This document shows, in pieces, positions 1 through 64,000 of a DNA stretch of 64,000 nt. The notes below the pieces were generated by a model, which searched no databases, was not told where the DNA came from, and saw only the letters and a list, made by a program, of their open reading frames with translations. This stretch comes from SAR324 cluster bacterium (GTDB lineage: Bacteria; SAR324; NAC60-12): positions 1-64,000 of the forward strand of contig JACNJW010000030.1 of NCBI GenBank assembly GCA_014382365.1, read 5' to 3'. The translations under genes were made by a program, and so were the position numbers. Each line of letters opens with the position of its first letter. Positions within the stretch are counted from its first letter, which is position 1.

Positions 1-184
1 AAAAGCCCTCGAAGCGACTGTTTCTGAGTCAGGCCGCCAGTTGCACACACCGAAGGTATCTGCGATTGAGTTTCCCCCCTCCTGACGGTTCAAAAACGCT
101 GATTTCCGCTAAGGAAACAACTTTTCACCGCCAAGGGGTTTCGTTCAAACATCTCGTAATAAAGACGGAGTTTGGAGGAATAGT
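1..184 (-). other. Unidentified leader or RNA region behind a strong leftward promoter
   Basis: This stretch lies directly downstream of the leftward promoter at 191-218 and runs off the window edge. I see no convincing coding start on the minus strand: the first ATG opens only a 20-codon frame. The minus-strand sequence holds short self-complementary pieces, for example TTTCC-TTAGC-GGAAA, and a TTCCTCC near the likely 5' end that could pair with a later GGAGGGGGGAA. It could be the 5' leader of a gene beyond the window or the start of a non-coding RNA. I could not match it to 6S, tmRNA, RNase P, SRP RNA or a riboswitch class. Confidence 0.35.
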
Positions 185-190
185 GTATGG

Positions 191-218
191 ATTATCCCTT
201 TTTTATATTAATTGTCAA
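191..218 (-). promoter_or_regulatory. Strong sigma70-type promoter reading left, with A-tract upstream region
   Basis: On the minus strand a perfect TTGACA (-35, 213-218) is followed after 16 bases by GATAAT (-10, 191-196). Upstream of the -35 lie repeated A and T tracts (about 219-260), which look like an UP element. The combination is typical of highly expressed RNA or leader promoters. It would start a transcript near 184 that leaves the window. Confidence 0.55.
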
Positions 219-432
219 GAAAAAAATGACTTTTTTTGACTTTTTTGGCAATTTTTTGAATAAAGTTGAATAAAGACGGTTATTTACCACTTTTTCAGTT
301 ATGCTGTTTGCATCCGTTCTGCCGGGAAAGCAGGACATTACAGATACGGCCAATTTGAATGTTCAGTACTTACAATAGTCCTGAGCACAAAAATTAACGC
401 AAATAATATCCCTCTTCATAAAAAAGGACAAG

Positions 433-1380
433 TTGATTAAATTATTACTGGATGTGGATACAGGTATCGATGATGCCCTCGCACTTTTTTATCTGGCTCA
501 GGCTCAAAAACAGGGCCAGCTAGAAATTCTGGGCAGCACCACTGTCGGCGGAAATGTTGAAGTTGCACAGACGACATTGAATACTCTCAAGATCTGGGAG
601 ATGCTGGAACTGGATATTCCGGTTGCTGCCGGAGCAAACAATCCGCTGTTGGTTCCACTGAGTCCCGCTCCATTTGTACATGGAGATGACGGACTGGGAA
701 ATTCTTTCCTCTCTCCGCCAAAAAAAATGCGCGCTGAAGAATCGGCTGCAGAGATGATTTTGCGGCTCAGTCGGCAATATTCAGGAGAATTGACTGTGTT
801 AACCACTGCCCCCCTGACCAATATTGCTGTTGCTCTTTTACAGGATCCTAGTCTCGCCCAACGAATCAAGAAACTGGTGCTGATGGGCGGCGCAGTATTT
901 ACAGGAAATGTTTCTGCAGTTGCTGAAGCCAACATTGCCAATGATCCTGAAGCAGCACGGATTGTTTTCCGTTCCGGAATAGAGATGACCATGATCGGAC
1001 TTGATGTGACCCATGAAGTCTATTGGGAAGAGCGGGATCTGGAACCTTTAATAAAAATTGATAATCAACGCTCGGCTTTTCTGCTGCAGATTATCCGTTT
1101 CATTTCAGCAGCCTACGAAAGCCTCTCCGGCTGGAGGCGCATCGTTTTGCATGATCCACTGGCGGCAGGTGTCTGTCTTTTTCCGGATTTGGTAAAAACC
1201 GAAAAACGTTATGTTGATGTGGAGTTGAATGGAGATTTAACCCGCGGCATGACCGTAGTCGACCGGCGCGGTAGAACTCCTCTGGGAGAAGAAAATATGG
1301 AGGTGGCGCTTGAAGTCGACGCAGAACGCTTCAAAACCCAACTCATGCAAAGTCTGCTGGTTTGGATTCAGGAAGGTTGA
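433..1380 (+). CDS. Inosine/uridine-preferring nucleoside hydrolase family protein
   Basis: This is a 315-residue protein of the nucleoside hydrolase family, which splits ribonucleosides into base and ribose for purine or pyrimidine salvage. The calcium-binding aspartate cluster is at the N-terminus (DVDTGIDDA, residues 7-15). The C-terminal histidine-aspartate pair is at H240-D241 (LHDPLAAGV), as expected for the active site. Length is normal for the family. The start is TTG at 433, preceded by AAGGA; no ATG fits the conserved N-terminus. It is a single gene facing dapA across a repeat-filled gap. Substrate preference cannot be read from the sequence. Confidence 0.9.
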   Translation: MIKLLLDVDTGIDDALALFYLAQAQKQGQLEILGSTTVGGNVEVAQTTLNTLKIWEMLELDIPVAAGANNPLLVPLSPAPFVHGDDGLGNSFLSPPKKMRAEESAAEMILRLSRQYSGELTVLTTAPLTNIAVALLQDPSLAQRIKKLVLMGGAVFTGNVSAVAEANIANDPEAARIVFRSGIEMTMIGLDVTHEVYWEERDLEPLIKIDNQRSAFLLQIIRFISAAYESLSGWRRIVLHDPLAAGVCLFPDLVKTEKRYVDVELNGDLTRGMTVVDRRGRTPLGEENMEVALEVDAERFKTQLMQSLLVWIQEG

Positions 1381-1425
1381 AGTTTTGGTCGTTGTGTTAT
1401 CGTCCGCCGTGTATATTCGTAAATA

Positions 1426-1636
1426 TGTCATTCCCGCGAAAGCGGGAATCTAGGAGAAGCTACTAAAGATCACTTATAATTTCCAATACAGAAAAGACGT
1501 ATAAATATTTGTACAGGAAGTATTAATACGGTCTATTTCGGAAACATCAGAATACAGTTGCCTGTCTATTTCAAGACAAGAATTTTAGCAGCATTCCTGG
1601 ATTCCGGGTCTGCGATATACTTTGCCCGGAATGACA
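1426..1636. repeat. Intergenic element with TGTCATTCC / GGAATGACA terminal inverted repeats
   Basis: The segment begins with TGTCATTCC (1426-1434) and ends with its reverse complement GGAATGACA (1628-1636). Each end carries its own hairpin: ATTCCCGC-GAAA-GCGGGAAT at 1430-1449, and ATTCCGGG pairing with CCCGGAAT at 1601-1632. It has no coding capacity and sits between two convergent genes. The form resembles REP-like or MITE-like elements seen in many bacterial genomes. Confidence 0.6.
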
Positions 1637-1767
1637 ATGAAGAGGATTATTGTGGCTACACCAAGCCCGGAATGACAATGAAGAGGATTATTGTGGCTAC
1701 ACCAAGCCCGGAATGACAATGAAGAGGATTATTGTGGCTACACCAAGCCCGGAATGACAATGAAGAG
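1625..1767. repeat. Tandem repeat, 41-bp unit, about 3.5 copies
   Basis: Units begin CCCGGAATGACAATGAAG at 1625, 1666, 1707 and 1748, an exact 41-bp period. The last copy is cut after about 20 bases. The visible copies are essentially identical, so the expansion is recent. The array grows out of the right end of the inverted-repeat element at 1426-1636. There are no spacers between units, so it is not a CRISPR array. Confidence 0.93.
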
Positions 1768-1796
1768 TGGAAGTGTTGTGAGTAGGGCTTTGATCC

Positions 1797-2708
1797 TCAG
1801 GCAGTAAGAATGAATTGCTCGTCTTCCATGAGTTCTAATCCGGAACCGACCCAGTCTTCCGGAGAAAATTCCTGCAGAAGTTCAATAACCTCTTTGCGTG
1901 CTTCCAGGTCAACCGGAGAGTAAGGCAGCCGAAAAACCGGTTTCGTTGCTCCGGTCATGCTCAGCACAGTATTCAGGGCATTGGGGCTGGGTACATGAAA
2001 AAGCCAGGACATCAACGGCTGTAAACGTTCATTAAGCATGGGATCATCTTTATCCATCAGTTGCCGCATCAATCCCGGCATTAAATTACTGATCACTGAA
2101 ATCACACCGTGAGAGCCGTGACGGTGTCGTCCTTCAAAGCACTGGTCATCATTGCCGGACCAACATGCTATTCCTTGTTTTTCATAATGTGCCATCCGCT
2201 CGTTTCCGGCACATTCTTTGACACCAATCAGGTTTTGATGTTGAGCCAGCTCTTCAATTATTTCCGGCTGCAGATCCTGTCCGGTTCTTCCGGGAACATT
2301 ATAAATGATTGAGGGGCCTAAATCTAAAACCCGCGTAAAATGCTCCTTGAGACCTGCATCCGAAGTTTTTCCATAATATGGATTGATCTGCAGTGCTGCA
2401 TCCATTCCAAAAGCAAAGCCGTACTTGGTACCCTTGATGGCTTCGCGTGTGTTGTTGCTGCCGGTGTTACCGACAATTGCCAGACGGTCGCCAAATTTAT
2501 TTACACTGTGGGCAATCAGCATCAGATGCTCTTCCCAGTCCATTAAATGACCTTCACCGGTGGTTCCGCAGACTATCAAGCCCTGCACACCATTTTTGAT
2601 TTGAGTTTCAACCAGAAAATCATAGCTCTCAAGGTCAACATCTCCATCCAGTTTATAAGGAGTTTTGATTGCGGTCATCAGACTCGCAGATTTTATTTTT
2701 TCCATCAT
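1797..2708 (-). CDS. dapA: Dihydrodipicolinate synthase, plant-type DapA
   Basis: This 303-residue TIM-barrel protein condenses pyruvate with aspartate semialdehyde in lysine and diaminopimelate synthesis. Family motifs are present: GTTGEG (48-53), NPYYGKTS (109-116), YNVPGRTG with Tyr136, and the Schiff-base lysine Lys164 in GVKECAGN. The C-terminal half (WSGNDDQC, GVISV, NLMPGLM, WLFH, PVFRLPY, then a C-terminal FIL) follows the pattern I remember for plant chloroplast DHDPS rather than E. coli DapA. Length also fits the mature plant enzyme. It is transcribed alone, toward the repeat island. A related DapA-family aldolase is possible but less likely. Confidence 0.85.
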   Translation of the reverse strand: MMEKIKSASLMTAIKTPYKLDGDVDLESYDFLVETQIKNGVQGLIVCGTTGEGHLMDWEEHLMLIAHSVNKFGDRLAIVGNTGSNNTREAIKGTKYGFAFGMDAALQINPYYGKTSDAGLKEHFTRVLDLGPSIIYNVPGRTGQDLQPEIIEELAQHQNLIGVKECAGNERMAHYEKQGIACWSGNDDQCFEGRHRHGSHGVISVISNLMPGLMRQLMDKDDPMLNERLQPLMSWLFHVPSPNALNTVLSMTGATKPVFRLPYSPVDLEARKEVIELLQEFSPEDWVGSGLELMEDEQFILTA

Positions 2709-2878
2709 TTTAATAAATTTTTGTTCCAGTCAAAAAGAGTGGAAGTAATTAGGTTTTTCTATTCTAGACAGAATAAACTCAGGCAGCTGCAAAGTTTATT
2801 ATAGTTTTTATCTGATCATCAAAGTTCATACAGTCTACTTCAAAGTGCCAAAACCTACAAGACAGGCCGCAAAAAAAA

Positions 2879-3337
2879 TCAAGGCACTTTTTTCAGGTTG
2901 GACTCGTAATAGCGCGTGTAAAGATTTCCACGTTCAGTGAAACGGACTCCATAAACATTACTGCGCAAACCGGGCCGAAAAAAACTGTTTTCAATCACAC
3001 CAAACCACTGGTCGGTCAGATGTTTTTTCAAAACTATCTGAACACGGTCGCCTTCCTGAAAGCGCGGATTGATGGCTTTCGGCATGGGACAGACCTTTTT
3101 ATAGAGCGATGTGTCACCATAACAAATCCAGGAAGCACGGATGATAATGCCGATCCTCTGCGGACCACCATTGACTTGAATATAGTCTGTAGGTGAGAAT
3201 GAAGTGATTATTTTGCGTGAACTGTTGACGATCCGGTCAAAGACTTCCAGCTCATAGGCACGGTACTCGGCAAACGCTGCACTTGAACTGAGCAGCAAAA
3301 GTAATAAAGTCAAGTTGCAGCGCAAGATCCGGCTCAT
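2879..3337 (-). CDS. Secreted protein of unknown function
   Basis: This 152-residue protein has a clear N-terminal signal peptide (MSRILRC, then a leucine-rich core ending at AFA-EY). The mature part is about 128 residues, basic, with two cysteines (ICYG and KKVCP) that could form a disulfide, and no domain I recognise. Its ATG overlaps the stop of the upstream pentapeptide-repeat gene by four bases, so the two are probably translationally coupled. Together with the FapA-family gene they form a three-gene leftward unit. Function unknown. Confidence 0.75.
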   Translation of the reverse strand: MSRILRCNLTLLLLLLSSSAAFAEYRAYELEVFDRIVNSSRKIITSFSPTDYIQVNGGPQRIGIIIRASWICYGDTSLYKKVCPMPKAINPRFQEGDRVQIVLKKHLTDQWFGVIENSFFRPGLRSNVYGVRFTERGNLYTRYYESNLKKVP

Positions 3338-4173
3338 CGACTTACTCCCTCCAGACTGGCACCATCAAAGATTGTGTCCTGATCCTGCACTCCCCGCATT
3401 GAGGCTCCGTTAAAAATGCTTTTTGAAAAGTCTGCTTTTGTCATGTTTACATCATTGAGGCTGGCATCACTCAGTTCTGCACCGCCGGCTTTGGCACTCA
3501 TTAACAGGGCTTCGTTTAAAACGGCAGACTTTAAGTGTGCATTGTGCAATGTTGCAGAAAAGAGTTTGGCTCTGCTCAGATCACATTCCTGCAGAGAAGC
3601 TTCTGAAAAATTGCAAAAATTTAAAACTGCTGCCTGAAACTGGGAAGAATCCAGGTGTGCACCGGTGAATTCAGAACCAGTGAAGTCTGCATCTGCTGCT
3701 TTGAGCTCAGAAGCCCTGGCGGCACTGAAATCACAAACATGCATTTTTGCCCCGGTTAAGTTGGATGCAGTCAGGGTTGCAAAAGAAAAATTACAAAGAT
3801 TTCCTTCTGCCGACAACATAAATGAATCTTTGATAAACGAACCACTGAAATCTGCACTATGCAGAATTGACCGGCTGAGGTTGACCTCAATCAAGATGCT
3901 GTCACGAAAATCTGCCTTGCTGAGATCACATTTTGTGAAAGATGTCTCCTGGATGTTGCTGCCGCTCATTTCACACTCACTGAGCAGGCATTCATCAAAG
4001 CGGGTAAAAGCAAAATCAGAGCCGTTGAAGGTGCTTCCGGTAAATTTGCATTTAGTAAAAATTGCACCTTCAAATTTAATATGATCGAGATCGAGTCCTG
4101 TCATGTCAACCTCCTTTAAAGGAACTCCACGCTTGACCTGGCGCTCAACATCTTTTCTGGTTATATCAGCCAT
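3334..4173 (-). CDS. Pentapeptide-repeat protein
   Basis: This 279-residue protein consists almost entirely of A(D/N)LXX-type pentapeptide repeats, from about residue 22 to 275 (for example LSKADFRDS, LSRAKLFSA, MTKADFSKS). Such repeats fold into a right-handed quadrilateral beta-helix. There is no signal peptide, so it is probably cytoplasmic. Cysteines recur at repeat positions. It lies 16 bases after the FapA-family gene and overlaps the next gene by four bases. Proteins of this type can mimic DNA or act as scaffolds; nothing here fixes the role. Confidence 0.85.
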   Translation of the reverse strand: MADITRKDVERQVKRGVPLKEVDMTGLDLDHIKFEGAIFTKCKFTGSTFNGSDFAFTRFDECLLSECEMSGSNIQETSFTKCDLSKADFRDSILIEVNLSRSILHSADFSGSFIKDSFMLSAEGNLCNFSFATLTASNLTGAKMHVCDFSAARASELKAADADFTGSEFTGAHLDSSQFQAAVLNFCNFSEASLQECDLSRAKLFSATLHNAHLKSAVLNEALLMSAKAGGAELSDASLNDVNMTKADFSKSIFNGASMRGVQDQDTIFDGASLEGVSR

Positions 4174-4189
4174 AATTTTAGTTTTCAGT

Positions 4190-5848
4190 TCAGCCGGGAA
4201 GCTTAATAAAATATTGCTGGTAACTTTTCAACAGTTCTTTACAGGAACTGAACTTAATTCCGTTTTCACCAAAGCTGTAGGCTTTGTCGGTGCTGGTAGT
4301 TGGTACGTTGAAGCGTGAACGGCGGACATTGATCAGCGTGCCGGCAGATATTTTTCCACTGATGAAAATAGCCCCGCCGTTTGTGAGTTTATTTAAATCA
4401 TAAATTTCATCAAAGGCTTCCCGTTTACGGAGATCAGTGAAGGCACTCAGAACATTTTTGTTGGCTTTCGTTTCCAGTTCATTCAAAGTTTCAATTTTTT
4501 TCTCATCCCAGCCGCTTTGTTCCAGTTCTTCAAGAATTGTATTAATTTCATCAAGGTCATCCTGCAAAGCATAAAGGGCCTCAGTGGCTTGTTTTTCGAG
4601 TTCATTAAATTGTTTGCGGTTATTGAGTGAAATGCCAACCTCCAAACTAGTTTTTGGGCCGCTGGGGGAATCATCTTCTTCATCCGCAGTTTCTGCGGCA
4701 GCAGGTAAACCAACATTTGGAATGCGGATTAGATTTCCGGCCTGAAGTTCTCCGCCGGAGACATAACCTTTTGCAGAGCTGAGCTGGAAAGTTGATCCGC
4801 AAAAAATCTTTGAGTCAATTACATACTCATCCACAAATGCATGTTCTGCAATGCTGACCTGAGCACTTGTGATTGTATTTGCATGCAGTGAACTGCCGCA
4901 CTGCACGATAGTTCCTTTGAGACCCTGTGCTACTCTAATTTCACCGAGGGAACGCAGCCGTGCTTTGCCGACAGAACCACCAATGTCAATCCGCACTGCT
5001 TCAACGCTGCAGCGGTCAGAAACGTTTCCGCGGATTATCACAATTCCATCAAAGCGCACATGTCCAGTGGTTGCATCTACTTTTTCGAGGACCTTAAGCT
5101 GTTCCACAGAAATGCTGTCAAAATTAAGACAAACTACTCCGGCTTTAGTGGCAATAATATGGGTGCCTTCAGGATTATATCTGGTGTTGCGTCCCGGACG
5201 AATACGGTACTGTTTTCCGGATGAAGCAGTAAGCAGTTTTCCGGTAATTGTATGACCGTCTTCTCCCATAGTGGCCGTTTCTACACGGACCAGTTCCTGT
5301 CCTTCTTCTACTTTCTGTAAAACCGGCACCTCACGCAGGTTTACCTGGGTACCCTTTTTAGGTCGTGCTTTTTCTGCCAGAAACAGCAGTTCCGGAAAAC
5401 CGTTTTTTCCCTGCACAGCAGATTTCCCCTGAGCAACTAAAGCAGGTTCGTAATAAAATTTTTCTGCCAGAATTTTTTCAATTTTTTTGCTGCTGATTCC
5501 CTGAGTGATATTTTCTTTTTTAAGTGCTGCAACGACCTGTTCCAGAGTCAGAGGATTCGCTGCATTTTTGGGAGGAATAATGTTGATGAAAGCCTGGGCT
5601 TCGTCCTCACTCAATTCTATTTGTAGAGTAAATTCAGAGGTCTCAAAATCAGTCAGAAAATCGAATTCTCCACTGGTACGTTCATAAATTTCCAATAGTT
5701 GTTCAGGAACATAGTCTACATCCATCAGGTGCAGTTCTGCCTGAATATCCTCCATTTTGGCAGTTTCAGCACCAACCAACTGCTCTGGAATACGCAGCAG
5801 GACTTTTCCTTCATTTATCGAGATTTTATATAAATCTGCCTTAGGCAT
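4190..5848 (-). CDS. FapA family protein (DUF342)
   Basis: This 552-residue protein matches the FapA (formerly DUF342) family. An N-terminal alpha/beta region covers about residues 1-180. A long beta-strand-rich core follows (about 190-400), with the family-typical IIRGNVSD and a run of small-residue turns. A charged coiled coil is at about 415-495 (ALYALQDDLDEINTILEELE), and a beta-strand-rich tail ends the protein. Some relatives are annotated as flagellar assembly protein A, but the biochemical role is not established. It leads a leftward group with the pentapeptide-repeat and secreted proteins. No flagellar genes adjoin it; motAB lies 3 kb away. Confidence 0.8.
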   Translation of the reverse strand: MPKADLYKISINEGKVLLRIPEQLVGAETAKMEDIQAELHLMDVDYVPEQLLEIYERTSGEFDFLTDFETSEFTLQIELSEDEAQAFINIIPPKNAANPLTLEQVVAALKKENITQGISSKKIEKILAEKFYYEPALVAQGKSAVQGKNGFPELLFLAEKARPKKGTQVNLREVPVLQKVEEGQELVRVETATMGEDGHTITGKLLTASSGKQYRIRPGRNTRYNPEGTHIIATKAGVVCLNFDSISVEQLKVLEKVDATTGHVRFDGIVIIRGNVSDRCSVEAVRIDIGGSVGKARLRSLGEIRVAQGLKGTIVQCGSSLHANTITSAQVSIAEHAFVDEYVIDSKIFCGSTFQLSSAKGYVSGGELQAGNLIRIPNVGLPAAAETADEEDDSPSGPKTSLEVGISLNNRKQFNELEKQATEALYALQDDLDEINTILEELEQSGWDEKKIETLNELETKANKNVLSAFTDLRKREAFDEIYDLNKLTNGGAIFISGKISAGTLINVRRSRFNVPTTSTDKAYSFGENGIKFSSCKELLKSYQQYFIKLPG

Positions 5849-6012
5849 TTTCTGTCCGTAGAATTTTGGATCGTGGAGGAGGTTTTTGCTGAATTAAGTT
5901 TAATTATCCTGAGTCATTAGTTCTAGTGTGGTACTGCAATGATCGACTGCAACTTTTCATCCAGACCGCAGTGAGAGAACTACGCTGATGCAGAGATTGT
6001 ACAAATTTCTCT

Positions 6013-6044
6013 CCTGAGTTTGGGAAGGCACGGCAAAACTCGGG
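6013..6044. other. Hairpin in the gap after the rnc-rluB unit
   Basis: CCTGAGTTT (6013-6021) can pair with AAACTCGGG (6036-6044) across a 14-base loop, with one G-U pair. It lies just past the rluB-like stop on the minus strand. Neither strand has a following T-run, so I do not call it an intrinsic terminator. It may act as a 3'-end stabiliser or have no function. Confidence 0.3.
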
Positions 6045-6055
6045 AATCTAAGGAT

Positions 6056-6796
6056 TTATTTCATGATCTGCTTTAATTCTTCCGGACTCAAAGCTCTACT
6101 TTCTCCAGACTGTAAATCACCAAGATTAATTGGTCCAACCTGAAAACGCTTAATTTTTTGGACCGGATAACCAAGAGTCAGAAACATTTTTTTTATTTGC
6201 CGGTTTGTGCCTTCTTTAAGAAAAACTTCAAGCCATGTTTTGTCATTGACAGTGTGCAAAACTTTAACCTGAACCGGCAGGTGCTGGCGTTTTTCAATCA
6301 TTGGGCCTTTGCGCAGAGTTGACAAATCCGCATTTTTAACCAAGCCCCGGACCTTGACAAAATACCCCTTGGAAACTTTATGCCGCGGATGCATCAGTTC
6401 CTGTGCCAGATCACCGTCATTGGTCAGCAAAATCAGACCCTCTGCGTCATAATCCAGTCTGCCAACCGGAAAGAGTCTTGCGGATGATCTTGGAAAAAAG
6501 TCGCCGATGGTAGTACGTCCTTCCGGATCGTTGAGTGTCGTGATGCAATTTTTAGGCTTGTAGAGTGCATAAACCAGCGTTTTTTGACGTTGCGGAATTT
6601 TGACCCGCTTGCCTTCTACACTTAAATGGTCTTTGCCAACAACCATTTTTAATCCCATTTCCCTGACTACCTCTCCATTCAGCACCACCTCTCCTGCCAG
6701 GATTAATTTTTCTGCAGCACGCCTTGAGGCAATTCCGGCCTGAGCAATCACCTTTTGGATGCGGACAGCGTCTTTTGTTGTATGTAAATTTTCCAT
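6056..6796 (-). CDS. rluB: 23S rRNA pseudouridine synthase, RluB/RsuA family
   Basis: This 246-residue pseudouridine synthase has an N-terminal S4 RNA-binding domain (about residues 12-60, IQKVIAQAGIASRRAAEKLI) and a RsuA-type catalytic domain. The catalytic aspartate is Asp115 in GRLDYDAEGLILLT. The family C-terminal signature GTNRQIKKMF is present. It probably modifies 23S rRNA at the RluB position, though RluE/RluF-like specificity cannot be excluded. The ATG overlaps the stop of rnc (TGATG), indicating translational coupling of two rRNA-processing genes. Confidence 0.85.
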   Translation of the reverse strand: MENLHTTKDAVRIQKVIAQAGIASRRAAEKLILAGEVVLNGEVVREMGLKMVVGKDHLSVEGKRVKIPQRQKTLVYALYKPKNCITTLNDPEGRTTIGDFFPRSSARLFPVGRLDYDAEGLILLTNDGDLAQELMHPRHKVSKGYFVKVRGLVKNADLSTLRKGPMIEKRQHLPVQVKVLHTVNDKTWLEVFLKEGTNRQIKKMFLTLGYPVQKIKRFQVGPINLGDLQSGESRALSPEELKQIMK

Positions 6797-7533
6797 CAGT
6801 TGATATTTTCTACCGGGAGAAAGTCCGGCTCTTTTTCGATTTGTCTTAAAGCATTTTCAGCAGCAAGCTGACTGGCCAATTTTTTGCTGGCACCGGTGCC
6901 TCTGCCGCATTCTTTTTCCCTGACAAAAACTGCCATGGTGAATTCTTTTTCATGATCCGGACCTGATTCTTCCACAAGTTTATATGTAGAAGGAATGCCG
7001 ATCAGTTTCTGTACATGCTCCTGCAGTTCAGATTTATAATCCCGTGTAATATGGTCTTCTCCATCTTGAGGCAGATGTGGTAAAAATATTTTTTGAATAA
7101 CACGGGTGATTTGTTTGAGTCCGTCTTTTTCACGGCTGTCGAGATAAATTGCAGCCATTACTGCCTCAAATGTATCTGCCAGTAGTGAGGTTTTATTACG
7201 ACCTCCAGTCATTTCTTCACCTCTGCCCAATAACAGACAAAGACCTAAATCAAGCCCTCGTGCCTGTTTACTGAGTCCGGATTCACTAACAAGACTTGCA
7301 CGGAATTTTGAGAGACCACCTTCGTCCAGTTCAGGAAACTCCTCCATCAGCATTTCGCTGATAACCAGATCCAGGACTGCATCACCAAGAAACTCAATCC
7401 GTTCGTTATTTTCAAAAAATTCATCTGTCTCTGCAGGCAGGTAAGATTTGTGTGTTAAGGCCTGCTGCAGTATTTCAGGATTATTAAACTGATAATCAAG
7501 ACGTTGACAGAGGTTGCGCCATTCTTCTTTCAT
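6796..7533 (-). CDS. rnc: Ribonuclease III
   Basis: This 245-residue enzyme cleaves double-stranded RNA in rRNA maturation. The RNase III signature NERIEFLGDAVLDL (44-57, acidic residues Glu47 and Asp51) and the second acidic site in LADTFEAVMAAIYLD are present. A double-stranded-RNA-binding domain fills about residues 158-228. I chose the ATG at 7533: the frame stays open to a TTG at 7593, but those 20 extra residues do not look like RNase III and would overlap the upstream lipoprotein gene. It is coupled to the rluB-like gene downstream. Confidence 0.93.
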   Translation of the reverse strand: MKEEWRNLCQRLDYQFNNPEILQQALTHKSYLPAETDEFFENNERIEFLGDAVLDLVISEMLMEEFPELDEGGLSKFRASLVSESGLSKQARGLDLGLCLLLGRGEEMTGGRNKTSLLADTFEAVMAAIYLDSREKDGLKQITRVIQKIFLPHLPQDGEDHITRDYKSELQEHVQKLIGIPSTYKLVEESGPDHEKEFTMAVFVREKECGRGTGASKKLASQLAAENALRQIEKEPDFLPVENIN

Positions 7534-7537
7534 TTTT

Positions 7538-7873
7538 CTACCGTATTCTTCGTTTGCACCAGACCCAAATGGTATGTGGACTGTAGAGTCCAAGGCTCAA
7601 ATAATGCACCAGACCATCAGTTAGTGTCTGCTCAATTTCAATAAGTGAAGCACCACTGGGACAGGCGGACCTGATTTGAGCAGGGCCGTCAATCTGACTT
7701 TCGTTGAAAATCATGCTGATGCTGGAAATTTCATCATCATGATTTTCACGCAGCAGATCAGTATCATGATAAACCCTCGTGGTATAACAACTTGAAAGCA
7801 ATAATGCAGCAGCTGCTGCAAGCAACAGAGGAATTATTTCCGGCTTAGTGAAGTTGAAATTAAAATTGCTCAT
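7538..7873 (-). CDS. Bor-like lipoprotein
   Basis: This 111-residue protein has an N-terminal hydrophobic stretch ending in a lipobox (LLSSC, Cys around residue 29), so it should be a lipoprotein. The C-terminal part (ACPSG, then QTLTDGLVHYLSLGLYSP and a late WCK) follows the layout of lambda Bor and Iss proteins as I remember them (ICGG, QTFVNGLLGFITLGIYTP, YCSK). In Bor relatives this is an outer-membrane surface lipoprotein linked to serum resistance; a housekeeping role is more likely here. It ends four bases before rnc starts and is probably cotranscribed with it. Confidence 0.7.
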   Translation of the reverse strand: MSNFNFNFTKPEIIPLLLAAAAALLLSSCYTTRVYHDTDLLRENHDDEISSISMIFNESQIDGPAQIRSACPSGASLIEIEQTLTDGLVHYLSLGLYSPHTIWVWCKRRIR

Positions 7874-8007
7874 TTGCCGATAATTTGATGAGGTGCAGGG
7901 CAGTCTGCGGATTCCGGCTGAGAGCTTTAAGGCCAGTTCCTGCTCGGTTTTATCGCCAGCTCTTTCCGAAAACTTAAATCAATTAATCCTATTAAACTAG
8001 CTCAATT

Positions 8008-8784
8008 ATGTGCTCTATGACAAGTTTTATCGATACCCACTGTCATCTGGACAAACTGGAATCAACTCCTGAAGATGCAATCATCGAGGCAAAACAAGCA
8101 GGAGTAAAGCACCTGATCACCATTGCAGTAGATGCACTGTCCTTGGATTTTGTTTGCGGTGCGGTACAGCAATTTCCGGAAGTATACGGCAGCGTCGGCT
8201 TTCATCCACACGATGCATCAGCATTGACTGCTGCTCTGCTGCAGAAGGTTCGTCAACTGGCCCTGCAGGAGAAAAAACTGATCGCAATTGGTGAAATTGG
8301 GCTGGATTATCATTACTTGTACAGTTCTGCAGAAGTCCAGCAACAAGTATTCCGTGAGCAGCTTGAGTTGGCAGTTGCACTGAAATTACCGGTTATTCTG
8401 CACAGTCGGGAGGCCGAAACCGACACTCTGAATATTCTCAGGGAACAGTCGGGAGCAGTTTCCGGAGTGGCACACAGTTTTACCAGTTCGCTAGAAATGG
8501 CTAAAAGTCTGGTGGAAATGGGCTGGCATCTGGGGATTAACGGAATTGTAACTTTTAAAAATGCAGAAGATCTGCGTGAGGTGGTACGCTGGCTTCCGCT
8601 GGAGCGTTTGCTGCTGGAAACAGACTCGCCTTTTCTGGCTCCAATTCCTTTTCGCGGGAAAAAGAATAAACCGGCACATATTCCTGCCATAGCAGCTTTT
8701 ATTGCAAAATTGAAAGAAATTTCACTGGAAGAATTGGCTCAACAAACTACTGAAAACGCCCGACGGTTGTTTGATTTTTCCTGA
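8008..8784 (+). CDS. tatD: TatD family metal-dependent deoxyribonuclease
   Basis: This 258-residue TIM-barrel metal hydrolase is of the TatD family, with 3'-5' exonuclease activity on DNA and RNA in studied members. Metal-binding motifs are in order: IDTHCHLDKL near the start, GEIGLDYH, LHSREA, GVAHSFTSS and LLETDSPFLAP. The start could be the ATG at 8008 or, three codons in, at 8017; neither has a clear ribosome site. It stands alone between the rnc group and the motility genes. Confidence 0.92.
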   Translation: MCSMTSFIDTHCHLDKLESTPEDAIIEAKQAGVKHLITIAVDALSLDFVCGAVQQFPEVYGSVGFHPHDASALTAALLQKVRQLALQEKKLIAIGEIGLDYHYLYSSAEVQQQVFREQLELAVALKLPVILHSREAETDTLNILREQSGAVSGVAHSFTSSLEMAKSLVEMGWHLGINGIVTFKNAEDLREVVRWLPLERLLLETDSPFLAPIPFRGKKNKPAHIPAIAAFIAKLKEISLEELAQQTTENARRLFDFS

Positions 8785-8983
8785 TTACAACAATGAGCTG
8801 GTGCTGAATTAAAGACAAGTGTGGTTGCCGCCTTTTCCTTTTTCATAAAAAATTCCGCACAATTGCTGGTTTTTTTCACAGTTATTGCTAAGCACTTTTA
8901 GAACCAAAGTAAAGCTCAGGCTTTGGAGATACCGAATCCGGGGCCTCACGCCTCACTTTTTGACTGCATAGGAGAATTTTGTT

Positions 8984-9814
8984 ATGGAACAAGGAACGCT
9001 GTTTGGAACGATTCTGGCGTGGGTATTGTTGTTGATCGCAATGACTTTTGACTTCACCACATTTCAAATGAAGATGGGGAACTTAGCGTACTTTGTCGAT
9101 ATTCCCTCTTTGATGATCGTTTTTGGAGGCACAATCGCTTCGACTCTGATCGCTCATCCGATGGGTGACGCAAAAGGATTTATGGGTTACATTGGTGCGT
9201 CATGGAAACCGAGTACTGTACAGTTGGTTGAAACGTTGACCTTGATTGTCGATGTTTCCAAGATTGCCCGCAAAAACATTCTGGCCATTGAAGATGCACT
9301 GCCCAGCATCGAAAACCTTTTCCTGCGCGGCGGTTTAAGACTGGTGGTCGATCGGGCTGACCGTGAGGCAATTGTAGAAATGATGGCCCATGAAGTCAAA
9401 TACACAATGGCTGGTAAAGACGGAGAAATTGCAGTTGTTGGCACAATGGCTTCTCTTTGTCCTGCCTGGGGTATGTTGGGGACACTGGTGGGACTGGTTT
9501 TGCTGCTGCAGAACCTGGATGATCCATCCGCGATTGGACCTGCCATGGCCGTGGCTTTGATCACAACTTTTTACGGTTCTCTTTTCGCAAACACCATTTT
9601 TTCTCCTGCCAAGACAAAACTTGAAATTTACCAGGGCGAAGAAAAAGTACTGATGGAAATGATCCGCGACGGCGTCCTTTATATTGAAGGCGGACAACGT
9701 CCGGATTTTATTGAAAATGACTTGATGAACTATCTGCCTCCGGCACAAAAAACTATGTATGAAGCTCTTAAGTTTGAAGGTGGTGAAAGTGGTGCTGCTG
9801 AAGGTGGAGAGTAA
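8984..9814 (+). CDS. motA: Flagellar motor stator protein MotA (PomA-like)
   Basis: This 276-residue inner-membrane protein forms the ion channel of the flagellar stator with MotB. Four membrane segments fit (about 4-22, 32-52, 156-178, 188-210), with a large cytoplasmic loop between the second and third that carries the charged residues contacting FliG. The signature GMLGTLVGLVLLLQNLDDP with IGPAMAVALITTFYGS matches Vibrio PomA closely from memory, hinting at sodium coupling; this is an inference. A good ribosome site (AGGAGA) precedes the ATG. It is followed by two motB genes. Confidence 0.92.
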   Translation: MEQGTLFGTILAWVLLLIAMTFDFTTFQMKMGNLAYFVDIPSLMIVFGGTIASTLIAHPMGDAKGFMGYIGASWKPSTVQLVETLTLIVDVSKIARKNILAIEDALPSIENLFLRGGLRLVVDRADREAIVEMMAHEVKYTMAGKDGEIAVVGTMASLCPAWGMLGTLVGLVLLLQNLDDPSAIGPAMAVALITTFYGSLFANTIFSPAKTKLEIYQGEEKVLMEMIRDGVLYIEGGQRPDFIENDLMNYLPPAQKTMYEALKFEGGESGAAEGGE

Positions 9815-9839
9815 GCTGAACCGGAAAAGGGAGTAAGTC

Positions 9840-10496
9840 ATGGGTCAGATGATTGATGAAGAGGATTGTGAAATTTGTATTCCCTTTGATCAGGAATGGA
9901 TTTTCACATATGGTGATTTGGTGACACTCCTGCTCTGTTTCTTCATCTTACTTTTTTCGATGTGCAGGACAGATGTTGAAAAAAGTAAACAGATTTCAGA
10001 CAGTCTTAAAGGTATGCCGCCCGGCAGTCCTTTTATCTTCAATGGACAAAGTTCAAATCTGGACAAAGCTTCAAAAGAACTGGATCAGTTGGAAGTTCCG
10101 GATGACGTCTCAATCAATGCTTCAAAAGCTGGGGTGGAAGTTACTTTCAGCAAAACAGTAGCCTTTGAACAAGGTTCGATATCAATTTCAGAAAAAGCAA
10201 AAAAAACGCTGATCAAAATGCTGCCGATCATCGGACAGCTGCAGAACTTTATTGAAATTTCCGGACATACTGATGAGTCCGACGCAAATCAGAAATATCC
10301 TTCAAACTGGGAACTTTCTGTGGCACGTGCGAGCGTGATTGCGGCTTTTCTGGAATCAAGGCGGATTCCTGCAGATCGTATTCAGGTGGCAGGATATGGA
10401 GATTCACGCCCACGCTTTAATCCGGATACTGCTTATAAACGCAACCTGAACCGTCGAGTACAAATTTTACTCTTGCCGGAAGACCAAACTCGCTGA
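9840..10496 (+). CDS. motB: Flagellar motor stator protein MotB, first copy
   Basis: This 218-residue protein has a short cytoplasmic N-terminus with two cysteines (CEIC), one membrane helix and a periplasmic OmpA-like peptidoglycan-binding domain (about 105-210). The ion-binding aspartate is Asp26 in TYGDLVTLLLCFF. The OmpA-like domain shows SGHTDESD and NRRVQILL. The N-terminus resembles PomB, in keeping with the PomA-like partner just upstream (gap 25 bases). It is almost identical in its first 38 residues to the next gene, but the periplasmic domains diverge. Confidence 0.9.
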   Translation: MGQMIDEEDCEICIPFDQEWIFTYGDLVTLLLCFFILLFSMCRTDVEKSKQISDSLKGMPPGSPFIFNGQSSNLDKASKELDQLEVPDDVSINASKAGVEVTFSKTVAFEQGSISISEKAKKTLIKMLPIIGQLQNFIEISGHTDESDANQKYPSNWELSVARASVIAAFLESRRIPADRIQVAGYGDSRPRFNPDTAYKRNLNRRVQILLLPEDQTR

Positions 10497-10537
10497 ACTG
10501 CTGCATTATAACTTATAACTAGAAAACCAATTTAAAG

Positions 10538-11176
10538 ATGGGTGAACTCATTGATGAGGAAGATTGTGAAGTCTGTGTTCCCTTTGATCAGGAATGGATT
10601 TTCACTTATGGTGATCTGGTAACACTGCTGCTGTGTTTTTTTATTCTCCTGTTTTCCACTTGTACTTATGAGACAATGAAATTCAAAAGCCTGGCTGCGA
10701 GCTTCAAACCACTTCCTGCCGGGACTCCGTTTATGAATGAAGGCAAGGACTCAATTGTGGAACAGATTGCACAACAGTTGGAAGAAAGTGAGTTGGGCGA
10801 TGATGCAAATATCAACGTTGAGGAAAAAGGCGTTGTGATTGCTTTCAAGGCCAGTGCATATTTTAAAGCAGGTTCCGCCAAGTTGAACGCCAAAGCACTG
10901 AAAGAGATGGCCCGCTTTTCAAAACTGATCTTTTTACTGCCAAACAAAATTCAAATTGAGGGTCATACAGAAAAAAATCCGCCAAAAAATTGGGATTCAA
11001 CCTGGGAACTGGCTGGAGCACGTGCAGCAAAAATTGCCCGTTATTTTATTCAAAACGGACTTGAACCTGCAAAAATTACTGTCAAGAGTTTTGGCGCAAC
11101 CCGACCACTTTTCCGTGAGTCTTCAGCTGCTCAAAGAAGCCTAAACAACAGAGTGGAAGTTGTTGTCCTGCCGTAA
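10538..11176 (+). CDS. motB: Flagellar motor stator protein MotB, second copy
   Basis: This 212-residue paralogue of the preceding gene has the same layout: CEVC near the N-terminus, Asp26 in the single membrane helix, and an OmpA-like domain (about 100-212). The domain carries GHTEKNP instead of the usual GHTD, and LNNRVEV where the first copy has LNRRVQI. Its ribosome site is weak (TAAAG). Both copies keep the ion-binding aspartate, so both could work with MotA. Two adjacent motB genes for one motA are unusual and may build mixed stators or replace one another under different conditions. Confidence 0.88.
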   Translation: MGELIDEEDCEVCVPFDQEWIFTYGDLVTLLLCFFILLFSTCTYETMKFKSLAASFKPLPAGTPFMNEGKDSIVEQIAQQLEESELGDDANINVEEKGVVIAFKASAYFKAGSAKLNAKALKEMARFSKLIFLLPNKIQIEGHTEKNPPKNWDSTWELAGARAAKIARYFIQNGLEPAKITVKSFGATRPLFRESSAAQRSLNNRVEVVVLP

Positions 11177-11185
11177 AATTCAAAC

Positions 11186-12490
11186 TCAATCCAAGTTTCG
11201 ACCGTAAACTATTGTTTCCTGAAAATCGTAATTCTTCCGTTTATTTTCCGGAAGCTCTTCCGGACTGATTTCTCGGAATCCGCATTGTGTAAAAACATGA
11301 GATGCAGCGGTACTCAGAGCAAAGGCCAATTTGCAGTCACTTGAGCGAATCTGATCCGCAGCTGCCTGAATCAATTCGCTGCCGATTCCTTGATTACGAT
11401 AAGCTTTATCAACAGCCAGACTGGCAATTTCTGCAGCAGAGCCGTCTGCATAATAGGTGACTTCGCAGCAGCCGACAACGTCCTCATCTACACAAAATAC
11501 CAGATAATTGTCGATTTGCTGTTCGATATAGGCCGAAGTTCGCAACACGATTGCTGCATGCTGAACAGGACTGCGCAGGATTTCTAGGATTGCCTGCAAA
11601 TCACTGAGTCTGGCAGAGCGGGTGCATTTGTAGGAACTGTTGGTAATCATCACCCCAACACCTTTTGGTGTAAGCAGCTCTGCCAGTAAAGCTTCCTCAA
11701 GTCTGCCGTCCAGTAAATGACAGCGTTCAATACCCCGGATGCAGGCTTCAGTCAGAGTATTTAACTGCAGGCGCTGTGATAAGGGCAAATCCGGATTTCG
11801 TTTCAACCATTGCTGAATCCCGTTTGTAGTCATTTCCAGAGAGTCTGCATCTGCAAAATGCGGTAAAGATGAGGTGTCCAGTACGATAAGTTTTTTAGCT
11901 CTTAAGCGGGTTGCTACTTCAAAAGCAACCTGATTTGGATCAAGAATCCACAATCGTCCCTTTTCTCCAAGTGCAAAAGGTGGTAAAATAACCAGCTTGG
12001 AGTCGGAAACTGCCTGGCGGATAGTTTCCAGATCAAGGCCGCAAACGTTGCCGGTGAAATGCGGGACATTGATTTTGGCAAAGTGCTTTTTTTCTGCAAA
12101 CAAAAAATGACCGGATAAGGCCTGAAGTTGTTTTCCGCAACTTCTGAGTTTGGTCAACAGCTGCCAGTTGGTAGTAGCAATGGCTTGTTTAATTAAGGCT
12201 AAATGTCTTTCTTCAGCAACCAGGACACCGTCTTCTGTCTGACATTCAAAGCCTTCTGCAGACAACAGGCTGCGGATTTGTGGTTCTGCACCATGGACTA
12301 AAACGATCCTGATACCAACCTGTTGCAGCAGTGCCAGATCTTCAATAACTCTTGAGTTTTGAACTTCGAGAATATTGCCGCTGAGCTGAATTACGAATGT
12401 TTGTTGATCGAATTCCTGCAGATATGGCAGGGTTGCACGCAAATCATGAATAAAACCGGAGAGTTCTGAATCTAAAGAATGCTGAGGCAT
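11186..12490 (-). CDS. argA: N-acetylglutamate synthase (ArgA type)
   Basis: This 434-residue protein has an amino-acid-kinase fold (about residues 28-270) followed by a GNAT acetyltransferase domain (about 290-430, with the acetyl-CoA loop NQGIGSELI). This is the layout of ArgA, which acetylates glutamate as the first step of arginine synthesis. In ArgA the kinase-like domain binds arginine for feedback inhibition. It converges on the second motB with only nine bases between stops. Its ATG shares the palindrome CATG with the start of the divergent glycosyltransferase gene. No other arginine genes are nearby. Confidence 0.88.
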   Translation of the reverse strand: MPQHSLDSELSGFIHDLRATLPYLQEFDQQTFVIQLSGNILEVQNSRVIEDLALLQQVGIRIVLVHGAEPQIRSLLSAEGFECQTEDGVLVAEERHLALIKQAIATTNWQLLTKLRSCGKQLQALSGHFLFAEKKHFAKINVPHFTGNVCGLDLETIRQAVSDSKLVILPPFALGEKGRLWILDPNQVAFEVATRLRAKKLIVLDTSSLPHFADADSLEMTTNGIQQWLKRNPDLPLSQRLQLNTLTEACIRGIERCHLLDGRLEEALLAELLTPKGVGVMITNSSYKCTRSARLSDLQAILEILRSPVQHAAIVLRTSAYIEQQIDNYLVFCVDEDVVGCCEVTYYADGSAAEIASLAVDKAYRNQGIGSELIQAAADQIRSSDCKLAFALSTAASHVFTQCGFREISPEELPENKRKNYDFQETIVYGRNLD

Positions 12491-13556
12491 GAGTAAGCTA
12501 GAAAAAAAAGTTAAAACGGATCAGACTCCGGAAATAAAACAAAACTCGGATATTTTTTCAATCGTGATTCCGACCTACAACAGCGCCCTGCTTTTGTCAC
12601 GCTGTCTAGAGGCTTTGGAAAAACAATCGGCACCAAAATCTGAATTTGAAGTAACGGTTGCCGATGACGGTTCCACCGATGAAACAGTGGAAATGCTGCG
12701 TCAGTTTCAAGCACGGACTGAATTAAAGTTTCAATGGACTACAATTCAAAATGCAGGTCCGGGAAATGCCAGAAATGCGGGAGTTGCAGTCTCATCCGGA
12801 AGCTGGATTGGCTTCATGGATGCAGACGTCATTCCTCGTCATGACTGGGTTGCAAGTGCACTTAAACAGCTAAAACTTAATCCGGATGCCGGAGCCTTTG
12901 AGGGATCTACTGAAGTCACTCAGCGCAACCGCGCAACTCCATTCACACATCAAACCGAAAATACTGACGGCGGACGCTATCCTACCTGTAATTTTCTGGT
13001 TCGCCGCAGCTTAGCACATTTTCATCCTGCATATCGAATTCCCTTCCGCGAGGACACAGATTTAGCCTTCAGTATTCTGGCAGCAGGTTATGCAATAATT
13101 TTTGTGCCGGAACTGGTTGTTGAGCATCCACCTCTACCTTCGAGCTATGCACGTCCTTTGAATTTAGCGCGCCGCTATTATTATGACGGCTTGCTTGCAC
13201 GCAGGTTTCCGGAGCGTTATCAAAAAGAACTGGACGCGCATCTGCTGCTAGGTTGTAAAATTCCGCACCTGAAGAGAAAATTATACGCTATCTTTGCTCT
13301 TTCTCAAATAGTTTTTCTTGCAGCACTGCTCCTGGGATTTGCCGGGACAGCTTTTTTTATCTCCGGGAGTGCATACCTGGGAGGTCTTGTGCTTACTGCA
13401 GCAGCAAGTCTGCGCTATGCCAAACTGCGGGACTTGTCTTTTAAAGATTGGCTGGTTTTTGTTTTTCAACTGCACATTCTCCCCTGGGTTATGGGATACT
13501 CCTTACTGCGCGGTTGGCGTGATTTTCGCGGAGAATCAAAAAATATACCGGATTGA
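12489..13556 (+). CDS. Family 2 glycosyltransferase, membrane-anchored
   Basis: This 355-residue GT-A glycosyltransferase opens its catalytic domain at about residue 22 (FSIVIPTYNS). It shows the nucleotide-sugar aspartates in VADDGST and the DxD-like GFMDADVIP, then a FREDTDLAF acceptor region. Two hydrophobic segments near residues 265-310 anchor it to the membrane. It probably transfers a sugar to a lipid or polysaccharide precursor; donor and acceptor are unknown. The start ATG overlaps the argA start by two bases on the opposite strand, so each leader lies inside the other gene. Confidence 0.85.
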   Translation: MSKLEKKVKTDQTPEIKQNSDIFSIVIPTYNSALLLSRCLEALEKQSAPKSEFEVTVADDGSTDETVEMLRQFQARTELKFQWTTIQNAGPGNARNAGVAVSSGSWIGFMDADVIPRHDWVASALKQLKLNPDAGAFEGSTEVTQRNRATPFTHQTENTDGGRYPTCNFLVRRSLAHFHPAYRIPFREDTDLAFSILAAGYAIIFVPELVVEHPPLPSSYARPLNLARRYYYDGLLARRFPERYQKELDAHLLLGCKIPHLKRKLYAIFALSQIVFLAALLLGFAGTAFFISGSAYLGGLVLTAAASLRYAKLRDLSFKDWLVFVFQLHILPWVMGYSLLRGWRDFRGESKNIPD

Positions 13557-13769
13557 AAATGTAAAAATAATCATGAAAATTTGACTATTTTCTCTAAGCA
13601 ATTCAAAATAAAATGTTGTTCAATGCTGAGTTAAACAACAATTTCTGCAAAGCAAAAAGAAATTATTACATTAATCTGCAGCAGGAAAAAAAATTACTCT
13701 CAGTTTACATATTAACGACTTTGCCAAGTCAGGCAAATGTCTGCAACAAAAATAATAAATTAATTAAAT

Positions 13770-14624
13770 ATGTTTGTTACTTACAAACTTTCTGAAAAAT
13801 CGTTGATTAAACTACAGAAGAGTGGAGTCAGTGAAGCTGCCCTGAACGATCTGGAAGAGCTGGAAAACCGCGTTTTTGCAAATTCGGAATCTTTTCTGAA
13901 CAAGATCAAAAAACTACCTCAAGCAAAAGAACTGCTGAAAAATGAAGAAAACATCTTAAAAGCAGCCAAGGGTTTTTTTCGTCTGGATTTGCTGATTCCC
14001 AACCGCACTATCAGGGAGTGGACTGAGGCTTTGATTTTTGCAGTTGTGGTGGCCAGCATTGTGCGGACCTACATGTTTGCACCATATCAAATACCATCGG
14101 GTTCGATGCTGCCGACAATTCAGATTGGCGACCATATTTTTGCCAGCATGTATTCTTATGGTTCTCCAATTCCATTTACTGATGTCAAACTCTTTAAAAA
14201 ACCAGTTAAACGCGGCGATATCATCATTTTCCCATATCCGCGTGATCCTTCGATTGACTACATAAAACGCGCTGTGGGACTTTCTGGTGAGACGCTGGAA
14301 ATTCGCAATGACCAGGTCTTTATCAACGGAAAAAAGCTGGAAGAACCATACGCTTATTATGAACCAAAAGAAAGACTGTCGCGACAGAAGCAGGGTTTGA
14401 TGTCGGCCACTCCAGTCAGTCGTTTCGGTCCAATTAAGATTCCTGAGGGCAAAATATTTGCGATGGGAGATAACCGTTACAACAGTGCAGATAGTCGTTA
14501 CTGGGGTTTTGTAGATATTAAAACCGTTGTTGGTAAAGGGCAGATTATTTACTGGTCCCATGATCCGGGAGAAACTTTATTTGCCGGTTATCGATTTGGA
14601 CGTTTACTTGATTTTTTGAAATAA
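13770..14624 (+). CDS. lepB: Signal peptidase I
   Basis: This 284-residue protein cleaves signal peptides from exported proteins. The catalytic serine is Ser112 in PSGSMLPT and the general base is Lys166 in YIKRAVGLSGE. The C-terminal box MGDNRYNSADSRYWG is intact. A membrane helix sits just before the serine (about 84-103). The first 80 residues are a charged, mostly helical extension not usual for the family; no later ATG gives the normal N-terminus. A 213-base gap separates it from the glycosyltransferase. Confidence 0.93.
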   Translation: MFVTYKLSEKSLIKLQKSGVSEAALNDLEELENRVFANSESFLNKIKKLPQAKELLKNEENILKAAKGFFRLDLLIPNRTIREWTEALIFAVVVASIVRTYMFAPYQIPSGSMLPTIQIGDHIFASMYSYGSPIPFTDVKLFKKPVKRGDIIIFPYPRDPSIDYIKRAVGLSGETLEIRNDQVFINGKKLEEPYAYYEPKERLSRQKQGLMSATPVSRFGPIKIPEGKIFAMGDNRYNSADSRYWGFVDIKTVVGKGQIIYWSHDPGETLFAGYRFGRLLDFLK

Positions 14625-14658
14625 ATTATCTGCCAGTACAGTTTTGTTGAATGAAAAT

Positions 14659-15561
14659 ATGAAAACAGCAAATACACTATCCAGAAACGATCTCTGTTGG
14701 TGTGGAAGTGGGAAAAAGTATAAAAAATGCCACTTGGGACAGCAGCCAAAACAGGTGGCATCGCCACCACAAAAACAGCAGCCGGCAAAACGTAACATCA
14801 TCCTGAAAAACGCAGAGCAAATTGAGGGCATCCGTAAGAGTTGTCAACTGACAAAAAATTTGCTTGATATGGTAGAGGAACGGATCAAGGAGGGGGTGAA
14901 AACCAATGAAATTGATGAGTGGGTTCATAAAGAAACACTGGCCAATGGAGCGGTTCCGGCACCCCTTAACTACGGCCGCGGCCAGGGACGGCGCAGGATG
15001 CCTTTTCCCAAAAGTATCTGCAGTTCTCTCAACAATGTTATTTGTCACGGTATTCCAAATGACAAGGCTCTGCAGAATGGTGATATTGTGAATATTGATG
15101 TTACCTGTGATTTAAACGGCTATTTTGGTGATGCCAGCCGTATGTTCATCATTGGCGAAGTTCCTGATAAAACACGGAAGCTGGTGGAAGTTACCAGAGA
15201 ATGTCTGGAGCTAGGAATTGCTCAGGTTCGACCTGCAAACTCATTGGGCGATATTGGTCATGCAATTCAGCAGCATGCAGAAAAAAATTGTTTTTCAGTC
15301 GTCAGAGATTTTGCTGGACATGGAGTTGGAATTGAATTTCACGAAGCTCCTCAGGTGCTGCATTACGGACAGCCCGGTACCGGTGAAACTCTGCGGGAGA
15401 ATATGATTTTTACGATTGAGCCTATGATTAACGTGGGCAGTTATGACTGTAAAATTTTAGGTGACGGTTGGACTGCAGTTACTGTGGACGGCGAGTTGTC
15501 TGCACAGTGGGAACACACTTTACTGGTCACTGAAAGTGGAGTGGAAGTACTGACTGCTTAA
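14659..15561 (+). CDS. map: Methionine aminopeptidase, type I, with N-terminal SEC-C zinc motif
   Basis: This 300-residue enzyme removes the initiator methionine from new proteins. A short SEC-C type zinc motif opens the protein (NDLCWCGSGKKYKKCH), followed by a flexible linker and the pita-bread catalytic domain. Metal ligands appear in DVTCDLNGYFGDAS, GHGVGIEFHE, TIEPMIN and WEHTLLV. The zinc motif probably aids ribosome association, as proposed for similar fusions. The frame extends upstream to TTG codons at 14644, but the ATG at 14659 is preferred. It lies 34 bases after lepB. Confidence 0.92.
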   Translation: MKTANTLSRNDLCWCGSGKKYKKCHLGQQPKQVASPPQKQQPAKRNIILKNAEQIEGIRKSCQLTKNLLDMVEERIKEGVKTNEIDEWVHKETLANGAVPAPLNYGRGQGRRRMPFPKSICSSLNNVICHGIPNDKALQNGDIVNIDVTCDLNGYFGDASRMFIIGEVPDKTRKLVEVTRECLELGIAQVRPANSLGDIGHAIQQHAEKNCFSVVRDFAGHGVGIEFHEAPQVLHYGQPGTGETLRENMIFTIEPMINVGSYDCKILGDGWTAVTVDGELSAQWEHTLLVTESGVEVLTA

Positions 15562-15711
15562 GCAGGTCAGTACCAAAAATGACATGAATGGATTCTAACT
15601 TGTTAATTTAATTGTGCTTTAGAAACAGCCAACGATTAAAGCTTGTATTTTCAGTTTGTTTTTTCTAGCATACAGGATGATCTTATACACCTTATAACAT
15701 GATAAAAAGAT

Positions 15712-16755
15712 ATGGGTACTTGGAACAAACCTCCAAATAAATCACCTTGGGATAAAGGTACACCTCCTCCGGATATTGATGAACTGCTGAGTAATCTTCA
15801 GGACAAATTCAAGATTGGACTACCAAAAAAAGGGGGGCTGTCTTTGATCATTGTGCTGGCAATTGTGCTCTGGCTGGCTACTGGTATTTTTATCATTGAC
15901 CCGGAAGAGCAGGGTGTCATCAAACGTTTTGGAGAGATTACGGATGTAGTTGGTCCCGGGCCGCACTATCACCTGCCATCACCGATTGAAACAGTACAAA
16001 TTGCACCGGTAACAGCAATACGGAGGCTGGAGATTGGTTTCAGAACAATTCAGATTGGGCCTCCGGCAAAATACAGACGTGTTTTAAAAGAATCATTAAT
16101 GCTGACTGGAGATGAGAACATCATTGATGTGCAGTTCATTGTTCAATACCGTATTTCTGATTTGGAAAATTATCTTTACACCTTGACCAATCCTGATGAA
16201 ACAGTTAAATCTGCTGCTGAGTCTGCAATGCGTGAAGTGGTTGGTGATACTTCGGTCACCAAGGCTCTGACTGTAGGTAAAGGTATTATTGAAGATTCAA
16301 CAGCGAGTCTGCTTCAGCAGACTATGAACAGTTACTACAGTGGAATAAAAATTGAGAATGTGAAACTGCAGGATGTGCATCCGCCGGATGAGGTCAAAGA
16401 CGCTTTTAAAGACGTGGTTAGTGCCCGTGAGGATCGTGAAAAAATGATTAACGATGCAGAAGGCTACAGGAACAACCTGGTTCCTAAGGCAAGGGGTGAA
16501 GCCGCACAACTGATTAATAATGCGAAGGCTTATGCCAAAGAAAAAGTGTTGGTTGCGACCGGTGAGTCGGAGCGTTTTAATTTGGTCTATGAAGAGTACA
16601 ACAAGGCTAAAGATATTACCCGGGAGCGCATTATGCTGGAAACAATGGCCAGTGTACTACCAAAGGTAAACAAGGTGATTGCGGATAAGAAACTTGGTGG
16701 GAATATGTTGCCGTTTTTACCGCTGAATCAGGTCATAAATCAGCCGAATAAATAA
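15712..16755 (+). CDS. hflK: HflK, SPFH-domain modulator of FtsH protease
   Basis: This 347-residue protein has a glycine/proline-rich N-terminus (PPNKSPWDKG), one membrane helix at about 44-64, and a periplasmic SPFH/band-7 domain (IIDPEEQGVIKRFGEI onward) with a long charged coiled coil. HflK normally pairs with HflC around the FtsH protease and is encoded next to it. No hflC follows here: the next gene is the peroxiredoxin. The protein may act alone, or hflC may lie elsewhere. Confidence 0.9.
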   Translation: MGTWNKPPNKSPWDKGTPPPDIDELLSNLQDKFKIGLPKKGGLSLIIVLAIVLWLATGIFIIDPEEQGVIKRFGEITDVVGPGPHYHLPSPIETVQIAPVTAIRRLEIGFRTIQIGPPAKYRRVLKESLMLTGDENIIDVQFIVQYRISDLENYLYTLTNPDETVKSAAESAMREVVGDTSVTKALTVGKGIIEDSTASLLQQTMNSYYSGIKIENVKLQDVHPPDEVKDAFKDVVSAREDREKMINDAEGYRNNLVPKARGEAAQLINNAKAYAKEKVLVATGESERFNLVYEEYNKAKDITRERIMLETMASVLPKVNKVIADKKLGGNMLPFLPLNQVINQPNK

Positions 16756-16884
16756 GCAGGTGAAATAATCTGTTTTTGCCTGCAGAATAACAGCCCGGTT
16801 ATCGGGAAGTTAGTCACGTCTTTCGTGCACTCTGAATTCATGATGTTTTCAGAGTTTATTTAAATTACTCATTTGGAGGTACTA

Positions 16885-17349
16885 ATGATTGCAGTTGGTT
16901 CAGAGGCTCCTGACTTCAAATTGGCCAGCCAGTTTGATACGGAGTTTTCCTTGAGCGAATTCAAGGGGACAAAAAATGTAATGTTGGTGTTTTATCCACT
17001 CGATTGGACACCTACCTGAAGCAAAGAAATACCCGGCATTGAATCGATGATTGATCAGTTCAAAGCCGCAGACACTCAAGTATTGGGTGTGAGCATAGAC
17101 AGTAAATATTCACATGACAACTGGGCAAATTCTCTGGGTGGTGTTTCCTATCCGCTGCTGCAGGATTTCCATCCAAAAGGAGCTATGGCTCAAGCTTATG
17201 GAGCTTATCTGGATGAAGCCGGAATCACTGATCGTGCGACGGTAATCGTAGACAAGCAGGGAGTGGTTCAATACTCTGTTGGAGTTGGACCAGGTGGTGA
17301 GCGTGATATTGCAGAACTCTTAGCTGAATGCCAGAAGGTAAACGGTTAA
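16885..17349 (+). CDS. prxU: Selenocysteine-containing peroxiredoxin (PrxU-like, in-frame TGA)
   Basis: The gene starts at ATG 16885 behind a strong ribosome site (GGAGG) and runs to 17349, with a single in-frame TGA at 17017-17019. Reading TGA as selenocysteine gives 154 residues: a full AhpC/TSA thioredoxin fold with YPLDWTPTU. The P-x3-T-x2-C peroxidatic motif is intact except that residue 45 is Sec instead of Cys. A conserved arginine follows in TDRATVIVD. The only cysteine is Cys149 near the C-terminus. A hairpin suited to a bacterial SECIS lies 15-50 bases past the TGA. Homologous frame continues on both sides, so a pseudogene is unlikely. It reduces peroxides, probably with a thioredoxin- or glutaredoxin-type donor. 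Confidence 0.93.
17034..17068 (+). promoter_or_regulatory. Candidate bacterial SECIS hairpin
   Basis: CGGC-A-TTGAA-TCGAT (17034-17048) can pair with ATCAG-TTCAA-A-GCCG (17054-17068) with an A-A mismatch, one U-G pair and one C-A mismatch. The apical loop is GATTG (17049-17053), with G at its first position. The loop starts 30 bases after the TGA. Stem, loop guanine and distance agree with the general model of bacterial SECIS elements read by SelB. The pairing was made by eye. Confidence 0.7.
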
Positions 17350-17377
17350 GTTTTTTTGGATTTCATTTTAGAGGCGC

Positions 17378-17410
17378 AGGCGGTCCTTTTTTGGGGGCCG
17401 CCTTTTTTTT
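17378..17410 (+). terminator. Rho-independent terminator after the peroxiredoxin gene
   Basis: AGGCGGTCC (17378-17386) pairs with GGGCCGCCT (17395-17403), nine pairs with one G-U, across an eight-base loop, followed by a run of eight T. It lies 28 bases past the peroxiredoxin stop and separates it from the glutaredoxin-like gene. Confidence 0.9.
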
Positions 17411-17435
17411 GCAAAATTATTCAGAAGTTTAAATA

Positions 17436-17669
17436 ATGGTTCTTTATTTTTACGAAGACTGTGAGTATTCACAGATTGTGCTGAACACGATTGCCAATCT
17501 GAAAATAAAGGATAAATTTACTTTTAAGGATATCCGCCTGAATCCGGACTATGCCAGGGAACTGGCAGATTTGACTGGAAATGACATTGTTCCCTGTCTG
17601 GTGACAACAGAGGGGCCAATGAAAGAAGCAAAGGATATTCGTAAATATCTCGTTTCAAACTTTATGTAA
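17436..17669 (+). CDS. Glutaredoxin-like protein
   Basis: This is a 77-residue protein with a glutaredoxin/thioredoxin-like layout: a beta strand (VLYFY), an active-site-like DCEYS at residues 8-12 (single cysteine, CxxS type), a helix, and a cis-proline-type loop IVPCLVTT. The second cysteine precedes the LVTT strand. Length and pattern fit the smallest glutaredoxin-like proteins. It starts just after the peroxiredoxin terminator, so it may be expressed by read-through or from its own promoter. A role as electron donor to the selenoprotein peroxiredoxin is attractive but unproven. Confidence 0.7.
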   Translation: MVLYFYEDCEYSQIVLNTIANLKIKDKFTFKDIRLNPDYARELADLTGNDIVPCLVTTEGPMKEAKDIRKYLVSNFM

Positions 17670-17674
17670 GAGAC

Positions 17675-18166
17675 TCAGGTTTCTTCAAGCCCCCGCTTCA
17701 TAATCAGCTTTCCTGACCGTACCATCTCTACGAGTCCCATCGGTCCTAAAAGTTTTTCCAACGCATCAATTTTTAAAGAATTTCCGGTTGTTTCTATAAT
17801 CAGGGACTGGTCAGTTATGTCAACTGTTTTTGCCCGAAAAACTTCCACAATCTGAAAAATTTCTGCACGCTGCTCTGGTTTTACACTGACTTTAAATAAG
17901 GCCATTTCCCGGTCTACAACATCGGTGGTCTGATGACTGCTTGCATGTACAACATCAACTAATTTGTTGAGTTGACGCAGGATCTGGTCATAAGTACTGG
18001 GCTCACCCTGTACGACTACTGTGATTCTGGAAAAATCAGCATTGTGTGCAGGTGAGACAACCAGTGAGTCAACGTTGTAGCCGCGACGTGCAAAAGTTTG
18101 AGCAAGCCGCACAAGTACTCCGGGTTTGTTACAAACATAAATACTTATTGCAAATTTTTCTTCCAT
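17675..18166 (-). CDS. ilvH: Acetolactate synthase small regulatory subunit
   Basis: This 163-residue protein has an N-terminal ACT domain (ISIYVCNKPGVLVRLAQTFA, glycine and proline at the usual ligand site) and a C-terminal ALS-associated domain. It binds valine and controls the catalytic subunit IlvB in branched-chain amino acid synthesis. It lies 100 bases downstream of ilvB on the same strand and converges on the glutaredoxin-like gene with five bases between stops. Confidence 0.94.
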   Translation of the reverse strand: MEEKFAISIYVCNKPGVLVRLAQTFARRGYNVDSLVVSPAHNADFSRITVVVQGEPSTYDQILRQLNKLVDVVHASSHQTTDVVDREMALFKVSVKPEQRAEIFQIVEVFRAKTVDITDQSLIIETTGNSLKIDALEKLLGPMGLVEMVRSGKLIMKRGLEET

Positions 18167-18266
18167 AGACTTTTGATGATGTTCAGTTTAGCGCAAGTTT
18201 TATAAGTGTATTGAATTCATACATCGAGAAACTATAATTAATAATGTTGATTCAGTTAAATTAAAA

Positions 18267-19988
18267 TCAGGTGCTGCCAACCGGTTTTTCCAGCTTTCTG
18301 GATTTTGGAGGTTCGTCAATCAGCATTTCTGTCAAAGCTGCACCTGCAGGAATCATCGGAAAAACATTATCTGCTTTAACCACCTCTGCATCAATGATGC
18401 AGGGGCCCTCATTATAAGCCAGCGCTTTTTTTAGGACTTTAGTTACGTCACCTGTACGTCGCAGGTGAAAGCCTTTGATTCCATATGCTTCGCCAACTTT
18501 AACAAAGTCCGGATTACCTTCCATGTCTACACCGCTTTCACGGTTGTCAAAAAACATTTCCTGCCATTGTCTCACCATACCCAGGTAGCGGTTATTAATG
18601 ATCAAAATTTTTATTGGCAGTTTATGAATTGCTGCGGTTGCCAACTCAGGCATTGTCATTTGGAAACCACCGTCTCCCACAACTGCAACAACCATTTCTT
18701 TTGGATTACCCAGTTGTGCTCCGATTGCTGCAGGGAATCCATAACCCATCGTTCCTGCTCCTCCGCTGGACAACCATTGACGCTCGCGGATGGTTCTGCA
18801 GAATTGAGCCGCCCACATCTGGTGTTGACCAACATCTGTAGAAATAATAGCATTTGATTTAGTTAAACGGTCCAGTTCAGCTAATACATGCTGGGCACGT
18901 AACCCTCCTCGTTTGGGAAATTTCAGTGGATATTTCTTTTTCCAGGACTCAATTTTCCGCAACCATTCTTTGGTCTCAAGCTTCTTAACCAGTGGAAGCA
19001 GTTGCTCCAAAATTTCAGCTGCATCTCCATTTACTGTAATATCCGGTTGAATTATTTTTCCGAATTCAGCAGGATCGATGTCAAGATGAATTTTTGTTGC
19101 ATTTGGGCAGAACTCACTTACCTTACCAGTGATACGGTCATCCCAGCGGGCACCGATAGCCATGATTAGATCACACTCAACAACGGTTTTGTTGGCATAA
19201 GCTGTGCCGTGCATTCCAAGCATTCCAACGGAAAGTGGATGCAGTTCTGAAAAACCGCCTTTCCCAAGCAAAGTAGTTGTGACGGGTGCCTGAAGTGTTT
19301 CAGCTAGTTTTTTTACCAGTTTTCCTGCCTGAGAAATAACTACACCTGCACCAACATAAAGTAGGGGGCACTTAGATTTTGAAAGTAATTTTGCTATTTT
19401 TGTGACGTCTTTTGCGTCCCCCCGGGATTTTACCTGATAACCTGGAAGATCCATCTCTGTCTTAAAATCTTCTTTCCACTCATTCGAGACAACATCTTTG
19501 GGTAAATCAACCAGAACCGGACCCGGACGGCCTGTTGAGGCAAGGTGAAAGGCTTCCTTGACGATCCTTGAAATGTCTTTCACATCTCTGACCAGGTAGC
19601 TGTGTTTGACCACCGGCATGGTTACACCAAACACATCTGCTTCCTGAAAAGCATCCTTCCCCAAATTAGGTGTGATTGTCTGTCCAGTAAAGACTACGAG
19701 AGGAATCGAATCCATGTGTGCTGTCAGGATCCCTGTGACGGTGTTGGTTGCACCAGGTCCGGAGGTTACTAGAACTACTCCTGTCTTTCCAGTTGCTCTG
19801 GCATAACCGTCTGCCATATGCGTTGCCCCTTGTTCATGTCGAACGAGGATCATTTTTAGCTCCGGTGCATCAACAAGTGCATCAAAAATCGGCATACATG
19901 AGCCTCCGGGATACCCAAAAATGCACTCAACTCCCTGATTTTTCAGTACTTCAACTAAAATTTGAGCACCGTTCATACTTTTTTTCAT
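18267..19988 (-). CDS. ilvB: Acetolactate synthase large catalytic subunit
   Basis: This thiamine-diphosphate- and FAD-dependent enzyme of about 573 residues joins two pyruvates, or pyruvate and 2-ketobutyrate, in valine, leucine and isoleucine synthesis. Seen motifs: FGYPGGSCMPIFDAL, the catalytic glutamate in RHEQGATHMADGYARATG, GPGATNTVTG, and the thiamine-binding GDGGFQMTMPEL. I chose the ATG at 19988: a TTG at 20012 would leave almost no leader behind the promoter at 20024-20052. A further in-frame ATG at 19976 is also possible. It forms an operon with ilvH. Confidence 0.94.
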   Translation of the reverse strand: MKKSMNGAQILVEVLKNQGVECIFGYPGGSCMPIFDALVDAPELKMILVRHEQGATHMADGYARATGKTGVVLVTSGPGATNTVTGILTAHMDSIPLVVFTGQTITPNLGKDAFQEADVFGVTMPVVKHSYLVRDVKDISRIVKEAFHLASTGRPGPVLVDLPKDVVSNEWKEDFKTEMDLPGYQVKSRGDAKDVTKIAKLLSKSKCPLLYVGAGVVISQAGKLVKKLAETLQAPVTTTLLGKGGFSELHPLSVGMLGMHGTAYANKTVVECDLIMAIGARWDDRITGKVSEFCPNATKIHLDIDPAEFGKIIQPDITVNGDAAEILEQLLPLVKKLETKEWLRKIESWKKKYPLKFPKRGGLRAQHVLAELDRLTKSNAIISTDVGQHQMWAAQFCRTIRERQWLSSGGAGTMGYGFPAAIGAQLGNPKEMVVAVVGDGGFQMTMPELATAAIHKLPIKILIINNRYLGMVRQWQEMFFDNRESGVDMEGNPDFVKVGEAYGIKGFHLRRTGDVTKVLKKALAYNEGPCIIDAEVVKADNVFPMIPAGAALTEMLIDEPPKSRKLEKPVGST

Positions 19989-20023
19989 GCGGAATGTCTG
20001 TGATATTGTCAAGATTTACATAA

Positions 20024-20052
20024 AATATAACACTAATTTGTTGATGATTCAA
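20024..20052 (-). promoter_or_regulatory. Promoter of ilvBH
   Basis: On the minus strand TTGAAT (20047-20052) and TATATT (20024-20029) are separated by 17 bases. Transcription would start near 20017, leaving a leader of about 29 bases before the ATG at 19988. That is too short for a classical leader-peptide attenuator. Confidence 0.55.
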
Positions 20053-20160
20053 GAAATAATGCAAATTATATGAAAATAATCTGATTTAAAAGGGTGTAAT
20101 AAAAATATTAGTGTTAATTGCATTCGTCAAACCTTAATAATGGCTAGTGGTTTCTAAAAT

Positions 20161-20238
20161 AGGTGTCAACTTTCAGAAAAACATTCTACTAAAAATAATT
20201 TTTGAAAAAAACCAATACTCGACACCTGTGTCCGACAC
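20161..20238. repeat. AGGTGTC ... GACACCT inverted repeat with alternating GACAC/GTGTC palindromes
   Basis: AGGTGTC (20161-20167) is inverted as GACACCT at 20221-20227. At the right end GACAC-CT-GTGTC-C-GACAC forms two overlapping palindromes (20221-20238). It sits in the AT-rich space between the divergent ilvB and nuoE genes. It may be an operator or a remnant of a small mobile repeat. The rest of 20053-20353 shows only AT-rich sequence and a weak nuoE promoter. Confidence 0.45.
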
Positions 20239-20297
20239 AAATTATTTAGCAGAAAAATGACATAAATTAGCGAATTTTATTGATTATTTAGCTGTAT

Positions 20298-20325
20298 TTG
20301 ATAGAACTAATATTCAGTATATTTT
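20298..20325 (+). promoter_or_regulatory. Possible promoter of the nuoEFGJKL operon
   Basis: TTGATA (20298-20303) and TATTTT (20320-20325) are separated by 16 bases. A start near 20331 would leave room for the ribosome site AAAGAGG at 20341-20347 ahead of the TTG at 20354. Both boxes are imperfect in an AT-rich background, so the call is weak. Confidence 0.3.
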
Positions 20326-20353
20326 GACTGCTCATCGAAAAAAGAGGTTTAAT

Positions 20354-20824
20354 TTGTTTTCAAAGGACATACAGACTCAGGTTGACAAACTGCTGAGCCG
20401 TTATCCCATCAGGCAAAATGCTCTGATTCCCATTTTGCATCTGGCCCAGAATGAAAATGAAGGCTGGCTCACTGAGGAGTGGATGCAGCATGTGGCAGAT
20501 ATTTGTGAAGTACCCCTGACTCATGTTGAAGGTGTGGTAACGTTCTACACGATGTTCCGAATCAAACCCCCCGGGAAATATCATCTACAGGTTTGTACCT
20601 GCGTTCCCTGTTGCCTTGTTGGTGGAACGGAACTGCTGGAACACACAGAAAAAAAATTAGCAATTCATGCAGGACATACAACAACTGATGGAACCTTCAG
20701 TATAGAAGAGATGGAATGTATAGGGGCCTGCAGTAATGCTCCTGCAGTGATTGTAAATGAAGACTATCATGAGCAGGTAACTCCGGAAGATATGGACAAA
20801 ATGATCGATGAGCTGAGGCAATAA
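20354..20824 (+). CDS. nuoE: NADH-quinone oxidoreductase subunit E
   Basis: This 156-residue thioredoxin-fold subunit carries the N1a [2Fe-2S] cluster in the NADH-oxidising arm of complex I. Cluster ligands are in VCTCVPCCLVGG (C-x4-C) and ECIGACSNAP. The open frame reaches an upstream TTG at 20324. I prefer the TTG at 20354 because AAAGAGG stands six bases before it and the encoded MFSKDIQTQVDKLL matches the usual subunit start. It is the first gene of the block nuoEFGJKL and lies three bases from nuoF. Confidence 0.92.
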   Translation: MFSKDIQTQVDKLLSRYPIRQNALIPILHLAQNENEGWLTEEWMQHVADICEVPLTHVEGVVTFYTMFRIKPPGKYHLQVCTCVPCCLVGGTELLEHTEKKLAIHAGHTTTDGTFSIEEMECIGACSNAPAVIVNEDYHEQVTPEDMDKMIDELRQ

Positions 20825-20827
20825 GAA

Positions 20828-22087
20828 ATGTTAGAAGAAACCCTGGTTCTTTTTAAAAATATTCGAAATCCTGAATACGACAAGTCGCTGGCCGGTTACA
20901 AAAAATCGGGAGGTTTTAAGTCCTTAAAAAAAGTTTTTGGCATGAAGCCGGAAGATGTGGTTCAGGAAGTCAAAGAGTCAGGAATCCGAGGACGTGGTGG
21001 AGCGGGTTTCCCTACGGGACTTAAATGGAGCTTTATGGCCAAAGATACCGGGAAACCCAGTTATCTGGTGGCCAATGCGGATGAGTCAGAGCCTGGAACC
21101 TGTAAGGATCGTGAGCTGATGCTCAAGGATCCACACCTGTTTTTGGAAGGGCTGATGATTGGAAGCTATGCTATTGGCTGTCATCATGCTTATGTCTATG
21201 TTCGAGGAGAATATTTTCCCTCCATCAAAACTTTAAATAGCGCAGTTGATGAATTATACGCAGATGGGCTGCTGGGGCCGAATCCGCTGGGTAGTGGTTT
21301 TCAACTGGACATCACTATTCACACTGGAGCCGGTGCTTATATTTGCGGTGAGGAATCTGCGTTACTGGACTCGTTGGAAGGTAAGCGCGGTCATCCCCGG
21401 GTTAAGCCTCCTTTTCCTGCAGTTTCCGGTTTCAATGCTTGTCCAACCAGCGTGAATAATGTCGAAACTCTGGCCTGTATGCCCTTTATTTTAAGTGATG
21501 GTGGAGCAGAAGCCTTTAAAAGTTTTGGGCCACAAAATAATTCCGGTACACATCTGGTCAGTCTGAGTGGGCATGTCAATCGTCCCGGAGTCTATGAGTT
21601 GAGGATGGATGTCAATATGAAAGATATCATTTATGACATCGGCGGCGGAATCCGGAATGGAAAGAAGTTGAAAGGAGTTATCCCTGGAGGCTCTTCTTCG
21701 CCGGTAATGACTGCAGATGAAGTGGACGTGCTTTATAATTTTGATGATCTGGCCAAAAAGGGCACCATGATGGGTTCGGCGGCAATGATGGTCTTTGATG
21801 AGGACACAGATGTTGTCAAGTTGCTGCATCGAATTACACGTTTTTATGCTCATGAATCCTGTGGTCAGTGTACGCCCTGCCGTGAAGGGACACATTGGTC
21901 ACGTCAGATTGTCCGCGATTTCCTCAGTGGAAACGGGAGTGATGAAAAGTTAAAACTCCTTAATCGTGTTGGCGGGAACATGATGGGTACCACGCTTTGT
22001 GCTCTGGGTGATGCTGCAGCCATGCCGATCCAGAGTTTTGTAAAAAAATTCCCGGATGAATTCCGTAAATATTACGCTATTGCTTAA
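20828..22087 (+). CDS. nuoF: NADH-quinone oxidoreductase subunit F
   Basis: This 419-residue subunit binds NADH, FMN and the N3 [4Fe-4S] cluster, and takes electrons from NADH. The NADH/FMN glycine-rich loop GRGGAGFPTGLKW, the segment GAGAYICGEESALL and the cluster motif ESCGQCTPCREGT with a later TTLCALGD cysteine are all present. Length is normal. It sits between nuoE (gap 3) and nuoG (gap 9). Confidence 0.96.
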   Translation: MLEETLVLFKNIRNPEYDKSLAGYKKSGGFKSLKKVFGMKPEDVVQEVKESGIRGRGGAGFPTGLKWSFMAKDTGKPSYLVANADESEPGTCKDRELMLKDPHLFLEGLMIGSYAIGCHHAYVYVRGEYFPSIKTLNSAVDELYADGLLGPNPLGSGFQLDITIHTGAGAYICGEESALLDSLEGKRGHPRVKPPFPAVSGFNACPTSVNNVETLACMPFILSDGGAEAFKSFGPQNNSGTHLVSLSGHVNRPGVYELRMDVNMKDIIYDIGGGIRNGKKLKGVIPGGSSSPVMTADEVDVLYNFDDLAKKGTMMGSAAMMVFDEDTDVVKLLHRITRFYAHESCGQCTPCREGTHWSRQIVRDFLSGNGSDEKLKLLNRVGGNMMGTTLCALGDAAAMPIQSFVKKFPDEFRKYYAIA

Positions 22088-22096
22088 CGAGTATCC

Positions 22097-23728
22097 ATGC
22101 CTGTCTTTCAAATTGATGGTGAACCGGTTGAATATGAACCGGGTGAAAAAGTCCTGTCCGCTGCTTTAAGAAGCGGGAAAATGATCCCACACTACTGTTA
22201 TCACCCTGGAATGTCGGTTGTTGCCACCTGTCGCATGTGTCTGGTGGACGTGATTGATATGGGTAATGGACGCCCTGCACCAAAACTGCAGACGGCCTGT
22301 TCGATGGATGCAACAGAAGGTATGAAGGTCGAAACTCTGAATCAAAAAGTTGAAGAGGGACGCAAACTTGTCAACGAGTTTCTACTTGTCAATCATCCTC
22401 TGGATTGCCCAATTTGTGACCAGTCCGGCGAGTGTACGCTGCAAGACTATGCTTTTGAATATGGTTCCGGGAAGTCGGAAATGGATTATTCTAAGCGGGT
22501 AAACGGCTGGCGGGACATCGGTACTTTTGTGGCCTTGGAGCGGAACCGCTGTATTCAGTGTTCCCGCTGTGACCGCTTTACAAGAGAAATTACCGGCACA
22601 AATGAATTTGGTATGTTTAACCGCGGACACGAATTGACGGTGGATACTTATGCGGACAGACCAATGACAAATAAATTCCAGGGAAACATGGCAGATATTT
22701 GTCCGGTAGGTGCAATCACTGAAAAAGAATTCCGCTTCAAACGCCGGGTTTGGAAACTGAAAAAAAATCACTCCATTTGTACTGGTTGCTCCACCGGGTG
22801 TAACATCACGATTGAACATGACCGTAATGAGGTTTTTCGGCTCAAACCTGTAGAAAACCAAAACGTTAATAAATGGTGGTTGTGTGATGAGGGACGCTTG
22901 ACATACCGCTTGATGAATGAACGAAAAATGAGAATCCATCAACCGCTGGGACGTGTGGATGGTAGTCTGGCAGGAATTTCGTGGGAAGAGGCCTATTCAG
23001 CAATTGCTGAGCGGGTGAGTGAACTTGCCCCTGAACCTCAAGCTGTACTTGCTCTGACCGATACACAGGCAAGCAATGAAGAGTTGTTTTTACTGCAAAA
23101 GCTGCTCAAGGATGTTTTTGCTGCAGATAATGTTTTTTGTCCTTTACCAAAATGGGAACAAAGTGAGAGCGACTTTTTTATCAATACCCTCATCACCTCA
23201 GATAAAACTCCAAACCGGGCAGGTGCACTTGCTCTGCAGATTCAAGGTGATGAGAAAAATGAAAGATTAACAAAAACAATAGAGAACGATCTAAAAGTTG
23301 TTTTTGTACTGGGAAATCCCTTTGCTGCAGACCTTGACGTGCAGCAAAAAATAAAGCAGGCACAACTGGTAGTTCATCTTGGAGTTTTTTATAATGCCTG
23401 GAGTGAAATTGCAGACGTTGTACTGCCTGGTCAATATTATTCTGAAAAAGTCGGTACATACACTAATAAGCAGCAACGGGTGCAAAGTACTGAAATTGCA
23501 GTTCAGCCATTACGCAGGACTCGCCCGGAGTGGCAGATACTTGCAGAATTGTCACAAAGGCTAGGGCAGAAAAACTCTTTTGAGAACGTGCCTCAGGTCT
23601 TTACTGCAATTGCCGGTGAAACCGCAGCATTTTCGGGGCTTAATTTTGAAAAAATAGCCGGCCTTGGAATCGAATTGACAAAAAAAATAAAAGACAACGG
23701 TAAGAAAATTGTCTCAGTACAAACTTAA
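22097..23728 (+). CDS. nuoG: NADH-quinone oxidoreductase subunit G, short form
   Basis: This 543-residue subunit carries the chain of iron-sulfur clusters leading from NuoF. The N-terminal [2Fe-2S] site is in HYCYHPGMSVVATCRMC. HPLDCPICDQSGEC supplies the histidine-cysteine N5 site, and RNRCIQCSRC with a later CPVGA supplies N4. CTGCSTGC with a distant WWLCDEGR gives the four cysteines of the extra N7 cluster. The C-terminal molybdopterin-oxidoreductase-like domain is short: bacterial NuoG is commonly 680-900 residues. The gene is complete, with no frameshift seen. Confidence 0.93.
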   Translation: MPVFQIDGEPVEYEPGEKVLSAALRSGKMIPHYCYHPGMSVVATCRMCLVDVIDMGNGRPAPKLQTACSMDATEGMKVETLNQKVEEGRKLVNEFLLVNHPLDCPICDQSGECTLQDYAFEYGSGKSEMDYSKRVNGWRDIGTFVALERNRCIQCSRCDRFTREITGTNEFGMFNRGHELTVDTYADRPMTNKFQGNMADICPVGAITEKEFRFKRRVWKLKKNHSICTGCSTGCNITIEHDRNEVFRLKPVENQNVNKWWLCDEGRLTYRLMNERKMRIHQPLGRVDGSLAGISWEEAYSAIAERVSELAPEPQAVLALTDTQASNEELFLLQKLLKDVFAADNVFCPLPKWEQSESDFFINTLITSDKTPNRAGALALQIQGDEKNERLTKTIENDLKVVFVLGNPFAADLDVQQKIKQAQLVVHLGVFYNAWSEIADVVLPGQYYSEKVGTYTNKQQRVQSTEIAVQPLRRTRPEWQILAELSQRLGQKNSFENVPQVFTAIAGETAAFSGLNFEKIAGLGIELTKKIKDNGKKIVSVQT

Positions 23729-23766
23729 GTTAGTCTGAACTTAACCATCGATGTACAAAAAATAAG

Positions 23767-24279
23767 ATGTTAATCATATTTTATATTTTCGCAGCACTGA
23801 GTGTTTTTGGTGCATTGGGAGTCTTGTTTTTACGTAACCCAATCCACAGTGCACTTTCTCTAGTGGGTACATTTTTTTGTTTGGGTGCTATTTATGTGAT
23901 GCTCAACGCAGAATTTGTAGCAGTAATTCAGGTTTTAGTTTATGCAGGCGCAATCATGGTACTCTTCCTCTTTGTACTGATGCTGCTCTCCTCAAAAGAC
24001 AGTGGAGATTATGTTAACAAATGGACAATAGGAAAAATACTGGCAGGTTTGTTGTCATTAGGCATATTTGTCCAGATAGCCGGTCTCTTCACTGCAGAAA
24101 ATTTAGAGTTGGGTCCAAAGGGGACATATCCACTGGAGGTAGTGGAAGAAGTTGGTTCAATAGCACTGATAGGCCGTCTGCTTTTTACAGATTATATCTT
24201 AGCATTTGAAATTATTGCAGTACTTCTGCTCGTTGCCGTAATAGGGGCGGTAGTGATTGCAAAACGTCGTTTCCAGTAA
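23767..24279 (+). CDS. nuoJ: NADH-quinone oxidoreductase subunit J
   Basis: This 170-residue membrane subunit of complex I has about five hydrophobic helices. The third contains the family pattern VQVLVYAGAIMVLFLFVLML (here starting VIQVLVYAG), which in structures includes the flexible pi-bulge helix. It sits 38 bases after nuoG and 9 before nuoK. NuoH and NuoI, which usually separate NuoG from NuoJ, are in the second block near 33-35.6 kb. Confidence 0.94.
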   Translation: MLIIFYIFAALSVFGALGVLFLRNPIHSALSLVGTFFCLGAIYVMLNAEFVAVIQVLVYAGAIMVLFLFVLMLLSSKDSGDYVNKWTIGKILAGLLSLGIFVQIAGLFTAENLELGPKGTYPLEVVEEVGSIALIGRLLFTDYILAFEIIAVLLLVAVIGAVVIAKRRFQ

Positions 24280-24288
24280 GGTTGTTTT

Positions 24289-24591
24289 ATGATTCCCATT
24301 GAACATATTTTGTTGCTGAGTGCACTCCTATTCACAATTGGAGTGATGGGCGTAATGTTGCGCCGCAATGTAATTGTAATTTTTATGAGTATTGAGTTGA
24401 TGCTCAATGCTGTCAACTTGTCCTTTGTAACTTTTGCAAGGAGCATGGACTCAATGACCGGTGTAGTATTTATCTTTTTTATAATCGTGGTTGCCGCGGC
24501 GGAAGCAGTGGTAGGACTGTCGATTATTCTCTCGATTTATCGGACACGAAAAACACTAAATATTGAAGAATTTAATTTATTAAAGTGGTAG
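24289..24591 (+). CDS. nuoK: NADH-quinone oxidoreductase subunit K
   Basis: This 100-residue subunit has three membrane helices and the two conserved glutamates of the proton path, in [11 protein letters not shown] and [13 protein letters not shown]. Length matches the family exactly. The stop lies two bases before the ATG of nuoL. Confidence 0.95.
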
Positions 24592-24593
24592 GC

Positions 24594-26498
24594 ATGTCAC
24601 AAATTTGGTTGGTTCCAGCATTTCCCCTGCTGGGATTCATTTTGAATGCTTTTTTTGGAAAACGTTTCGGGACACGTTTTGTAACTTTTATTGGCCCACT
24701 GGCTGTCGGATTGGCGTTTGCGCAGTCTCTTGTACTGTTTTTTCAAATGCTTGAGATCAAAGGGAATGTACTCAATGAACATCTCTATACCTGGATTTCT
24801 TCAGGTAATTTTGAGGTGGGAATAAATTTTACAGTCGATCAGCTTTCAGGCCTCTATTTGCTGGTAATCACCGGAGTTGGTTTTTTGATTCATGTTTATT
24901 CAGTTGGTTACATGAAGGGTGAATCCGGTTACTATCGTTTTTTTGCTTATCTGAACTTATTCGTATTTTTCATGCTGCTGCTGGTTCTTGGTGACAGTTT
25001 TTTACTGATGTTTGTGGGTTGGGAAGGAGTAGGACTTTGTTCCTATCTGCTGATCGGCTACTATATTGAAAAAGATTCTGCTGCAGAGGCTGCTAAAAAG
25101 GCTTTTCTTTTCAATCGCATTGGTGATTTTGGTGTTTTGTCGGCAGTGATGCTGATTTTTCTGGCTTTTGGTTCAATAGAGTTTGCGAGCGTTAATGCAG
25201 AGGCTGCTGCACGTTTAGAGTATGGCGGACCACTGGTGACGGCAATTACATTACTGCTCTTTCTGGGTGCAACAGGTAAATCCGCGCAAATTCCACTTTT
25301 TGTCTGGTTGCCGGATGCAATGGAAGGCCCGACTCCGGTTTCCGCCCTGATCCATGCAGCAACGATGGTGACTGCCGGTTTATACATGGTTGCCCGCCTG
25401 AGTCATTTGTTTGTGTTGGCACCTTTCACAATGAATGTGATTGCAGCAGTTGGTGCGATCACGGCTCTGCTGGCAGCAACGATTGCGGTTACGCAAACGG
25501 ATATCAAACGGGTATTGGCTTATTCAACTGTCAGCCAACTGGGATACATGTTTTTGGCCATGGGAGTTGGAGCTTTTGGTGCAGGAGTTTTTCATGTTAT
25601 GACACATGCTTTTTTTAAGGCACTTCTCTTTTTGGGTTCCGGATCAGTAATCCTGGCAGTGCATCATGAGCAGGATATGCGAAAAATGGGTGCACTCAAA
25701 AACAAACTGCCGATCACCTACATTACCATGTTGCTGGGCACATTGGCCATTTCCGGGATACCGTTCTTCTCAGGATTTTTCAGTAAAGATGAGATCCTCT
25801 GGAAAGCCTTCAGTTCTCCTTTTGGAAGCCCGTGGCTCTGGGGTGTTGGTTTCATCACAGCAGGGCTGACTGCATTTTATATGTTTCGGATGATTTATTT
25901 GACGTTTCACGGAGAATCCCGAGTGGATTCACATACTGCAGAACATGTCCGCGAGTCTCCTTTTTCGATGACCTTACCATTAATGATCCTGGCGGTGCTT
26001 GCAGTCATAAGCGGTTTCTTTGGAGTACCGCACGTCTTCCACCTTTTGCCTAACGGAATGGAAGTTTATTTTCATAATTTTTTCGCAAAGCTACCAGTAG
26101 AAGGTCACGGTTCGGTTTCGACAGAATGGTTATTAATGGGGCTTTCGGTTGCATTTGCATTGATTGCGTGGTTTATTGCGAGCCGTCTGTATCATTCCGG
26201 ATTTGCAGTAGCAGCAGGACTGCGACGCAGATGGGAATGGGCTTACCAGCTTTCTCTCAACAAATGGTATGTTGATGAAATATATAATGCAGTGATTATT
26301 CAACCTGTCCGTTTTCTCTCAACACATTTGCTCTGGCGCCTCTTTGATCAAAATATAATTGACCGCGGGGTAAACACAACGGCTATTGTTGCTCGTGCAG
26401 TTGGCAGCACTCTACGTCCTTTGCAAAATGGTTTAACTCAGAATTATGCTCTAATCTTCATCCTTGGAACTTTCCTTATTCTTTGGTACGTAACGTAA
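24594..26498 (+). CDS. nuoL: NADH-quinone oxidoreductase subunit L
   Basis: This 634-residue antiporter-like proton-pumping subunit has the core helices, for example GWEGVGLCSYLLIGYY, the lysine- and histidine-bearing QIPLFVWLPDAMEGPTPVSA, and LIHAATMVTAGLYM. The long C-terminal region that forms the lateral helix is present (about 500-634). The frame also offers an upstream GTG at 24585 inside nuoK; ATG 24594 is preferred. The expected nuoM and nuoN do not follow; the next gene is skp. Confidence 0.95.
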   Translation: MSQIWLVPAFPLLGFILNAFFGKRFGTRFVTFIGPLAVGLAFAQSLVLFFQMLEIKGNVLNEHLYTWISSGNFEVGINFTVDQLSGLYLLVITGVGFLIHVYSVGYMKGESGYYRFFAYLNLFVFFMLLLVLGDSFLLMFVGWEGVGLCSYLLIGYYIEKDSAAEAAKKAFLFNRIGDFGVLSAVMLIFLAFGSIEFASVNAEAAARLEYGGPLVTAITLLLFLGATGKSAQIPLFVWLPDAMEGPTPVSALIHAATMVTAGLYMVARLSHLFVLAPFTMNVIAAVGAITALLAATIAVTQTDIKRVLAYSTVSQLGYMFLAMGVGAFGAGVFHVMTHAFFKALLFLGSGSVILAVHHEQDMRKMGALKNKLPITYITMLLGTLAISGIPFFSGFFSKDEILWKAFSSPFGSPWLWGVGFITAGLTAFYMFRMIYLTFHGESRVDSHTAEHVRESPFSMTLPLMILAVLAVISGFFGVPHVFHLLPNGMEVYFHNFFAKLPVEGHGSVSTEWLLMGLSVAFALIAWFIASRLYHSGFAVAAGLRRRWEWAYQLSLNKWYVDEIYNAVIIQPVRFLSTHLLWRLFDQNIIDRGVNTTAIVARAVGSTLRPLQNGLTQNYALIFILGTFLILWYVT

Positions 26499-26558
26499 AA
26501 TAATTGTTTGAATTTTACATTTGCTGCTGGAAAGATAATTTCTGTCAAAATAAAAATC

Positions 26559-27083
26559 ATGAAACGTTTTCTATCTCTTTTCTTGTTTGTTCTTTTTTAC
26601 ACGGGCTTGCCTGCTTTTGCACTGGAAATTGGTGTCGTAGACCTGAATCAGGCTCTCAATCAATCAGAACCAGGAATTCGTTCAAAGAACATTCTGGAAA
26701 GACGCGGGCGGCAAAAACAACAGGAATTTAAACTTGAAGAATCAGAACTGCGGAAACTTGCTGAAGATTTACGTAACAACCCGCTGTTGACACCAAAAGC
26801 GAAGAGCGCTAAAGAGCAGGAACTGATTGCACGGCAGCAGCAACTACGTGAAAAAGTTCGCACTATCGAACAAGAAATGAGGTCGGAGGAGCGTCGTTTG
26901 ACAGAGGCAATTTTTAAAGAGCTGAAAACAGTAATTCGTACAGTTTCCATCAAAGAAAAACTGGATTTGGTTCTTGAAAAAAATGCTGCGCAGGTAATAT
27001 TGTACATGAAAGAAGAAACGACAGATCTCACTCAAAAAGTAATTGACGCATACAATGCACTTAAGGCCGGGAGCAATGGATGA
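26559..27083 (+). CDS. skp: Periplasmic chaperone, Skp/OmpH family
   Basis: This 174-residue exported protein begins with a clear signal peptide (MKRFLSLFLFVLFY ... AFA-LE). It continues with the family opening EIGVVDLNQALNQ and two long charged helices that form the tentacle arms. It binds unfolded outer-membrane proteins in the periplasm. I chose the ATG at 26559 because upstream residues to 26508 do not belong to the signal peptide. Its last codons overlap the fabZ start, echoing the common skp-lpxD-fabZ order with lpxD missing. Confidence 0.88.
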   Translation: MKRFLSLFLFVLFYTGLPAFALEIGVVDLNQALNQSEPGIRSKNILERRGRQKQQEFKLEESELRKLAEDLRNNPLLTPKAKSAKEQELIARQQQLREKVRTIEQEMRSEERRLTEAIFKELKTVIRTVSIKEKLDLVLEKNAAQVILYMKEETTDLTQKVIDAYNALKAGSNG

Positions 27084-27514
27084 TGAATTTAGAGCAAATC
27101 AAGAAAATATTACCACACCGCTACCCTTTTTTGTTGGTTGACCGGGTGCTTGAGGTGCGTGAAGGTGAGTACTGTAAAGCTTTAAAAAATATTTCCGGGA
27201 ATGAGGAGGTTTTTCAGGGGCACTTTCCTCAACAAGCAGTTCTGCCTGGGGTAATGATTATTGAAGCATTAGCACAAACAGCAGGGATTGTAATCGATTC
27301 AGGAAAAGCTGAAACTGATACCGGAAGTATCGTTTTTTTTGCAGGAATCAATAATGCCAAATTTCGGGTGCCGGTAGTTCCCGGAGATCAACTTATTTTG
27401 GAAACGACTTTGAAAAACCAGCGCCGAAATTTTTGGGTCTTTGAGGGTAGAGCAAGTGTTGATGGAAAGTTGGCGGCTCAGGCTGAAATCAAATTAATGC
27501 TGCAACCAACATGA
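27080..27514 (+). CDS. fabZ: 3-hydroxyacyl-ACP dehydratase FabZ
   Basis: This 144-residue hot-dog-fold enzyme removes water from 3-hydroxyacyl-ACP in fatty acid elongation. The catalytic histidine is His48 (GHFPQQAVLPG) and the glutamate is Glu62 (IIEALAQTAG). The start ATG overlaps the skp stop and is followed at once by a second ATG, either of which could serve. Its stop overlaps the start of gatC. Confidence 0.95.
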   Translation: MMNLEQIKKILPHRYPFLLVDRVLEVREGEYCKALKNISGNEEVFQGHFPQQAVLPGVMIIEALAQTAGIVIDSGKAETDTGSIVFFAGINNAKFRVPVVPGDQLILETTLKNQRRNFWVFEGRASVDGKLAAQAEIKLMLQPT

Positions 27515-27804
27515 CAAATAGATTCAACTCTGAGGAAGTGCGTAAAATAGCACGTCTTTCTTCTTTGGAACTTTCAGCAAAAGAAGTGGAAGTTTTTGCA
27601 GAGCAATTTTCAGGTATTCTGGATTATTTTGAGGTTTTAAAAACAGCAGAAATTCCGGATGTTGCTACCGATGTGGAGGAGAGTCATTTAAGTGGCAGTC
27701 GGGAAGATAAAATGATTGAGTCTCAAGTTTCTCCAGAGCAGTTCAGCCCATATCTGGAAAATGGTTTTTTCAAAGTACCACGGGTGATTGAGCAAAGTAA
27801 TTAG
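27511..27804 (+). CDS. gatC: Glutamyl-tRNA(Gln)/aspartyl-tRNA(Asn) amidotransferase subunit C
   Basis: This 97-residue protein matches GatC, the small stabilising subunit of the GatCAB amidotransferase that makes Gln-tRNA or Asn-tRNA. The N-terminal VRKIARLSSLELSAKEVEVF and the C-terminal NGFFKVPRVIE are family hallmarks. It overlaps fabZ by four bases. GatA and GatB are not encoded in the window, so the complex is assembled from distant genes. Confidence 0.9.
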   Translation: MTNRFNSEEVRKIARLSSLELSAKEVEVFAEQFSGILDYFEVLKTAEIPDVATDVEESHLSGSREDKMIESQVSPEQFSPYLENGFFKVPRVIEQSN

Positions 27805-27808
27805 AAAG

Positions 27809-28111
27809 ATGACCGGAAAACAAAAACGTTACCTGCGTGCTTTGGCGCATCCGTTAAAACCACTGGTAAATCTTGGGAAACAGGGACTGTCTTCAGAAAG
27901 CAGACGGGAAATAGAAACCCAGTTACTGGACCATGAGTTGATCAAACTCAAAATACTTGACAGCTGTCCCTTGTCAAAAAAAGAATGTGCAAATGAACTG
28001 AGCAGAGTCGAGGGACTTGAAGTTGTACAGGTAATTGGAAAAACACTCGTGCTTTATAGTCCTCATCCTGAAGAACCGGAAATAAAACTACCTGCTGTAA
28101 CTGCCAGTTGA
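27809..28111 (+). CDS. yhbY: YhbY-family CRM-domain RNA-binding protein
   Basis: This 100-residue protein consists of one CRM domain: MTGKQKRYLRALAHPLKP, VNLGKQGLS with a GxxG-like RNA-contact loop, and the C-terminal strand GKTLVLYSP. E. coli YhbY binds pre-50S ribosomal particles. The frame opens at 27788 inside gatC, but the ATG at 27809, just after the gatC stop, is the natural start. A gap of 154 bases follows before metG. Confidence 0.88.
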   Translation: MTGKQKRYLRALAHPLKPLVNLGKQGLSSESRREIETQLLDHELIKLKILDSCPLSKKECANELSRVEGLEVVQVIGKTLVLYSPHPEEPEIKLPAVTAS

Positions 28112-28265
28112 CTCTGTAACGGCAACGCACCTTTGATTGACAGCGGCTGTCTTTCATAGAAAATCTAGAGTCAAAAAGACATAAAACAGTTCCTCACTTT
28201 TTGTCGAAAAAGAGTCTTTCAGGTGCTCTTGGACTTTACAAATTAATTTAATTGTCTCAACTTGT

Positions 28266-30188
28266 ATGGACGACACATTTTACATCACGACACCAATCTA
28301 TTACGTAAATAGTCATCCGCACATTGGACATGCTTACACTACGGTTGTCACAGATGTTCTGACTCGCTTCCATAAACTCTTTGGCGCAGACACTTATTTT
28401 TTGACAGGTACCGATGAACATGGGCAAAAAATAGTTGAATCTGCAGCAAAATCCGGCCTTCAGCCACAAGAATTTGTGGACCGCATCAGTCAGGAATTTC
28501 GTGAAATGTGGCCGCATCTGCATATCGAAAATGATCAGTTTATTCGTACAACTGACCCTCAACACAAAGCCTGCGTACAGCAAATTTTACAAAAAATATT
28601 TGATCAGGGTGAGATCTACCTCAAGGATTATCAGGGACTTTACTGCGTTGGCTGCGAGAGGTTTTTGGATGAAGCGGAGTTGGAGGATGGTAATTGCCCT
28701 GATCATCAAACCCCACCGCAACTGTATAAGGAACAAAATTATTTTTTCCGCATGAGTGCCTACCAGGATTGGCTGCTGGAAGAATTAAAACAAAACGAAA
28801 GCTGGATCTATCCTGGTCGTTACCGTAATGAATTGATTCAATTTCTTCAGCAGCCACTTCAGGATTTGTGTATTTCACGCCCAAAAAGACGCCTGAACTG
28901 GGGAATAGAGTTACCGTTTGATGAAAACTTTGTGACCTATGTCTGGTTTGATGCACTGCTGAATTATGCCAGTGCCTTGGATTGGCCGGAGGGTGAAAAA
29001 TTCAAAAAGTACTGGCCGTATGTTCACCACACTATTGGCAAGGATATTTTGAAAACACATGGTATTTACTGGCCATGTATGCTCAAAGCTGCAGGCTTGC
29101 CTGTATTTAAAAAACTGGTAGTTCATGGTCATTGGATTGTGGGTGGCAGTAAAATGAGCAAGTCATTGGGAAATGTTGTGGACCCACTGGCCATGAAAGA
29201 TCAGCTTGGTGTTGATGCCCTGCGTTATTTTTTACTGCGTGACATGAGTTTTGGTGAAGACTCAAATTTTACTGAAGAACTGGCAATCACCCGTTACAAC
29301 GGCGATTTGGCAAATAATTTTGGTAATTTACTCAACCGTTCAATCAGTATGAGCCGAAATAGTTTTGAAGGTTGTATTCCGCCCTTGGCTCAAATTGGAG
29401 CAGAGGAAAATAATATTCGTAATATATTCATCCAAGGTGTTGAAACATTTCAGGAATATGTTCAGTCTTTTCAGCCGCACCGTGCACTGGAACACGTAGC
29501 CTGGCTCAGCAGCCAGGTCAATAAATATATAGATAGCTGTAAACCATGGAGTCTGGCCAAACAACCAGAAGATCGTGAACGTTTGGGAACGGTACTGTAT
29601 ACGGCATTAGATTTGACAAGAATATTAGTTGGTTTGCTGGATCCGGTTATGCCGGAAAAAATGAGTGAGGCACGTAAAGCCCTTGGACTAGGAACAGAGA
29701 AGATAACATTTGAAAAACTCACTCCAGGGTTATTGGAATCAGGCACTGAAATGCCTGAACCAAAACCGTTGTTTCCTAAAATGAAACTTTCGGCTGAGGA
29801 AAAACCTGCTGAAGTAACCCAGACTGAAAAAAAAGTAAGCACAATTCCTGATGAGAAGAAAGATTGGTTTGCCTTTGATGATTTTCAGAAAATGGAATTG
29901 AAGGTCGGCCATATCAAAACTTGCCGGAAAGTTGAAAAATCGGCGAAGCTGCTTTGTTCAGAAGTGGATTTGGGTGAAGACCGTTTACGTACCATTGTTT
30001 CCGGAGCAGCGGAATTTTACTCAGCTGAAGAAATGCTGAATCGACGTGTACTGGTTGTAGCAAATTTAAAGCCGGTAAAATTGCGGGGTGAAATTTCTGA
30101 AGGAATGATCCTTTTTTCAGATGATAATGGCAAACTCGTTTTGATTGAAGCTCCCGAGGGTGTAAACCCTGGTGTGACTGTACGCTGA
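28266..30188 (+). CDS. metG: Methionyl-tRNA synthetase
   Basis: This 640-residue class I synthetase charges tRNA-Met. The HIGH-like motif is PHIGHAYT near residue 17 and the KMSKS motif is SKMSKSLGN. A zinc-knuckle region (CVGCERF, then NCPDH) lies in the connective insert. A C-terminal EMAP/Trbp111-like tRNA-binding domain (about 535-640, opening DFQKMELKVG) promotes dimerisation and tRNA docking. Length is normal for the form with the appended domain. It stands between the two nuo blocks. Confidence 0.96.
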   Translation: MDDTFYITTPIYYVNSHPHIGHAYTTVVTDVLTRFHKLFGADTYFLTGTDEHGQKIVESAAKSGLQPQEFVDRISQEFREMWPHLHIENDQFIRTTDPQHKACVQQILQKIFDQGEIYLKDYQGLYCVGCERFLDEAELEDGNCPDHQTPPQLYKEQNYFFRMSAYQDWLLEELKQNESWIYPGRYRNELIQFLQQPLQDLCISRPKRRLNWGIELPFDENFVTYVWFDALLNYASALDWPEGEKFKKYWPYVHHTIGKDILKTHGIYWPCMLKAAGLPVFKKLVVHGHWIVGGSKMSKSLGNVVDPLAMKDQLGVDALRYFLLRDMSFGEDSNFTEELAITRYNGDLANNFGNLLNRSISMSRNSFEGCIPPLAQIGAEENNIRNIFIQGVETFQEYVQSFQPHRALEHVAWLSSQVNKYIDSCKPWSLAKQPEDRERLGTVLYTALDLTRILVGLLDPVMPEKMSEARKALGLGTEKITFEKLTPGLLESGTEMPEPKPLFPKMKLSAEEKPAEVTQTEKKVSTIPDEKKDWFAFDDFQKMELKVGHIKTCRKVEKSAKLLCSEVDLGEDRLRTIVSGAAEFYSAEEMLNRRVLVVANLKPVKLRGEISEGMILFSDDNGKLVLIEAPEGVNPGVTVR

Positions 30189-30290
30189 TAAGCCGGAAAT
30201 GGATTGACAATCTGTGCTCCGGGTGGAAGACTGTAAGATAAAATTAATTCTTAAAAAGACAGACAAAAACTATTTGATCGAAGGTATAAA

Positions 30291-30653
30291 GTGAGCATTG
30301 CATCAGGCTACCTGCCTATTTTAATTATGATTGTACTTGGAATTGTTTTGGCTGGAGCCTTGAGCTGTATCGGGTTGTTTTTGGGGCCAAAGTTGAGAGG
30401 AGAAGTCAAAGAAACTCCATTCGAATCAGGTTTCCTGAGAAATGGCATGGCAGGACATCGATATGACGTGAAATTTTATATGACTGCACTAGTCTTTCTG
30501 ATTTTTGATGTTGAAGTTGTTTTCCTTTATCCCTGGGCAGTGCAGGTACGTGAGTTAGGCTGGTTCGGCTTTGTGGCCGCCTCAGTCTTTCTGGGCATAT
30601 TGGTTTTAGGTTTGGCTTACGATTGGAAAAAAGGGGCACTGAACTGGGAGTAG
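30291..30653 (+). CDS. nuoA: NADH-quinone oxidoreductase subunit A
   Basis: This 120-residue subunit has three membrane helices and the signature ESGFLRNGMAGHRYDVKFYM with FLIFDVEVVFLYPWA. The usual cysteine in the loop after the first helix (typically YECG) is replaced here: the segment reads FESGF. The start codon is GTG at 30291. It opens the second complex I block, nuoABCDHI, 102 bases after metG. Confidence 0.94.
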   Translation: MSIASGYLPILIMIVLGIVLAGALSCIGLFLGPKLRGEVKETPFESGFLRNGMAGHRYDVKFYMTALVFLIFDVEVVFLYPWAVQVRELGWFGFVAASVFLGILVLGLAYDWKKGALNWE

Positions 30654-30708
30654 ACAGTTCAGAGAAATTGAGGTTCAATAAATGAAAAACGACTTAACAG
30701 GATAGATT

Positions 30709-31398
30709 ATGGATACAGATTACGGTGGTTTTAAAACCACAACATTTGACAGCGTGGTCAACTGGTCAAGGAAATTTTCACTTTTTCAGTATCCGTTTGT
30801 AACAGCCTGTTGTGGTATGGAATACATGTCCGCAGCTTGTTCTCATTATGATATCTCTCGATTTGGTGCAGAGATTCCTCGATTTTCTCCAAGGCAGGCA
30901 GACGTGCTCTGGGTGGTCGGCACAATAACTCATAAAATGTCACCAATACTTAAAACAATCTATGATCAAATGGCAGATCCAAAATGGGTGATTGCCTTTG
31001 GAGCATGTGCATCTTCAGGCGGATTTTATCAGAACTATTCTGTACTGCAGGGAATTGATCGTTTAATTCCCGTGGATCTCTATATTGCCGGCTGTCCCCC
31101 ACGTCCTGAAGCAGTGCTGGATGGACTGCTTGAGTTACAGAACAGTATTCAGGATGAGGGCCCAAAAGCAAACGGAATTACCCCGAATGCAATCAGATAC
31201 AAAGATCAGAAAGTGGATCAACTCCAGCGCTATTTTGATATACCAAAAAAAGAAGTCTTTGAAAATTTGCAAAATCCCAAAAGCAACCGTATCAGCAAAC
31301 CTGGGTTTAGTTACTCTGAAGACCATCTTAATCTAAGACCACATATTGGCTATGACTCTCCAAAGCTGCAGAAAGAAAAAACTGCACTTAAAGAATAA
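30709..31398 (+). CDS. nuoB: NADH-quinone oxidoreductase subunit B
   Basis: This 229-residue subunit holds the terminal [4Fe-4S] cluster N2 that passes electrons to quinone. The ligand cysteines are visible as ACCG (adjacent pair), FGACASSGG and [10 protein letters not shown]. The arginine-rich [15 protein letters not shown] segment is present. The C-terminal 70 residues after the core are an extension rich in charged residues, longer than in E. coli NuoB. It lies 55 bases after nuoA. Confidence 0.95.
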
Positions 31399-31439
31399 TA
31401 ATGGTAATCGTTCTCTAAACTTGAAGCTAAAAGATACTA

Positions 31440-32000
31440 ATGAGTGAAGAAATTTCCACGAAACAAATGGAAACAACTCCGGAAGCAGGAGAATTAACAA
31501 CTCTGCTTCAGCAAGAATTTCCACAGGCAGTTACCGGTTTTCATGTTCATCGGGGAGATGAAACTGTAACTATTGAAAAAGCTGTATTGGAACCAGTATG
31601 TCGCTTTTTACGTGATGATTCACGTTGTACTTTTGAGATAATGATGGACTTGACTGCAGTTGATTATCTTGAACAGAGTAAGGAAACAAGATTCGAAGTG
31701 GTTTATCATTTTAAGTCGCTGACTCATGGACACCGCTTAAGGTTGAAAGTTCGTTTAGCAGAGGATGAATGTGAGATAGCTTCAATCCACCACTTGTGGA
31801 AAGCAGTAGACTGGTATGAACGGGAATGTTTTGATATGTTTGGAATAAATTTTGTTGGCCATCCAAACCTGAAACGTATTTTAATGTACGATGAATTTGA
31901 TGGCCATCCGCTACGCAAGGATTATCCAATTGATAAGCAGCAGCCTTTGATGGAACTTAAAGAGATAGACGAACGGTACGTATACGGGAGGCACGCATGA
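31440..32000 (+). CDS. nuoC: NADH-quinone oxidoreductase subunit C
   Basis: This 186-residue 30-kDa-type subunit is part of the peripheral arm near the quinone site. The family signature WYERECFDMFGINFVGHPNL with LRKDYP is clear. The first 30 residues are a variable leader. Its stop overlaps the start of nuoD (ATGA), so NuoC and NuoD are separate proteins here, unlike the fused E. coli NuoCD. Confidence 0.95.
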   Translation: MSEEISTKQMETTPEAGELTTLLQQEFPQAVTGFHVHRGDETVTIEKAVLEPVCRFLRDDSRCTFEIMMDLTAVDYLEQSKETRFEVVYHFKSLTHGHRLRLKVRLAEDECEIASIHHLWKAVDWYERECFDMFGINFVGHPNLKRILMYDEFDGHPLRKDYPIDKQQPLMELKEIDERYVYGRHA

Positions 32001-33223
32001 CCGACATGACAACACTCCAATCCCGAAATGCAAGTATGAGTTCTAATGAAGATTCTACTTCATCGGTAATGACCATTGAAATTGGGCCTGCACATCCTGC
32101 GATGCATGGAATTGTACGCTTTACTACCCAACTGGATGGTGAACTCATCGTAGGAATGGAAACAGAGATTGGTTATCTTCATCGTGGTTTTGAAAAAGAA
32201 TCTGAGAATTCAAAGTGGATCCAGGTCATTCCATACACAGATCGGTTGAATTATGTCTCACCTCTGCTGAATAATATTGGTTACTCAATGGCAGTGGAAA
32301 AATTATATGGAATAGAAGCACCCAGACGTGCAGAGTTCACTCGGGTGATCATGGGTGAAATATCCAGAATCACAGATCATTTAACCTGTCTTGCTGCGGT
32401 TGCTATGGAAATAGGTGGATTTACATTTTTCCTTTGGGCCATCAAAGCACGTGAATATCTTTGGGAACTGGTTGAAGAAATGACAGGAGCCCGTCTAACG
32501 ACAAATTGGACACGTTTCGGAGGAAATTCCACAGATCTACCAGATGGATTCCTCTCAGAACTGTCGGATCGCCTGATCAAGTTGAAAGACGTAATGGCGG
32601 AATGTGACAAACTGCTGACCCGCAATAAAATATTTATAGACCGTGTCAAAGATGTGGGTTGTTTTTCAAAAGAAGATGCACTCTCTTTTGGTTTTACAGG
32701 ACCTTTATTGAGAGCATGCGGAATTCCATATGATGTTCGCAGAGCGGATCCTTATTCGGTATACAATGAACTCGACTTTGAAATCCCCGTAGGTTCAACA
32801 GGTGACTGTTTTGATCGCTACTTAGTTAGAATGGAAGAGATTCAGCAAAGCATTAAGATCATTGAACAGGCTGCAGACAAACTGCCAGAAGGTCCATACA
32901 TGACTGACGAACGAATGCTTCGTTATCCTGATAAGAAAGATGTTTATGGAAATATTGAAGGGCTGATTGATCACTTCAAATTGGTCATGGAGGGCCATCA
33001 ACCTCCTGCCGGAGAAATTTACATGCCGATTGAGGGTGGGAACGGTGAGGTTGGGTTTTATCTTGTATCCGATGGTAGCGGCGATCCTGTTCGAGTTCGG
33101 TTGCGGCCTCCTTGTCTCAACCTCGTGGAAGCTATGCCCAGCATGACAATAGGACATTATGTTGCAGATATTGTAGCAATTTTTGGTTCAATTAACATGA
33201 TCGGAGGCGAGTTGGATCGCTGA
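31997..33223 (+). CDS. nuoD: NADH-quinone oxidoreductase subunit D
   Basis: This 408-residue 49-kDa-type subunit lines the quinone-binding cavity. IEIGPAHPAMHGIVRF carries the histidine loop, and GYLHRGFEK, YTDRLNYVS and the C-terminal DIVAIFGSINMIGGELDR follow the family. The N-terminus has about 25 serine- and threonine-rich residues before the conserved core. It overlaps nuoC by four bases. Confidence 0.96.
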   Translation: MTDMTTLQSRNASMSSNEDSTSSVMTIEIGPAHPAMHGIVRFTTQLDGELIVGMETEIGYLHRGFEKESENSKWIQVIPYTDRLNYVSPLLNNIGYSMAVEKLYGIEAPRRAEFTRVIMGEISRITDHLTCLAAVAMEIGGFTFFLWAIKAREYLWELVEEMTGARLTTNWTRFGGNSTDLPDGFLSELSDRLIKLKDVMAECDKLLTRNKIFIDRVKDVGCFSKEDALSFGFTGPLLRACGIPYDVRRADPYSVYNELDFEIPVGSTGDCFDRYLVRMEEIQQSIKIIEQAADKLPEGPYMTDERMLRYPDKKDVYGNIEGLIDHFKLVMEGHQPPAGEIYMPIEGGNGEVGFYLVSDGSGDPVRVRLRPPCLNLVEAMPSMTIGHYVADIVAIFGSINMIGGELDR

Positions 33224-33261
33224 ACTCCAACTTTTAAACAACCAGATCTAAATAAACAAAG

Positions 33262-34335
33262 ATGGATATTCTCTTAGAAATTATAATGATTCCAGCAGTT
33301 TTGGCTTTGATCAAGATTGTGGTTATCATACTACTGTTTGCCTTGCCCTTGGGAACTTTATTAACGTTGATGGAGCGTAAATGGAGTGCCATGATTCAAG
33401 ACAGGGTGGGACCGAATCGGGCAAATATAGGCAGTTTTACAGGACATGGTCTGTTGCACCTTGCGGCGGATGGACTGAAGTCGATTTTTAAAGAAGACTG
33501 TATTCCAAGAGGTGCAAATAAATTTTTGTATTTGCTAGCTCCATTTTTTGGCATGATTTCAGCGGTTGCAATTTTTTCAATTATTCCAATCGCTGGGCCT
33601 ATTGGGGATTTCACGTTTCAGGTTGCAGATGTAGAACCAGGTTTGTTATTTATCTTCGCCATTACATCGCTTAGTGTTTATGGTGCGGTGCTGGCTGGTT
33701 ATAGCTCAAACAGTAAGTTTGCATTACTCGGAGGAACCAGAGCCTCTGCCCAAATGATTTCTTATGAGGTGTTCATGGGGCTGGCTTTGATGGGTGTTTT
33801 TATGGTTTATGGAACAACACGTGTCAGTGGTATTGTTGACGGTCAGAACGAATACTGGTTTGGTAATCTGATTCCCATGTGGGGTGTTTTTACTCAACCA
33901 CTGGGTTTCATACTCTTCTTCACTGCTCTTGTGGCAGAGACTAAACGTCCTCCTTTTGACGCACCAGAAGGAGAGTCAGAATTGGTTGCCGGATATTTTC
34001 TGGAATATTCAGGAATGCGCTGGTCCGCTTTTATGCTGGCAGAATATATTGCTATCGTTGGGGTCTCTGTCCTGATGACAACTCTCTTTTTCGGGGGTTA
34101 TCATGTACCATGGCTGCACCTTTGGGAAAGTGCACCTCAGTGGTTGGTGACCATTCTGCAGATCATCAAGTTTAGCATTGTTACAATATTTTTCTGCTGG
34201 TTCCAAATTCAGTTACGCTGGACAGTACCAAAGTTTCGCTTTGATCAAACCATGAGTTTGGGTTGGAAAAAACTGTTGCCGCTTTCTCTGCTGAACTTGT
34301 TTGTAACAGCATTTGTCATTCTTGCATTTGCATGA
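33262..34335 (+). CDS. nuoH: NADH-quinone oxidoreductase subunit H
   Basis: This 357-residue membrane subunit connects the quinone site to the proton-pumping arm. It has eight or so helices. Family motifs: MERKWSAMIQDRVGPNRAN in the first loop, LADGLKSIFKED, the glutamate-rich loop AETKRPPFDAPEGESELVAG and EYSGMRWSAFMLAEY. It lies 38 bases after nuoD; pdxH then stands between it and nuoI. Confidence 0.96.
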   Translation: MDILLEIIMIPAVLALIKIVVIILLFALPLGTLLTLMERKWSAMIQDRVGPNRANIGSFTGHGLLHLAADGLKSIFKEDCIPRGANKFLYLLAPFFGMISAVAIFSIIPIAGPIGDFTFQVADVEPGLLFIFAITSLSVYGAVLAGYSSNSKFALLGGTRASAQMISYEVFMGLALMGVFMVYGTTRVSGIVDGQNEYWFGNLIPMWGVFTQPLGFILFFTALVAETKRPPFDAPEGESELVAGYFLEYSGMRWSAFMLAEYIAIVGVSVLMTTLFFGGYHVPWLHLWESAPQWLVTILQIIKFSIVTIFFCWFQIQLRWTVPKFRFDQTMSLGWKKLLPLSLLNLFVTAFVILAFA

Positions 34336-34371
34336 TGCCTAAAAACGAAGCATGAATTACAGAGTGAAGTA

Positions 34372-35007
34372 ATGGATTTGACATTCATGCGTCAGGGCTA
34401 TGATAATTCCGGTCTGAGCAAAGAGCAGCTAAAGAGCGATCCGTTTTTGCAGTTTGAACTCTGGTTCAAGGAAGCAAATGAAGCAGAACCAATTCCAAAT
34501 GCAATGAGTTTGGCGACAGTATCTCAGTCAGGAGAACCTAAGTTGAGAACTGTTTTACTTAAGCTTTTTGACAAAAACGGTTTTGTGTTTTTCACAAACT
34601 ACAAAAGTAAAAAGGCCGTTCAGATTTCTACAAATCCAAATGTTGCGCTACATTTTAACTGGGTAGCTCTGGAGCGCCAGGTAAGTATAAATGGAGTTGC
34701 AGAAAAAATTGAGACGAGTGAGTCTCTCAAATATTTTTTGAGTCGACCCCGTGGCAGTCAGATGGGTGCATGGGTTTCTGAGCAAAGCTCCGTAATTTCA
34801 TCCAGGAAAATTCTGGAAATGAAGTTGGATGAAATAAAACGCAAATTTTCTGCAGGAAAAATACCGCTCCCAGATTTTTGGGGTGGATACAAGATTGTAC
34901 CAAAAAGTTTTGAATTTTGGCAGGGACGGCCCAATCGACTGCATGATCGATTTTTATACTCACTTACTGATAATACAAAGTGGGTAATTGAGCGTTTAGC
35001 GCCTTGA
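34372..35007 (+). CDS. pdxH: Pyridoxamine 5'-phosphate oxidase
   Basis: This 211-residue FMN enzyme oxidises pyridoxine or pyridoxamine phosphate to pyridoxal phosphate, the cofactor of IlvB-independent transaminases and of SufS in this window. It shows the FMN-binding RTVLLK, FFTNYKSKKA, the region ERQVSINGVAEKI, SRPRGSQMGAWVSEQS and the C-terminal FWQGRPNRLHDRF. Length is normal. It is inserted between nuoH and nuoI in the same direction, which is unusual for complex I operons. Confidence 0.95.
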   Translation: MDLTFMRQGYDNSGLSKEQLKSDPFLQFELWFKEANEAEPIPNAMSLATVSQSGEPKLRTVLLKLFDKNGFVFFTNYKSKKAVQISTNPNVALHFNWVALERQVSINGVAEKIETSESLKYFLSRPRGSQMGAWVSEQSSVISSRKILEMKLDEIKRKFSAGKIPLPDFWGGYKIVPKSFEFWQGRPNRLHDRFLYSLTDNTKWVIERLAP

Positions 35008-35051
35008 AAAAAATTACGAATAATTAGAAATAAATTTTGTTCTGAGGAACT

Positions 35052-35636
35052 ATGGATTTAAAAGTCAAACAAGTTACACGAATAGACGGTGCAAAAGAAG
35101 CCTTATTCCTGCCGGCTATTTTTACTGGATTAAGATTGACAATCAACCATTTCTGGCGCAACCTCTTTGGTGCAAAAGATGTAGTTACTGTCAGTTATCC
35201 GGAAGAGAAACGTCATATTTCTACGCGTTGGCGTGGACGTCATCGTCTGACACGACGGGAAAACGGATTTCTCAGTTGTGTAGCCTGTTATATGTGTGAA
35301 ACGGTTTGTCCTTCAAAGTGTATTCACATTGAGGCAGGAGAACATCCTGATCTTTCAGTTGAAAAATATCCTGTAGTATTTGATATCGACGAGCTACGCT
35401 GTGTTTTTTGCGGCTTGTGTGTAGAGGCTTGTCCAAAAGATGCAATTCGAATGGACAGTGGAGTTATTTCTTTGGCTTATACTTCTCGTCAAACTTTTAA
35501 TTATACCAGAGATCTGCTGAGAGACAGTTACGATCCAAAAGCACACTCCAATCCTAAATATGAGGATATTGACCTTCCATCTCCTACCAATCGTGCAGCA
35601 GCATTGCCCAATTCTAAAGGTGTGCCCGCGTCCTAA
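35052..35636 (+). CDS. nuoI: NADH-quinone oxidoreductase subunit I
   Basis: This 194-residue ferredoxin-like subunit carries two [4Fe-4S] clusters (N6a and N6b). The two cysteine sets are SCVACYMCETVCPSKCI and RCVFCGLCVEACPKDAI. The N-terminal helix before the clusters anchors it to the membrane arm. A low-complexity tail follows the second cluster. It is separated from nuoH by pdxH and followed after nine bases by the ThyX-like gene. Confidence 0.95.
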   Translation: MDLKVKQVTRIDGAKEALFLPAIFTGLRLTINHFWRNLFGAKDVVTVSYPEEKRHISTRWRGRHRLTRRENGFLSCVACYMCETVCPSKCIHIEAGEHPDLSVEKYPVVFDIDELRCVFCGLCVEACPKDAIRMDSGVISLAYTSRQTFNYTRDLLRDSYDPKAHSNPKYEDIDLPSPTNRAAALPNSKGVPAS

Positions 35637-35645
35637 AATCTTTTC

Positions 35646-37268
35646 ATGAGCACCGCTATCGAAGATTTCACAGCAGAAGAAAAGCAGGTTCTTTCTTTTT
35701 ACGTAAGCAATACTGACCGTTCAATTTTTGCACTCACCAATCTTCCTGAAGTAATCAAAGGTGCACTGTTTTCCCGCTATTCCCGCTCAACTCTTGGCCT
35801 GCGAACCTTACTTCTCAGAGATTTTATTCAAGAAAAAGAAGCCAGGTTTTCAGAGATTCAAGCCATTGGAACAGGTGGAGATTCTGCAAAAAAATCTCAA
35901 CTTGCCATCGAATCTGCACAAAAGTTCTATGACAGAATACTGGATGGTTTTGGTGATGATTCGATTGGTGAACTTGGTGGTGCACACCTGGCACTGGAAA
36001 ATATCTCTATTTTAGCTACGAAAACTGTAGAAGATGCACGGATTGGAGGCTCACCTTTAGAAAAATCGACTCGCTACGTCAGTTTTGCAGAAAAGATTAA
36101 GGGCGAATATCGATTTTATCAGGAACCAACTCTGATGAACTCAGTGCACCGAGATTTGTATCTGCAGACCTGCCGCAACTTATTTGAAACCTACGTCCGT
36201 TTTACAGAACCAATCCGGGATCATGTGCGCAAGCAAATGCCTATGGACTCAAAAAGCAGTCCGGCTGCCTATGAACGTTCTGTGCGTGCACGGGGATTTG
36301 ATATTATCCGGGGCTTGTTGCCTTCTGCCACTTTGACCAATATGGGGGTTTTTGGCAACGGTAGATTTTTTGAAACTCTGATTGCAAAATTGAGAGTTGA
36401 ACCATTTGGGGAACTGAACGAAATTGCCCAGTCTGCTTTTGAAGAGTTGACAAAGGTTATACCTTCTTTTGTACGACGTGCTGAGGCGGAACATCGGCAT
36501 TTTCAGGATTTTCAAAACTATAATAAGCAGCAGCAGCAGTTGGTTCGAAAATTTACTGAAAAGCATCTAGGACAATTGCCTGCAGATAATGCAGAAGCGG
36601 TTCGTTTAATTGATTTTGATCCGGAAGCAGAGACAAAAATATTGGCAGCTTTGCTTTACTCACATACAGGGATTCCTCTGCAGCAAATACGGGAGCAAAT
36701 ACGGTTCTTGCCGGAGTCGGAAAAACTTGGACTAATTGAACAGGCAGCCGCATTAAGAAATCATCGGCGGCATAAATCTGAACGTGGATTGGAGTTAGCA
36801 TTTTACACCTTCGATATTTTGGGTGATTATGGCATGTACCGCGACCTGCAGAGACACAGAATACTGACCCAGGAGCGTCAACCGTTGACAACGCGTTTTG
36901 GCTATGACACGCCTGTGGAAATTGAAGATGCTGGTTTGGGGGTAGAATATCATGAATTAATGGCCCGTTCAGCAGAGGCCTTCGAGACAATTGCTCTAGA
37001 TTATCCTGAGGAGGCCCAATACGTAGTGCCAATGAGCTACAATATTCGCTGGTATGTCCACATAAATTTACGGGCTTTGACTTGGCTGACAGAGCTTCGC
37101 AGCACGCCACAAGGACATAGCGGTTATCGTCGAATTGCTCAGGAAATGTTTCGTAAAGTTGAAGCAGTACAACCATTGTTGGCAAAATATATGAAATTTG
37201 TAGATTTAAACGAGTATGCACTTGGCCGCCTGAAAGCAGAGCAGAGGCAGGAAGACAAACTAGTTTAA
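35646..37268 (+). CDS. Two-domain ThyX-like protein
   Basis: This 540-residue protein looks like a duplicated ThyX (flavin-dependent thymidylate synthase) fold. The first half has RYSRSTLGLRTLLL, FGDDSIGELGGAHLALE and EKSTRYVSF, which resemble ThyX elements. The second half has LAFYTFDILGDYGMYRDLQ and then RHRILTQERQPLTTRFG, close to the ThyX motif RHRxxSxNExSxR but not identical. ThyX itself is about 220-250 residues and works as a homotetramer. Whether this longer relative makes dTMP is not known to me. It follows nuoI directly. Confidence 0.7.
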   Translation: MSTAIEDFTAEEKQVLSFYVSNTDRSIFALTNLPEVIKGALFSRYSRSTLGLRTLLLRDFIQEKEARFSEIQAIGTGGDSAKKSQLAIESAQKFYDRILDGFGDDSIGELGGAHLALENISILATKTVEDARIGGSPLEKSTRYVSFAEKIKGEYRFYQEPTLMNSVHRDLYLQTCRNLFETYVRFTEPIRDHVRKQMPMDSKSSPAAYERSVRARGFDIIRGLLPSATLTNMGVFGNGRFFETLIAKLRVEPFGELNEIAQSAFEELTKVIPSFVRRAEAEHRHFQDFQNYNKQQQQLVRKFTEKHLGQLPADNAEAVRLIDFDPEAETKILAALLYSHTGIPLQQIREQIRFLPESEKLGLIEQAAALRNHRRHKSERGLELAFYTFDILGDYGMYRDLQRHRILTQERQPLTTRFGYDTPVEIEDAGLGVEYHELMARSAEAFETIALDYPEEAQYVVPMSYNIRWYVHINLRALTWLTELRSTPQGHSGYRRIAQEMFRKVEAVQPLLAKYMKFVDLNEYALGRLKAEQRQEDKLV

Positions 37269-37400
37269 GCTTATTTGGTTGTTGCAGATAAAGTTTCAGC
37301 AGTATTTTACTGGATTACAGTTTGTGCATCTTAAGCTGCAGGTGTACAGTATTGAATCGTCAACGCTTAACGCCTAAATATTTTTTAAACAGGAGATAAA

Positions 37401-38033
37401 ATGCCGGAAATTACAAAGGTCATAGACCACCCGTTGGTTCAGCATAAACTTTCGCTGATGCGTAAAAAAAGTACCTCCACACAAAGTTTTCGGACTTTGA
37501 TTCGGGAGGTTGGAACTCTTCTCGCTTATGAAGTGACCAAAGATTTACCACTGATATATGAGGAAATTGAAACTCCATTAATGAAAATGCAAGCACCTTT
37601 TTTGGAAGGCAAAAAACTTTGTCTGGTTTCAATATTAAGAGCCGGCAATGGTTTACTGGATGGATTTATGGACCTCGTTCCTTCAGCAAGAGTTGGTCAC
37701 ATTGGACTTTACAGGGATCCGGAAACACTGGTTGCAGTTGAATATTATATGAAACTGCCGGATTTGATTAATCAGCGCCTGGTCCTGGCTCTGGATCCGA
37801 TGCTGGCCACTGGGCATTCTTCTGCAGCAGCAGTAACGCGCTTAAAGGAAAACGGTGCGTCTAACATACGCTTTGTCTGTCTATTGGCTGCACCTGAAGG
37901 GATTGAATATTTTAATAAAACTCATCCAGATGTGCCGATTTACACTGCTGCAATTGATGAAAAATTGAATGACCATGCCTATATTTTACCAGGTTTAGGC
38001 GATGCAGGTGATAGGATATTTGGGACAAAATAA
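37401..38033 (+). CDS. upp: Uracil phosphoribosyltransferase
   Basis: This 210-residue enzyme converts uracil and PRPP to UMP in pyrimidine salvage. The PRPP loop reads [15 protein letters not shown], with histidine where most Upp proteins have a second glycine (DPMLATGGS). The N-terminal [16 protein letters not shown] and the uracil-contact C-terminus ([16 protein letters not shown]) are typical. The start has a good ribosome site (AGGAGA). Its stop is two bases from the coxG start. Confidence 0.94.
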
Positions 38034-38035
38034 TC

Positions 38036-38614
38036 ATGGAGGTAAAAGCAGAAAAAAAATTTCAGGTTAATGCAAAGATCAATGAAGTCTGGGACGTTCT
38101 CACAAAGCCGGAAAAAATAGTGGTATGTGTACCTGGAGCACAGCTGACAGAGACAGTTGATGATGACCACTTTAAAGGTAAAGTCACAGTCAAAATAGGA
38201 CCTGTAATTGCTAAGTTCACTGGTGAGGTTGAATTCAGTAAACGAGACAGTTCTACTTTTGAGTTGGTAATGCAGGGCAAAGGTGCTGATATTCGTGGAA
38301 AAGGCGGAGCAACGATGAATATGAATCTCTCCCTGAATGAAATTGAAACTGGAACCGAAGTTCTATGCATGATGACTGTCTCAATCACCGGCCGGATTGC
38401 CCAGTTTGGTGCCAGAATGATCGAGGCAGTTAACAATAAACTTTTTGAACAGTTTATAAAAAATTTTTCAAATTTATTGTCAGAGTCAAATGATGAGGCC
38501 AGTCCAACAGAGATTAGTAAAGATGCAGAACCGGTCAAAGCAGCTTCACTTGTTGGTTCAATTCTTGTGTCAGAACTCAAAAGAAAATTTGGTAAAAAAG
38601 TGGAATTGGAATGA
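38036..38614 (+). CDS. coxG: CoxG-like SRPBCC-family protein
   Basis: This 192-residue protein belongs to the CoxG (carbon monoxide dehydrogenase subunit G) family of START-like folds. The core spans about residues 1-145 (KVNAKINEVWDVLTKPEKI-like opening, IGPVIAKFTGEVEF, GKGGATMNMNLSL). CoxG is thought to tether or aid assembly of CO dehydrogenase-type molybdenum enzymes at the membrane. It is the first of a run of maturation genes. The structural genes coxMSL are not in the window. Confidence 0.85.
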   Translation: MEVKAEKKFQVNAKINEVWDVLTKPEKIVVCVPGAQLTETVDDDHFKGKVTVKIGPVIAKFTGEVEFSKRDSSTFELVMQGKGADIRGKGGATMNMNLSLNEIETGTEVLCMMTVSITGRIAQFGARMIEAVNNKLFEQFIKNFSNLLSESNDEASPTEISKDAEPVKAASLVGSILVSELKRKFGKKVELE

Positions 38615-38647
38615 AAAATTCCAGTTTATTCTCTGTGAATATTTTCA

Positions 38648-39235
38648 ATGATTAGTGCAATCATACTGGCTGCTGGTGAATCCCGCAGAATGGGAGAACA
38701 AAACAAACTTCTACTTTCATTTAGTGGTCAGGTTTTGATCCATAAAATAGTCGAAACTGTTTGTAACTCAGTAGTTGATGACGTTTTGGTTGTGCTTGGT
38801 TACGAAGCAGAAAATATTAAAGCTGTTTTGGAAAACCTGCCTGTACGCTTTTTAGAAAACAAAGGCTACGAAGAAGGCATGACATCTTCCATCCAAACCG
38901 GAGTTCGGGCAACTGCAGAGGTTAGCCAGGGCTTGTTGATATGCCTTGCTGATATGCCCTTTGTTGACAAAGCGGACCTCAACCGTTTGGTTCAGGCTTT
39001 CACTGATTTAAGTAAGACAGAAAGCTCTCTGATCATTGTACCGGTGTTTCAAGGAAAACGCGGGAATCCGGTATTATTTTCCAGCAAATTCCGGGATGAA
39101 ATTCTTCTGCACGATGGAGAAGGCTGCCGCGGAATTCTCCGTAAACACCAGCAAAGTATCCGGGAAATAGAAATGGATAGTGAGCATGTTTTGCTGGATG
39201 TAGATACTCCTGAAGATTATTTATTACACTCCTGA
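38648..39235 (+). CDS. mocA: MocA/MobA-like molybdenum cofactor nucleotidyltransferase
   Basis: This 195-residue GT-A-fold nucleotidyltransferase has the NTP-binding ILAAGESRRMGEQNKLLL near the N-terminus, LADMPFVD as metal site, and GKRGNPVLFSS. MocA attaches CMP to molybdopterin for xanthine-dehydrogenase-type enzymes. The place between coxG and xdhC supports a MocA-like role over MobA. The gap to each neighbour is 25-34 bases. Confidence 0.85.
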   Translation: MISAIILAAGESRRMGEQNKLLLSFSGQVLIHKIVETVCNSVVDDVLVVLGYEAENIKAVLENLPVRFLENKGYEEGMTSSIQTGVRATAEVSQGLLICLADMPFVDKADLNRLVQAFTDLSKTESSLIIVPVFQGKRGNPVLFSSKFRDEILLHDGEGCRGILRKHQQSIREIEMDSEHVLLDVDTPEDYLLHS

Positions 39236-39260
39236 ACTGTAACAAAACAAATAAAACAAA

Positions 39261-40058
39261 ATGTCCAATGAATATTTTGAAAAACTAGCTGAACTGACCG
39301 CCAAGGAAGTTCCATTTGCAGTTGCCACAGTGATTAAAATCAGCGGTTCGGTTTCTGCCAAGCCGGGGGCAAAATCAATAATTGACGCAAAGGGAGAGAC
39401 TTTGTTTGGCTGGGTTGGCGGAGGATGTGCTGAAGAAGCCGTGCGTGAAGCCTCAATGGAAAGTTTGCGAGACGGACAAACCAGGATTGTGCCGTTGGAT
39501 CTTGATGATGAAATATTAGGAGTGGGAATGCCTTGCGGTGGAACCATGGAGGTTTATGTGGAACCGTATATGCCACGTCCAGAATTGATGATTGTGGGGC
39601 ACGGACGCATCGCTGAGGTCTTGGCAGAACTGGCTCACACAGTTCATTTTTCCATTACGGTCAATGATTCTGCTGCAACCCGTGAAGACTTTCCGCAGGC
39701 CGAGCGTTTAATCACAGCTGATTTGGATTTCAGTCAAATGAAAGTTGGTCCGCAGACATTCGTCGTTGTAGTTACGCAACACAAGGGTGATCAGCATTCG
39801 ATTAAAAAAGCTCTCGAGGGTCAGGGTCCATATATTGGTTTGGTGGCCAGTACCAAACGTGCAAAACTGGTGTTTGAGTATTTGCTGGATGAAGGAGTGG
39901 AACCGAAAGAATTGAAGCGGGTACATTCTCCGGCAGGTTTAGATTTTGCCGGAACAACTCCGGAGGAAATTGCTTTGAGCATCGTTGGTGAAATGGTGAG
40001 CATCCGGCGCGGTGGTTCCGGAAAATCAATGATGGAATTGAAAGAAATTTCTCTCTGA
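39261..40058 (+). CDS. XdhC/CoxI family molybdenum-enzyme maturation factor
   Basis: This 265-residue protein has the two XdhC domains: an N-terminal part with FGWVGGGCAEEAV and VGMPCGGTMEVYVEP, and a C-terminal Rossmann-like part opening IVGHGRIAEVLAELA. XdhC binds the molybdenum cofactor and promotes its sulfuration before insertion. It works with a cysteine desulfurase, and a SufS gene is the next neighbour here. This strengthens the reading of the group as a maturation operon. Confidence 0.9.
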   Translation: MSNEYFEKLAELTAKEVPFAVATVIKISGSVSAKPGAKSIIDAKGETLFGWVGGGCAEEAVREASMESLRDGQTRIVPLDLDDEILGVGMPCGGTMEVYVEPYMPRPELMIVGHGRIAEVLAELAHTVHFSITVNDSAATREDFPQAERLITADLDFSQMKVGPQTFVVVVTQHKGDQHSIKKALEGQGPYIGLVASTKRAKLVFEYLLDEGVEPKELKRVHSPAGLDFAGTTPEEIALSIVGEMVSIRRGGSGKSMMELKEISL

Positions 40059-40151
40059 ATTCTGTGCTTCTGCCCCACATAATCCGGATCAAACAAATAA
40101 TATTTATATCCAAATTCGTCGAATTTTGCTGTTGTCTTATAAGCGAAACAT

Positions 40152-41402
40152 ATGCAGAACCTTCAAATAACCTCAAAGCTGCGTGAGGATTTTCCAATTC
40201 TTAAAAGGGAAATTAATGGACATTCACTGGCTTATCTCGATAATGCAGCAACGACTCAAAAGCCGCAAAGCGTGATTGACGCTTTGGTTTGCTTTTACGA
40301 AAATCACAACAGCAATGTCAGTCGTGGTGTTTATACTTTGGCAGAAGAAGCAACAGAAATTTTCGAAGACGGCAGGAAAAAAGTTGCCAAATTTATTGGA
40401 GCCGAGAGTTCTTCAAATATTATTTTTACCAGAGGAACTACTGAATCGATCAACTTGGTCGCTTCAGCGTGGGGGGAAAAAAATTTAATAAAGGGTGAGA
40501 GGATCATAGTAACCGAAATGGAACACCATTCCAATTTGGTGCCCTGGCAACTTGCTGCACAAGCCTCTGGAGCGGAACTGGTTTATTGGCCGCTTTCTCT
40601 GGAACATGGCAGTTCCTGTGTTGGCCGTCTGGATTTACATAAACTAGATGAATTGTTGACAAATTCCGTGAAATTGTTGGCAGTTACAGTGGCCTCTAAT
40701 GTGTTGGGTACGGTCAATCCCATTGCTGAAATAGTAAAAATGGCACATGATCGCGGTGTTTTGGTTTTGGCGGATGCAGCACAGGCAGTAGCCAGAATGC
40801 CAATTGACGTTACCGAGTGGAACTGTGATTTCCTGGCTTTTTCCGGACACAAAGTTTACGGTCCGACCGGAATTGGAGTGCTTTACGCAAAACAAGAAAG
40901 GCTCAACGAAATGTCTGTGTTTCAGGGAGGTGGAGGAATGATTCGCAAAGTAAGTCGACAAGCATCAACCTGGGCTGATGCTCCGCAAAAATTTGAAGCA
41001 GGAACACCTCCTGTGGCAGAGGTTTTCGGATTGTCGGCGGCTTTGGAATATATGAAAAAATACGGAATGCCGGAAATTCAGCAGCACGAACTGCAGTTGA
41101 CGGAACATGCCCTAAAAAGAATGGAGGAGTTTCCGGATTTGGAGTTATATGGTCCAGCGGATATTTTCGAGAGAACAGGTGTAATTTCGTTTAATCTCAA
41201 GAATGTACATCCGCACGATGTGGCACAGGTTCTGGATGAGTACGGAATTGCGGTACGTGCAGGACATCACTGTACGCAGGTTTTACACGAGCAACTGGGG
41301 ATACAGGCCAGTCTCCGGATGAGTTTTGGTCTTTATAACGAAATATCTGAAATCGACCGTTTATTTTCTGCACTGGCTCAGGTTCGACGGATTTTTAATT
41401 GA
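40152..41402 (+). CDS. sufS: Cysteine desulfurase, SufS type
   Basis: This 416-residue PLP enzyme takes sulfur from cysteine. The PLP lysine is Lys234 in FSGHKVYGPTG. The persulfide-forming cysteine is Cys374 in RAGHHCTQ, as in group II SufS/CsdA enzymes. HHSNLVPWQ and GGGMIRKV are further matches. With the SufU-like gene downstream it could feed iron-sulfur assembly. Given the neighbours it could also supply sulfur for molybdenum cofactor sulfuration. Confidence 0.94.
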   Translation: MQNLQITSKLREDFPILKREINGHSLAYLDNAATTQKPQSVIDALVCFYENHNSNVSRGVYTLAEEATEIFEDGRKKVAKFIGAESSSNIIFTRGTTESINLVASAWGEKNLIKGERIIVTEMEHHSNLVPWQLAAQASGAELVYWPLSLEHGSSCVGRLDLHKLDELLTNSVKLLAVTVASNVLGTVNPIAEIVKMAHDRGVLVLADAAQAVARMPIDVTEWNCDFLAFSGHKVYGPTGIGVLYAKQERLNEMSVFQGGGGMIRKVSRQASTWADAPQKFEAGTPPVAEVFGLSAALEYMKKYGMPEIQQHELQLTEHALKRMEEFPDLELYGPADIFERTGVISFNLKNVHPHDVAQVLDEYGIAVRAGHHCTQVLHEQLGIQASLRMSFGLYNEISEIDRLFSALAQVRRIFN

Positions 41403-41479
41403 GGTAAAATGAGAGATTGTAGGAAAACTATTTTTTGAATTTCAGATTATAGTTTGCCTATGCTTGAAAAAATAGACCA

Positions 41480-41908
41480 ATGACAAATCCCACTATTTAT
41501 CGAAAACTTTTGCTGAAACATGCACGGCATCCAAAAAATTCTGGACGTTTGAAAGAACCAGATCTGCGGGCTACTGCCTACAATCCACTTTGTGGTGACG
41601 AACTTGAGCTGACACTGTCCATGACTGGAACCGTCATCGAGGCTTGTAAAACTCAAGTTCGGGGATGTGCAATCTGTCAGGCTTCTGCGTCAATGATGAG
41701 CGAATTGATCATAAAAAAAACAATGACAGAAGTTGTACAGATTAGTAGTCAATTTGCTGACAGTCTGCAAAAAGAGACAAATGACATTCCACAAGATGTG
41801 GAATGTCTGCGTCCGTTAATTGCTTTGAAAGCACACCGGAGCCGGATCAAATGTATGAAACTTGCGTGGGAAGCACTCGAAGATTGTGCTGCACAAAACC
41901 AAACTTGA
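41480..41908 (+). CDS. sufU: SufU-like sulfur acceptor / Fe-S scaffold
   Basis: This 142-residue protein belongs to the IscU/SufU fold. The three cysteines are in YNPLCGDELEL, GCAICQASASMM and RIKCMKLAWEAL, with an aspartate after the first. The insertion before the last cysteine fits SufU rather than IscU. It receives persulfide sulfur from SufS. It lies 77 bases after sufS and 42 before the coxD-like gene. No sufBCD genes are near. Confidence 0.88.
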   Translation: MTNPTIYRKLLLKHARHPKNSGRLKEPDLRATAYNPLCGDELELTLSMTGTVIEACKTQVRGCAICQASASMMSELIIKKTMTEVVQISSQFADSLQKETNDIPQDVECLRPLIALKAHRSRIKCMKLAWEALEDCAAQNQT

Positions 41909-41950
41909 ATTCATTAAACATTAACAAGGAACTGTAACAGGAATCTTTTT

Positions 41951-42853
41951 ATGTTATCTAATGAAGCAGAACAAATCCGGCAAATGCTGGAAGAACAAAA
42001 TTATGTGGCAGACCCTGGAGTGGTTATGTCAGTTTATCTGGCGAAAACTCTCCACAAACCATTATTGATAGAGGGTCCGGCTGGTGTCGGCAAAACAGAA
42101 ATTGCAAAAGTATTGGCAAAGGCCCTGCAAACTGATTTAATTCGGCTGCAATGTTATGAAGGTCTTGATGCAAATATGGCACTCTATGAATGGAATTATC
42201 AGCGTCAATTACTGCACATAAAACTTGAAGAGGGCAGTGAAAAGTCTTTGCAGGAAAGAGAAGAAACTATTTTTAGTGAAGAATTTTTATTGAAACGCCC
42301 CTTACTGCAGGCAATTACGCATCCCAAATCACCAGTATTATTAATTGATGAATTGGACCGCTCTGATGAAGAATTTGAGAGTTTTTTATTGGAAATATTA
42401 TCGGAATGGCAAATTACAATTCCAGAAATCGGCAGTATCCGTGCTAAGGAAAAACCTTATGTTATTTTAACCAGCAACCGGACTCGAGAGTTGTCGGATG
42501 CAGTAAGACGGCGTTGTTTTTACTTGTGGATGGATTATCCGGAATATGAAAAAGAACTGGCTATTGTCAGGAGTAAAGTCCCCGAGATAGATTTACTGCT
42601 GGCCGAGCAGATTTGCGTTTTTATGGAACTGATCCGCAAACAAAAACTGGAAAAAATTCCTGGAGTTGCAGAAACTTTAGATTGGGCCAGAGCTCTGGTT
42701 GCCCTGCACCAGGATCATTTGGACCCGGAAATAGTGGAGGCTACTCTCGGAATCGTTTTTAAGGACCGCATCGATGTGGAACATGTGAAAAATTCACTGA
42801 CTGATTTTTTTGAAAAGGTTGGTGTCAAAATTAAAGAGCTTCCTGTAGAATAA
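41951..42853 (+). CDS. coxD: CoxD-like MoxR-family AAA+ ATPase
   Basis: This 300-residue AAA+ ATPase of the MoxR branch has Walker A GPAGVGKTE, Walker B LLIDELDRSDEEFE and sensor region ILTSNRTRELSDAVRRRC. The insert LYEWNYQRQLLHIK is what I remember from CoxD, which helps build the Cu-S-Mo site of CO dehydrogenase. CoxD normally acts with the VWA protein CoxE, not seen here. It closes the maturation run that starts with coxG. Confidence 0.8.
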   Translation: MLSNEAEQIRQMLEEQNYVADPGVVMSVYLAKTLHKPLLIEGPAGVGKTEIAKVLAKALQTDLIRLQCYEGLDANMALYEWNYQRQLLHIKLEEGSEKSLQEREETIFSEEFLLKRPLLQAITHPKSPVLLIDELDRSDEEFESFLLEILSEWQITIPEIGSIRAKEKPYVILTSNRTRELSDAVRRRCFYLWMDYPEYEKELAIVRSKVPEIDLLLAEQICVFMELIRKQKLEKIPGVAETLDWARALVALHQDHLDPEIVEATLGIVFKDRIDVEHVKNSLTDFFEKVGVKIKELPVE

Positions 42854-42916
42854 ACTAGGTTCTTTACATGCACCTCGTCTAAGTAAGAATCAATAATTTT
42901 GAACTTTTGAGCAAAA

Positions 42917-43426
42917 ATGCAGGACAATAAAAACAGAATTATTTTACTGGCCTTAGCTGCTCTCGTTGGGGCTGGAGCCTTTTATATGAACTCAAAGAAT
43001 GAAGAGCTTGCTCCTTATACTGTAACTAATGTTTCAACACCAGCAACTTCAAATAAAGAGGATAAAATGACAAATTCAGCTTCAACTGAAACCATCACGA
43101 CTGCAAGTGGTTTGCAGTACAGTATACTATCAGAAGGTTCTGGAAGTGAAAATCCGGGTCCGAGCAGTGTTGTCTCTGTTCATTATCGCGGAAGACTAAC
43201 AGACGGTATTGAATTTGATAGTTCTTATAAACGGAATCAACCAGCCACATTTCCGGTCAATGGCGTTATTCGCGGATGGACTGAAGCTCTGCAGATGATG
43301 AAGGTCGGTGATAAATGGGAACTGACAATTCCACCGGAACTTGGTTACGGAAGTCAGGGTGCCGGAAACACTATTCCTCCGGATGCGACACTGATCTTTG
43401 AAGTGGAACTACTTGAAATAAAATAA
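42917..43426 (+). CDS. FKBP-type peptidyl-prolyl isomerase, membrane-anchored
   Basis: This 169-residue protein has an N-terminal hydrophobic anchor ([15 protein letters not shown]), a linker of about 40 residues, and an FKBP domain (about 62-169). The domain opens [12 protein letters not shown] and shows [32 protein letters not shown] and [15 protein letters not shown]. It likely helps protein folding in the periplasm. It follows the coxD-like gene by 63 bases. Confidence 0.92.
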
Positions 43427-43488
43427 TTGTAATTTTTGATAACAGTTTTGGGCCTTTATCAATATTGATGCCCAGTTGATGCTACACT

Positions 43489-43737
43489 TTATTTTTGAAA
43501 ATTCTTTAGTGTGTCGATTATTTCCTGAAACAGGTGAAGTACCATCTCTTCAGTCAGTGGACCACTGTTGAGTGAAGTTAGGCGATTCATCAATTCTAGC
43601 TCCCGCTGCGGCACGAGCACATCTGCCTGGCTTTTTTGCTTGATTGCTCCTATCTGAATGACACACCTTGCTCGTTCATTTAATAGCTCAAGCAGCTTTG
43701 CATCCAACTCGTCAATACGTTCTCTCAATTTATCCAA
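43489..43737 (-). CDS. Chorismate mutase, AroQ type
   Basis: This 82-residue all-helical protein is a monofunctional chorismate mutase that makes prephenate for phenylalanine and tyrosine. The pattern LRERIDELDAKLLELLNERA, the lysine in IGAIK and QRELELMNRL are typical AroQ active-site elements. The start is TTG at 43737, with a stop codon a few triplets upstream and no ATG available. It is the only minus-strand gene between 20.0 and 51.1 kb. Confidence 0.85.
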   Translation of the reverse strand: MDKLRERIDELDAKLLELLNERARCVIQIGAIKQKSQADVLVPQRELELMNRLTSLNSGPLTEEMVLHLFQEIIDTLKNFQK

Positions 43738-43891
43738 ATGTCCACCATTATTTTAGTTTGAAAAACAGGAGTTTATTGCTTTGGAAGATTTTTTTGAAGC
43801 AATAAAAAAATATAAGACCGTATGTAAAGTAGCAAATAGTTCAAAAAAGGCAATAGCTGCAGTCAATAAAATTGTTAATTATGGAAAAATC

Positions 43892-43920
43892 TTGTATTTG
43901 ACACATAAAAACGATATAAT
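43892..43920 (+). promoter_or_regulatory. Promoter of tpiA-secG
   Basis: A perfect TATAAT at 43915-43920 follows TTGTAT (43892-43897) after 17 bases. Transcription would begin near 43927 and tpiA starts at 43969. The -35 is weak but the -10 is consensus. Confidence 0.55.
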
Positions 43921-43968
43921 TCCACAATTAACTTTAATTTACTGCGAATACTTTTTTGAGAAAATGAT

Positions 43969-44721
43969 ATGCGAACCAGACTGGTTGTTGCTAACTGGAA
44001 AATGAACGGTTCGTTTGCCTTGCTGGACGAGATGCTGAGTATTCTTGAACCACTGATGGACAAAACAGCCAGTGAAGTGGTTTTGTGTCCACCGGATGTA
44101 CTCCTGTCTTCGATGAAAAGTGCGGTTGAAGGAACACAAATCGCAGTAGGTGCACAAAATGTTCATTCAGAAGTTTCTGGTGCTTTTACAGGCGAAACAT
44201 CTGCAGGACTACTACAGGAATGCGGAGTTCAATGGTGCATTGTAGGACATTCAGAACGCAGGAATTTGTTTGCAGAAACTGATGAATTTATCCGTAGTAA
44301 GACAGAAACTTTACTCAAGCACGGGATTCGCCCAATTCTATGTATTGGTGAATCGTTGGAGCAACGAGAAGCAGGAAAGCATGAAGAAGTTGTGATTGCA
44401 CAACTTGGCAAGGGATTAGCCGGATTGGCAGTAGATGACCAAAACCGTTGTGTAGTAGCTTATGAACCAATTTGGGCGATTGGTACAGGCAAAACTGCTA
44501 CTCCTGAAGAAGCAAATTCTATGCATAAAATTATCCGCAAGGAGTTGGAGTCACTTGCAAGTCCGGAAGTAGCAGAAAAAATGCAAATCCTCTATGGAGG
44601 CAGCGTTAATGCTGAAAATGCGGAAACATTACTTTCTCAGTCTGAAATTGACGGTGCTCTTGTAGGAGGAGCAAGTCTTAAAACTGCTGCTTTCCCACAA
44701 ATTGTCGTTGCAGGCAGTTAA
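43969..44721 (+). CDS. tpiA: Triosephosphate isomerase
   Basis: This 250-residue TIM barrel interconverts dihydroxyacetone phosphate and glyceraldehyde 3-phosphate in glycolysis and gluconeogenesis. The substrate lysine is in NWKMNG, the catalytic histidine in VGHSERR, and the catalytic glutamate in AYEPIWAIGTGK. The phosphate loop LYGGSVN is intact. It has its own promoter and is followed by secG, a common bacterial pair. Confidence 0.97.
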   Translation: MRTRLVVANWKMNGSFALLDEMLSILEPLMDKTASEVVLCPPDVLLSSMKSAVEGTQIAVGAQNVHSEVSGAFTGETSAGLLQECGVQWCIVGHSERRNLFAETDEFIRSKTETLLKHGIRPILCIGESLEQREAGKHEEVVIAQLGKGLAGLAVDDQNRCVVAYEPIWAIGTGKTATPEEANSMHKIIRKELESLASPEVAEKMQILYGGSVNAENAETLLSQSEIDGALVGGASLKTAAFPQIVVAGS

Positions 44722-44747
44722 TCAAAACACTTTATTGACCAGTTTTT

Positions 44748-45143
44748 ATGTTTGAATTATTACTTGTTATTCACGTTATAGCATGTATTGCCATTATCTT
44801 TTTTGTTCTCCTTCAATCTGGTCGCGGAGCAGAGCTTGGGGCCGCCTTTGGTAGTGTCGGACAGGCCAACTCCGTGCGGGGAAGTATGACTGGAGTAGGT
44901 AAGATTACAACTGTTGTGGCAATTGTCTTCATGCTAACATCGCTCTCTCTAGCATTTCTTTCCTCAGAAACTGCACGCGATTCTGTAGTTCGTGATTTGA
45001 AGCCGAGTGCGGTAAATGTACCTGTGTCTAATCAAATGCTTGTTCCTGAAGAAACACAAAAAGAAGAGGTACAGGAAGAGGTTCCTGCAGCTGAACTGGA
45101 ACAGAAAGTTGCACCACCCATAGATTCCAAATCAGGCAACTAG
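44748..45143 (+). CDS. secG: Preprotein translocase subunit SecG
   Basis: This 131-residue inner-membrane protein has two helices (about 3-22 and 52-72) joined by the family loop VLLQSGRGAELGAAFG. It supports the SecYEG channel during protein export. The C-terminal 50 residues are acidic and proline-rich, a variable tail seen in many SecG proteins. It lies 26 bases after tpiA. Confidence 0.93.
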   Translation: MFELLLVIHVIACIAIIFFVLLQSGRGAELGAAFGSVGQANSVRGSMTGVGKITTVVAIVFMLTSLSLAFLSSETARDSVVRDLKPSAVNVPVSNQMLVPEETQKEEVQEEVPAAELEQKVAPPIDSKSGN

Positions 45144-45589
45144 ACTCTGATTATGCTACGTCGCGGTCTCTTATTGCAGTGCAAACCTGCAGTGTGAGGC
45201 TTTCAAACAATCTTTCCTGTCTCACCGAACTATTATAAATCTTTGTGCAGTCTTTTTGTTTTTTGCCAAAGGCCCTCTCTTTAGAAATTAGCAGACCTCA
45301 ATTTGCAGTCAGAGCAAAACCTACAGACAGGCACAAGTCTTCAGCCTAGTTGTTTGGGTGGTATTTGTTAAATTTAATTTATTTTCAACTCTAACTTTGT
45401 CAGTCGAAACTTTTTTTAACCATTCTCATTTAAGTCCTGCATTTTTCATCAAAGTTGTGCAACCAATATTTTTTGGCACGTGTAAAAGTGGCCCGGATAA
45501 AATTTTATACAAGCAACAGCACGAAGTATAAACCTTTGTAGTCTGCATGAAGCAGCTCAACATTGCGTCAACAGATCTTTTACTAAAGC
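45144..45589. other. Intergenic stretch with no recognised feature
   Basis: Between secG and the proB promoter there is no open frame of useful length on either strand and no tRNA-like TTCGA loop. I found no clear terminator hairpin. The sequence is AT-rich with many short T tracts, and TGCAGTG occurs twice close together near 45175-45197. A small RNA could lie here, but nothing visible supports a specific call. Confidence 0.4.
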
Positions 45590-45619
45590 TTGTCAAACTT
45601 AGAAATTATGTGATAAAAT
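45590..45619 (+). promoter_or_regulatory. Promoter of proB
   Basis: TTGTCA (45590-45595) and TAAAAT (45614-45619) are separated by 18 bases, with a TG two bases upstream of the -10 (extended -10 form). The proB start is about 80 bases downstream. Confidence 0.5.
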
Positions 45620-45702
45620 CCACTGAGACTTAAACTTAATTCTGATGTTAACTGCCAGAGTGTTTGTTTCCAAATGGACTGCTGATTATAGATTGTTTAA
45701 AA

Positions 45703-46812
45703 GTGAAATCGAAACGAATTGTTATTAAAATTGGCACAAATGTTTTGCAGGAGCAGGATGGCAAACTGGATCATCAGTTAATAAGTGAACTGTCCGCACA
45801 AATTGCCAAAATTCGCAAGCATGGTCACGAAGTGTTAGTGGTCAGTTCCGGATCTGTGGGAGCTGGTCGGGAGTTGTTTTCTCTCAATGAGTCCAGTAAC
45901 ACTTTGGCTTCGCAACAAATTTTAGCTTCTGTCGGTCAAGCGAGGTTGATTCAAATTTATGCGGATGCTTTTCGAAAACATCAAACTACAGTTGCACAGA
46001 TTTTATTGACACGAGGAGATTTCGGTTTACGCAAGTCTTACCTCAATATTCGAAATACTCTAGAAAATCTACTCAAATATAAGATTGTACCAATTGTCAA
46101 TGAAAACGATGTTGTCGCAACTGAAGAACTGGAAATTAACTTTGGAGATAATGATTTGCTCGCTGTTTACCTGGCAACCTTAATTGGTGCAGATCAATTA
46201 TTTTTTCTGACAGTCGCCCCCGGACTACTCAAACAAGAAGAAACATCCCAAGGTGTTTCTTCCACAGTAGTAGAAAAAGTGCAGGAACTTACGGATGAAA
46301 TTTTGAAACATTGTCTGCCTGTCACTTCAGCTGCTGGTAAAGGTGGGATGGAAAGTAAAGTACGGGCTGCAGGCATGGCAATGTCTTTTGGAATTGATAC
46401 ATACATACTGGACGGAAAAATTCCTGCAGGAGTGAGTGCTGTCATGGAGGGACAACTGCGGGGGACACATTTTGTGGCTCAGGGCAGAAAAATCCGCAGT
46501 TATCAAAAATGGCTTGCAGCAGGAGCTCTCAATAAAGGGGCTCTGATCATTGATGCAGGTGCAGAACGAGCATTATTGAAGAATAAAAAAAGTTTATTAT
46601 CCAAAGGCATCATTCGTATGGAAGGACAATTTGATAACAAAGATCTTGTTGAAATATGTAATCAGGATGGTGTTCGGCTTGGAATTGGAAGAGCAGACAT
46701 TTCTGCTAAAGATTTGCGTATTCAGCTGAAAGAACAAAAACAGACAAATTTAACAGGTGAAAGGCCTTCCAGAAAACCTGTTATTCATCGAAACCATCTC
46801 TTTTTGGAGTAA
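45703..46812 (+). CDS. proB: Glutamate 5-kinase
   Basis: This 369-residue enzyme phosphorylates glutamate, the first step of proline synthesis. An amino-acid-kinase domain (about 1-255; RIVIKIGTNVL, VVSSGSVGAG, INFGDNDLLAVYLA, AAGKGGMESKV) is followed by a PUA domain (about 270-355). I use the GTG at 45703: it gives the usual N-terminus, whereas the frame upstream to a TTG at 45664 adds residues not seen in the family. It lies three bases from the malic enzyme gene. No proA is in the window. Confidence 0.93.
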   Translation: MKSKRIVIKIGTNVLQEQDGKLDHQLISELSAQIAKIRKHGHEVLVVSSGSVGAGRELFSLNESSNTLASQQILASVGQARLIQIYADAFRKHQTTVAQILLTRGDFGLRKSYLNIRNTLENLLKYKIVPIVNENDVVATEELEINFGDNDLLAVYLATLIGADQLFFLTVAPGLLKQEETSQGVSSTVVEKVQELTDEILKHCLPVTSAAGKGGMESKVRAAGMAMSFGIDTYILDGKIPAGVSAVMEGQLRGTHFVAQGRKIRSYQKWLAAGALNKGALIIDAGAERALLKNKKSLLSKGIIRMEGQFDNKDLVEICNQDGVRLGIGRADISAKDLRIQLKEQKQTNLTGERPSRKPVIHRNHLFLE

Positions 46813-46815
46813 GTT

Positions 46816-48237
46816 ATGACTGTTAGTCAACCGTCTTTTAATGCCAGCAACAGCATAATTGTTCGTCTAAAAATTAAAAATAAAGTTGGAATGCTAGCCA
46901 CAGTGACACAGGTCATTTCCGAAATGGGTGGAGTCGTTGGTGCTATTGATCTTGTACATTCCGAAGAAGGTATTTTAGTGCGTGACATCAGTATATTTAC
47001 ATACGATTCTGATCACAGTAAAAAAATTGTGGAGGCAATTAAAAATCTTTCAGGGATTGAATTTGTAAATTTCTCTGACCGCACATTTCTAGTTCATTTA
47101 GGCGGCAAAATTGGAATCAGAAATCGAATTCCAGTCAAAACTCGTGATGATCTTTCCATGGCTTATACGCCTGGAGTAGCCAGAGTATGTCTGGACATCT
47201 TCGACGAACCTGAAGATGCCTACAAATATACCATCAAAGCAAACACTGTTGCTGTAGTTACAGATGGAACTGCTGTATTGGGCCTCGGTGACATTGGTCC
47301 AAAGGCAGCCATGCCGGTTATGGAAGGTAAGGTTATGCTTTTTAAAGAATTTGCCGATATTGATGCATGGCCGATTTGTTTGGATACCAAAGATACAGAG
47401 GAAATAATCAGGATTGTGAAGGCCATTGCACCGGGATTTGGAGGAATTAATCTCGAAGATATTGCCGCACCTCGTTGTTTTGAAATCGAACGTAGACTGC
47501 AAGAAGAGTTGGATATTCCTGTTTTTCACGACGATCAACATGGTACAGCTGTCGTATCCACTGCTGCATTGATAAATGCCTTAAAGTTAGTTAATAAAAA
47601 AGCTGGAGATCTTAAAGTAGTTATCTCTGGAGCAGGTGCTGCAGGTACAGCCTGTTCCAAGATGATTCTGCAACTTGGTGTCAAGAATCTGATTGGCTGT
47701 GACAGCAAAGGTGCAATTCACGCAAAACGCAACGATCTAAATTCCAGTAAACGCTGGTTTGCAGAGAATACAAATCCGGATCAGGAAGCCGGTTCACTTA
47801 AGGATGTGATTGCGGGTGCAGATATTTTTTTAGGTGTATCTGCACCAAATATTCTTCAGCAGGAAGACTTAAAGCGGATGGCCAAAGATCCAATAGTCTT
47901 TGCTATGTCAAATCCTGATCCTGAAATTAGTCCGGAAGAAGCAATGCCGGTAGTGGCAGTCATGGCAACCGGACGGAGTGATTATCCGAATCAGATCAAT
48001 AATGTCCTCTGTTTTCCAGGTATATTCCGTGGAGCACTCGACAGTCTTTCCAGTTCAATAAATGAAGAAATGAAGTTTGCTGCTGCACACGCAATTGCCA
48101 GTACAGTAAAAGATTCACACCTTTGTGCGGACTATATTATTCCGAGTGTCTTTGACTCCTCGGTTGCTCCAAAAATAGCAGAAGCGGTACAGGACGCAGC
48201 CTACAAAACTGGAGTTGCACGTAGAGTAGTAAGCTGA
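46816..48237 (+). CDS. Malic enzyme with N-terminal ACT domain
   Basis: This 473-residue protein has an ACT-like domain at about 13-85 (IIVRLKIKNKVGMLATVTQV) followed by a full malic enzyme (about 95-470). Malate/metal motifs include YTPGVARV, DGTAVLGLGDIGP, INLEDIAAPRCF and VFHDDQHGTAVV. The NAD(P) loop is ISGAGAAGTA. It decarboxylates malate to pyruvate. The ACT domain probably binds a small effector, possibly an amino acid, which would fit its tight spacing with proB. Cofactor preference is not resolved. Confidence 0.92.
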   Translation: MTVSQPSFNASNSIIVRLKIKNKVGMLATVTQVISEMGGVVGAIDLVHSEEGILVRDISIFTYDSDHSKKIVEAIKNLSGIEFVNFSDRTFLVHLGGKIGIRNRIPVKTRDDLSMAYTPGVARVCLDIFDEPEDAYKYTIKANTVAVVTDGTAVLGLGDIGPKAAMPVMEGKVMLFKEFADIDAWPICLDTKDTEEIIRIVKAIAPGFGGINLEDIAAPRCFEIERRLQEELDIPVFHDDQHGTAVVSTAALINALKLVNKKAGDLKVVISGAGAAGTACSKMILQLGVKNLIGCDSKGAIHAKRNDLNSSKRWFAENTNPDQEAGSLKDVIAGADIFLGVSAPNILQQEDLKRMAKDPIVFAMSNPDPEISPEEAMPVVAVMATGRSDYPNQINNVLCFPGIFRGALDSLSSSINEEMKFAAAHAIASTVKDSHLCADYIIPSVFDSSVAPKIAEAVQDAAYKTGVARRVVS

Positions 48238-48305
48238 TTAAAGAGCCGTCTTTTGATGTTTTAGAAAATATTTAAAAATTACTTAAGTTTTTAGCAGGAG
48301 AAATA

Positions 48306-50315
48306 ATGGGATTAGCAGATCTGGGAACAATTTCACTGATGGCTGCATTTGCAGTCTGTCTTTATGGAACAGTAGTTCCACATTTGGGCGTTAGAAGTAA
48401 TAACTGGAATTTAATTCGTTCTGCCCAAAATGCAAGTATACTTTCTTTTTTCCTTGTTGCAGTTGCCTCAGCAGTATTGGTTAATGCACTGGTGTCCAGT
48501 GATTTCAGTCTAGGGTATGTTTGGGAACACTCTAGCACAGACATGCCTTTGTTCTACAAGTTATCTTCATTCTGGGGCGGACTGGAAGGTTCACTGTTAT
48601 TTTGGGTTCTGGTACAAAGTTTTTTTGCCATGGTTGTTGCTTTCCGTTATCAATATTCCAACCGTGAAATTATCCCTTATGTAATTGCCACCCTGAATGC
48701 GATTATGGCCTTCTTGCTGTTACTGCTGATTGGCTGGTCGAATCCTTTGGATTTGCAAATTGCAATTCCTGCAGAAGGACGGGGTTTGAATCCCCTTTTG
48801 CAAAATCCTGCCATGGCAATTCATCCTCCGTCACTGTATCTTGGATTCATAGGTTTCAGTGTTCCTTTTGCTTTTGCGATGGGTGGTTTAATTCGAGGCA
48901 AAATGGACAATGAATGGGTTTTGACAACACGCCGCTGGACGTTGATGGCTTGGTATTTTCTCTCGGCAGGACTCATTTTAGGAGGACAGTGGGCCTATGA
49001 AGAATTAGGATGGGGCGGCTTTTGGGCCTGGGATCCAGTTGAAAATGCGGCCTTTATGCCCTGGCTGACGGGAACAGCTTTTTTGCACTCGGTGATGATT
49101 CAGGAAAAGCGTAACATGCTTAAAATATGGAATGTGGTGTTGATTATTCTCACCTTCGGATTGACAATTATCGGTACTTTTCTTACTCGTTCAGGAATTA
49201 TCAATTCGGTTCATGCTTTCACTCAATCAGAAATTGGACCGGCGTTTTTGATTTTTCTGGCTTTAGTGCTGGTTATTGGTTTTGCATTACTTTTCAAGCG
49301 AATTCAAATGCTGGAATCAGAACACAAAATTGAATCGGTGCTTTGTCGCGAGAACGCTTTTTTAGCTCAAAATGTTTTACTGGTTGGAATTTCGTTTACG
49401 GTTTTACTCGGAACTACATTCCCCTTGCTGGCAGAGGCTGTGCGGGGGACCAAGCTTTCCATTCAGGCTCCGTTTTTTAATACCATTATTGCACCAATGG
49501 GTTATTTGTTACTATTACTAATGGGAGTTGGAACCCTGATTGCGTGGAAGAAATCAAGTTGGGAGGGACTGCGTCGGAATTTTGCAAATCCAATGATTTT
49601 GGCGACTGCAGGTACATTGTTTTTGGGATGGTTTTTGTCAGATAGGAATTTACTTTGGAGCGTTCATACCATTTTCTGGCTGTCAATATTTGTGACTGCA
49701 ACCATCGTTTTAGAACTAGTCAAAGTGGTGCAAGTCAAAAGCAGACAAACAGAAAGAAACTTCTTAAAAAGCCTGTTTTATGTCATCTTAAGAAATCCAC
49801 GGCGTTACGGTGGATTACTGATCCACTTTGGAGTCGTTTTAATGTTTCTGGGTTTTGCAGGAACATTTTTCAAAGTGGAACGGAATTTAACACTCGAATC
49901 CGGAATTCCCCGGCAGATTGGCGAATATAGTTTGGTTTTTCAGAATGTGGCGGAATTTAAGGTAGGTAATGCTACTCACCGTGCGGCAATTATAAATGTA
50001 TATGACAAGGAAGCTAATCTGCTCGAAATCATGAAACCGGCAAAAAGCTTTTATCCCACCCAACCCCAACCATTGACTGAAGTTGCGATTCTACGCTCTT
50101 TTTTGGAAGATCTGTATCTAATATTTTCCAGTGAAAATGGTGGTGAGAAGGACACGGTGACGCTTCGTGTGTTTATAAATCCGTTGGTAGGCTGGGCCTG
50201 GATGGCTCTACCTGTTTTCACATTGGGAGTGGGGCTTAGTATGACTTACAGACCCAAAAGCCTTGTGGCCCATGAAACAATTTTGCGTGAACGTTATCTG
50301 GCGGCTCAAGCCTGA
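48306..50315 (+). CDS. ccmF: Cytochrome c heme lyase subunit CcmF
   Basis: This 669-residue membrane protein has about 14-15 helices and the tryptophan-rich heme-handling motif WGGFWAWDPVENAAFMPWL (split by a loop from the HPPSLYLGFIG segment). A periplasmic region near the C-terminus precedes the last helix. CcmF attaches heme to apocytochrome c in system I maturation. A strong ribosome site (AGGAG) precedes it. It pairs with ccmG downstream; the other ccm genes are not in the window. Confidence 0.94.
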   Translation: MGLADLGTISLMAAFAVCLYGTVVPHLGVRSNNWNLIRSAQNASILSFFLVAVASAVLVNALVSSDFSLGYVWEHSSTDMPLFYKLSSFWGGLEGSLLFWVLVQSFFAMVVAFRYQYSNREIIPYVIATLNAIMAFLLLLLIGWSNPLDLQIAIPAEGRGLNPLLQNPAMAIHPPSLYLGFIGFSVPFAFAMGGLIRGKMDNEWVLTTRRWTLMAWYFLSAGLILGGQWAYEELGWGGFWAWDPVENAAFMPWLTGTAFLHSVMIQEKRNMLKIWNVVLIILTFGLTIIGTFLTRSGIINSVHAFTQSEIGPAFLIFLALVLVIGFALLFKRIQMLESEHKIESVLCRENAFLAQNVLLVGISFTVLLGTTFPLLAEAVRGTKLSIQAPFFNTIIAPMGYLLLLLMGVGTLIAWKKSSWEGLRRNFANPMILATAGTLFLGWFLSDRNLLWSVHTIFWLSIFVTATIVLELVKVVQVKSRQTERNFLKSLFYVILRNPRRYGGLLIHFGVVLMFLGFAGTFFKVERNLTLESGIPRQIGEYSLVFQNVAEFKVGNATHRAAIINVYDKEANLLEIMKPAKSFYPTQPQPLTEVAILRSFLEDLYLIFSSENGGEKDTVTLRVFINPLVGWAWMALPVFTLGVGLSMTYRPKSLVAHETILRERYLAAQA

Positions 50316-50403
50316 GTAATTAAACTAACAGCACTCATGGAGCTTACAGTGAAATGAATCTTCAAACTCTGTGTAGCTGCAGTAAATAAATTTAGCATAC
50401 AGT

Positions 50404-50937
50404 ATGTGGAAATCTTGGAAATTTTGGGCAGTTTGGTTGTCAGTGGCAGGGTTTGTTGCGTTACTGGCCTTCGGGTTTACTACCGATCCTAAAAAAGTAC
50501 CTTCTCCCTTAGTGGGCAGGTTTGCTCCTGAGTTTGAAGTGAAAGCACTGAATGGTAAGGGGAATCTTCGTTTGAGTGACTTAAAAGGCAAACCAGTATT
50601 GCTCAATTTCTGGGCTTCCTGGTGTCAGGAATGTAAGATTGAAGCTCATGTTCTGGAAGCATTTCATCAAAAATATGGTGCAGAAACAAAACAAATTGTG
50701 TTGGTTGGGATTGCAATTCAAGACACTCCTGAAAAAGCAAAAGCCTTTGCACTAGCTTTTGGAAAGAGTTATTTTCTGGCCTTGGATGATCAGGAAGGAA
50801 ACATTGCCATGGATTATGGTATCTATGGAGTACCGGAGACATATTTCATTGATCCGGAGGGTTTCATCTTCTATAAGCACATTGGGGGCGTCACTTCCGA
50901 GCTACTTGAAACACAATTTAAGCCTTTCCTAAAATAA
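50404..50937 (+). CDS. ccmG: Thiol:disulfide interchange protein CcmG/DsbE
   Basis: This 177-residue periplasmic thioredoxin-like protein is held by an N-terminal helix (about 7-23). The active site is WCQEC in LNFWASWCQECKIEA, and the cis-proline loop is GVPETYFIDPEG. It keeps apocytochrome c cysteines reduced for heme attachment by CcmF. It begins 88 bases after ccmF. Confidence 0.93.
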   Translation: MWKSWKFWAVWLSVAGFVALLAFGFTTDPKKVPSPLVGRFAPEFEVKALNGKGNLRLSDLKGKPVLLNFWASWCQECKIEAHVLEAFHQKYGAETKQIVLVGIAIQDTPEKAKAFALAFGKSYFLALDDQEGNIAMDYGIYGVPETYFIDPEGFIFYKHIGGVTSELLETQFKPFLK

Positions 50938-51109
50938 CTAAAAACCACAGAATTTTGGCAAATGTTGAGATAATCCTTGTGCCAGAGCAGTGAAGTCTTT
51001 TACTCATTTTAAAGCAACAAATTAATAGAAACAGCTTAGGCTTTGATCTGGTTTTCAAGCTGCTGAGTTGTGATGAAATATAGGTCTCTTGTGAATGAGT
51101 GATTCCTTT

Positions 51110-52651
51110 TTAAGGAATGACACGCAAACGCAAACGATATGGAGTTTCAGAGCGTAACAATTTTGGTAAGGGAGCAAGACGCGCTTGATTTAATCCATTC
51201 AACACGGCGAGTTGAAATTTTACTGATTTTCCTGGAGAGCTAAGTTTTTGTTCCACTACTTTCCCTGAGCGGTTTATACTCAGTTCTATTTTAAGCACTA
51301 AACTTGGATCAAAGCTATGATGCGGCATGAAATGTGAGGAAAACTCTTGCCGTAGCTTTTCGTGATAAGAGGCTCTCGTCTGTGCGAGTTGTTGTTTTTT
51401 CAAGAGTCTAGTAGTCATTCTTGAGATAGTTGTCTTAGCATTTTTTGTTTTGTTATCAGTAGTAAACAGGGACTCATTTTTTTTGTTCTGATCAGAGTTA
51501 ATTTTATGAGTAAGAGGCGGATGAGCAAAGCGGAACTCAATTTTAAGTTGTTCATCAGGAAACTCTTCCGGTAACGGAGGTAGAGCAACAAGACGGGTTG
51601 CTTCCAGGGCAGCCACGCGCATGTTGTCTGAAACCTCACCCAGGCTGTTGACCTGATAACTGTCCACGAGCCCGTCTCTTTTTACAATAGCCTGTATAAA
51701 AATTTCCCCTCCTTCTGGCAATGTACCTGCCAGATAATCTGCCGGAGGATGATTCCGCCAATGATAGTAGACTAAATCACTCCAGCGTCCTAAGTAATTT
51801 TTATAATCCCAGTCGTAATTACTAAGGCGGTATTTTTGATAAAAACGTATTGTTAATTCCGGGCGATACACGAGACTGATTTTATTTAATTTTCCGGAGA
51901 CTGTTTTTTTTAATTTTGTAGCCGCTGAATCCTGAGGTCTTATAACCTCCTTTGAGGTTGATGACTCCAGCAGAGGCAGGCTTTCGGTTAGTTGAAAGTC
52001 GGATTCTGGTATGTCTATCAAATCCAGGAATTCGAATTTAAGAATGAAATGAGGAGCAAGCATCGCTTCCGATTCAGTCGGACTGGCCTCTTTAAGATAA
52101 TCTTGCTCTCCTGCAAAACTTTTTCCAGAAAAAAGCACCCAATCACCAACATTAAAATTTACCAACCAAGCATGCATGTCTGTTCCCGGCAGTATCAAAG
52201 TGTTGTAATCTAAATCCGTGTAGGCATTGTTCCAGGTGGCAATTGAGATTTTGAATTCTGGAATTGTTCGGTTTTTTTCAGTTTTATCAGGAAATGCCAG
52301 CGCAAGTTCAATTTCCAAAGTTACTTTACCTTTTGTAGAAGTACGCAACTTCTTAATTTGACCGATCCACTCTGTCAATTCCCGCTCTTTCAGCTGCTCC
52401 TGTAGAAAAATTTGCCGTTCTTTCCGTAGTAAAAATTTTTGAACTGCATTGGATGTGGTTTTGTATTGGAAAGCAAATTCAGCTAATTTACTGATGGTTA
52501 ATTGCTGCTGTTCCGGAATCATGGCTTCAAGTATTTCCGGAGCAGGATTATTGTTGTTGGATTTCTGAGGCTGATTTCCCCAAGCTGTTGAAAACAAAAT
52601 AGCAAAAGTCGGAAACAGACAAATTAAACAATTAAATTTACGGAATAGCAT
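51110..52651 (-). CDS. Exported protein with two TonB-C-like domains
   Basis: This 513-residue protein starts with a signal peptide (MLFRKFNCLICLFP ... AWG). Two TonB/TolA C-terminal-like domains are visible. The first is in the second half (WSDLVYYHWRNHPP, then GEIFIQAIVKRDGLV and LVALPPLPEEF). The second occupies the last 80 residues (LVLKIELSINRSGKVVEQ and ARLAPLPKLL). The N-terminal 250 residues are not recognised. I use the ATG at 52651; an upstream TTG at 52708 would add 19 residues ahead of the signal peptide. It has no TonB transmembrane and proline-rich layout, so it is not a normal TonB. Confidence 0.65.
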   Translation of the reverse strand: MLFRKFNCLICLFPTFAILFSTAWGNQPQKSNNNNPAPEILEAMIPEQQQLTISKLAEFAFQYKTTSNAVQKFLLRKERQIFLQEQLKERELTEWIGQIKKLRTSTKGKVTLEIELALAFPDKTEKNRTIPEFKISIATWNNAYTDLDYNTLILPGTDMHAWLVNFNVGDWVLFSGKSFAGEQDYLKEASPTESEAMLAPHFILKFEFLDLIDIPESDFQLTESLPLLESSTSKEVIRPQDSAATKLKKTVSGKLNKISLVYRPELTIRFYQKYRLSNYDWDYKNYLGRWSDLVYYHWRNHPPADYLAGTLPEGGEIFIQAIVKRDGLVDSYQVNSLGEVSDNMRVAALEATRLVALPPLPEEFPDEQLKIEFRFAHPPLTHKINSDQNKKNESLFTTDNKTKNAKTTISRMTTRLLKKQQLAQTRASYHEKLRQEFSSHFMPHHSFDPSLVLKIELSINRSGKVVEQKLSSPGKSVKFQLAVLNGLNQARLAPLPKLLRSETPYRLRLRVIP

Positions 52652-52745
52652 TGTATTTTTAAGTTCTATTAGCACTAAGCACCATGAGAAAAGAAGTGAA
52701 TATGGCAATTAATAATTTGGATATAATCAATATTGAGTCTATTTT

Positions 52746-54365
52746 TTATTGTTTTTCTCCATCTTTACTAAACTGGACGAGAAAAATATCTTTGCCACCA
52801 CTGTGTTTTGCACCATCCAGTCTGCCCTCCGTAAATCCAGTAATATAGATTTGTCCTTTTGCACCTAAAGCCAGCCCTAAAGCGCGGTCATTTTCTGCTG
52901 TTCCGAATTGTTGAAGCCAGAGCAGTTCACCAGCTGAATCAAGTTTTGCTAAAAACGCATCCTCTTGACCAAAGTGAGACTGCTCAGTCAAACTACTTTC
53001 AGTATAGCCTGCCACCAGGAGTCCCCCTTCCGGAGTCCACAAAACAACAGTAGATTGTTCAGATTTCGTGCCTTTGAAGACGTGCAACCATTGTTGCCGG
53101 CCTTTTGAACTAAATTTTGCTACAAAAGCATCACGGTCTTCAGACGAATTTTCAGTATATTTTTTGGTTTGCGGAAGATAACCTGCAATTGCAAGCACCC
53201 CATCTGTTCGAACGGCCAATGCAGTGCCGGATTCATTTTGAGGAGTTCCAATTGTTCTACTCCAGCGTTTAGGCCCCATCTGAGAAATTCTCATTAAAAA
53301 AATATCTGCGCCACCTTTTGAAACATTACCATCAAGTGCATGATTGATATTTCCAGTTAGAAAAAGAGCGTTTTCTGTATCAGCAGCAATTGCCTGAAGT
53401 TTTAGTTTCTGACTTAACTCAGTAGTCCAGACAATTTCGCCGGTTTTTCGAATCTTCATTAAGTTGTAAGGAACTGCTGCAGGAATATAAATGTGATTAT
53501 CCTGATCCATTGCAATTCCAATCCCTGAGGCTCTGGCTGGGAATTTTATAACTTTTGAAAATAGTTTTTTGCCATCTTTTGTATATGAGACCAAGATAAC
53601 TGCAGAACTGTTGATTCCTTGAGAAAAGGCACTTAAACTGAGATTTCCAGATTTATTTTTCTGCATTACTGCTGCTGCTACAGGATGTCCAAAACTTGGT
53701 TGCTGAATCCAGTTTAGTGAACCGTTTGCTGAATATTTTGCCAAAAACAAATCAGAAGTTGCTTCACTTTTGCCGTCACTTGTGTGTCCAGTAAGATAGA
53801 TGTGGCCCTTGGAATCAACGAAAACGGCTAAACCGGCATCCTCGCCGGATGTCCCAATTTGCTGGCTCCAAGTTGTTTTAAAACCAGGTTTGACAGTAAT
53901 GTTTCTTTTTAATGTCAGACCATTTGCAGTTTTGATTTTAGTTGTCAGTCGAACCTGATGGTATTTTTGTGCAGCAAAAATTGCACTTGGAGACACAAGT
54001 ATTTTTGTGCCGCCAGCTTTTAATTCGGGCGGATTCATACGTACACAATTACTAAAATTATTAGTAGATATTTGTATTGTTCCGGAACATTGTGAATCTT
54101 TAGAATTTACTGTCAGTGTCAGAGGATCCATGGATTGATTAAAATTTAAAACGATTGTTGCATCTCGTTTGCTGGATTTAGCGTTATTTTTTGGTTCAAG
54201 TGAAAGAAGTTTGGGAGGTTTTGACGAAAATATATTTTCATTTTTGACAGTGATTTCAGGAGTTCCACTGCACCCTACTACAAAAACTAGCAATATAGTT
54301 GCAACAGCAATAATTGAAAACTCAGTTAAAACTTTAGTTGTTAATAATTTGTAATGACATTTCAT
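52746..54365 (-). CDS. Beta-propeller repeat lipoprotein
   Basis: This 539-residue protein has an N-terminal helix ending in a lipobox (VVGCSG, Cys around 32). An Ig-like SbsA/Big_5-type domain follows (about 50-160, MDPLTLTVN region). The rest is repeats of SBBP-type propeller blades with recurring GGxDIFLxxxSxxGxxxWxxxxGTxxxE, for example WSRTIGTPQNESG and WLQQFGTAENDRAL. Such proteins are surface or periplasmic and often bind partners. It is separated from the TonB-C gene by 94 bases on the same strand. Confidence 0.8.
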   Translation of the reverse strand: MKCHYKLLTTKVLTEFSIIAVATILLVFVVGCSGTPEITVKNENIFSSKPPKLLSLEPKNNAKSSKRDATIVLNFNQSMDPLTLTVNSKDSQCSGTIQISTNNFSNCVRMNPPELKAGGTKILVSPSAIFAAQKYHQVRLTTKIKTANGLTLKRNITVKPGFKTTWSQQIGTSGEDAGLAVFVDSKGHIYLTGHTSDGKSEATSDLFLAKYSANGSLNWIQQPSFGHPVAAAVMQKNKSGNLSLSAFSQGINSSAVILVSYTKDGKKLFSKVIKFPARASGIGIAMDQDNHIYIPAAVPYNLMKIRKTGEIVWTTELSQKLKLQAIAADTENALFLTGNINHALDGNVSKGGADIFLMRISQMGPKRWSRTIGTPQNESGTALAVRTDGVLAIAGYLPQTKKYTENSSEDRDAFVAKFSSKGRQQWLHVFKGTKSEQSTVVLWTPEGGLLVAGYTESSLTEQSHFGQEDAFLAKLDSAGELLWLQQFGTAENDRALGLALGAKGQIYITGFTEGRLDGAKHSGGKDIFLVQFSKDGEKQ

Positions 54366-54535
54366 AACTAATTATCTTTGTAAGATTTGACTTTGTTCAT
54401 ACTATGCGGTTTTACTCAGAGCTTGTCAACATTTGAACTTGATGAAAACCTCAGGACGACAAAGTTACTGAAAAAATTAAAATAATATGTTTAAAATAAC
54501 GGTCCATTCTGAAAGTCAATTGAGCGATAATATCT

Positions 54536-56512
54536 GTGTTATTTTCTGAAAAATATTACTATTTGTTTTGGCTGTTGCATTTGTTTTTATTGTTGCTGTT
54601 TTTCTCAGTTGGCAACCATGCTCTGGCTCAAGCCCAAAACTCAAAACAAATACCTGCAGATAAAGTTTCAAGAGTGTCTGAACTATGGAAACAGGCCAGT
54701 CAGCGTCAATTATACAAACATCCTTATTGGCTGAAACTACTGCACTTTTATTCAATTGGTGAATCGGTTGGCCAATGGAGTTTTAAAAGTGATATTGCCA
54801 GCACCAGTTTCTTTCTTGCGGAAACTGGAAAAACAGATCCGAAAGCCGAACTTAAGGCAACCTTAAGTGCGTTGCTCTCTCCTAAGATACAGCAAAGCAA
54901 TCAACATGCTCGCTGCAAGTTTATTGCCCGCTTCAACTGGCTCAGGAGTGAACTCGATTTTCCTGAGTTGGAAGAATTGAAATGTCCGCTTTTCGAACGT
55001 TGGGCTGATTTGAAAGAAGCAAAAGAATTGAGTATAGTCTTTGTTTCAGCATTTCTGAGAAATCCGGCATCAACATTTGGTCATCTTCTCATAAAGTTTA
55101 ATTCAAGTAACCCTCATTTTGGACATTCTCTTCTTCGGCCAACACTCAATTTTGGTGCAATTACTAATGCAGATGACAACCCCTTGGTCTATGCTTTACG
55201 AGGATTATTTGGGGGCTATGATGGTCGTTTTAGTGATGAAAGATTTTATAATTTTAATCACGTATATGGTGAAAATGAGCTGCGCGATTTGTGGGAATAT
55301 CCACTTCATTTTACTAGAGAACAACAGAAGAGGATAACTTACCATGCATGGGAATTGCTGCAGGGTGTTAATTTTACTTATTATTTCTTCCTCGATAATT
55401 GTGCCTACAGGATGGCAGAATTGCTGGAAATGGCCTGGACAGATTCAACACGTATCAATACATCAGGTGCATTATGGGCTATTCCAATTGATGTAATATT
55501 TAAACTGAAAAAATTCAAAAGCAGCAGCGAAAATCATTCTCTATTGGGTTATCCAAAGTTGATTCCATCAAGACAAAGAAAATTGCAGAGGCGCGTTGCC
55601 CAATTGGATAATAATGAGCAGGAGCAGTTGAAACAACTGATTGATGCTGAAAATAGTTTTGACTCTGCTGAATTTCTAAGTTTTTCAAGACATTCACAAG
55701 CACGAATACTGGATGCTTTGCTGGACTATCATCAATATGCAATAAATGAAAGCTCGAAAGAGCAATATAGGCTGGATAGAACTAAGCTGTTACAGGTCCG
55801 TAGTAACTTGCCAATACTCGAGAAGATAGATTCAACAGAGACGGTTATATCGCCTGTAGAGGGTTCTCCTCCCATGAGGTTTCGTTTTGGAACAGTATAC
55901 AATGACAAACTGGGGCCGGCGTTTGAACTGGGAACCTGGGCAAACTATCATGATTTGCTGGGAGAAGAGTCCGGACACTTTTCAAATGCAGAGGTTGTTA
56001 CACTGGATTTACGGATACAGATGCGAAAAAACACGTTTGCAATAACTAAATTCCAGTTATTTAACATACAAAAATTAGCACTCAATCCAACGGGTATTTC
56101 GGATGATAACGAATGGTCGTGGCGTGCACGAGGAGGGTGGGAACGTGAAAAATTCACCTGCTTTCCGTGTCGCCAATTCAGAGTTGCAGGAGGTTTTGGT
56201 AGAGCTGTTTCATTGGGGAAAAAAGATTTAGAGTATATTTTTGTTGACCTGTTTGCAGAAACTAAAAAAGACACAATTTCAGCAGTGGCTTATGGGCTTG
56301 CCCCGCATTTTGGAATGACGTGGAGTCCAATCTCCAAATGGAAAGTGAGATTTGAAGGGGGTTGGTTTACAAGAGTTTCCGGACCCAAAAAACAATACTT
56401 ACGGACTCTTTTTGATCAAAGATTGACACTTGGGCAAAATTGGGATATACGGCTTGAACTAAGGCAGAATGAAAATATTGAAGCTACTTTTGCCCTTCAT
56501 TATTTCTGGTAA
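54536..56512 (+). CDS. DUF4105 (Lnb N-terminal-like) envelope protein
   Basis: This 658-residue protein has a signal peptide (LLFFSVGNHALA) and a large DUF4105-type domain. The family histidine is in STFGHLLIKFN and the cysteine in FFLDNCAYRMAELLE. In Enterococcus Lnb this domain is part of a lipoprotein N-acyl-modifying enzyme, and the histidine and cysteine look catalytic. The C-terminal 200 residues are beta-strand-rich and end in HYFW, as in an outer-membrane beta-barrel. The start is GTG at 54536. It is divergent from the propeller lipoprotein. Confidence 0.75.
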   Translation: MLFSEKYYYLFWLLHLFLLLLFFSVGNHALAQAQNSKQIPADKVSRVSELWKQASQRQLYKHPYWLKLLHFYSIGESVGQWSFKSDIASTSFFLAETGKTDPKAELKATLSALLSPKIQQSNQHARCKFIARFNWLRSELDFPELEELKCPLFERWADLKEAKELSIVFVSAFLRNPASTFGHLLIKFNSSNPHFGHSLLRPTLNFGAITNADDNPLVYALRGLFGGYDGRFSDERFYNFNHVYGENELRDLWEYPLHFTREQQKRITYHAWELLQGVNFTYYFFLDNCAYRMAELLEMAWTDSTRINTSGALWAIPIDVIFKLKKFKSSSENHSLLGYPKLIPSRQRKLQRRVAQLDNNEQEQLKQLIDAENSFDSAEFLSFSRHSQARILDALLDYHQYAINESSKEQYRLDRTKLLQVRSNLPILEKIDSTETVISPVEGSPPMRFRFGTVYNDKLGPAFELGTWANYHDLLGEESGHFSNAEVVTLDLRIQMRKNTFAITKFQLFNIQKLALNPTGISDDNEWSWRARGGWEREKFTCFPCRQFRVAGGFGRAVSLGKKDLEYIFVDLFAETKKDTISAVAYGLAPHFGMTWSPISKWKVRFEGGWFTRVSGPKKQYLRTLFDQRLTLGQNWDIRLELRQNENIEATFALHYFW

Positions 56513-56530
56513 AGATACAAATGCGGGAGA

Positions 56531-57181
56531 TTAGTCTTCATTCTTAGTTTCTCCTTCATGTCTCATCAGGACAGGATTGTTAAGATTCAACTTACCTTCC
56601 GAAACGAGATATGTCAGCCCACTACCTAACATTGTGTATCCATCTCGCAACACCCTCACTGGTTTGGGAATGGTAAGAACATCTTTTTTTGCATCATAAA
56701 TTGCTGTTTCCGTGTGAACTTCTGAACCATCATTCCGCAACAGAATCACATTCCCGGAAAGAGTAACTCGATTGTCGTTTCTCTCTAGCAGACCCTGATC
56801 TGCAGTAATATACAAATTTACCCTCGGAGTTGGTACCATAGTGGATCCAAGCTCCTCCGTTTTGAATTCTGCAGAAGTGTTGTCTGGAGCAAACACCCAT
56901 ATTTTGACTTGTTCAATCCGCATTCTAAAGGATTTTTCTGAAATAACTGCCCTGATTCCTTTCAGTTTCCAGCTTTTCCTTTCTAACTGGAATTCATTGA
57001 CGGTTATTTGTTCTAAATCCAAAACTCCTTTCTCTTCAAAAGAAGTAATATTATTTGGTTGTTTAAAGGTGAAAAAGTAAAAAGCTGCACCCGCAACTGC
57101 ACCCAGCAAAAGAAGAACAACTAGTTCTTTGCTGTTTTCATGAAGAAAGGACGAATAGGAGGGAAGTCCTCGTTGTGCCAT
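56531..57181 (-). CDS. lptC: LptC-like LPS export protein
   Basis: This 216-residue protein has one N-terminal membrane helix (about 18-35) and a periplasmic LptC/OstA-like beta-jellyroll (about 60-205). The strand pattern LYITADQGLLERNDNRVTLSGNV with ETAIYDAKKDVLTIPKPV is typical. LptC links the LptBFG transporter to LptA in LPS transport. It is the last gene of a leftward unit with two small glycine-zipper proteins. lptA and lptB are not adjacent. Confidence 0.82.
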   Translation of the reverse strand: MAQRGLPSYSSFLHENSKELVVLLLLGAVAGAAFYFFTFKQPNNITSFEEKGVLDLEQITVNEFQLERKSWKLKGIRAVISEKSFRMRIEQVKIWVFAPDNTSAEFKTEELGSTMVPTPRVNLYITADQGLLERNDNRVTLSGNVILLRNDGSEVHTETAIYDAKKDVLTIPKPVRVLRDGYTMLGSGLTYLVSEGKLNLNNPVLMRHEGETKNED

Positions 57182-57202
57182 GGTGGATTGATAATAAAAC
57201 AG

Positions 57203-57646
57203 TCAGAAACTGAAAGCGAAAATTGGTACTTCCCATTTCGAATGATCAGGCTTTTCTGAGCGAGCATACAGCGGCAGCATCTCAGCTTCAATAAATGCAG
57301 CAGCTGGTTGTTTAAAGTTTGGTGAGGGCAGTTTCAGAAGAAAAGATTTGTCAAAACTCAGACCGCTCACTACGAGATAAATTCCCAGACCGTAACCAAG
57401 CACTCCCCCAATTGTAGTGGCGGTAATTAGTGATTCACGAATTTGTATTCCAGAAACAAGGTGGTAGGAAACCCCCATTGTAGCACCCCACGCAGAGCCC
57501 CAGAGAGAGTTCCAGAAAACAGAATACATCACAGGTTTTTGAGCACCATTAGCAGGTAAAGCAGCCTCTTGAGCCAATATCAGAGGAGTGTTTATAGATC
57601 CTAGTAAGGCAAGTATGATAAATAATTTTTTCAGCCGCAGGCTCAT
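57203..57646 (-). CDS. Exported glycine-zipper protein with C-terminal aromatic signal (family copy 2)
   Basis: This 147-residue protein has a signal peptide (about 1-25, ending ILAQ-EA) and two hydrophobic glycine-rich segments (about 43-62 and 74-96, with TTIGGVLGYGLGIYL). A polar region of about 45 residues follows and the protein ends IFAFSF. Aromatics stand at positions -1, -3 and -5, as in outer-membrane beta-barrel signals. It lies 21 bases upstream of lptC and 30 bases downstream of copy 1. I know no function for it. Confidence 0.65.
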   Translation of the reverse strand: MSLRLKKLFIILALLGSINTPLILAQEAALPANGAQKPVMYSVFWNSLWGSAWGATMGVSYHLVSGIQIRESLITATTIGGVLGYGLGIYLVVSGLSFDKSFLLKLPSPNFKQPAAAFIEAEMLPLYARSEKPDHSKWEVPIFAFSF

Positions 57647-57676
57647 TTTCTAAGTTTGTGAAAAGATTTCTAACAT

Positions 57677-58174
57677 TCAAAATTTAAAACTAAATATTTG
57701 TAAATTGAAGAATTGACCGGATGTCATCTCTTTTTGTGTTGAAAGTAGATTGTGTATGGGGCGCCTTAGATCGTCTGTACCGAGGAGTTGATCTAAATTT
57801 TCCGGTAAAGCTTGGTCTGAAGGTATAACCATAGCATTCTGTAACATAAAAAACCCAAACAATGCACCCAATGCTGTGCCGGCAATGAATCCATTTTTTA
57901 CTGTACTTTTCAGGGTGACACTTGGATTGAGGGGGTCCATAAACCAAACCACAACTCCTAAACCTGCTCCGAAGACTCCTCCACCAAGCGTATAGCCCAG
58001 TTCCTGTTTCATCAATAAGGGCCCTGTTTCCTGTGCCTGTAGAGAAACGCTGCTCAGCAACAGGATAAGTAATGGAATAATCAATATAATTATCCTGCGA
58101 CGGAATTTGCAATTTTCAATAAAACAGTCTGCTGAATTAGTCACAGAAAGTTCTGCTACGGGACATTCCCTCAT
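57677..58174 (-). CDS. Exported glycine-zipper protein with C-terminal aromatic signal (family copy 1)
   Basis: This 165-residue protein has a long N-region and signal peptide (about 1-47, LLILLLSSVSLQAQ). Two glycine-rich segments follow (about 58-80, GYTLGGGVFGAGLGVV; and 92-112, AGTALGALFGFF), then a polar stretch of 50 residues and the ending LQIFSFKF. The layout matches copies 2 and 3. The ATG at 58174 gives an unusual leader; a GTG ten codons in (58144) could be the real start. It is first in the unit with copy 2 and lptC. Confidence 0.62.
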   Translation of the reverse strand: MRECPVAELSVTNSADCFIENCKFRRRIIILIIPLLILLLSSVSLQAQETGPLLMKQELGYTLGGGVFGAGLGVVVWFMDPLNPSVTLKSTVKNGFIAGTALGALFGFFMLQNAMVIPSDQALPENLDQLLGTDDLRRPIHNLLSTQKEMTSGQFFNLQIFSFKF

Positions 58175-58364
58175 GTGTATTGCTCGATTTTTATGACACC
58201 AAATGCTAAAGTATGAACATAAATTCTTCTAGATAAAAACAAAGAGTTCAAGCCAGTTTTTCTGAGTTTGAATGAGAATTGCATTTAGGCTTCTGTTAAA
58301 TTATTTATAAACGGTTAGTAATTCGTTTTTTCACTCTTTTCAAAAAGTATCAGTCTCCTGATTT

Positions 58365-59006
58365 ATGCTCTTCAATTTCACCAGTCGGCGGACAACCTTT
58401 ATTTTAACAACTCTTTTAGTTTTGTTGTTTTCTGTAGTTAATCTTGCTGCCCAGGATTTTAATGCTGACCCTTTCCCTTTTGAGGGAGGTGATGAATTTG
58501 GTTTTGAACAGTTTGGTGATGATGAATTCCAAAACAGTGGTTTTGATTCAGGAGGGTTTCAAGATTATGGAAACCAACCGACCAGTGACCCTTTCGATTC
58601 TCAATTTGATTCAAGTGATCAATATCTTGATGAAGGCTCATTTTCAGATGAAACTGAATCAAGTTTGAAAGACGATTTAATTGCCCGTCGAGAATTATTA
58701 TCAAAAGAGGGTAAAAATGCCCCATCCAACCTTGGTTACGGTGCAGGTACTGGATTGATGATGGGTACCTGGTTTGCTTTTATTCGAAAAGAAACCAATA
58801 CCCGTGATCAGTTTCGCACAATTGGAACCAGTACAGTTTTAGGTGCTTTAATTGGAGTCATGCTGGGTACTCGCAGTGTCTGGAGTCCAGGAGCACCTCG
58901 CCCGCCAGACAGCTCAGTTCCCATCAGTTTTCTGCAACCTCCGGCAGGCTGGTTATTTGCCCAAAATAAAGAGACGTTTAAAATTGCCTACCGTTGGAAG
59001 TTTTAG
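58365..59006 (+). CDS. Exported glycine-zipper protein with acidic linker (family copy 3)
   Basis: This 213-residue protein has a signal peptide (about 1-29, SVVNLAAQ). A stretch of about 70 residues rich in aspartate, glycine, phenylalanine and serine comes next (FEGGDEFGFEQFGDDEF). Two small-residue-rich segments follow (GYGAGTGLMMGTWFAF and TSTVLGALIGVMLGT). The protein ends FKIAYRWKF, again with aromatics at -1, -3 and -5. It is divergent from copies 1 and 2. The acidic linker is unique to this copy. Confidence 0.65.
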   Translation: MLFNFTSRRTTFILTTLLVLLFSVVNLAAQDFNADPFPFEGGDEFGFEQFGDDEFQNSGFDSGGFQDYGNQPTSDPFDSQFDSSDQYLDEGSFSDETESSLKDDLIARRELLSKEGKNAPSNLGYGAGTGLMMGTWFAFIRKETNTRDQFRTIGTSTVLGALIGVMLGTRSVWSPGAPRPPDSSVPISFLQPPAGWLFAQNKETFKIAYRWKF

Positions 59007-59099
59007 CAACTCCTGCGCCATATAAAGCTTTCAGGTTACAAGCAAAGATAGTTAGTCCAGTACACTAGCTTTGTTCATGAAACTTGAAATAAAATTCCA

Positions 59100-60032
59100 T
59101 CAACTACCTCTAATAATTTTGTGCAGGAGACGCATATTCTCTCTGAATCGGTAACTGATCGTATTCAGCAGTATTCCGATTCCGATGCTTCCAAAACCTA
59201 GCAGCATCAAACCGGTTGCCAGAATTGCAGTTGGGACCTTATTCACATAGTCATCTTCTAAGTAATCCAGGATAACCCATGTTCCTGAAATTCCTCCTGC
59301 TAAAATAAAAGCGAGTCCAATTCCACCAAAAAAAGTGAAAGGTTTGTAAGCTTTGGCAATTCTGGCAATTTCTGAAAGTACCAGAAAGCCGTCATGAAAA
59401 GTCCTTAATTTTGACAAAGAGCCTTCCGGACGCTCACGGTATGGCAGGGGAACTTCTTCAATTCTAAATCCATAGTCCATGATCCTGATTGTCATTTCGG
59501 TCTCTACTTCAAAACCTGAAGAAAGTATCGGGATCGTTTTCACCAGTTCGCGATTGTATGCACGATATCCGGACATGATATCTGAGAGATTGCTGTTAAA
59601 AATCCAGTTGACTAATCCTCGTACCAAATTATTGCCAAAAACATGCAGAGGCCTGAATGAATCTGCTGTATACTCTGCCAAGCGCACTGCAACAGACATA
59701 TCTGCATCTCCATTCATGACTGGTTCCAGCAGTTGTCTGACATTTTCGGCAGAATACGTGTCATCCCCGTCAACAATCACATAATAATCAGCATCAACTT
59801 TTTTGAACATACTCGCAACAACATGTCCTTTCCCCGGGCGTGTTTCAGGAATCACTTCTGCTCCGGCTTCCCGTGCAAGAGCTGCGGTGCTGTCCGTGCT
59901 GTTGTTATCAAACACAATTATTTTTGCCTCAGGAATTGCTACCTGAAAATCCTGGATCACTTTTACTATAGTAACTTCTTCATTCAGACATGGAATTAGA
60001 ACTACAATTGATGTTTTTTGTTTGCTGCTCAT
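59100..60032 (-). CDS. Family 2 glycosyltransferase, dolichyl/polyprenyl-phosphate type
   Basis: This 310-residue protein has a GT-A domain (about 5-220) opening VVLIPCLNEEVTIVKVI, with FDNNSTDST, VDGDDTYSAE as metal-binding site and the SDIMSGYRAYNREL region. Two C-terminal membrane helices follow (about 235-255 and 270-292). This layout is that of enzymes that transfer a sugar to a polyprenyl phosphate carrier. The ATG at 60032 is preferred over the TTG at 60041. It follows the J-domain gene. Confidence 0.87.
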   Translation of the reverse strand: MSSKQKTSIVVLIPCLNEEVTIVKVIQDFQVAIPEAKIIVFDNNSTDSTAALAREAGAEVIPETRPGKGHVVASMFKKVDADYYVIVDGDDTYSAENVRQLLEPVMNGDADMSVAVRLAEYTADSFRPLHVFGNNLVRGLVNWIFNSNLSDIMSGYRAYNRELVKTIPILSSGFEVETEMTIRIMDYGFRIEEVPLPYRERPEGSLSKLRTFHDGFLVLSEIARIAKAYKPFTFFGGIGLAFILAGGISGTWVILDYLEDDYVNKVPTAILATGLMLLGFGSIGIGILLNTISYRFRENMRLLHKIIRGS

Positions 60033-60055
60033 GAGTTTCAATAATTAGTTTATGC

Positions 60056-60772
60056 TCAAAGTTTATATTTTTTTTTGATACTTCGCAACTCTTGTTCAAT
60101 TTCAGAGTCTTTAATATTAATTTGAGTAGCAAGCTTAGATTTTGAAGAGTTTTGGGCACGTTTGTTTTTAAAGCGCTCTAACTCCGCTTCAACATCATCC
60201 AAAGTGTTTGTTTGCACCTGCGATTTTGAGTGTGTTTTAGTTTTTGAATTATTTTTTCCACTGTTGACTTCATCTTCATCATCAAAAGCTTCAACTGCTT
60301 CCTGAAAAATTTCCTGTGCCCATTCTACAAACTTTTCCAATGGATCTTTTAAACTCAAGCCAAAGTCTTCCAATATTTCTCCAGCATCACGAAGAATATC
60401 CTCTAAAGTGTCCTCAGTTTCTGTAGACGATGTATTTTGAGAACTTGTGGAAAAGTTTCTTTTTCCATTAAAGCTGCTCCTGCTTGAAGAAGAACTTGAG
60501 CTTGTCTGGTTTTTCTGGTCATGTGGTTGTTGAAGCTTTGTTCCTGTTTTACCGAGTTGGCGGTCAAAAACACGTCGTCTTTCCGGATCTGCAAGAGTTT
60601 CGTATGCTTGAGAAAGACGGATGAAGTTTTTTTGCTGGCGTTTACGTTCTGCATCAGGTGCTTGTTGAAATAAGTCCGGATGACAAGATTTTGCTTTTCT
60701 GCGAAATGCCCTGCGAATCAGTGAAATATCTGCAGTTGAGGTCACTTCGAATAATGTATAGTAATTTTCCAA
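60056..60772 (-). CDS. J-domain protein (DnaJ-like)
   Basis: This 238-residue protein has an N-terminal J domain (about 1-68, with HPDLFQ as the HPD motif and YYTLFEVTSTADISLIRRAF). A serine-rich linker, an acidic region and a basic tail follow, with no zinc or substrate-binding domain of true DnaJ. It would stimulate an Hsp70 partner on a specific task. The start is TTG at 60772; no ATG is available near the J domain. It is divergent from the exonuclease gene with a 31-base gap. Confidence 0.88.
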   Translation of the reverse strand: MENYYTLFEVTSTADISLIRRAFRRKAKSCHPDLFQQAPDAERKRQQKNFIRLSQAYETLADPERRRVFDRQLGKTGTKLQQPHDQKNQTSSSSSSSRSSFNGKRNFSTSSQNTSSTETEDTLEDILRDAGEILEDFGLSLKDPLEKFVEWAQEIFQEAVEAFDDEDEVNSGKNNSKTKTHSKSQVQTNTLDDVEAELERFKNKRAQNSSKSKLATQINIKDSEIEQELRSIKKKYKL

Positions 60773-60803
60773 TTTTCTACAAACAACTAATTATTATTTA
60801 ACT

Positions 60804-61409
60804 ATGGAACGCATCCTCTATTTTGACTTAGAAACCAAGTATTCTGCCGATGAAGTGGGCGGTTGGGGAAATATCGAAGACATGGGGATGTCAATCGGAG
60901 TGATTTGGGACACAGTCGACGAAAAATTCCATGTTTATATTGAACACCAAATCCAGGAAATGGTCGATCATTTTTATCGTGCAGATCAAATTGTTGGTTT
61001 CAATCATGTTGGTTTTGACTACCGTGTAGTAGCAGGAGTACGTTATGCCAACTCTCATGAGCGCTCCCAACTTCACACAGAACTTGCCGGTCTAAAAAAT
61101 TTTGATATGCTGCTGGAACTAAAAAAACTACTTGGTCATCGTCTAAAGCTAGAGTCAATTGCTCGCCCTACTCTTGGGACCGGTAAATCTGCAGACGGCC
61201 TGCAGGCCCTGAAGTGGTACAAAGAAGGTAAGCTCGATAAAATTATAGAGTATTGCAAAGTTGATGTTGAAGTCACGCGTGATGTTCACCGTTATGCCTT
61301 AGAAAAAGGGAAACTGCATTATGATTCTAGGAGTGGTATTAAAACTGTGAATGTTGATTGGAGTGGTCATCCGGAAAAACTGGAACCACAGCAATTATCT
61401 TTGTTCTAA
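60804..61409 (+). CDS. RNase H-fold 3'-5' exonuclease-like protein with clamp-binding tail
   Basis: This 201-residue protein has a DnaQ/RNase H-like fold. The acidic motifs are FDLETK near residue 8, VGFNHVGFDYRVV in the middle, and EYCKVDVEVTRDVHRY, which fit a DEDD-type 3'-5' exonuclease of the RNase_H_2/YprB group. The last residues read QQLSLF, matching the consensus QLSLF bound by the replication sliding clamp. This is the first time I note this tail on such a protein. It likely acts in DNA repair or replication. Confidence 0.75.
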   Translation: MERILYFDLETKYSADEVGGWGNIEDMGMSIGVIWDTVDEKFHVYIEHQIQEMVDHFYRADQIVGFNHVGFDYRVVAGVRYANSHERSQLHTELAGLKNFDMLLELKKLLGHRLKLESIARPTLGTGKSADGLQALKWYKEGKLDKIIEYCKVDVEVTRDVHRYALEKGKLHYDSRSGIKTVNVDWSGHPEKLEPQQLSLF

Positions 61410-61508
61410 ATGCTTAAGATGTAGCTTAAAAATGTTGGTAAGTTCCAGATTGCCAAAGACAAAATTTTACTATATCTATGAGTGCCTTGAGATTGAATTG
61501 TTATTTTC

Positions 61509-62309
61509 ATGACTTTTATTGAAAAACTGGAAAAACAAATTTCTGTCAGTCAGAGCTATCTTTGTGTAGGACTTGATCCGGACTGGGCCAAAATTCCGGA
61601 GCACTTGCCCCGTACTCAGGAAGGTTTACTTGTCTTTTTGCAGGAAATTGTAAAAAAGACACAGGATTCTGCAGCGGCATTTAAACCGAATTTTGCTTTC
61701 TTTGAAGCTTTGGGGCCTACCGGTATGGAAGTGCTGCAGGAAATAATACGGAGCATTCCTCAGCAAATTCCGGTTATTGGTGATGCAAAACGGGGAGATG
61801 TAGGACACACGGCTCAGTTGTATGCAAGGGCAGCTTTTGAAACATTTGGCTGTGATGCCGTCACGGTGACACCATATCAGGGTGAGGATTCATTGAGGCC
61901 TTTTTTTGATTATCATGATCGTGGAATCTTTGTGCTCTGTTTGACCTCAAATGCCGGAGCTGTAGATTTTCAACTGCCGGAGTTACATTTAGAGGTCGCC
62001 AGAAAAGTGAATGAGTGGAATGTCTCAGCAAATGCAGGTTTGGTGGTAGGAGCTACCAGGCCGGAAAATATTGCGGCAATCAGAAAAGTATCCGGACAGA
62101 TGCCGTACCTCATACCGGGAGTCGGTGCGCAAGGCGGTGAGTTGAAAGGAACTCTTATCTCAGCAGAGGATGGCACAAAAATCCCATATTTGATCAATGC
62201 TTCCCGCAGTATTCTTTATGCCTCAACTTCTGAAGATTATGCACTAAAGGCAGGTGAAGCAGCTAAAAACTTGAAAGATCAGATCAATTTGTGCCACTCA
62301 AATCTGTGA
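61509..62309 (+). CDS. pyrF: Orotidine 5'-phosphate decarboxylase
   Basis: This 266-residue TIM barrel decarboxylates OMP to UMP. It shows GLDPDWAKIP, FKPNFAFFEALG and the catalytic DAKRGDVGHTA, the type 2 form of about 270 residues. The phosphate-binding end PGVGAQGG is intact. Its last 26 bases overlap the 3' end of the convergent dacA gene. A short gap of 100 bases separates it from the exonuclease gene. Confidence 0.94.
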   Translation: MTFIEKLEKQISVSQSYLCVGLDPDWAKIPEHLPRTQEGLLVFLQEIVKKTQDSAAAFKPNFAFFEALGPTGMEVLQEIIRSIPQQIPVIGDAKRGDVGHTAQLYARAAFETFGCDAVTVTPYQGEDSLRPFFDYHDRGIFVLCLTSNAGAVDFQLPELHLEVARKVNEWNVSANAGLVVGATRPENIAAIRKVSGQMPYLIPGVGAQGGELKGTLISAEDGTKIPYLINASRSILYASTSEDYALKAGEAAKNLKDQINLCHSNL

Positions 62310-63468
62310 GCATTCCGGTTATGCCGGAGAAAAAACTTTGTTCCGGAACAGCAAATTCTGTCTGCAGTTTAACTTGTCCCAACAGTTTCCCATCCAGCCA
62401 GTATTCGAGTCCGCCTAATAATTGTGCTATTTTGACAGGAGCTGCAGTTTGTGCAGGAAGCTGAGGAATTGTTTTCAGGCGTGCACGTTCTTCCTGATTC
62501 AACAAAATACTTAGAGTTTCATTTGTCTGCAGTAAAACAGCATCTACTTCCCCATTTTCTATCTTAACTGAAAAAGGTACTGACTCACCTTTCTGGATCA
62601 GTTCATATTTTAAATAACTTTCAAAACCATAATCCAGCAGATGTTTGACAGCCTTACTCCTCCAACGTGGGTTTTTTGCACCTAAAATTATGGCAATAAA
62701 GCGTTGACCGTCACGCTTTGCGGATGAGACAAGATTGAAACCGGCACGGCGATGGTATCCGGTTTTCAAACCGTCAAAACCACGATAATTGCGGATTAAG
62801 CGATGATTGGTATTTAACAACTGGAATTTGCCATCACGGAAACTATCCAGTCGGATGGAAGACCAACGGAGATATTGAGGATGCTTTAACAACTCCATTG
62901 CCAGCAAATACAAATCATAGGCACTGCTCACATCCAATTGTTGACCACGTCCTGGTGGCAGGCCGTGAACAGAATAAAAACGTGTTTTCTTCATGCCAAG
63001 TTCTTTGGCGCGTTCGTTCATTTTTTGGATAAAGCCCTTGTCGCTGCCGTAAACATGTTCTGCCACGGCAACTGCGGCATCGTTTGCGGATGAAATGACG
63101 GTAGCTTTCATCAATTCACGGAGCTGAAAAACTTCCCCTTGTTTTAAATAAACCTGATGTCCGCCAATTTTACTGGTCCAACGCGATATTTTTACGCTGT
63201 CCTGCAAACTAATTAGTCCTGATTCAATTTGTTCCAGAGTAATCAGTGCAACCATCATCTTAACCAGCGATGCAGGATATATTTTTTGATGCATTCGGTC
63301 GTGTTGCAAAATACGTCCTGAATCAGCATCTGCCAATAAGGCTGCTTTGTAGTGAGAGCGGTAGCGATTGATGTTTTCTGCAGAGCTGGCCGGATTGGCG
63401 CTGAGCATTGTGGAGATGAAAAGTGTTCCTGAACAAATAAGTTGAATAAATAATGTTGATTTTCGCAA
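62284..63468 (-). CDS. dacA: D-alanyl-D-alanine carboxypeptidase (PBP5/6 family)
   Basis: This 394-residue low-molecular-mass penicillin-binding protein has a signal peptide (LIQLICSGTLFIS ... ANPAS). The three catalytic boxes are SLVK in YPASLVKMMVAL, SAND in SSANDAAVAVA, and KTGYHRRAGF. A C-terminal PBP5-type domain and tail follow. It trims the terminal D-alanine from peptidoglycan side chains in the periplasm. The start is TTG at 63468 with AGGA upstream. Its 3' end overlaps pyrF. Confidence 0.92.
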   Translation of the reverse strand: MRKSTLFIQLICSGTLFISTMLSANPASSAENINRYRSHYKAALLADADSGRILQHDRMHQKIYPASLVKMMVALITLEQIESGLISLQDSVKISRWTSKIGGHQVYLKQGEVFQLRELMKATVISSANDAAVAVAEHVYGSDKGFIQKMNERAKELGMKKTRFYSVHGLPPGRGQQLDVSSAYDLYLLAMELLKHPQYLRWSSIRLDSFRDGKFQLLNTNHRLIRNYRGFDGLKTGYHRRAGFNLVSSAKRDGQRFIAIILGAKNPRWRSKAVKHLLDYGFESYLKYELIQKGESVPFSVKIENGEVDAVLLQTNETLSILLNQEERARLKTIPQLPAQTAAPVKIAQLLGGLEYWLDGKLLGQVKLQTEFAVPEQSFFSGITGMLTDLSGTN

Positions 63469-63683
63469 GGTCCTATCCTTCCAATGGAATTAGGTGTTGA
63501 GTTAAAACTGTTAATGTCTGGCTATCTTCTTTTCAAGGATTGTACCGTGTTTTTTATAATCAGTCAGTTCATATTTCGAATTATTCAAAGGTACAAATAA
63601 TTATTATGTCAGTTTGGAAAAAATATAATTTCAGCTCAAGAGGTTTTGAAGTAGTTGAAAACACCAAAATGAGAGGTTCTTGC

Positions 63684-63712
63684 TTGACATTTACTTTGCT
63701 TTTTCCTACTCT
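63684..63712 (+). promoter_or_regulatory. Promoter ahead of the TPP riboswitch
   Basis: A perfect TTGACA (63684-63689) is followed after 17 bases by TACTCT (63707-63712). Transcription would start near 63719, at the first base of the riboswitch, which supports the assignment despite a weak -10. Confidence 0.55.
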
Positions 63713-63721
63713 GAAGTAACT

Positions 63722-63808
63722 TCGTTAGGGGTGGGGGTTCCCGTAAATGGAACCACCTGAGAAAGTCCCTTGGAACCTGATCCAGATCATGCTGGCGCAG
63801 GAAAACGA
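63722..63808 (+). promoter_or_regulatory. TPP riboswitch (thi-box)
   Basis: The closing stem pairs TCGTT (63722-63726) with AACGA (63804-63808). Consensus elements are GGGGTG early, CTGAGA at 63757-63762 and ACCTGATC at 63775-63782, then CTGGCGCAGGA. This matches the thiamine pyrophosphate aptamer well. It lies 132 bases ahead of an exported protein gene. The expression platform (terminator or ribosome-site hairpin) was not resolved by eye. Confidence 0.93.
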
Positions 63809-63940
63809 TGCTGCTTCATTGCCGTTTCTGCAATCATCTTTCCAACACACCACCGTTCTCAACCCTCCGAATCATGTTTTGAGTGAGTGTCAGGAATGTC
63901 CTGCAACTTGCCGTAAATCATTATTATTCCGGAGATTGTC

Positions 63941-64000
63941 ATGAAAACTATCATCAAAACAGTTTTTTTTCTGTTTTTAATTTTTCCAAATATCAGCTTC
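63941..64000 (+). CDS. Start of an exported protein under TPP control (cut by window end)
   Basis: Only 20 codons are visible: ATG at 63941 behind GGAG, then MKTIIKTVFFLFLIFP, a typical signal peptide start. Control by a TPP riboswitch suggests a thiamine or thiamine-precursor uptake component, such as an ABC-transporter binding protein or an outer-membrane receptor. The visible part cannot decide between these. Confidence 0.7.
   Translation, partial: MKTIIKTVFFLFLIFPNISF

Follow-up and report, generated by a model that had tools for sequence, protein, structure and literature searches.

A gene at positions 16885-17349 of the SAR324 cluster bacterium contig JACNJW010000030.1 (assembly GCA_014382365.1) is interrupted by an in-frame TGA at the position of the peroxidatic residue. 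Taken as one explanation, it is very probable that the product is an AhpE-like peroxiredoxin with selenocysteine, in which Sec45 would react with the peroxide and a separate thiol would recycle the oxidised enzyme. The gene was found in the window, which here means the whole stretch of 64,000 nucleotides that was analysed (positions 1 to 64,000 of the contig). The two features on which the reading depends are:

16885..17349, + strand: selenoprotein gene, AhpE-like peroxiredoxin of 154 residues with Sec45 (from frame, homology, conservation and fold)
17017..17019, + strand: UGA of codon 45, at the peroxidatic position, decoded as selenocysteine (every close homolog has TGA)

An in-frame TGA at the catalytic position

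Translation of the window gives a coding frame of 154 residues from 16885 to 17346, followed by a TAA at 17347-17349. Its sole in-frame stop is the TGA at 17017-17019, and the residues around this codon read FYPLDWTPT-U-SKEIP, with PLDWTPTU as the peroxiredoxin motif. The original prediction, which placed the only stop exactly where P-x3-T-x2-C has its peroxidatic cysteine and saw a homologous frame on both sides, is thereby borne out: the Pfam AhpC-TSA match (PF00578) runs across the TGA from residue 4 to residue 130 with an E-value of 1.1e-36. The UGA is also conserved where relatives have a redox cysteine, which is one criterion applied to bacterial selenoproteins. Judged by eye, none of the other TGA read-through frames of the window looked convincing.

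The genome is equipped for selenocysteine insertion. The genes selA, selB, selC and selD, to which the original prediction had pointed, are all present above curated cut-offs: SelA scores 506 against a cut-off of 268, SelB 394 against 242 and SelD 356 against 125, while a tRNA-Sec with the anticodon UCA reaches 55.6 bits (cut-off 47). On genome content and conservation, the UGA at codon 45 would almost certainly be decoded as selenocysteine by SelB and tRNA-Sec under the guidance of a hairpin. The selD gene is encoded on this contig too, some 11 kb past the end of the window (L018, G000:C41:74670-75593, - strand); as its frame has an in-frame TGA of its own, SelD is probably a selenoprotein itself.

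A reassignment of TGA throughout the genome, to tryptophan, glycine or some other ordinary amino acid, would also account for an in-frame TGA within a conserved gene. It is extremely improbable, as 21 of the 42 large ORFs of the window end in TGA, and this use of the codon as a stop already contradicts it; the tRNA-Sec with its UCA anticodon speaks against it as well.

Conservation across relatives

Among 52 genomes of the class, 17 from six genera (the source genome included) contain a close homolog, defined as a match at E <= 1e-25. The TGA is found at the codon-45 site in every one of these 17 genomes, with exactly one TGA per match, and a cysteine form at this site occurs in none of them. 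The other close homologs are 60-88% identical to the source gene. In a collection of named genomes, eight of nine loci are likewise close homologs, labelled as SAR324 cluster (5), Deltaproteobacteria (2) and Syntrophobacter (1); as these are mostly the same genes as in the class-genome set, they are not independent evidence but reveal the lineage. For the portion after the TGA, dS was defined in five pairs, and their dN/dS of 0.07 to 0.19 indicates that this portion is under purifying selection.

These observations bear on two other readings of the frame. If the gene were a pseudogene or the product of a sequencing error, the TGA would be a nonsense mutation or a miscalled cysteine codon. Nothing but the TGA itself speaks for this; six genera, with 17 genomes, share an identical TGA, so that a sequencing error is excluded, and the purifying selection 3' of the TGA together with the full selenocysteine machinery leaves this reading with a negligible probability. 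The downstream part could instead be a separate protein of 100 residues starting at ATG 17047, as an ORF does exist at 17047-17349. This is very improbable too: such a product would be without the peroxidatic residue, the residues ahead of ATG 17047 are also conserved (U-S/T-K/R/Q-E-I/M/V-P), and all close homologs have the same TGA layout. Both readings were rejected.

More distant peroxiredoxin-like matches among relatives in the order and class were also seen. Many of those in the order have one TGA as well, which, judged from the sequences, suggests a large selenoproteome in the lineage.

The SECIS-type hairpin

Downstream of the UGA, the original prediction had noticed a hairpin with an apical G in the place expected for a bacterial SECIS element, and this hairpin was recovered:

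17034..17068, + strand: bacterial SECIS-type hairpin with the apical loop GAUUG at 17049-17053 (from predicted fold and a synonymous-recoding test)

The bacterial SECIS model requires a spacing of 16-37 nt, a loop of 3-9 nt, a G within the first two loop positions and a minimum free energy of at most -7.5 (PMC13188914). The hairpin at 17034-17068 falls within these limits, with its GAUUG loop starting at 17049, 29 nt past the UGA, and a predicted energy of -14.3 kcal/mol, where an upper stem of at least 4 bp is obtained only when a 1x1 mismatch is allowed after the first 3 pairs. Recognition of such elements varies between species. None of 200 dinucleotide shuffles was equally stable (z about -3.4), and when the peptide was recoded synonymously 5000 times, 0.4% of the recodings attained the energy.

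When an automatic SECIS test that tolerated stem mismatches was applied to the homologs, nine of the 17 showed a qualifying hairpin, compared to 2.4 expected from synonymous recoding, and in all nine the loop was 28-29 nt from the UGA. The summed hairpin energy of the homologs also went beyond all 100 of 100 null sets. The remaining eight homologs, which include most of the distant ones, failed the automatic test. RNAalifold found no consensus structure over 16 aligned hairpin regions, and covariation in these regions, assessed by pair counting, was not clearly above shuffles; the synonymous-recoding test is more informative than either. As the distant homologs mostly fail and neither a consensus nor clear covariation emerges, the hairpin is well supported among close relatives and weakly across the family. 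An Rfam scan of the window returned nothing but a TPP riboswitch, which scores above the Rfam gathering threshold at 63717-63820 (+ strand).

Relationship to AhpE and PrxU

Among solved structures, the closest by sequence is Mycobacterium tuberculosis AhpE (1.3e-29), and a fold search with a modest predicted model (mean pLDDT 67.5) again gave this protein as the best match. On sequence and predicted fold, the protein therefore appears AhpE-like and not PrxU-like. It shares its length and catalytic position with M. tuberculosis AhpE (1xxu, 1xvw, 4x0x), but AhpE has cysteine where the SAR324 protein has selenocysteine, and the partner of AhpE is mycothiol/mycoredoxin. The original prediction of a selenocysteine peroxiredoxin is supported, with the refinement that AhpE is nearer than PrxU, with which an alignment had been proposed. 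PrxU of Eubacterium acidaminophilum (Soehling et al. 2001, as reported in PMC8533274) is also a selenocysteine-containing peroxiredoxin; however, the PrxU model NF040737 (peroxi_PrxU) comprises 233 positions compared to 154 residues here, and the score of 85.7 bits lies far below its cut-off of 270.

In phage records, a search for homologs of the selenocysteine peroxiredoxin gave distant matches only. One of them, in Microcystis phage MaAM05 (MW495066.1, 40544-40999), is annotated as prxU and as selenocysteine-containing, and is 31.6% identical; this record could be a contamination.

Peroxiredoxins in which a TxxU motif carries selenocysteine were already known in 2001, and marine metagenomes contain them in abundance: 43 genes were reported from the Sargasso Sea (PMC1088965) and 253 from GOS (PMC2398784). 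The original prediction had named some anaerobes and marine bacteria as having them. A 2026 review (PMC13188914) lists the family among the established ones for selenoproteins. In 78 sequenced organisms, 91 such genes were counted. The marine "Prx" family resembles the SAR324 gene in belonging to PF00578, in having selenocysteine at the peroxidatic position of PxxxTxxU and in being common in marine samples, but the accessible portions of PMC1088965 and PMC2398784 do not sort AhpE from other types. The SAR324 gene may well be among those marine genes, to which it is likened by family description. It is an added member of the established family, distinguished at most as a variant of AhpE type whose glutaredoxin neighbour is conserved. 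In a partial coverage of the literature, no title or abstract describing a selenocysteine AhpE was found, nor any description of a glutaredoxin neighbour of a selenocysteine peroxiredoxin, and these two traits may be new details of the family.

Proposed recycling of the oxidised enzyme

The features that bear on the recycling step are the following:

17436..17669, + strand: glutaredoxin-like protein of 77 aa with a CxxS motif, proposed reductant (gene pair in many relatives)
17378..17403, + strand: intrinsic-terminator-like hairpin with a T run between the peroxiredoxin and the glutaredoxin-like gene (prediction only)
17329..17331, + strand: codon for Cys149, the sole cysteine and a possible resolving residue (kept in 16 of 17 homologs)

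By the established peroxiredoxin mechanism, the Sec45 selenolate would reduce the peroxide and be converted to a selenenic acid, and the oxidised enzyme would most likely be recycled by a separate thiol protein. The best candidate for this partner is the adjacent ORF at 17436-17669, which begins 86 nt past the peroxiredoxin stop and encodes a monothiol glutaredoxin-like protein with a CEYS motif. It could act like mycoredoxin-1, which reduces M. tuberculosis AhpE directly or through a mixed disulfide (PMC4360819).

Counting duplicates once, a glutaredoxin-like gene lies directly 3' of the peroxiredoxin in 13 of 19 loci, including one (L038) in which the peroxiredoxin match covers the first 84 residues only. 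Measured from the last peroxiredoxin codon, the distance to the start of the homolog is 18-23 nt for five genomes that belong to other genera (G018, G020 and G026 from the family, G045 and G047 from elsewhere in the class), 88-93 nt for six from the genus itself, and 53 and 154 nt for another two. Gene neighbourhood and the analogy with mycoredoxin-1 give about an even chance that this protein recycles the oxidised peroxiredoxin. Against it stand the six loci in which no glutaredoxin homolog adjoins the peroxiredoxin and the terminator-like hairpin that separates the two genes in the source genome, although the number of such hairpins found was not above shuffles. No canonical glutathione synthetase scored above the cut-off in the genome, which also counts against a glutaredoxin partner; a GCS2-type ligase is present, and BshC (bacillithiol) was not found. 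Two genera have a further glutaredoxin-like gene, whose motif is CPFC, upstream of the selenocysteine peroxiredoxin (L027 515-736, L033 876-1097).

The conserved Cys149 offers an alternative resolving thiol. It is the only cysteine of the protein, as had been stated at the outset, and its retention by 16 of the 17 members makes a resolving role possible: Sec45 would form a selenenyl-sulfide with Cys149 within or between subunits, to be reduced by thioredoxin as in 2-Cys peroxiredoxins. The cysteine occupies one alignment column in these homologs despite an otherwise variable C-terminus, but it is missing in one homolog (L035), the modest model places it within the final helix (142-153), and the nearest relative with a solved structure is a 1-Cys enzyme by description. 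Resolution by Cys149 is rather unlikely. The external thiol that had been proposed is plausible, even likely, given the glutaredoxin-like neighbour, with the conserved Cys149 as a possible competitor. For external recycling, a broader reading can be offered tentatively, at somewhat less than even chances: a SAR324-wide AhpE-type branch in which selenocysteine is fixed, no cysteine form having been seen, and which forms a dedicated pair with the adjacent CxxS glutaredoxin-like reductase.

Significance

Automatic annotation that treats TGA as a stop only would yield either a fragment of 44 residues or a protein of 100 residues that lacks the catalytic one. Reading through it adds a clear selenoprotein for an abundant uncultured marine lineage, and, owing to the conserved glutaredoxin-like neighbour, it can be tested directly what reduces a selenocysteine peroxiredoxin.
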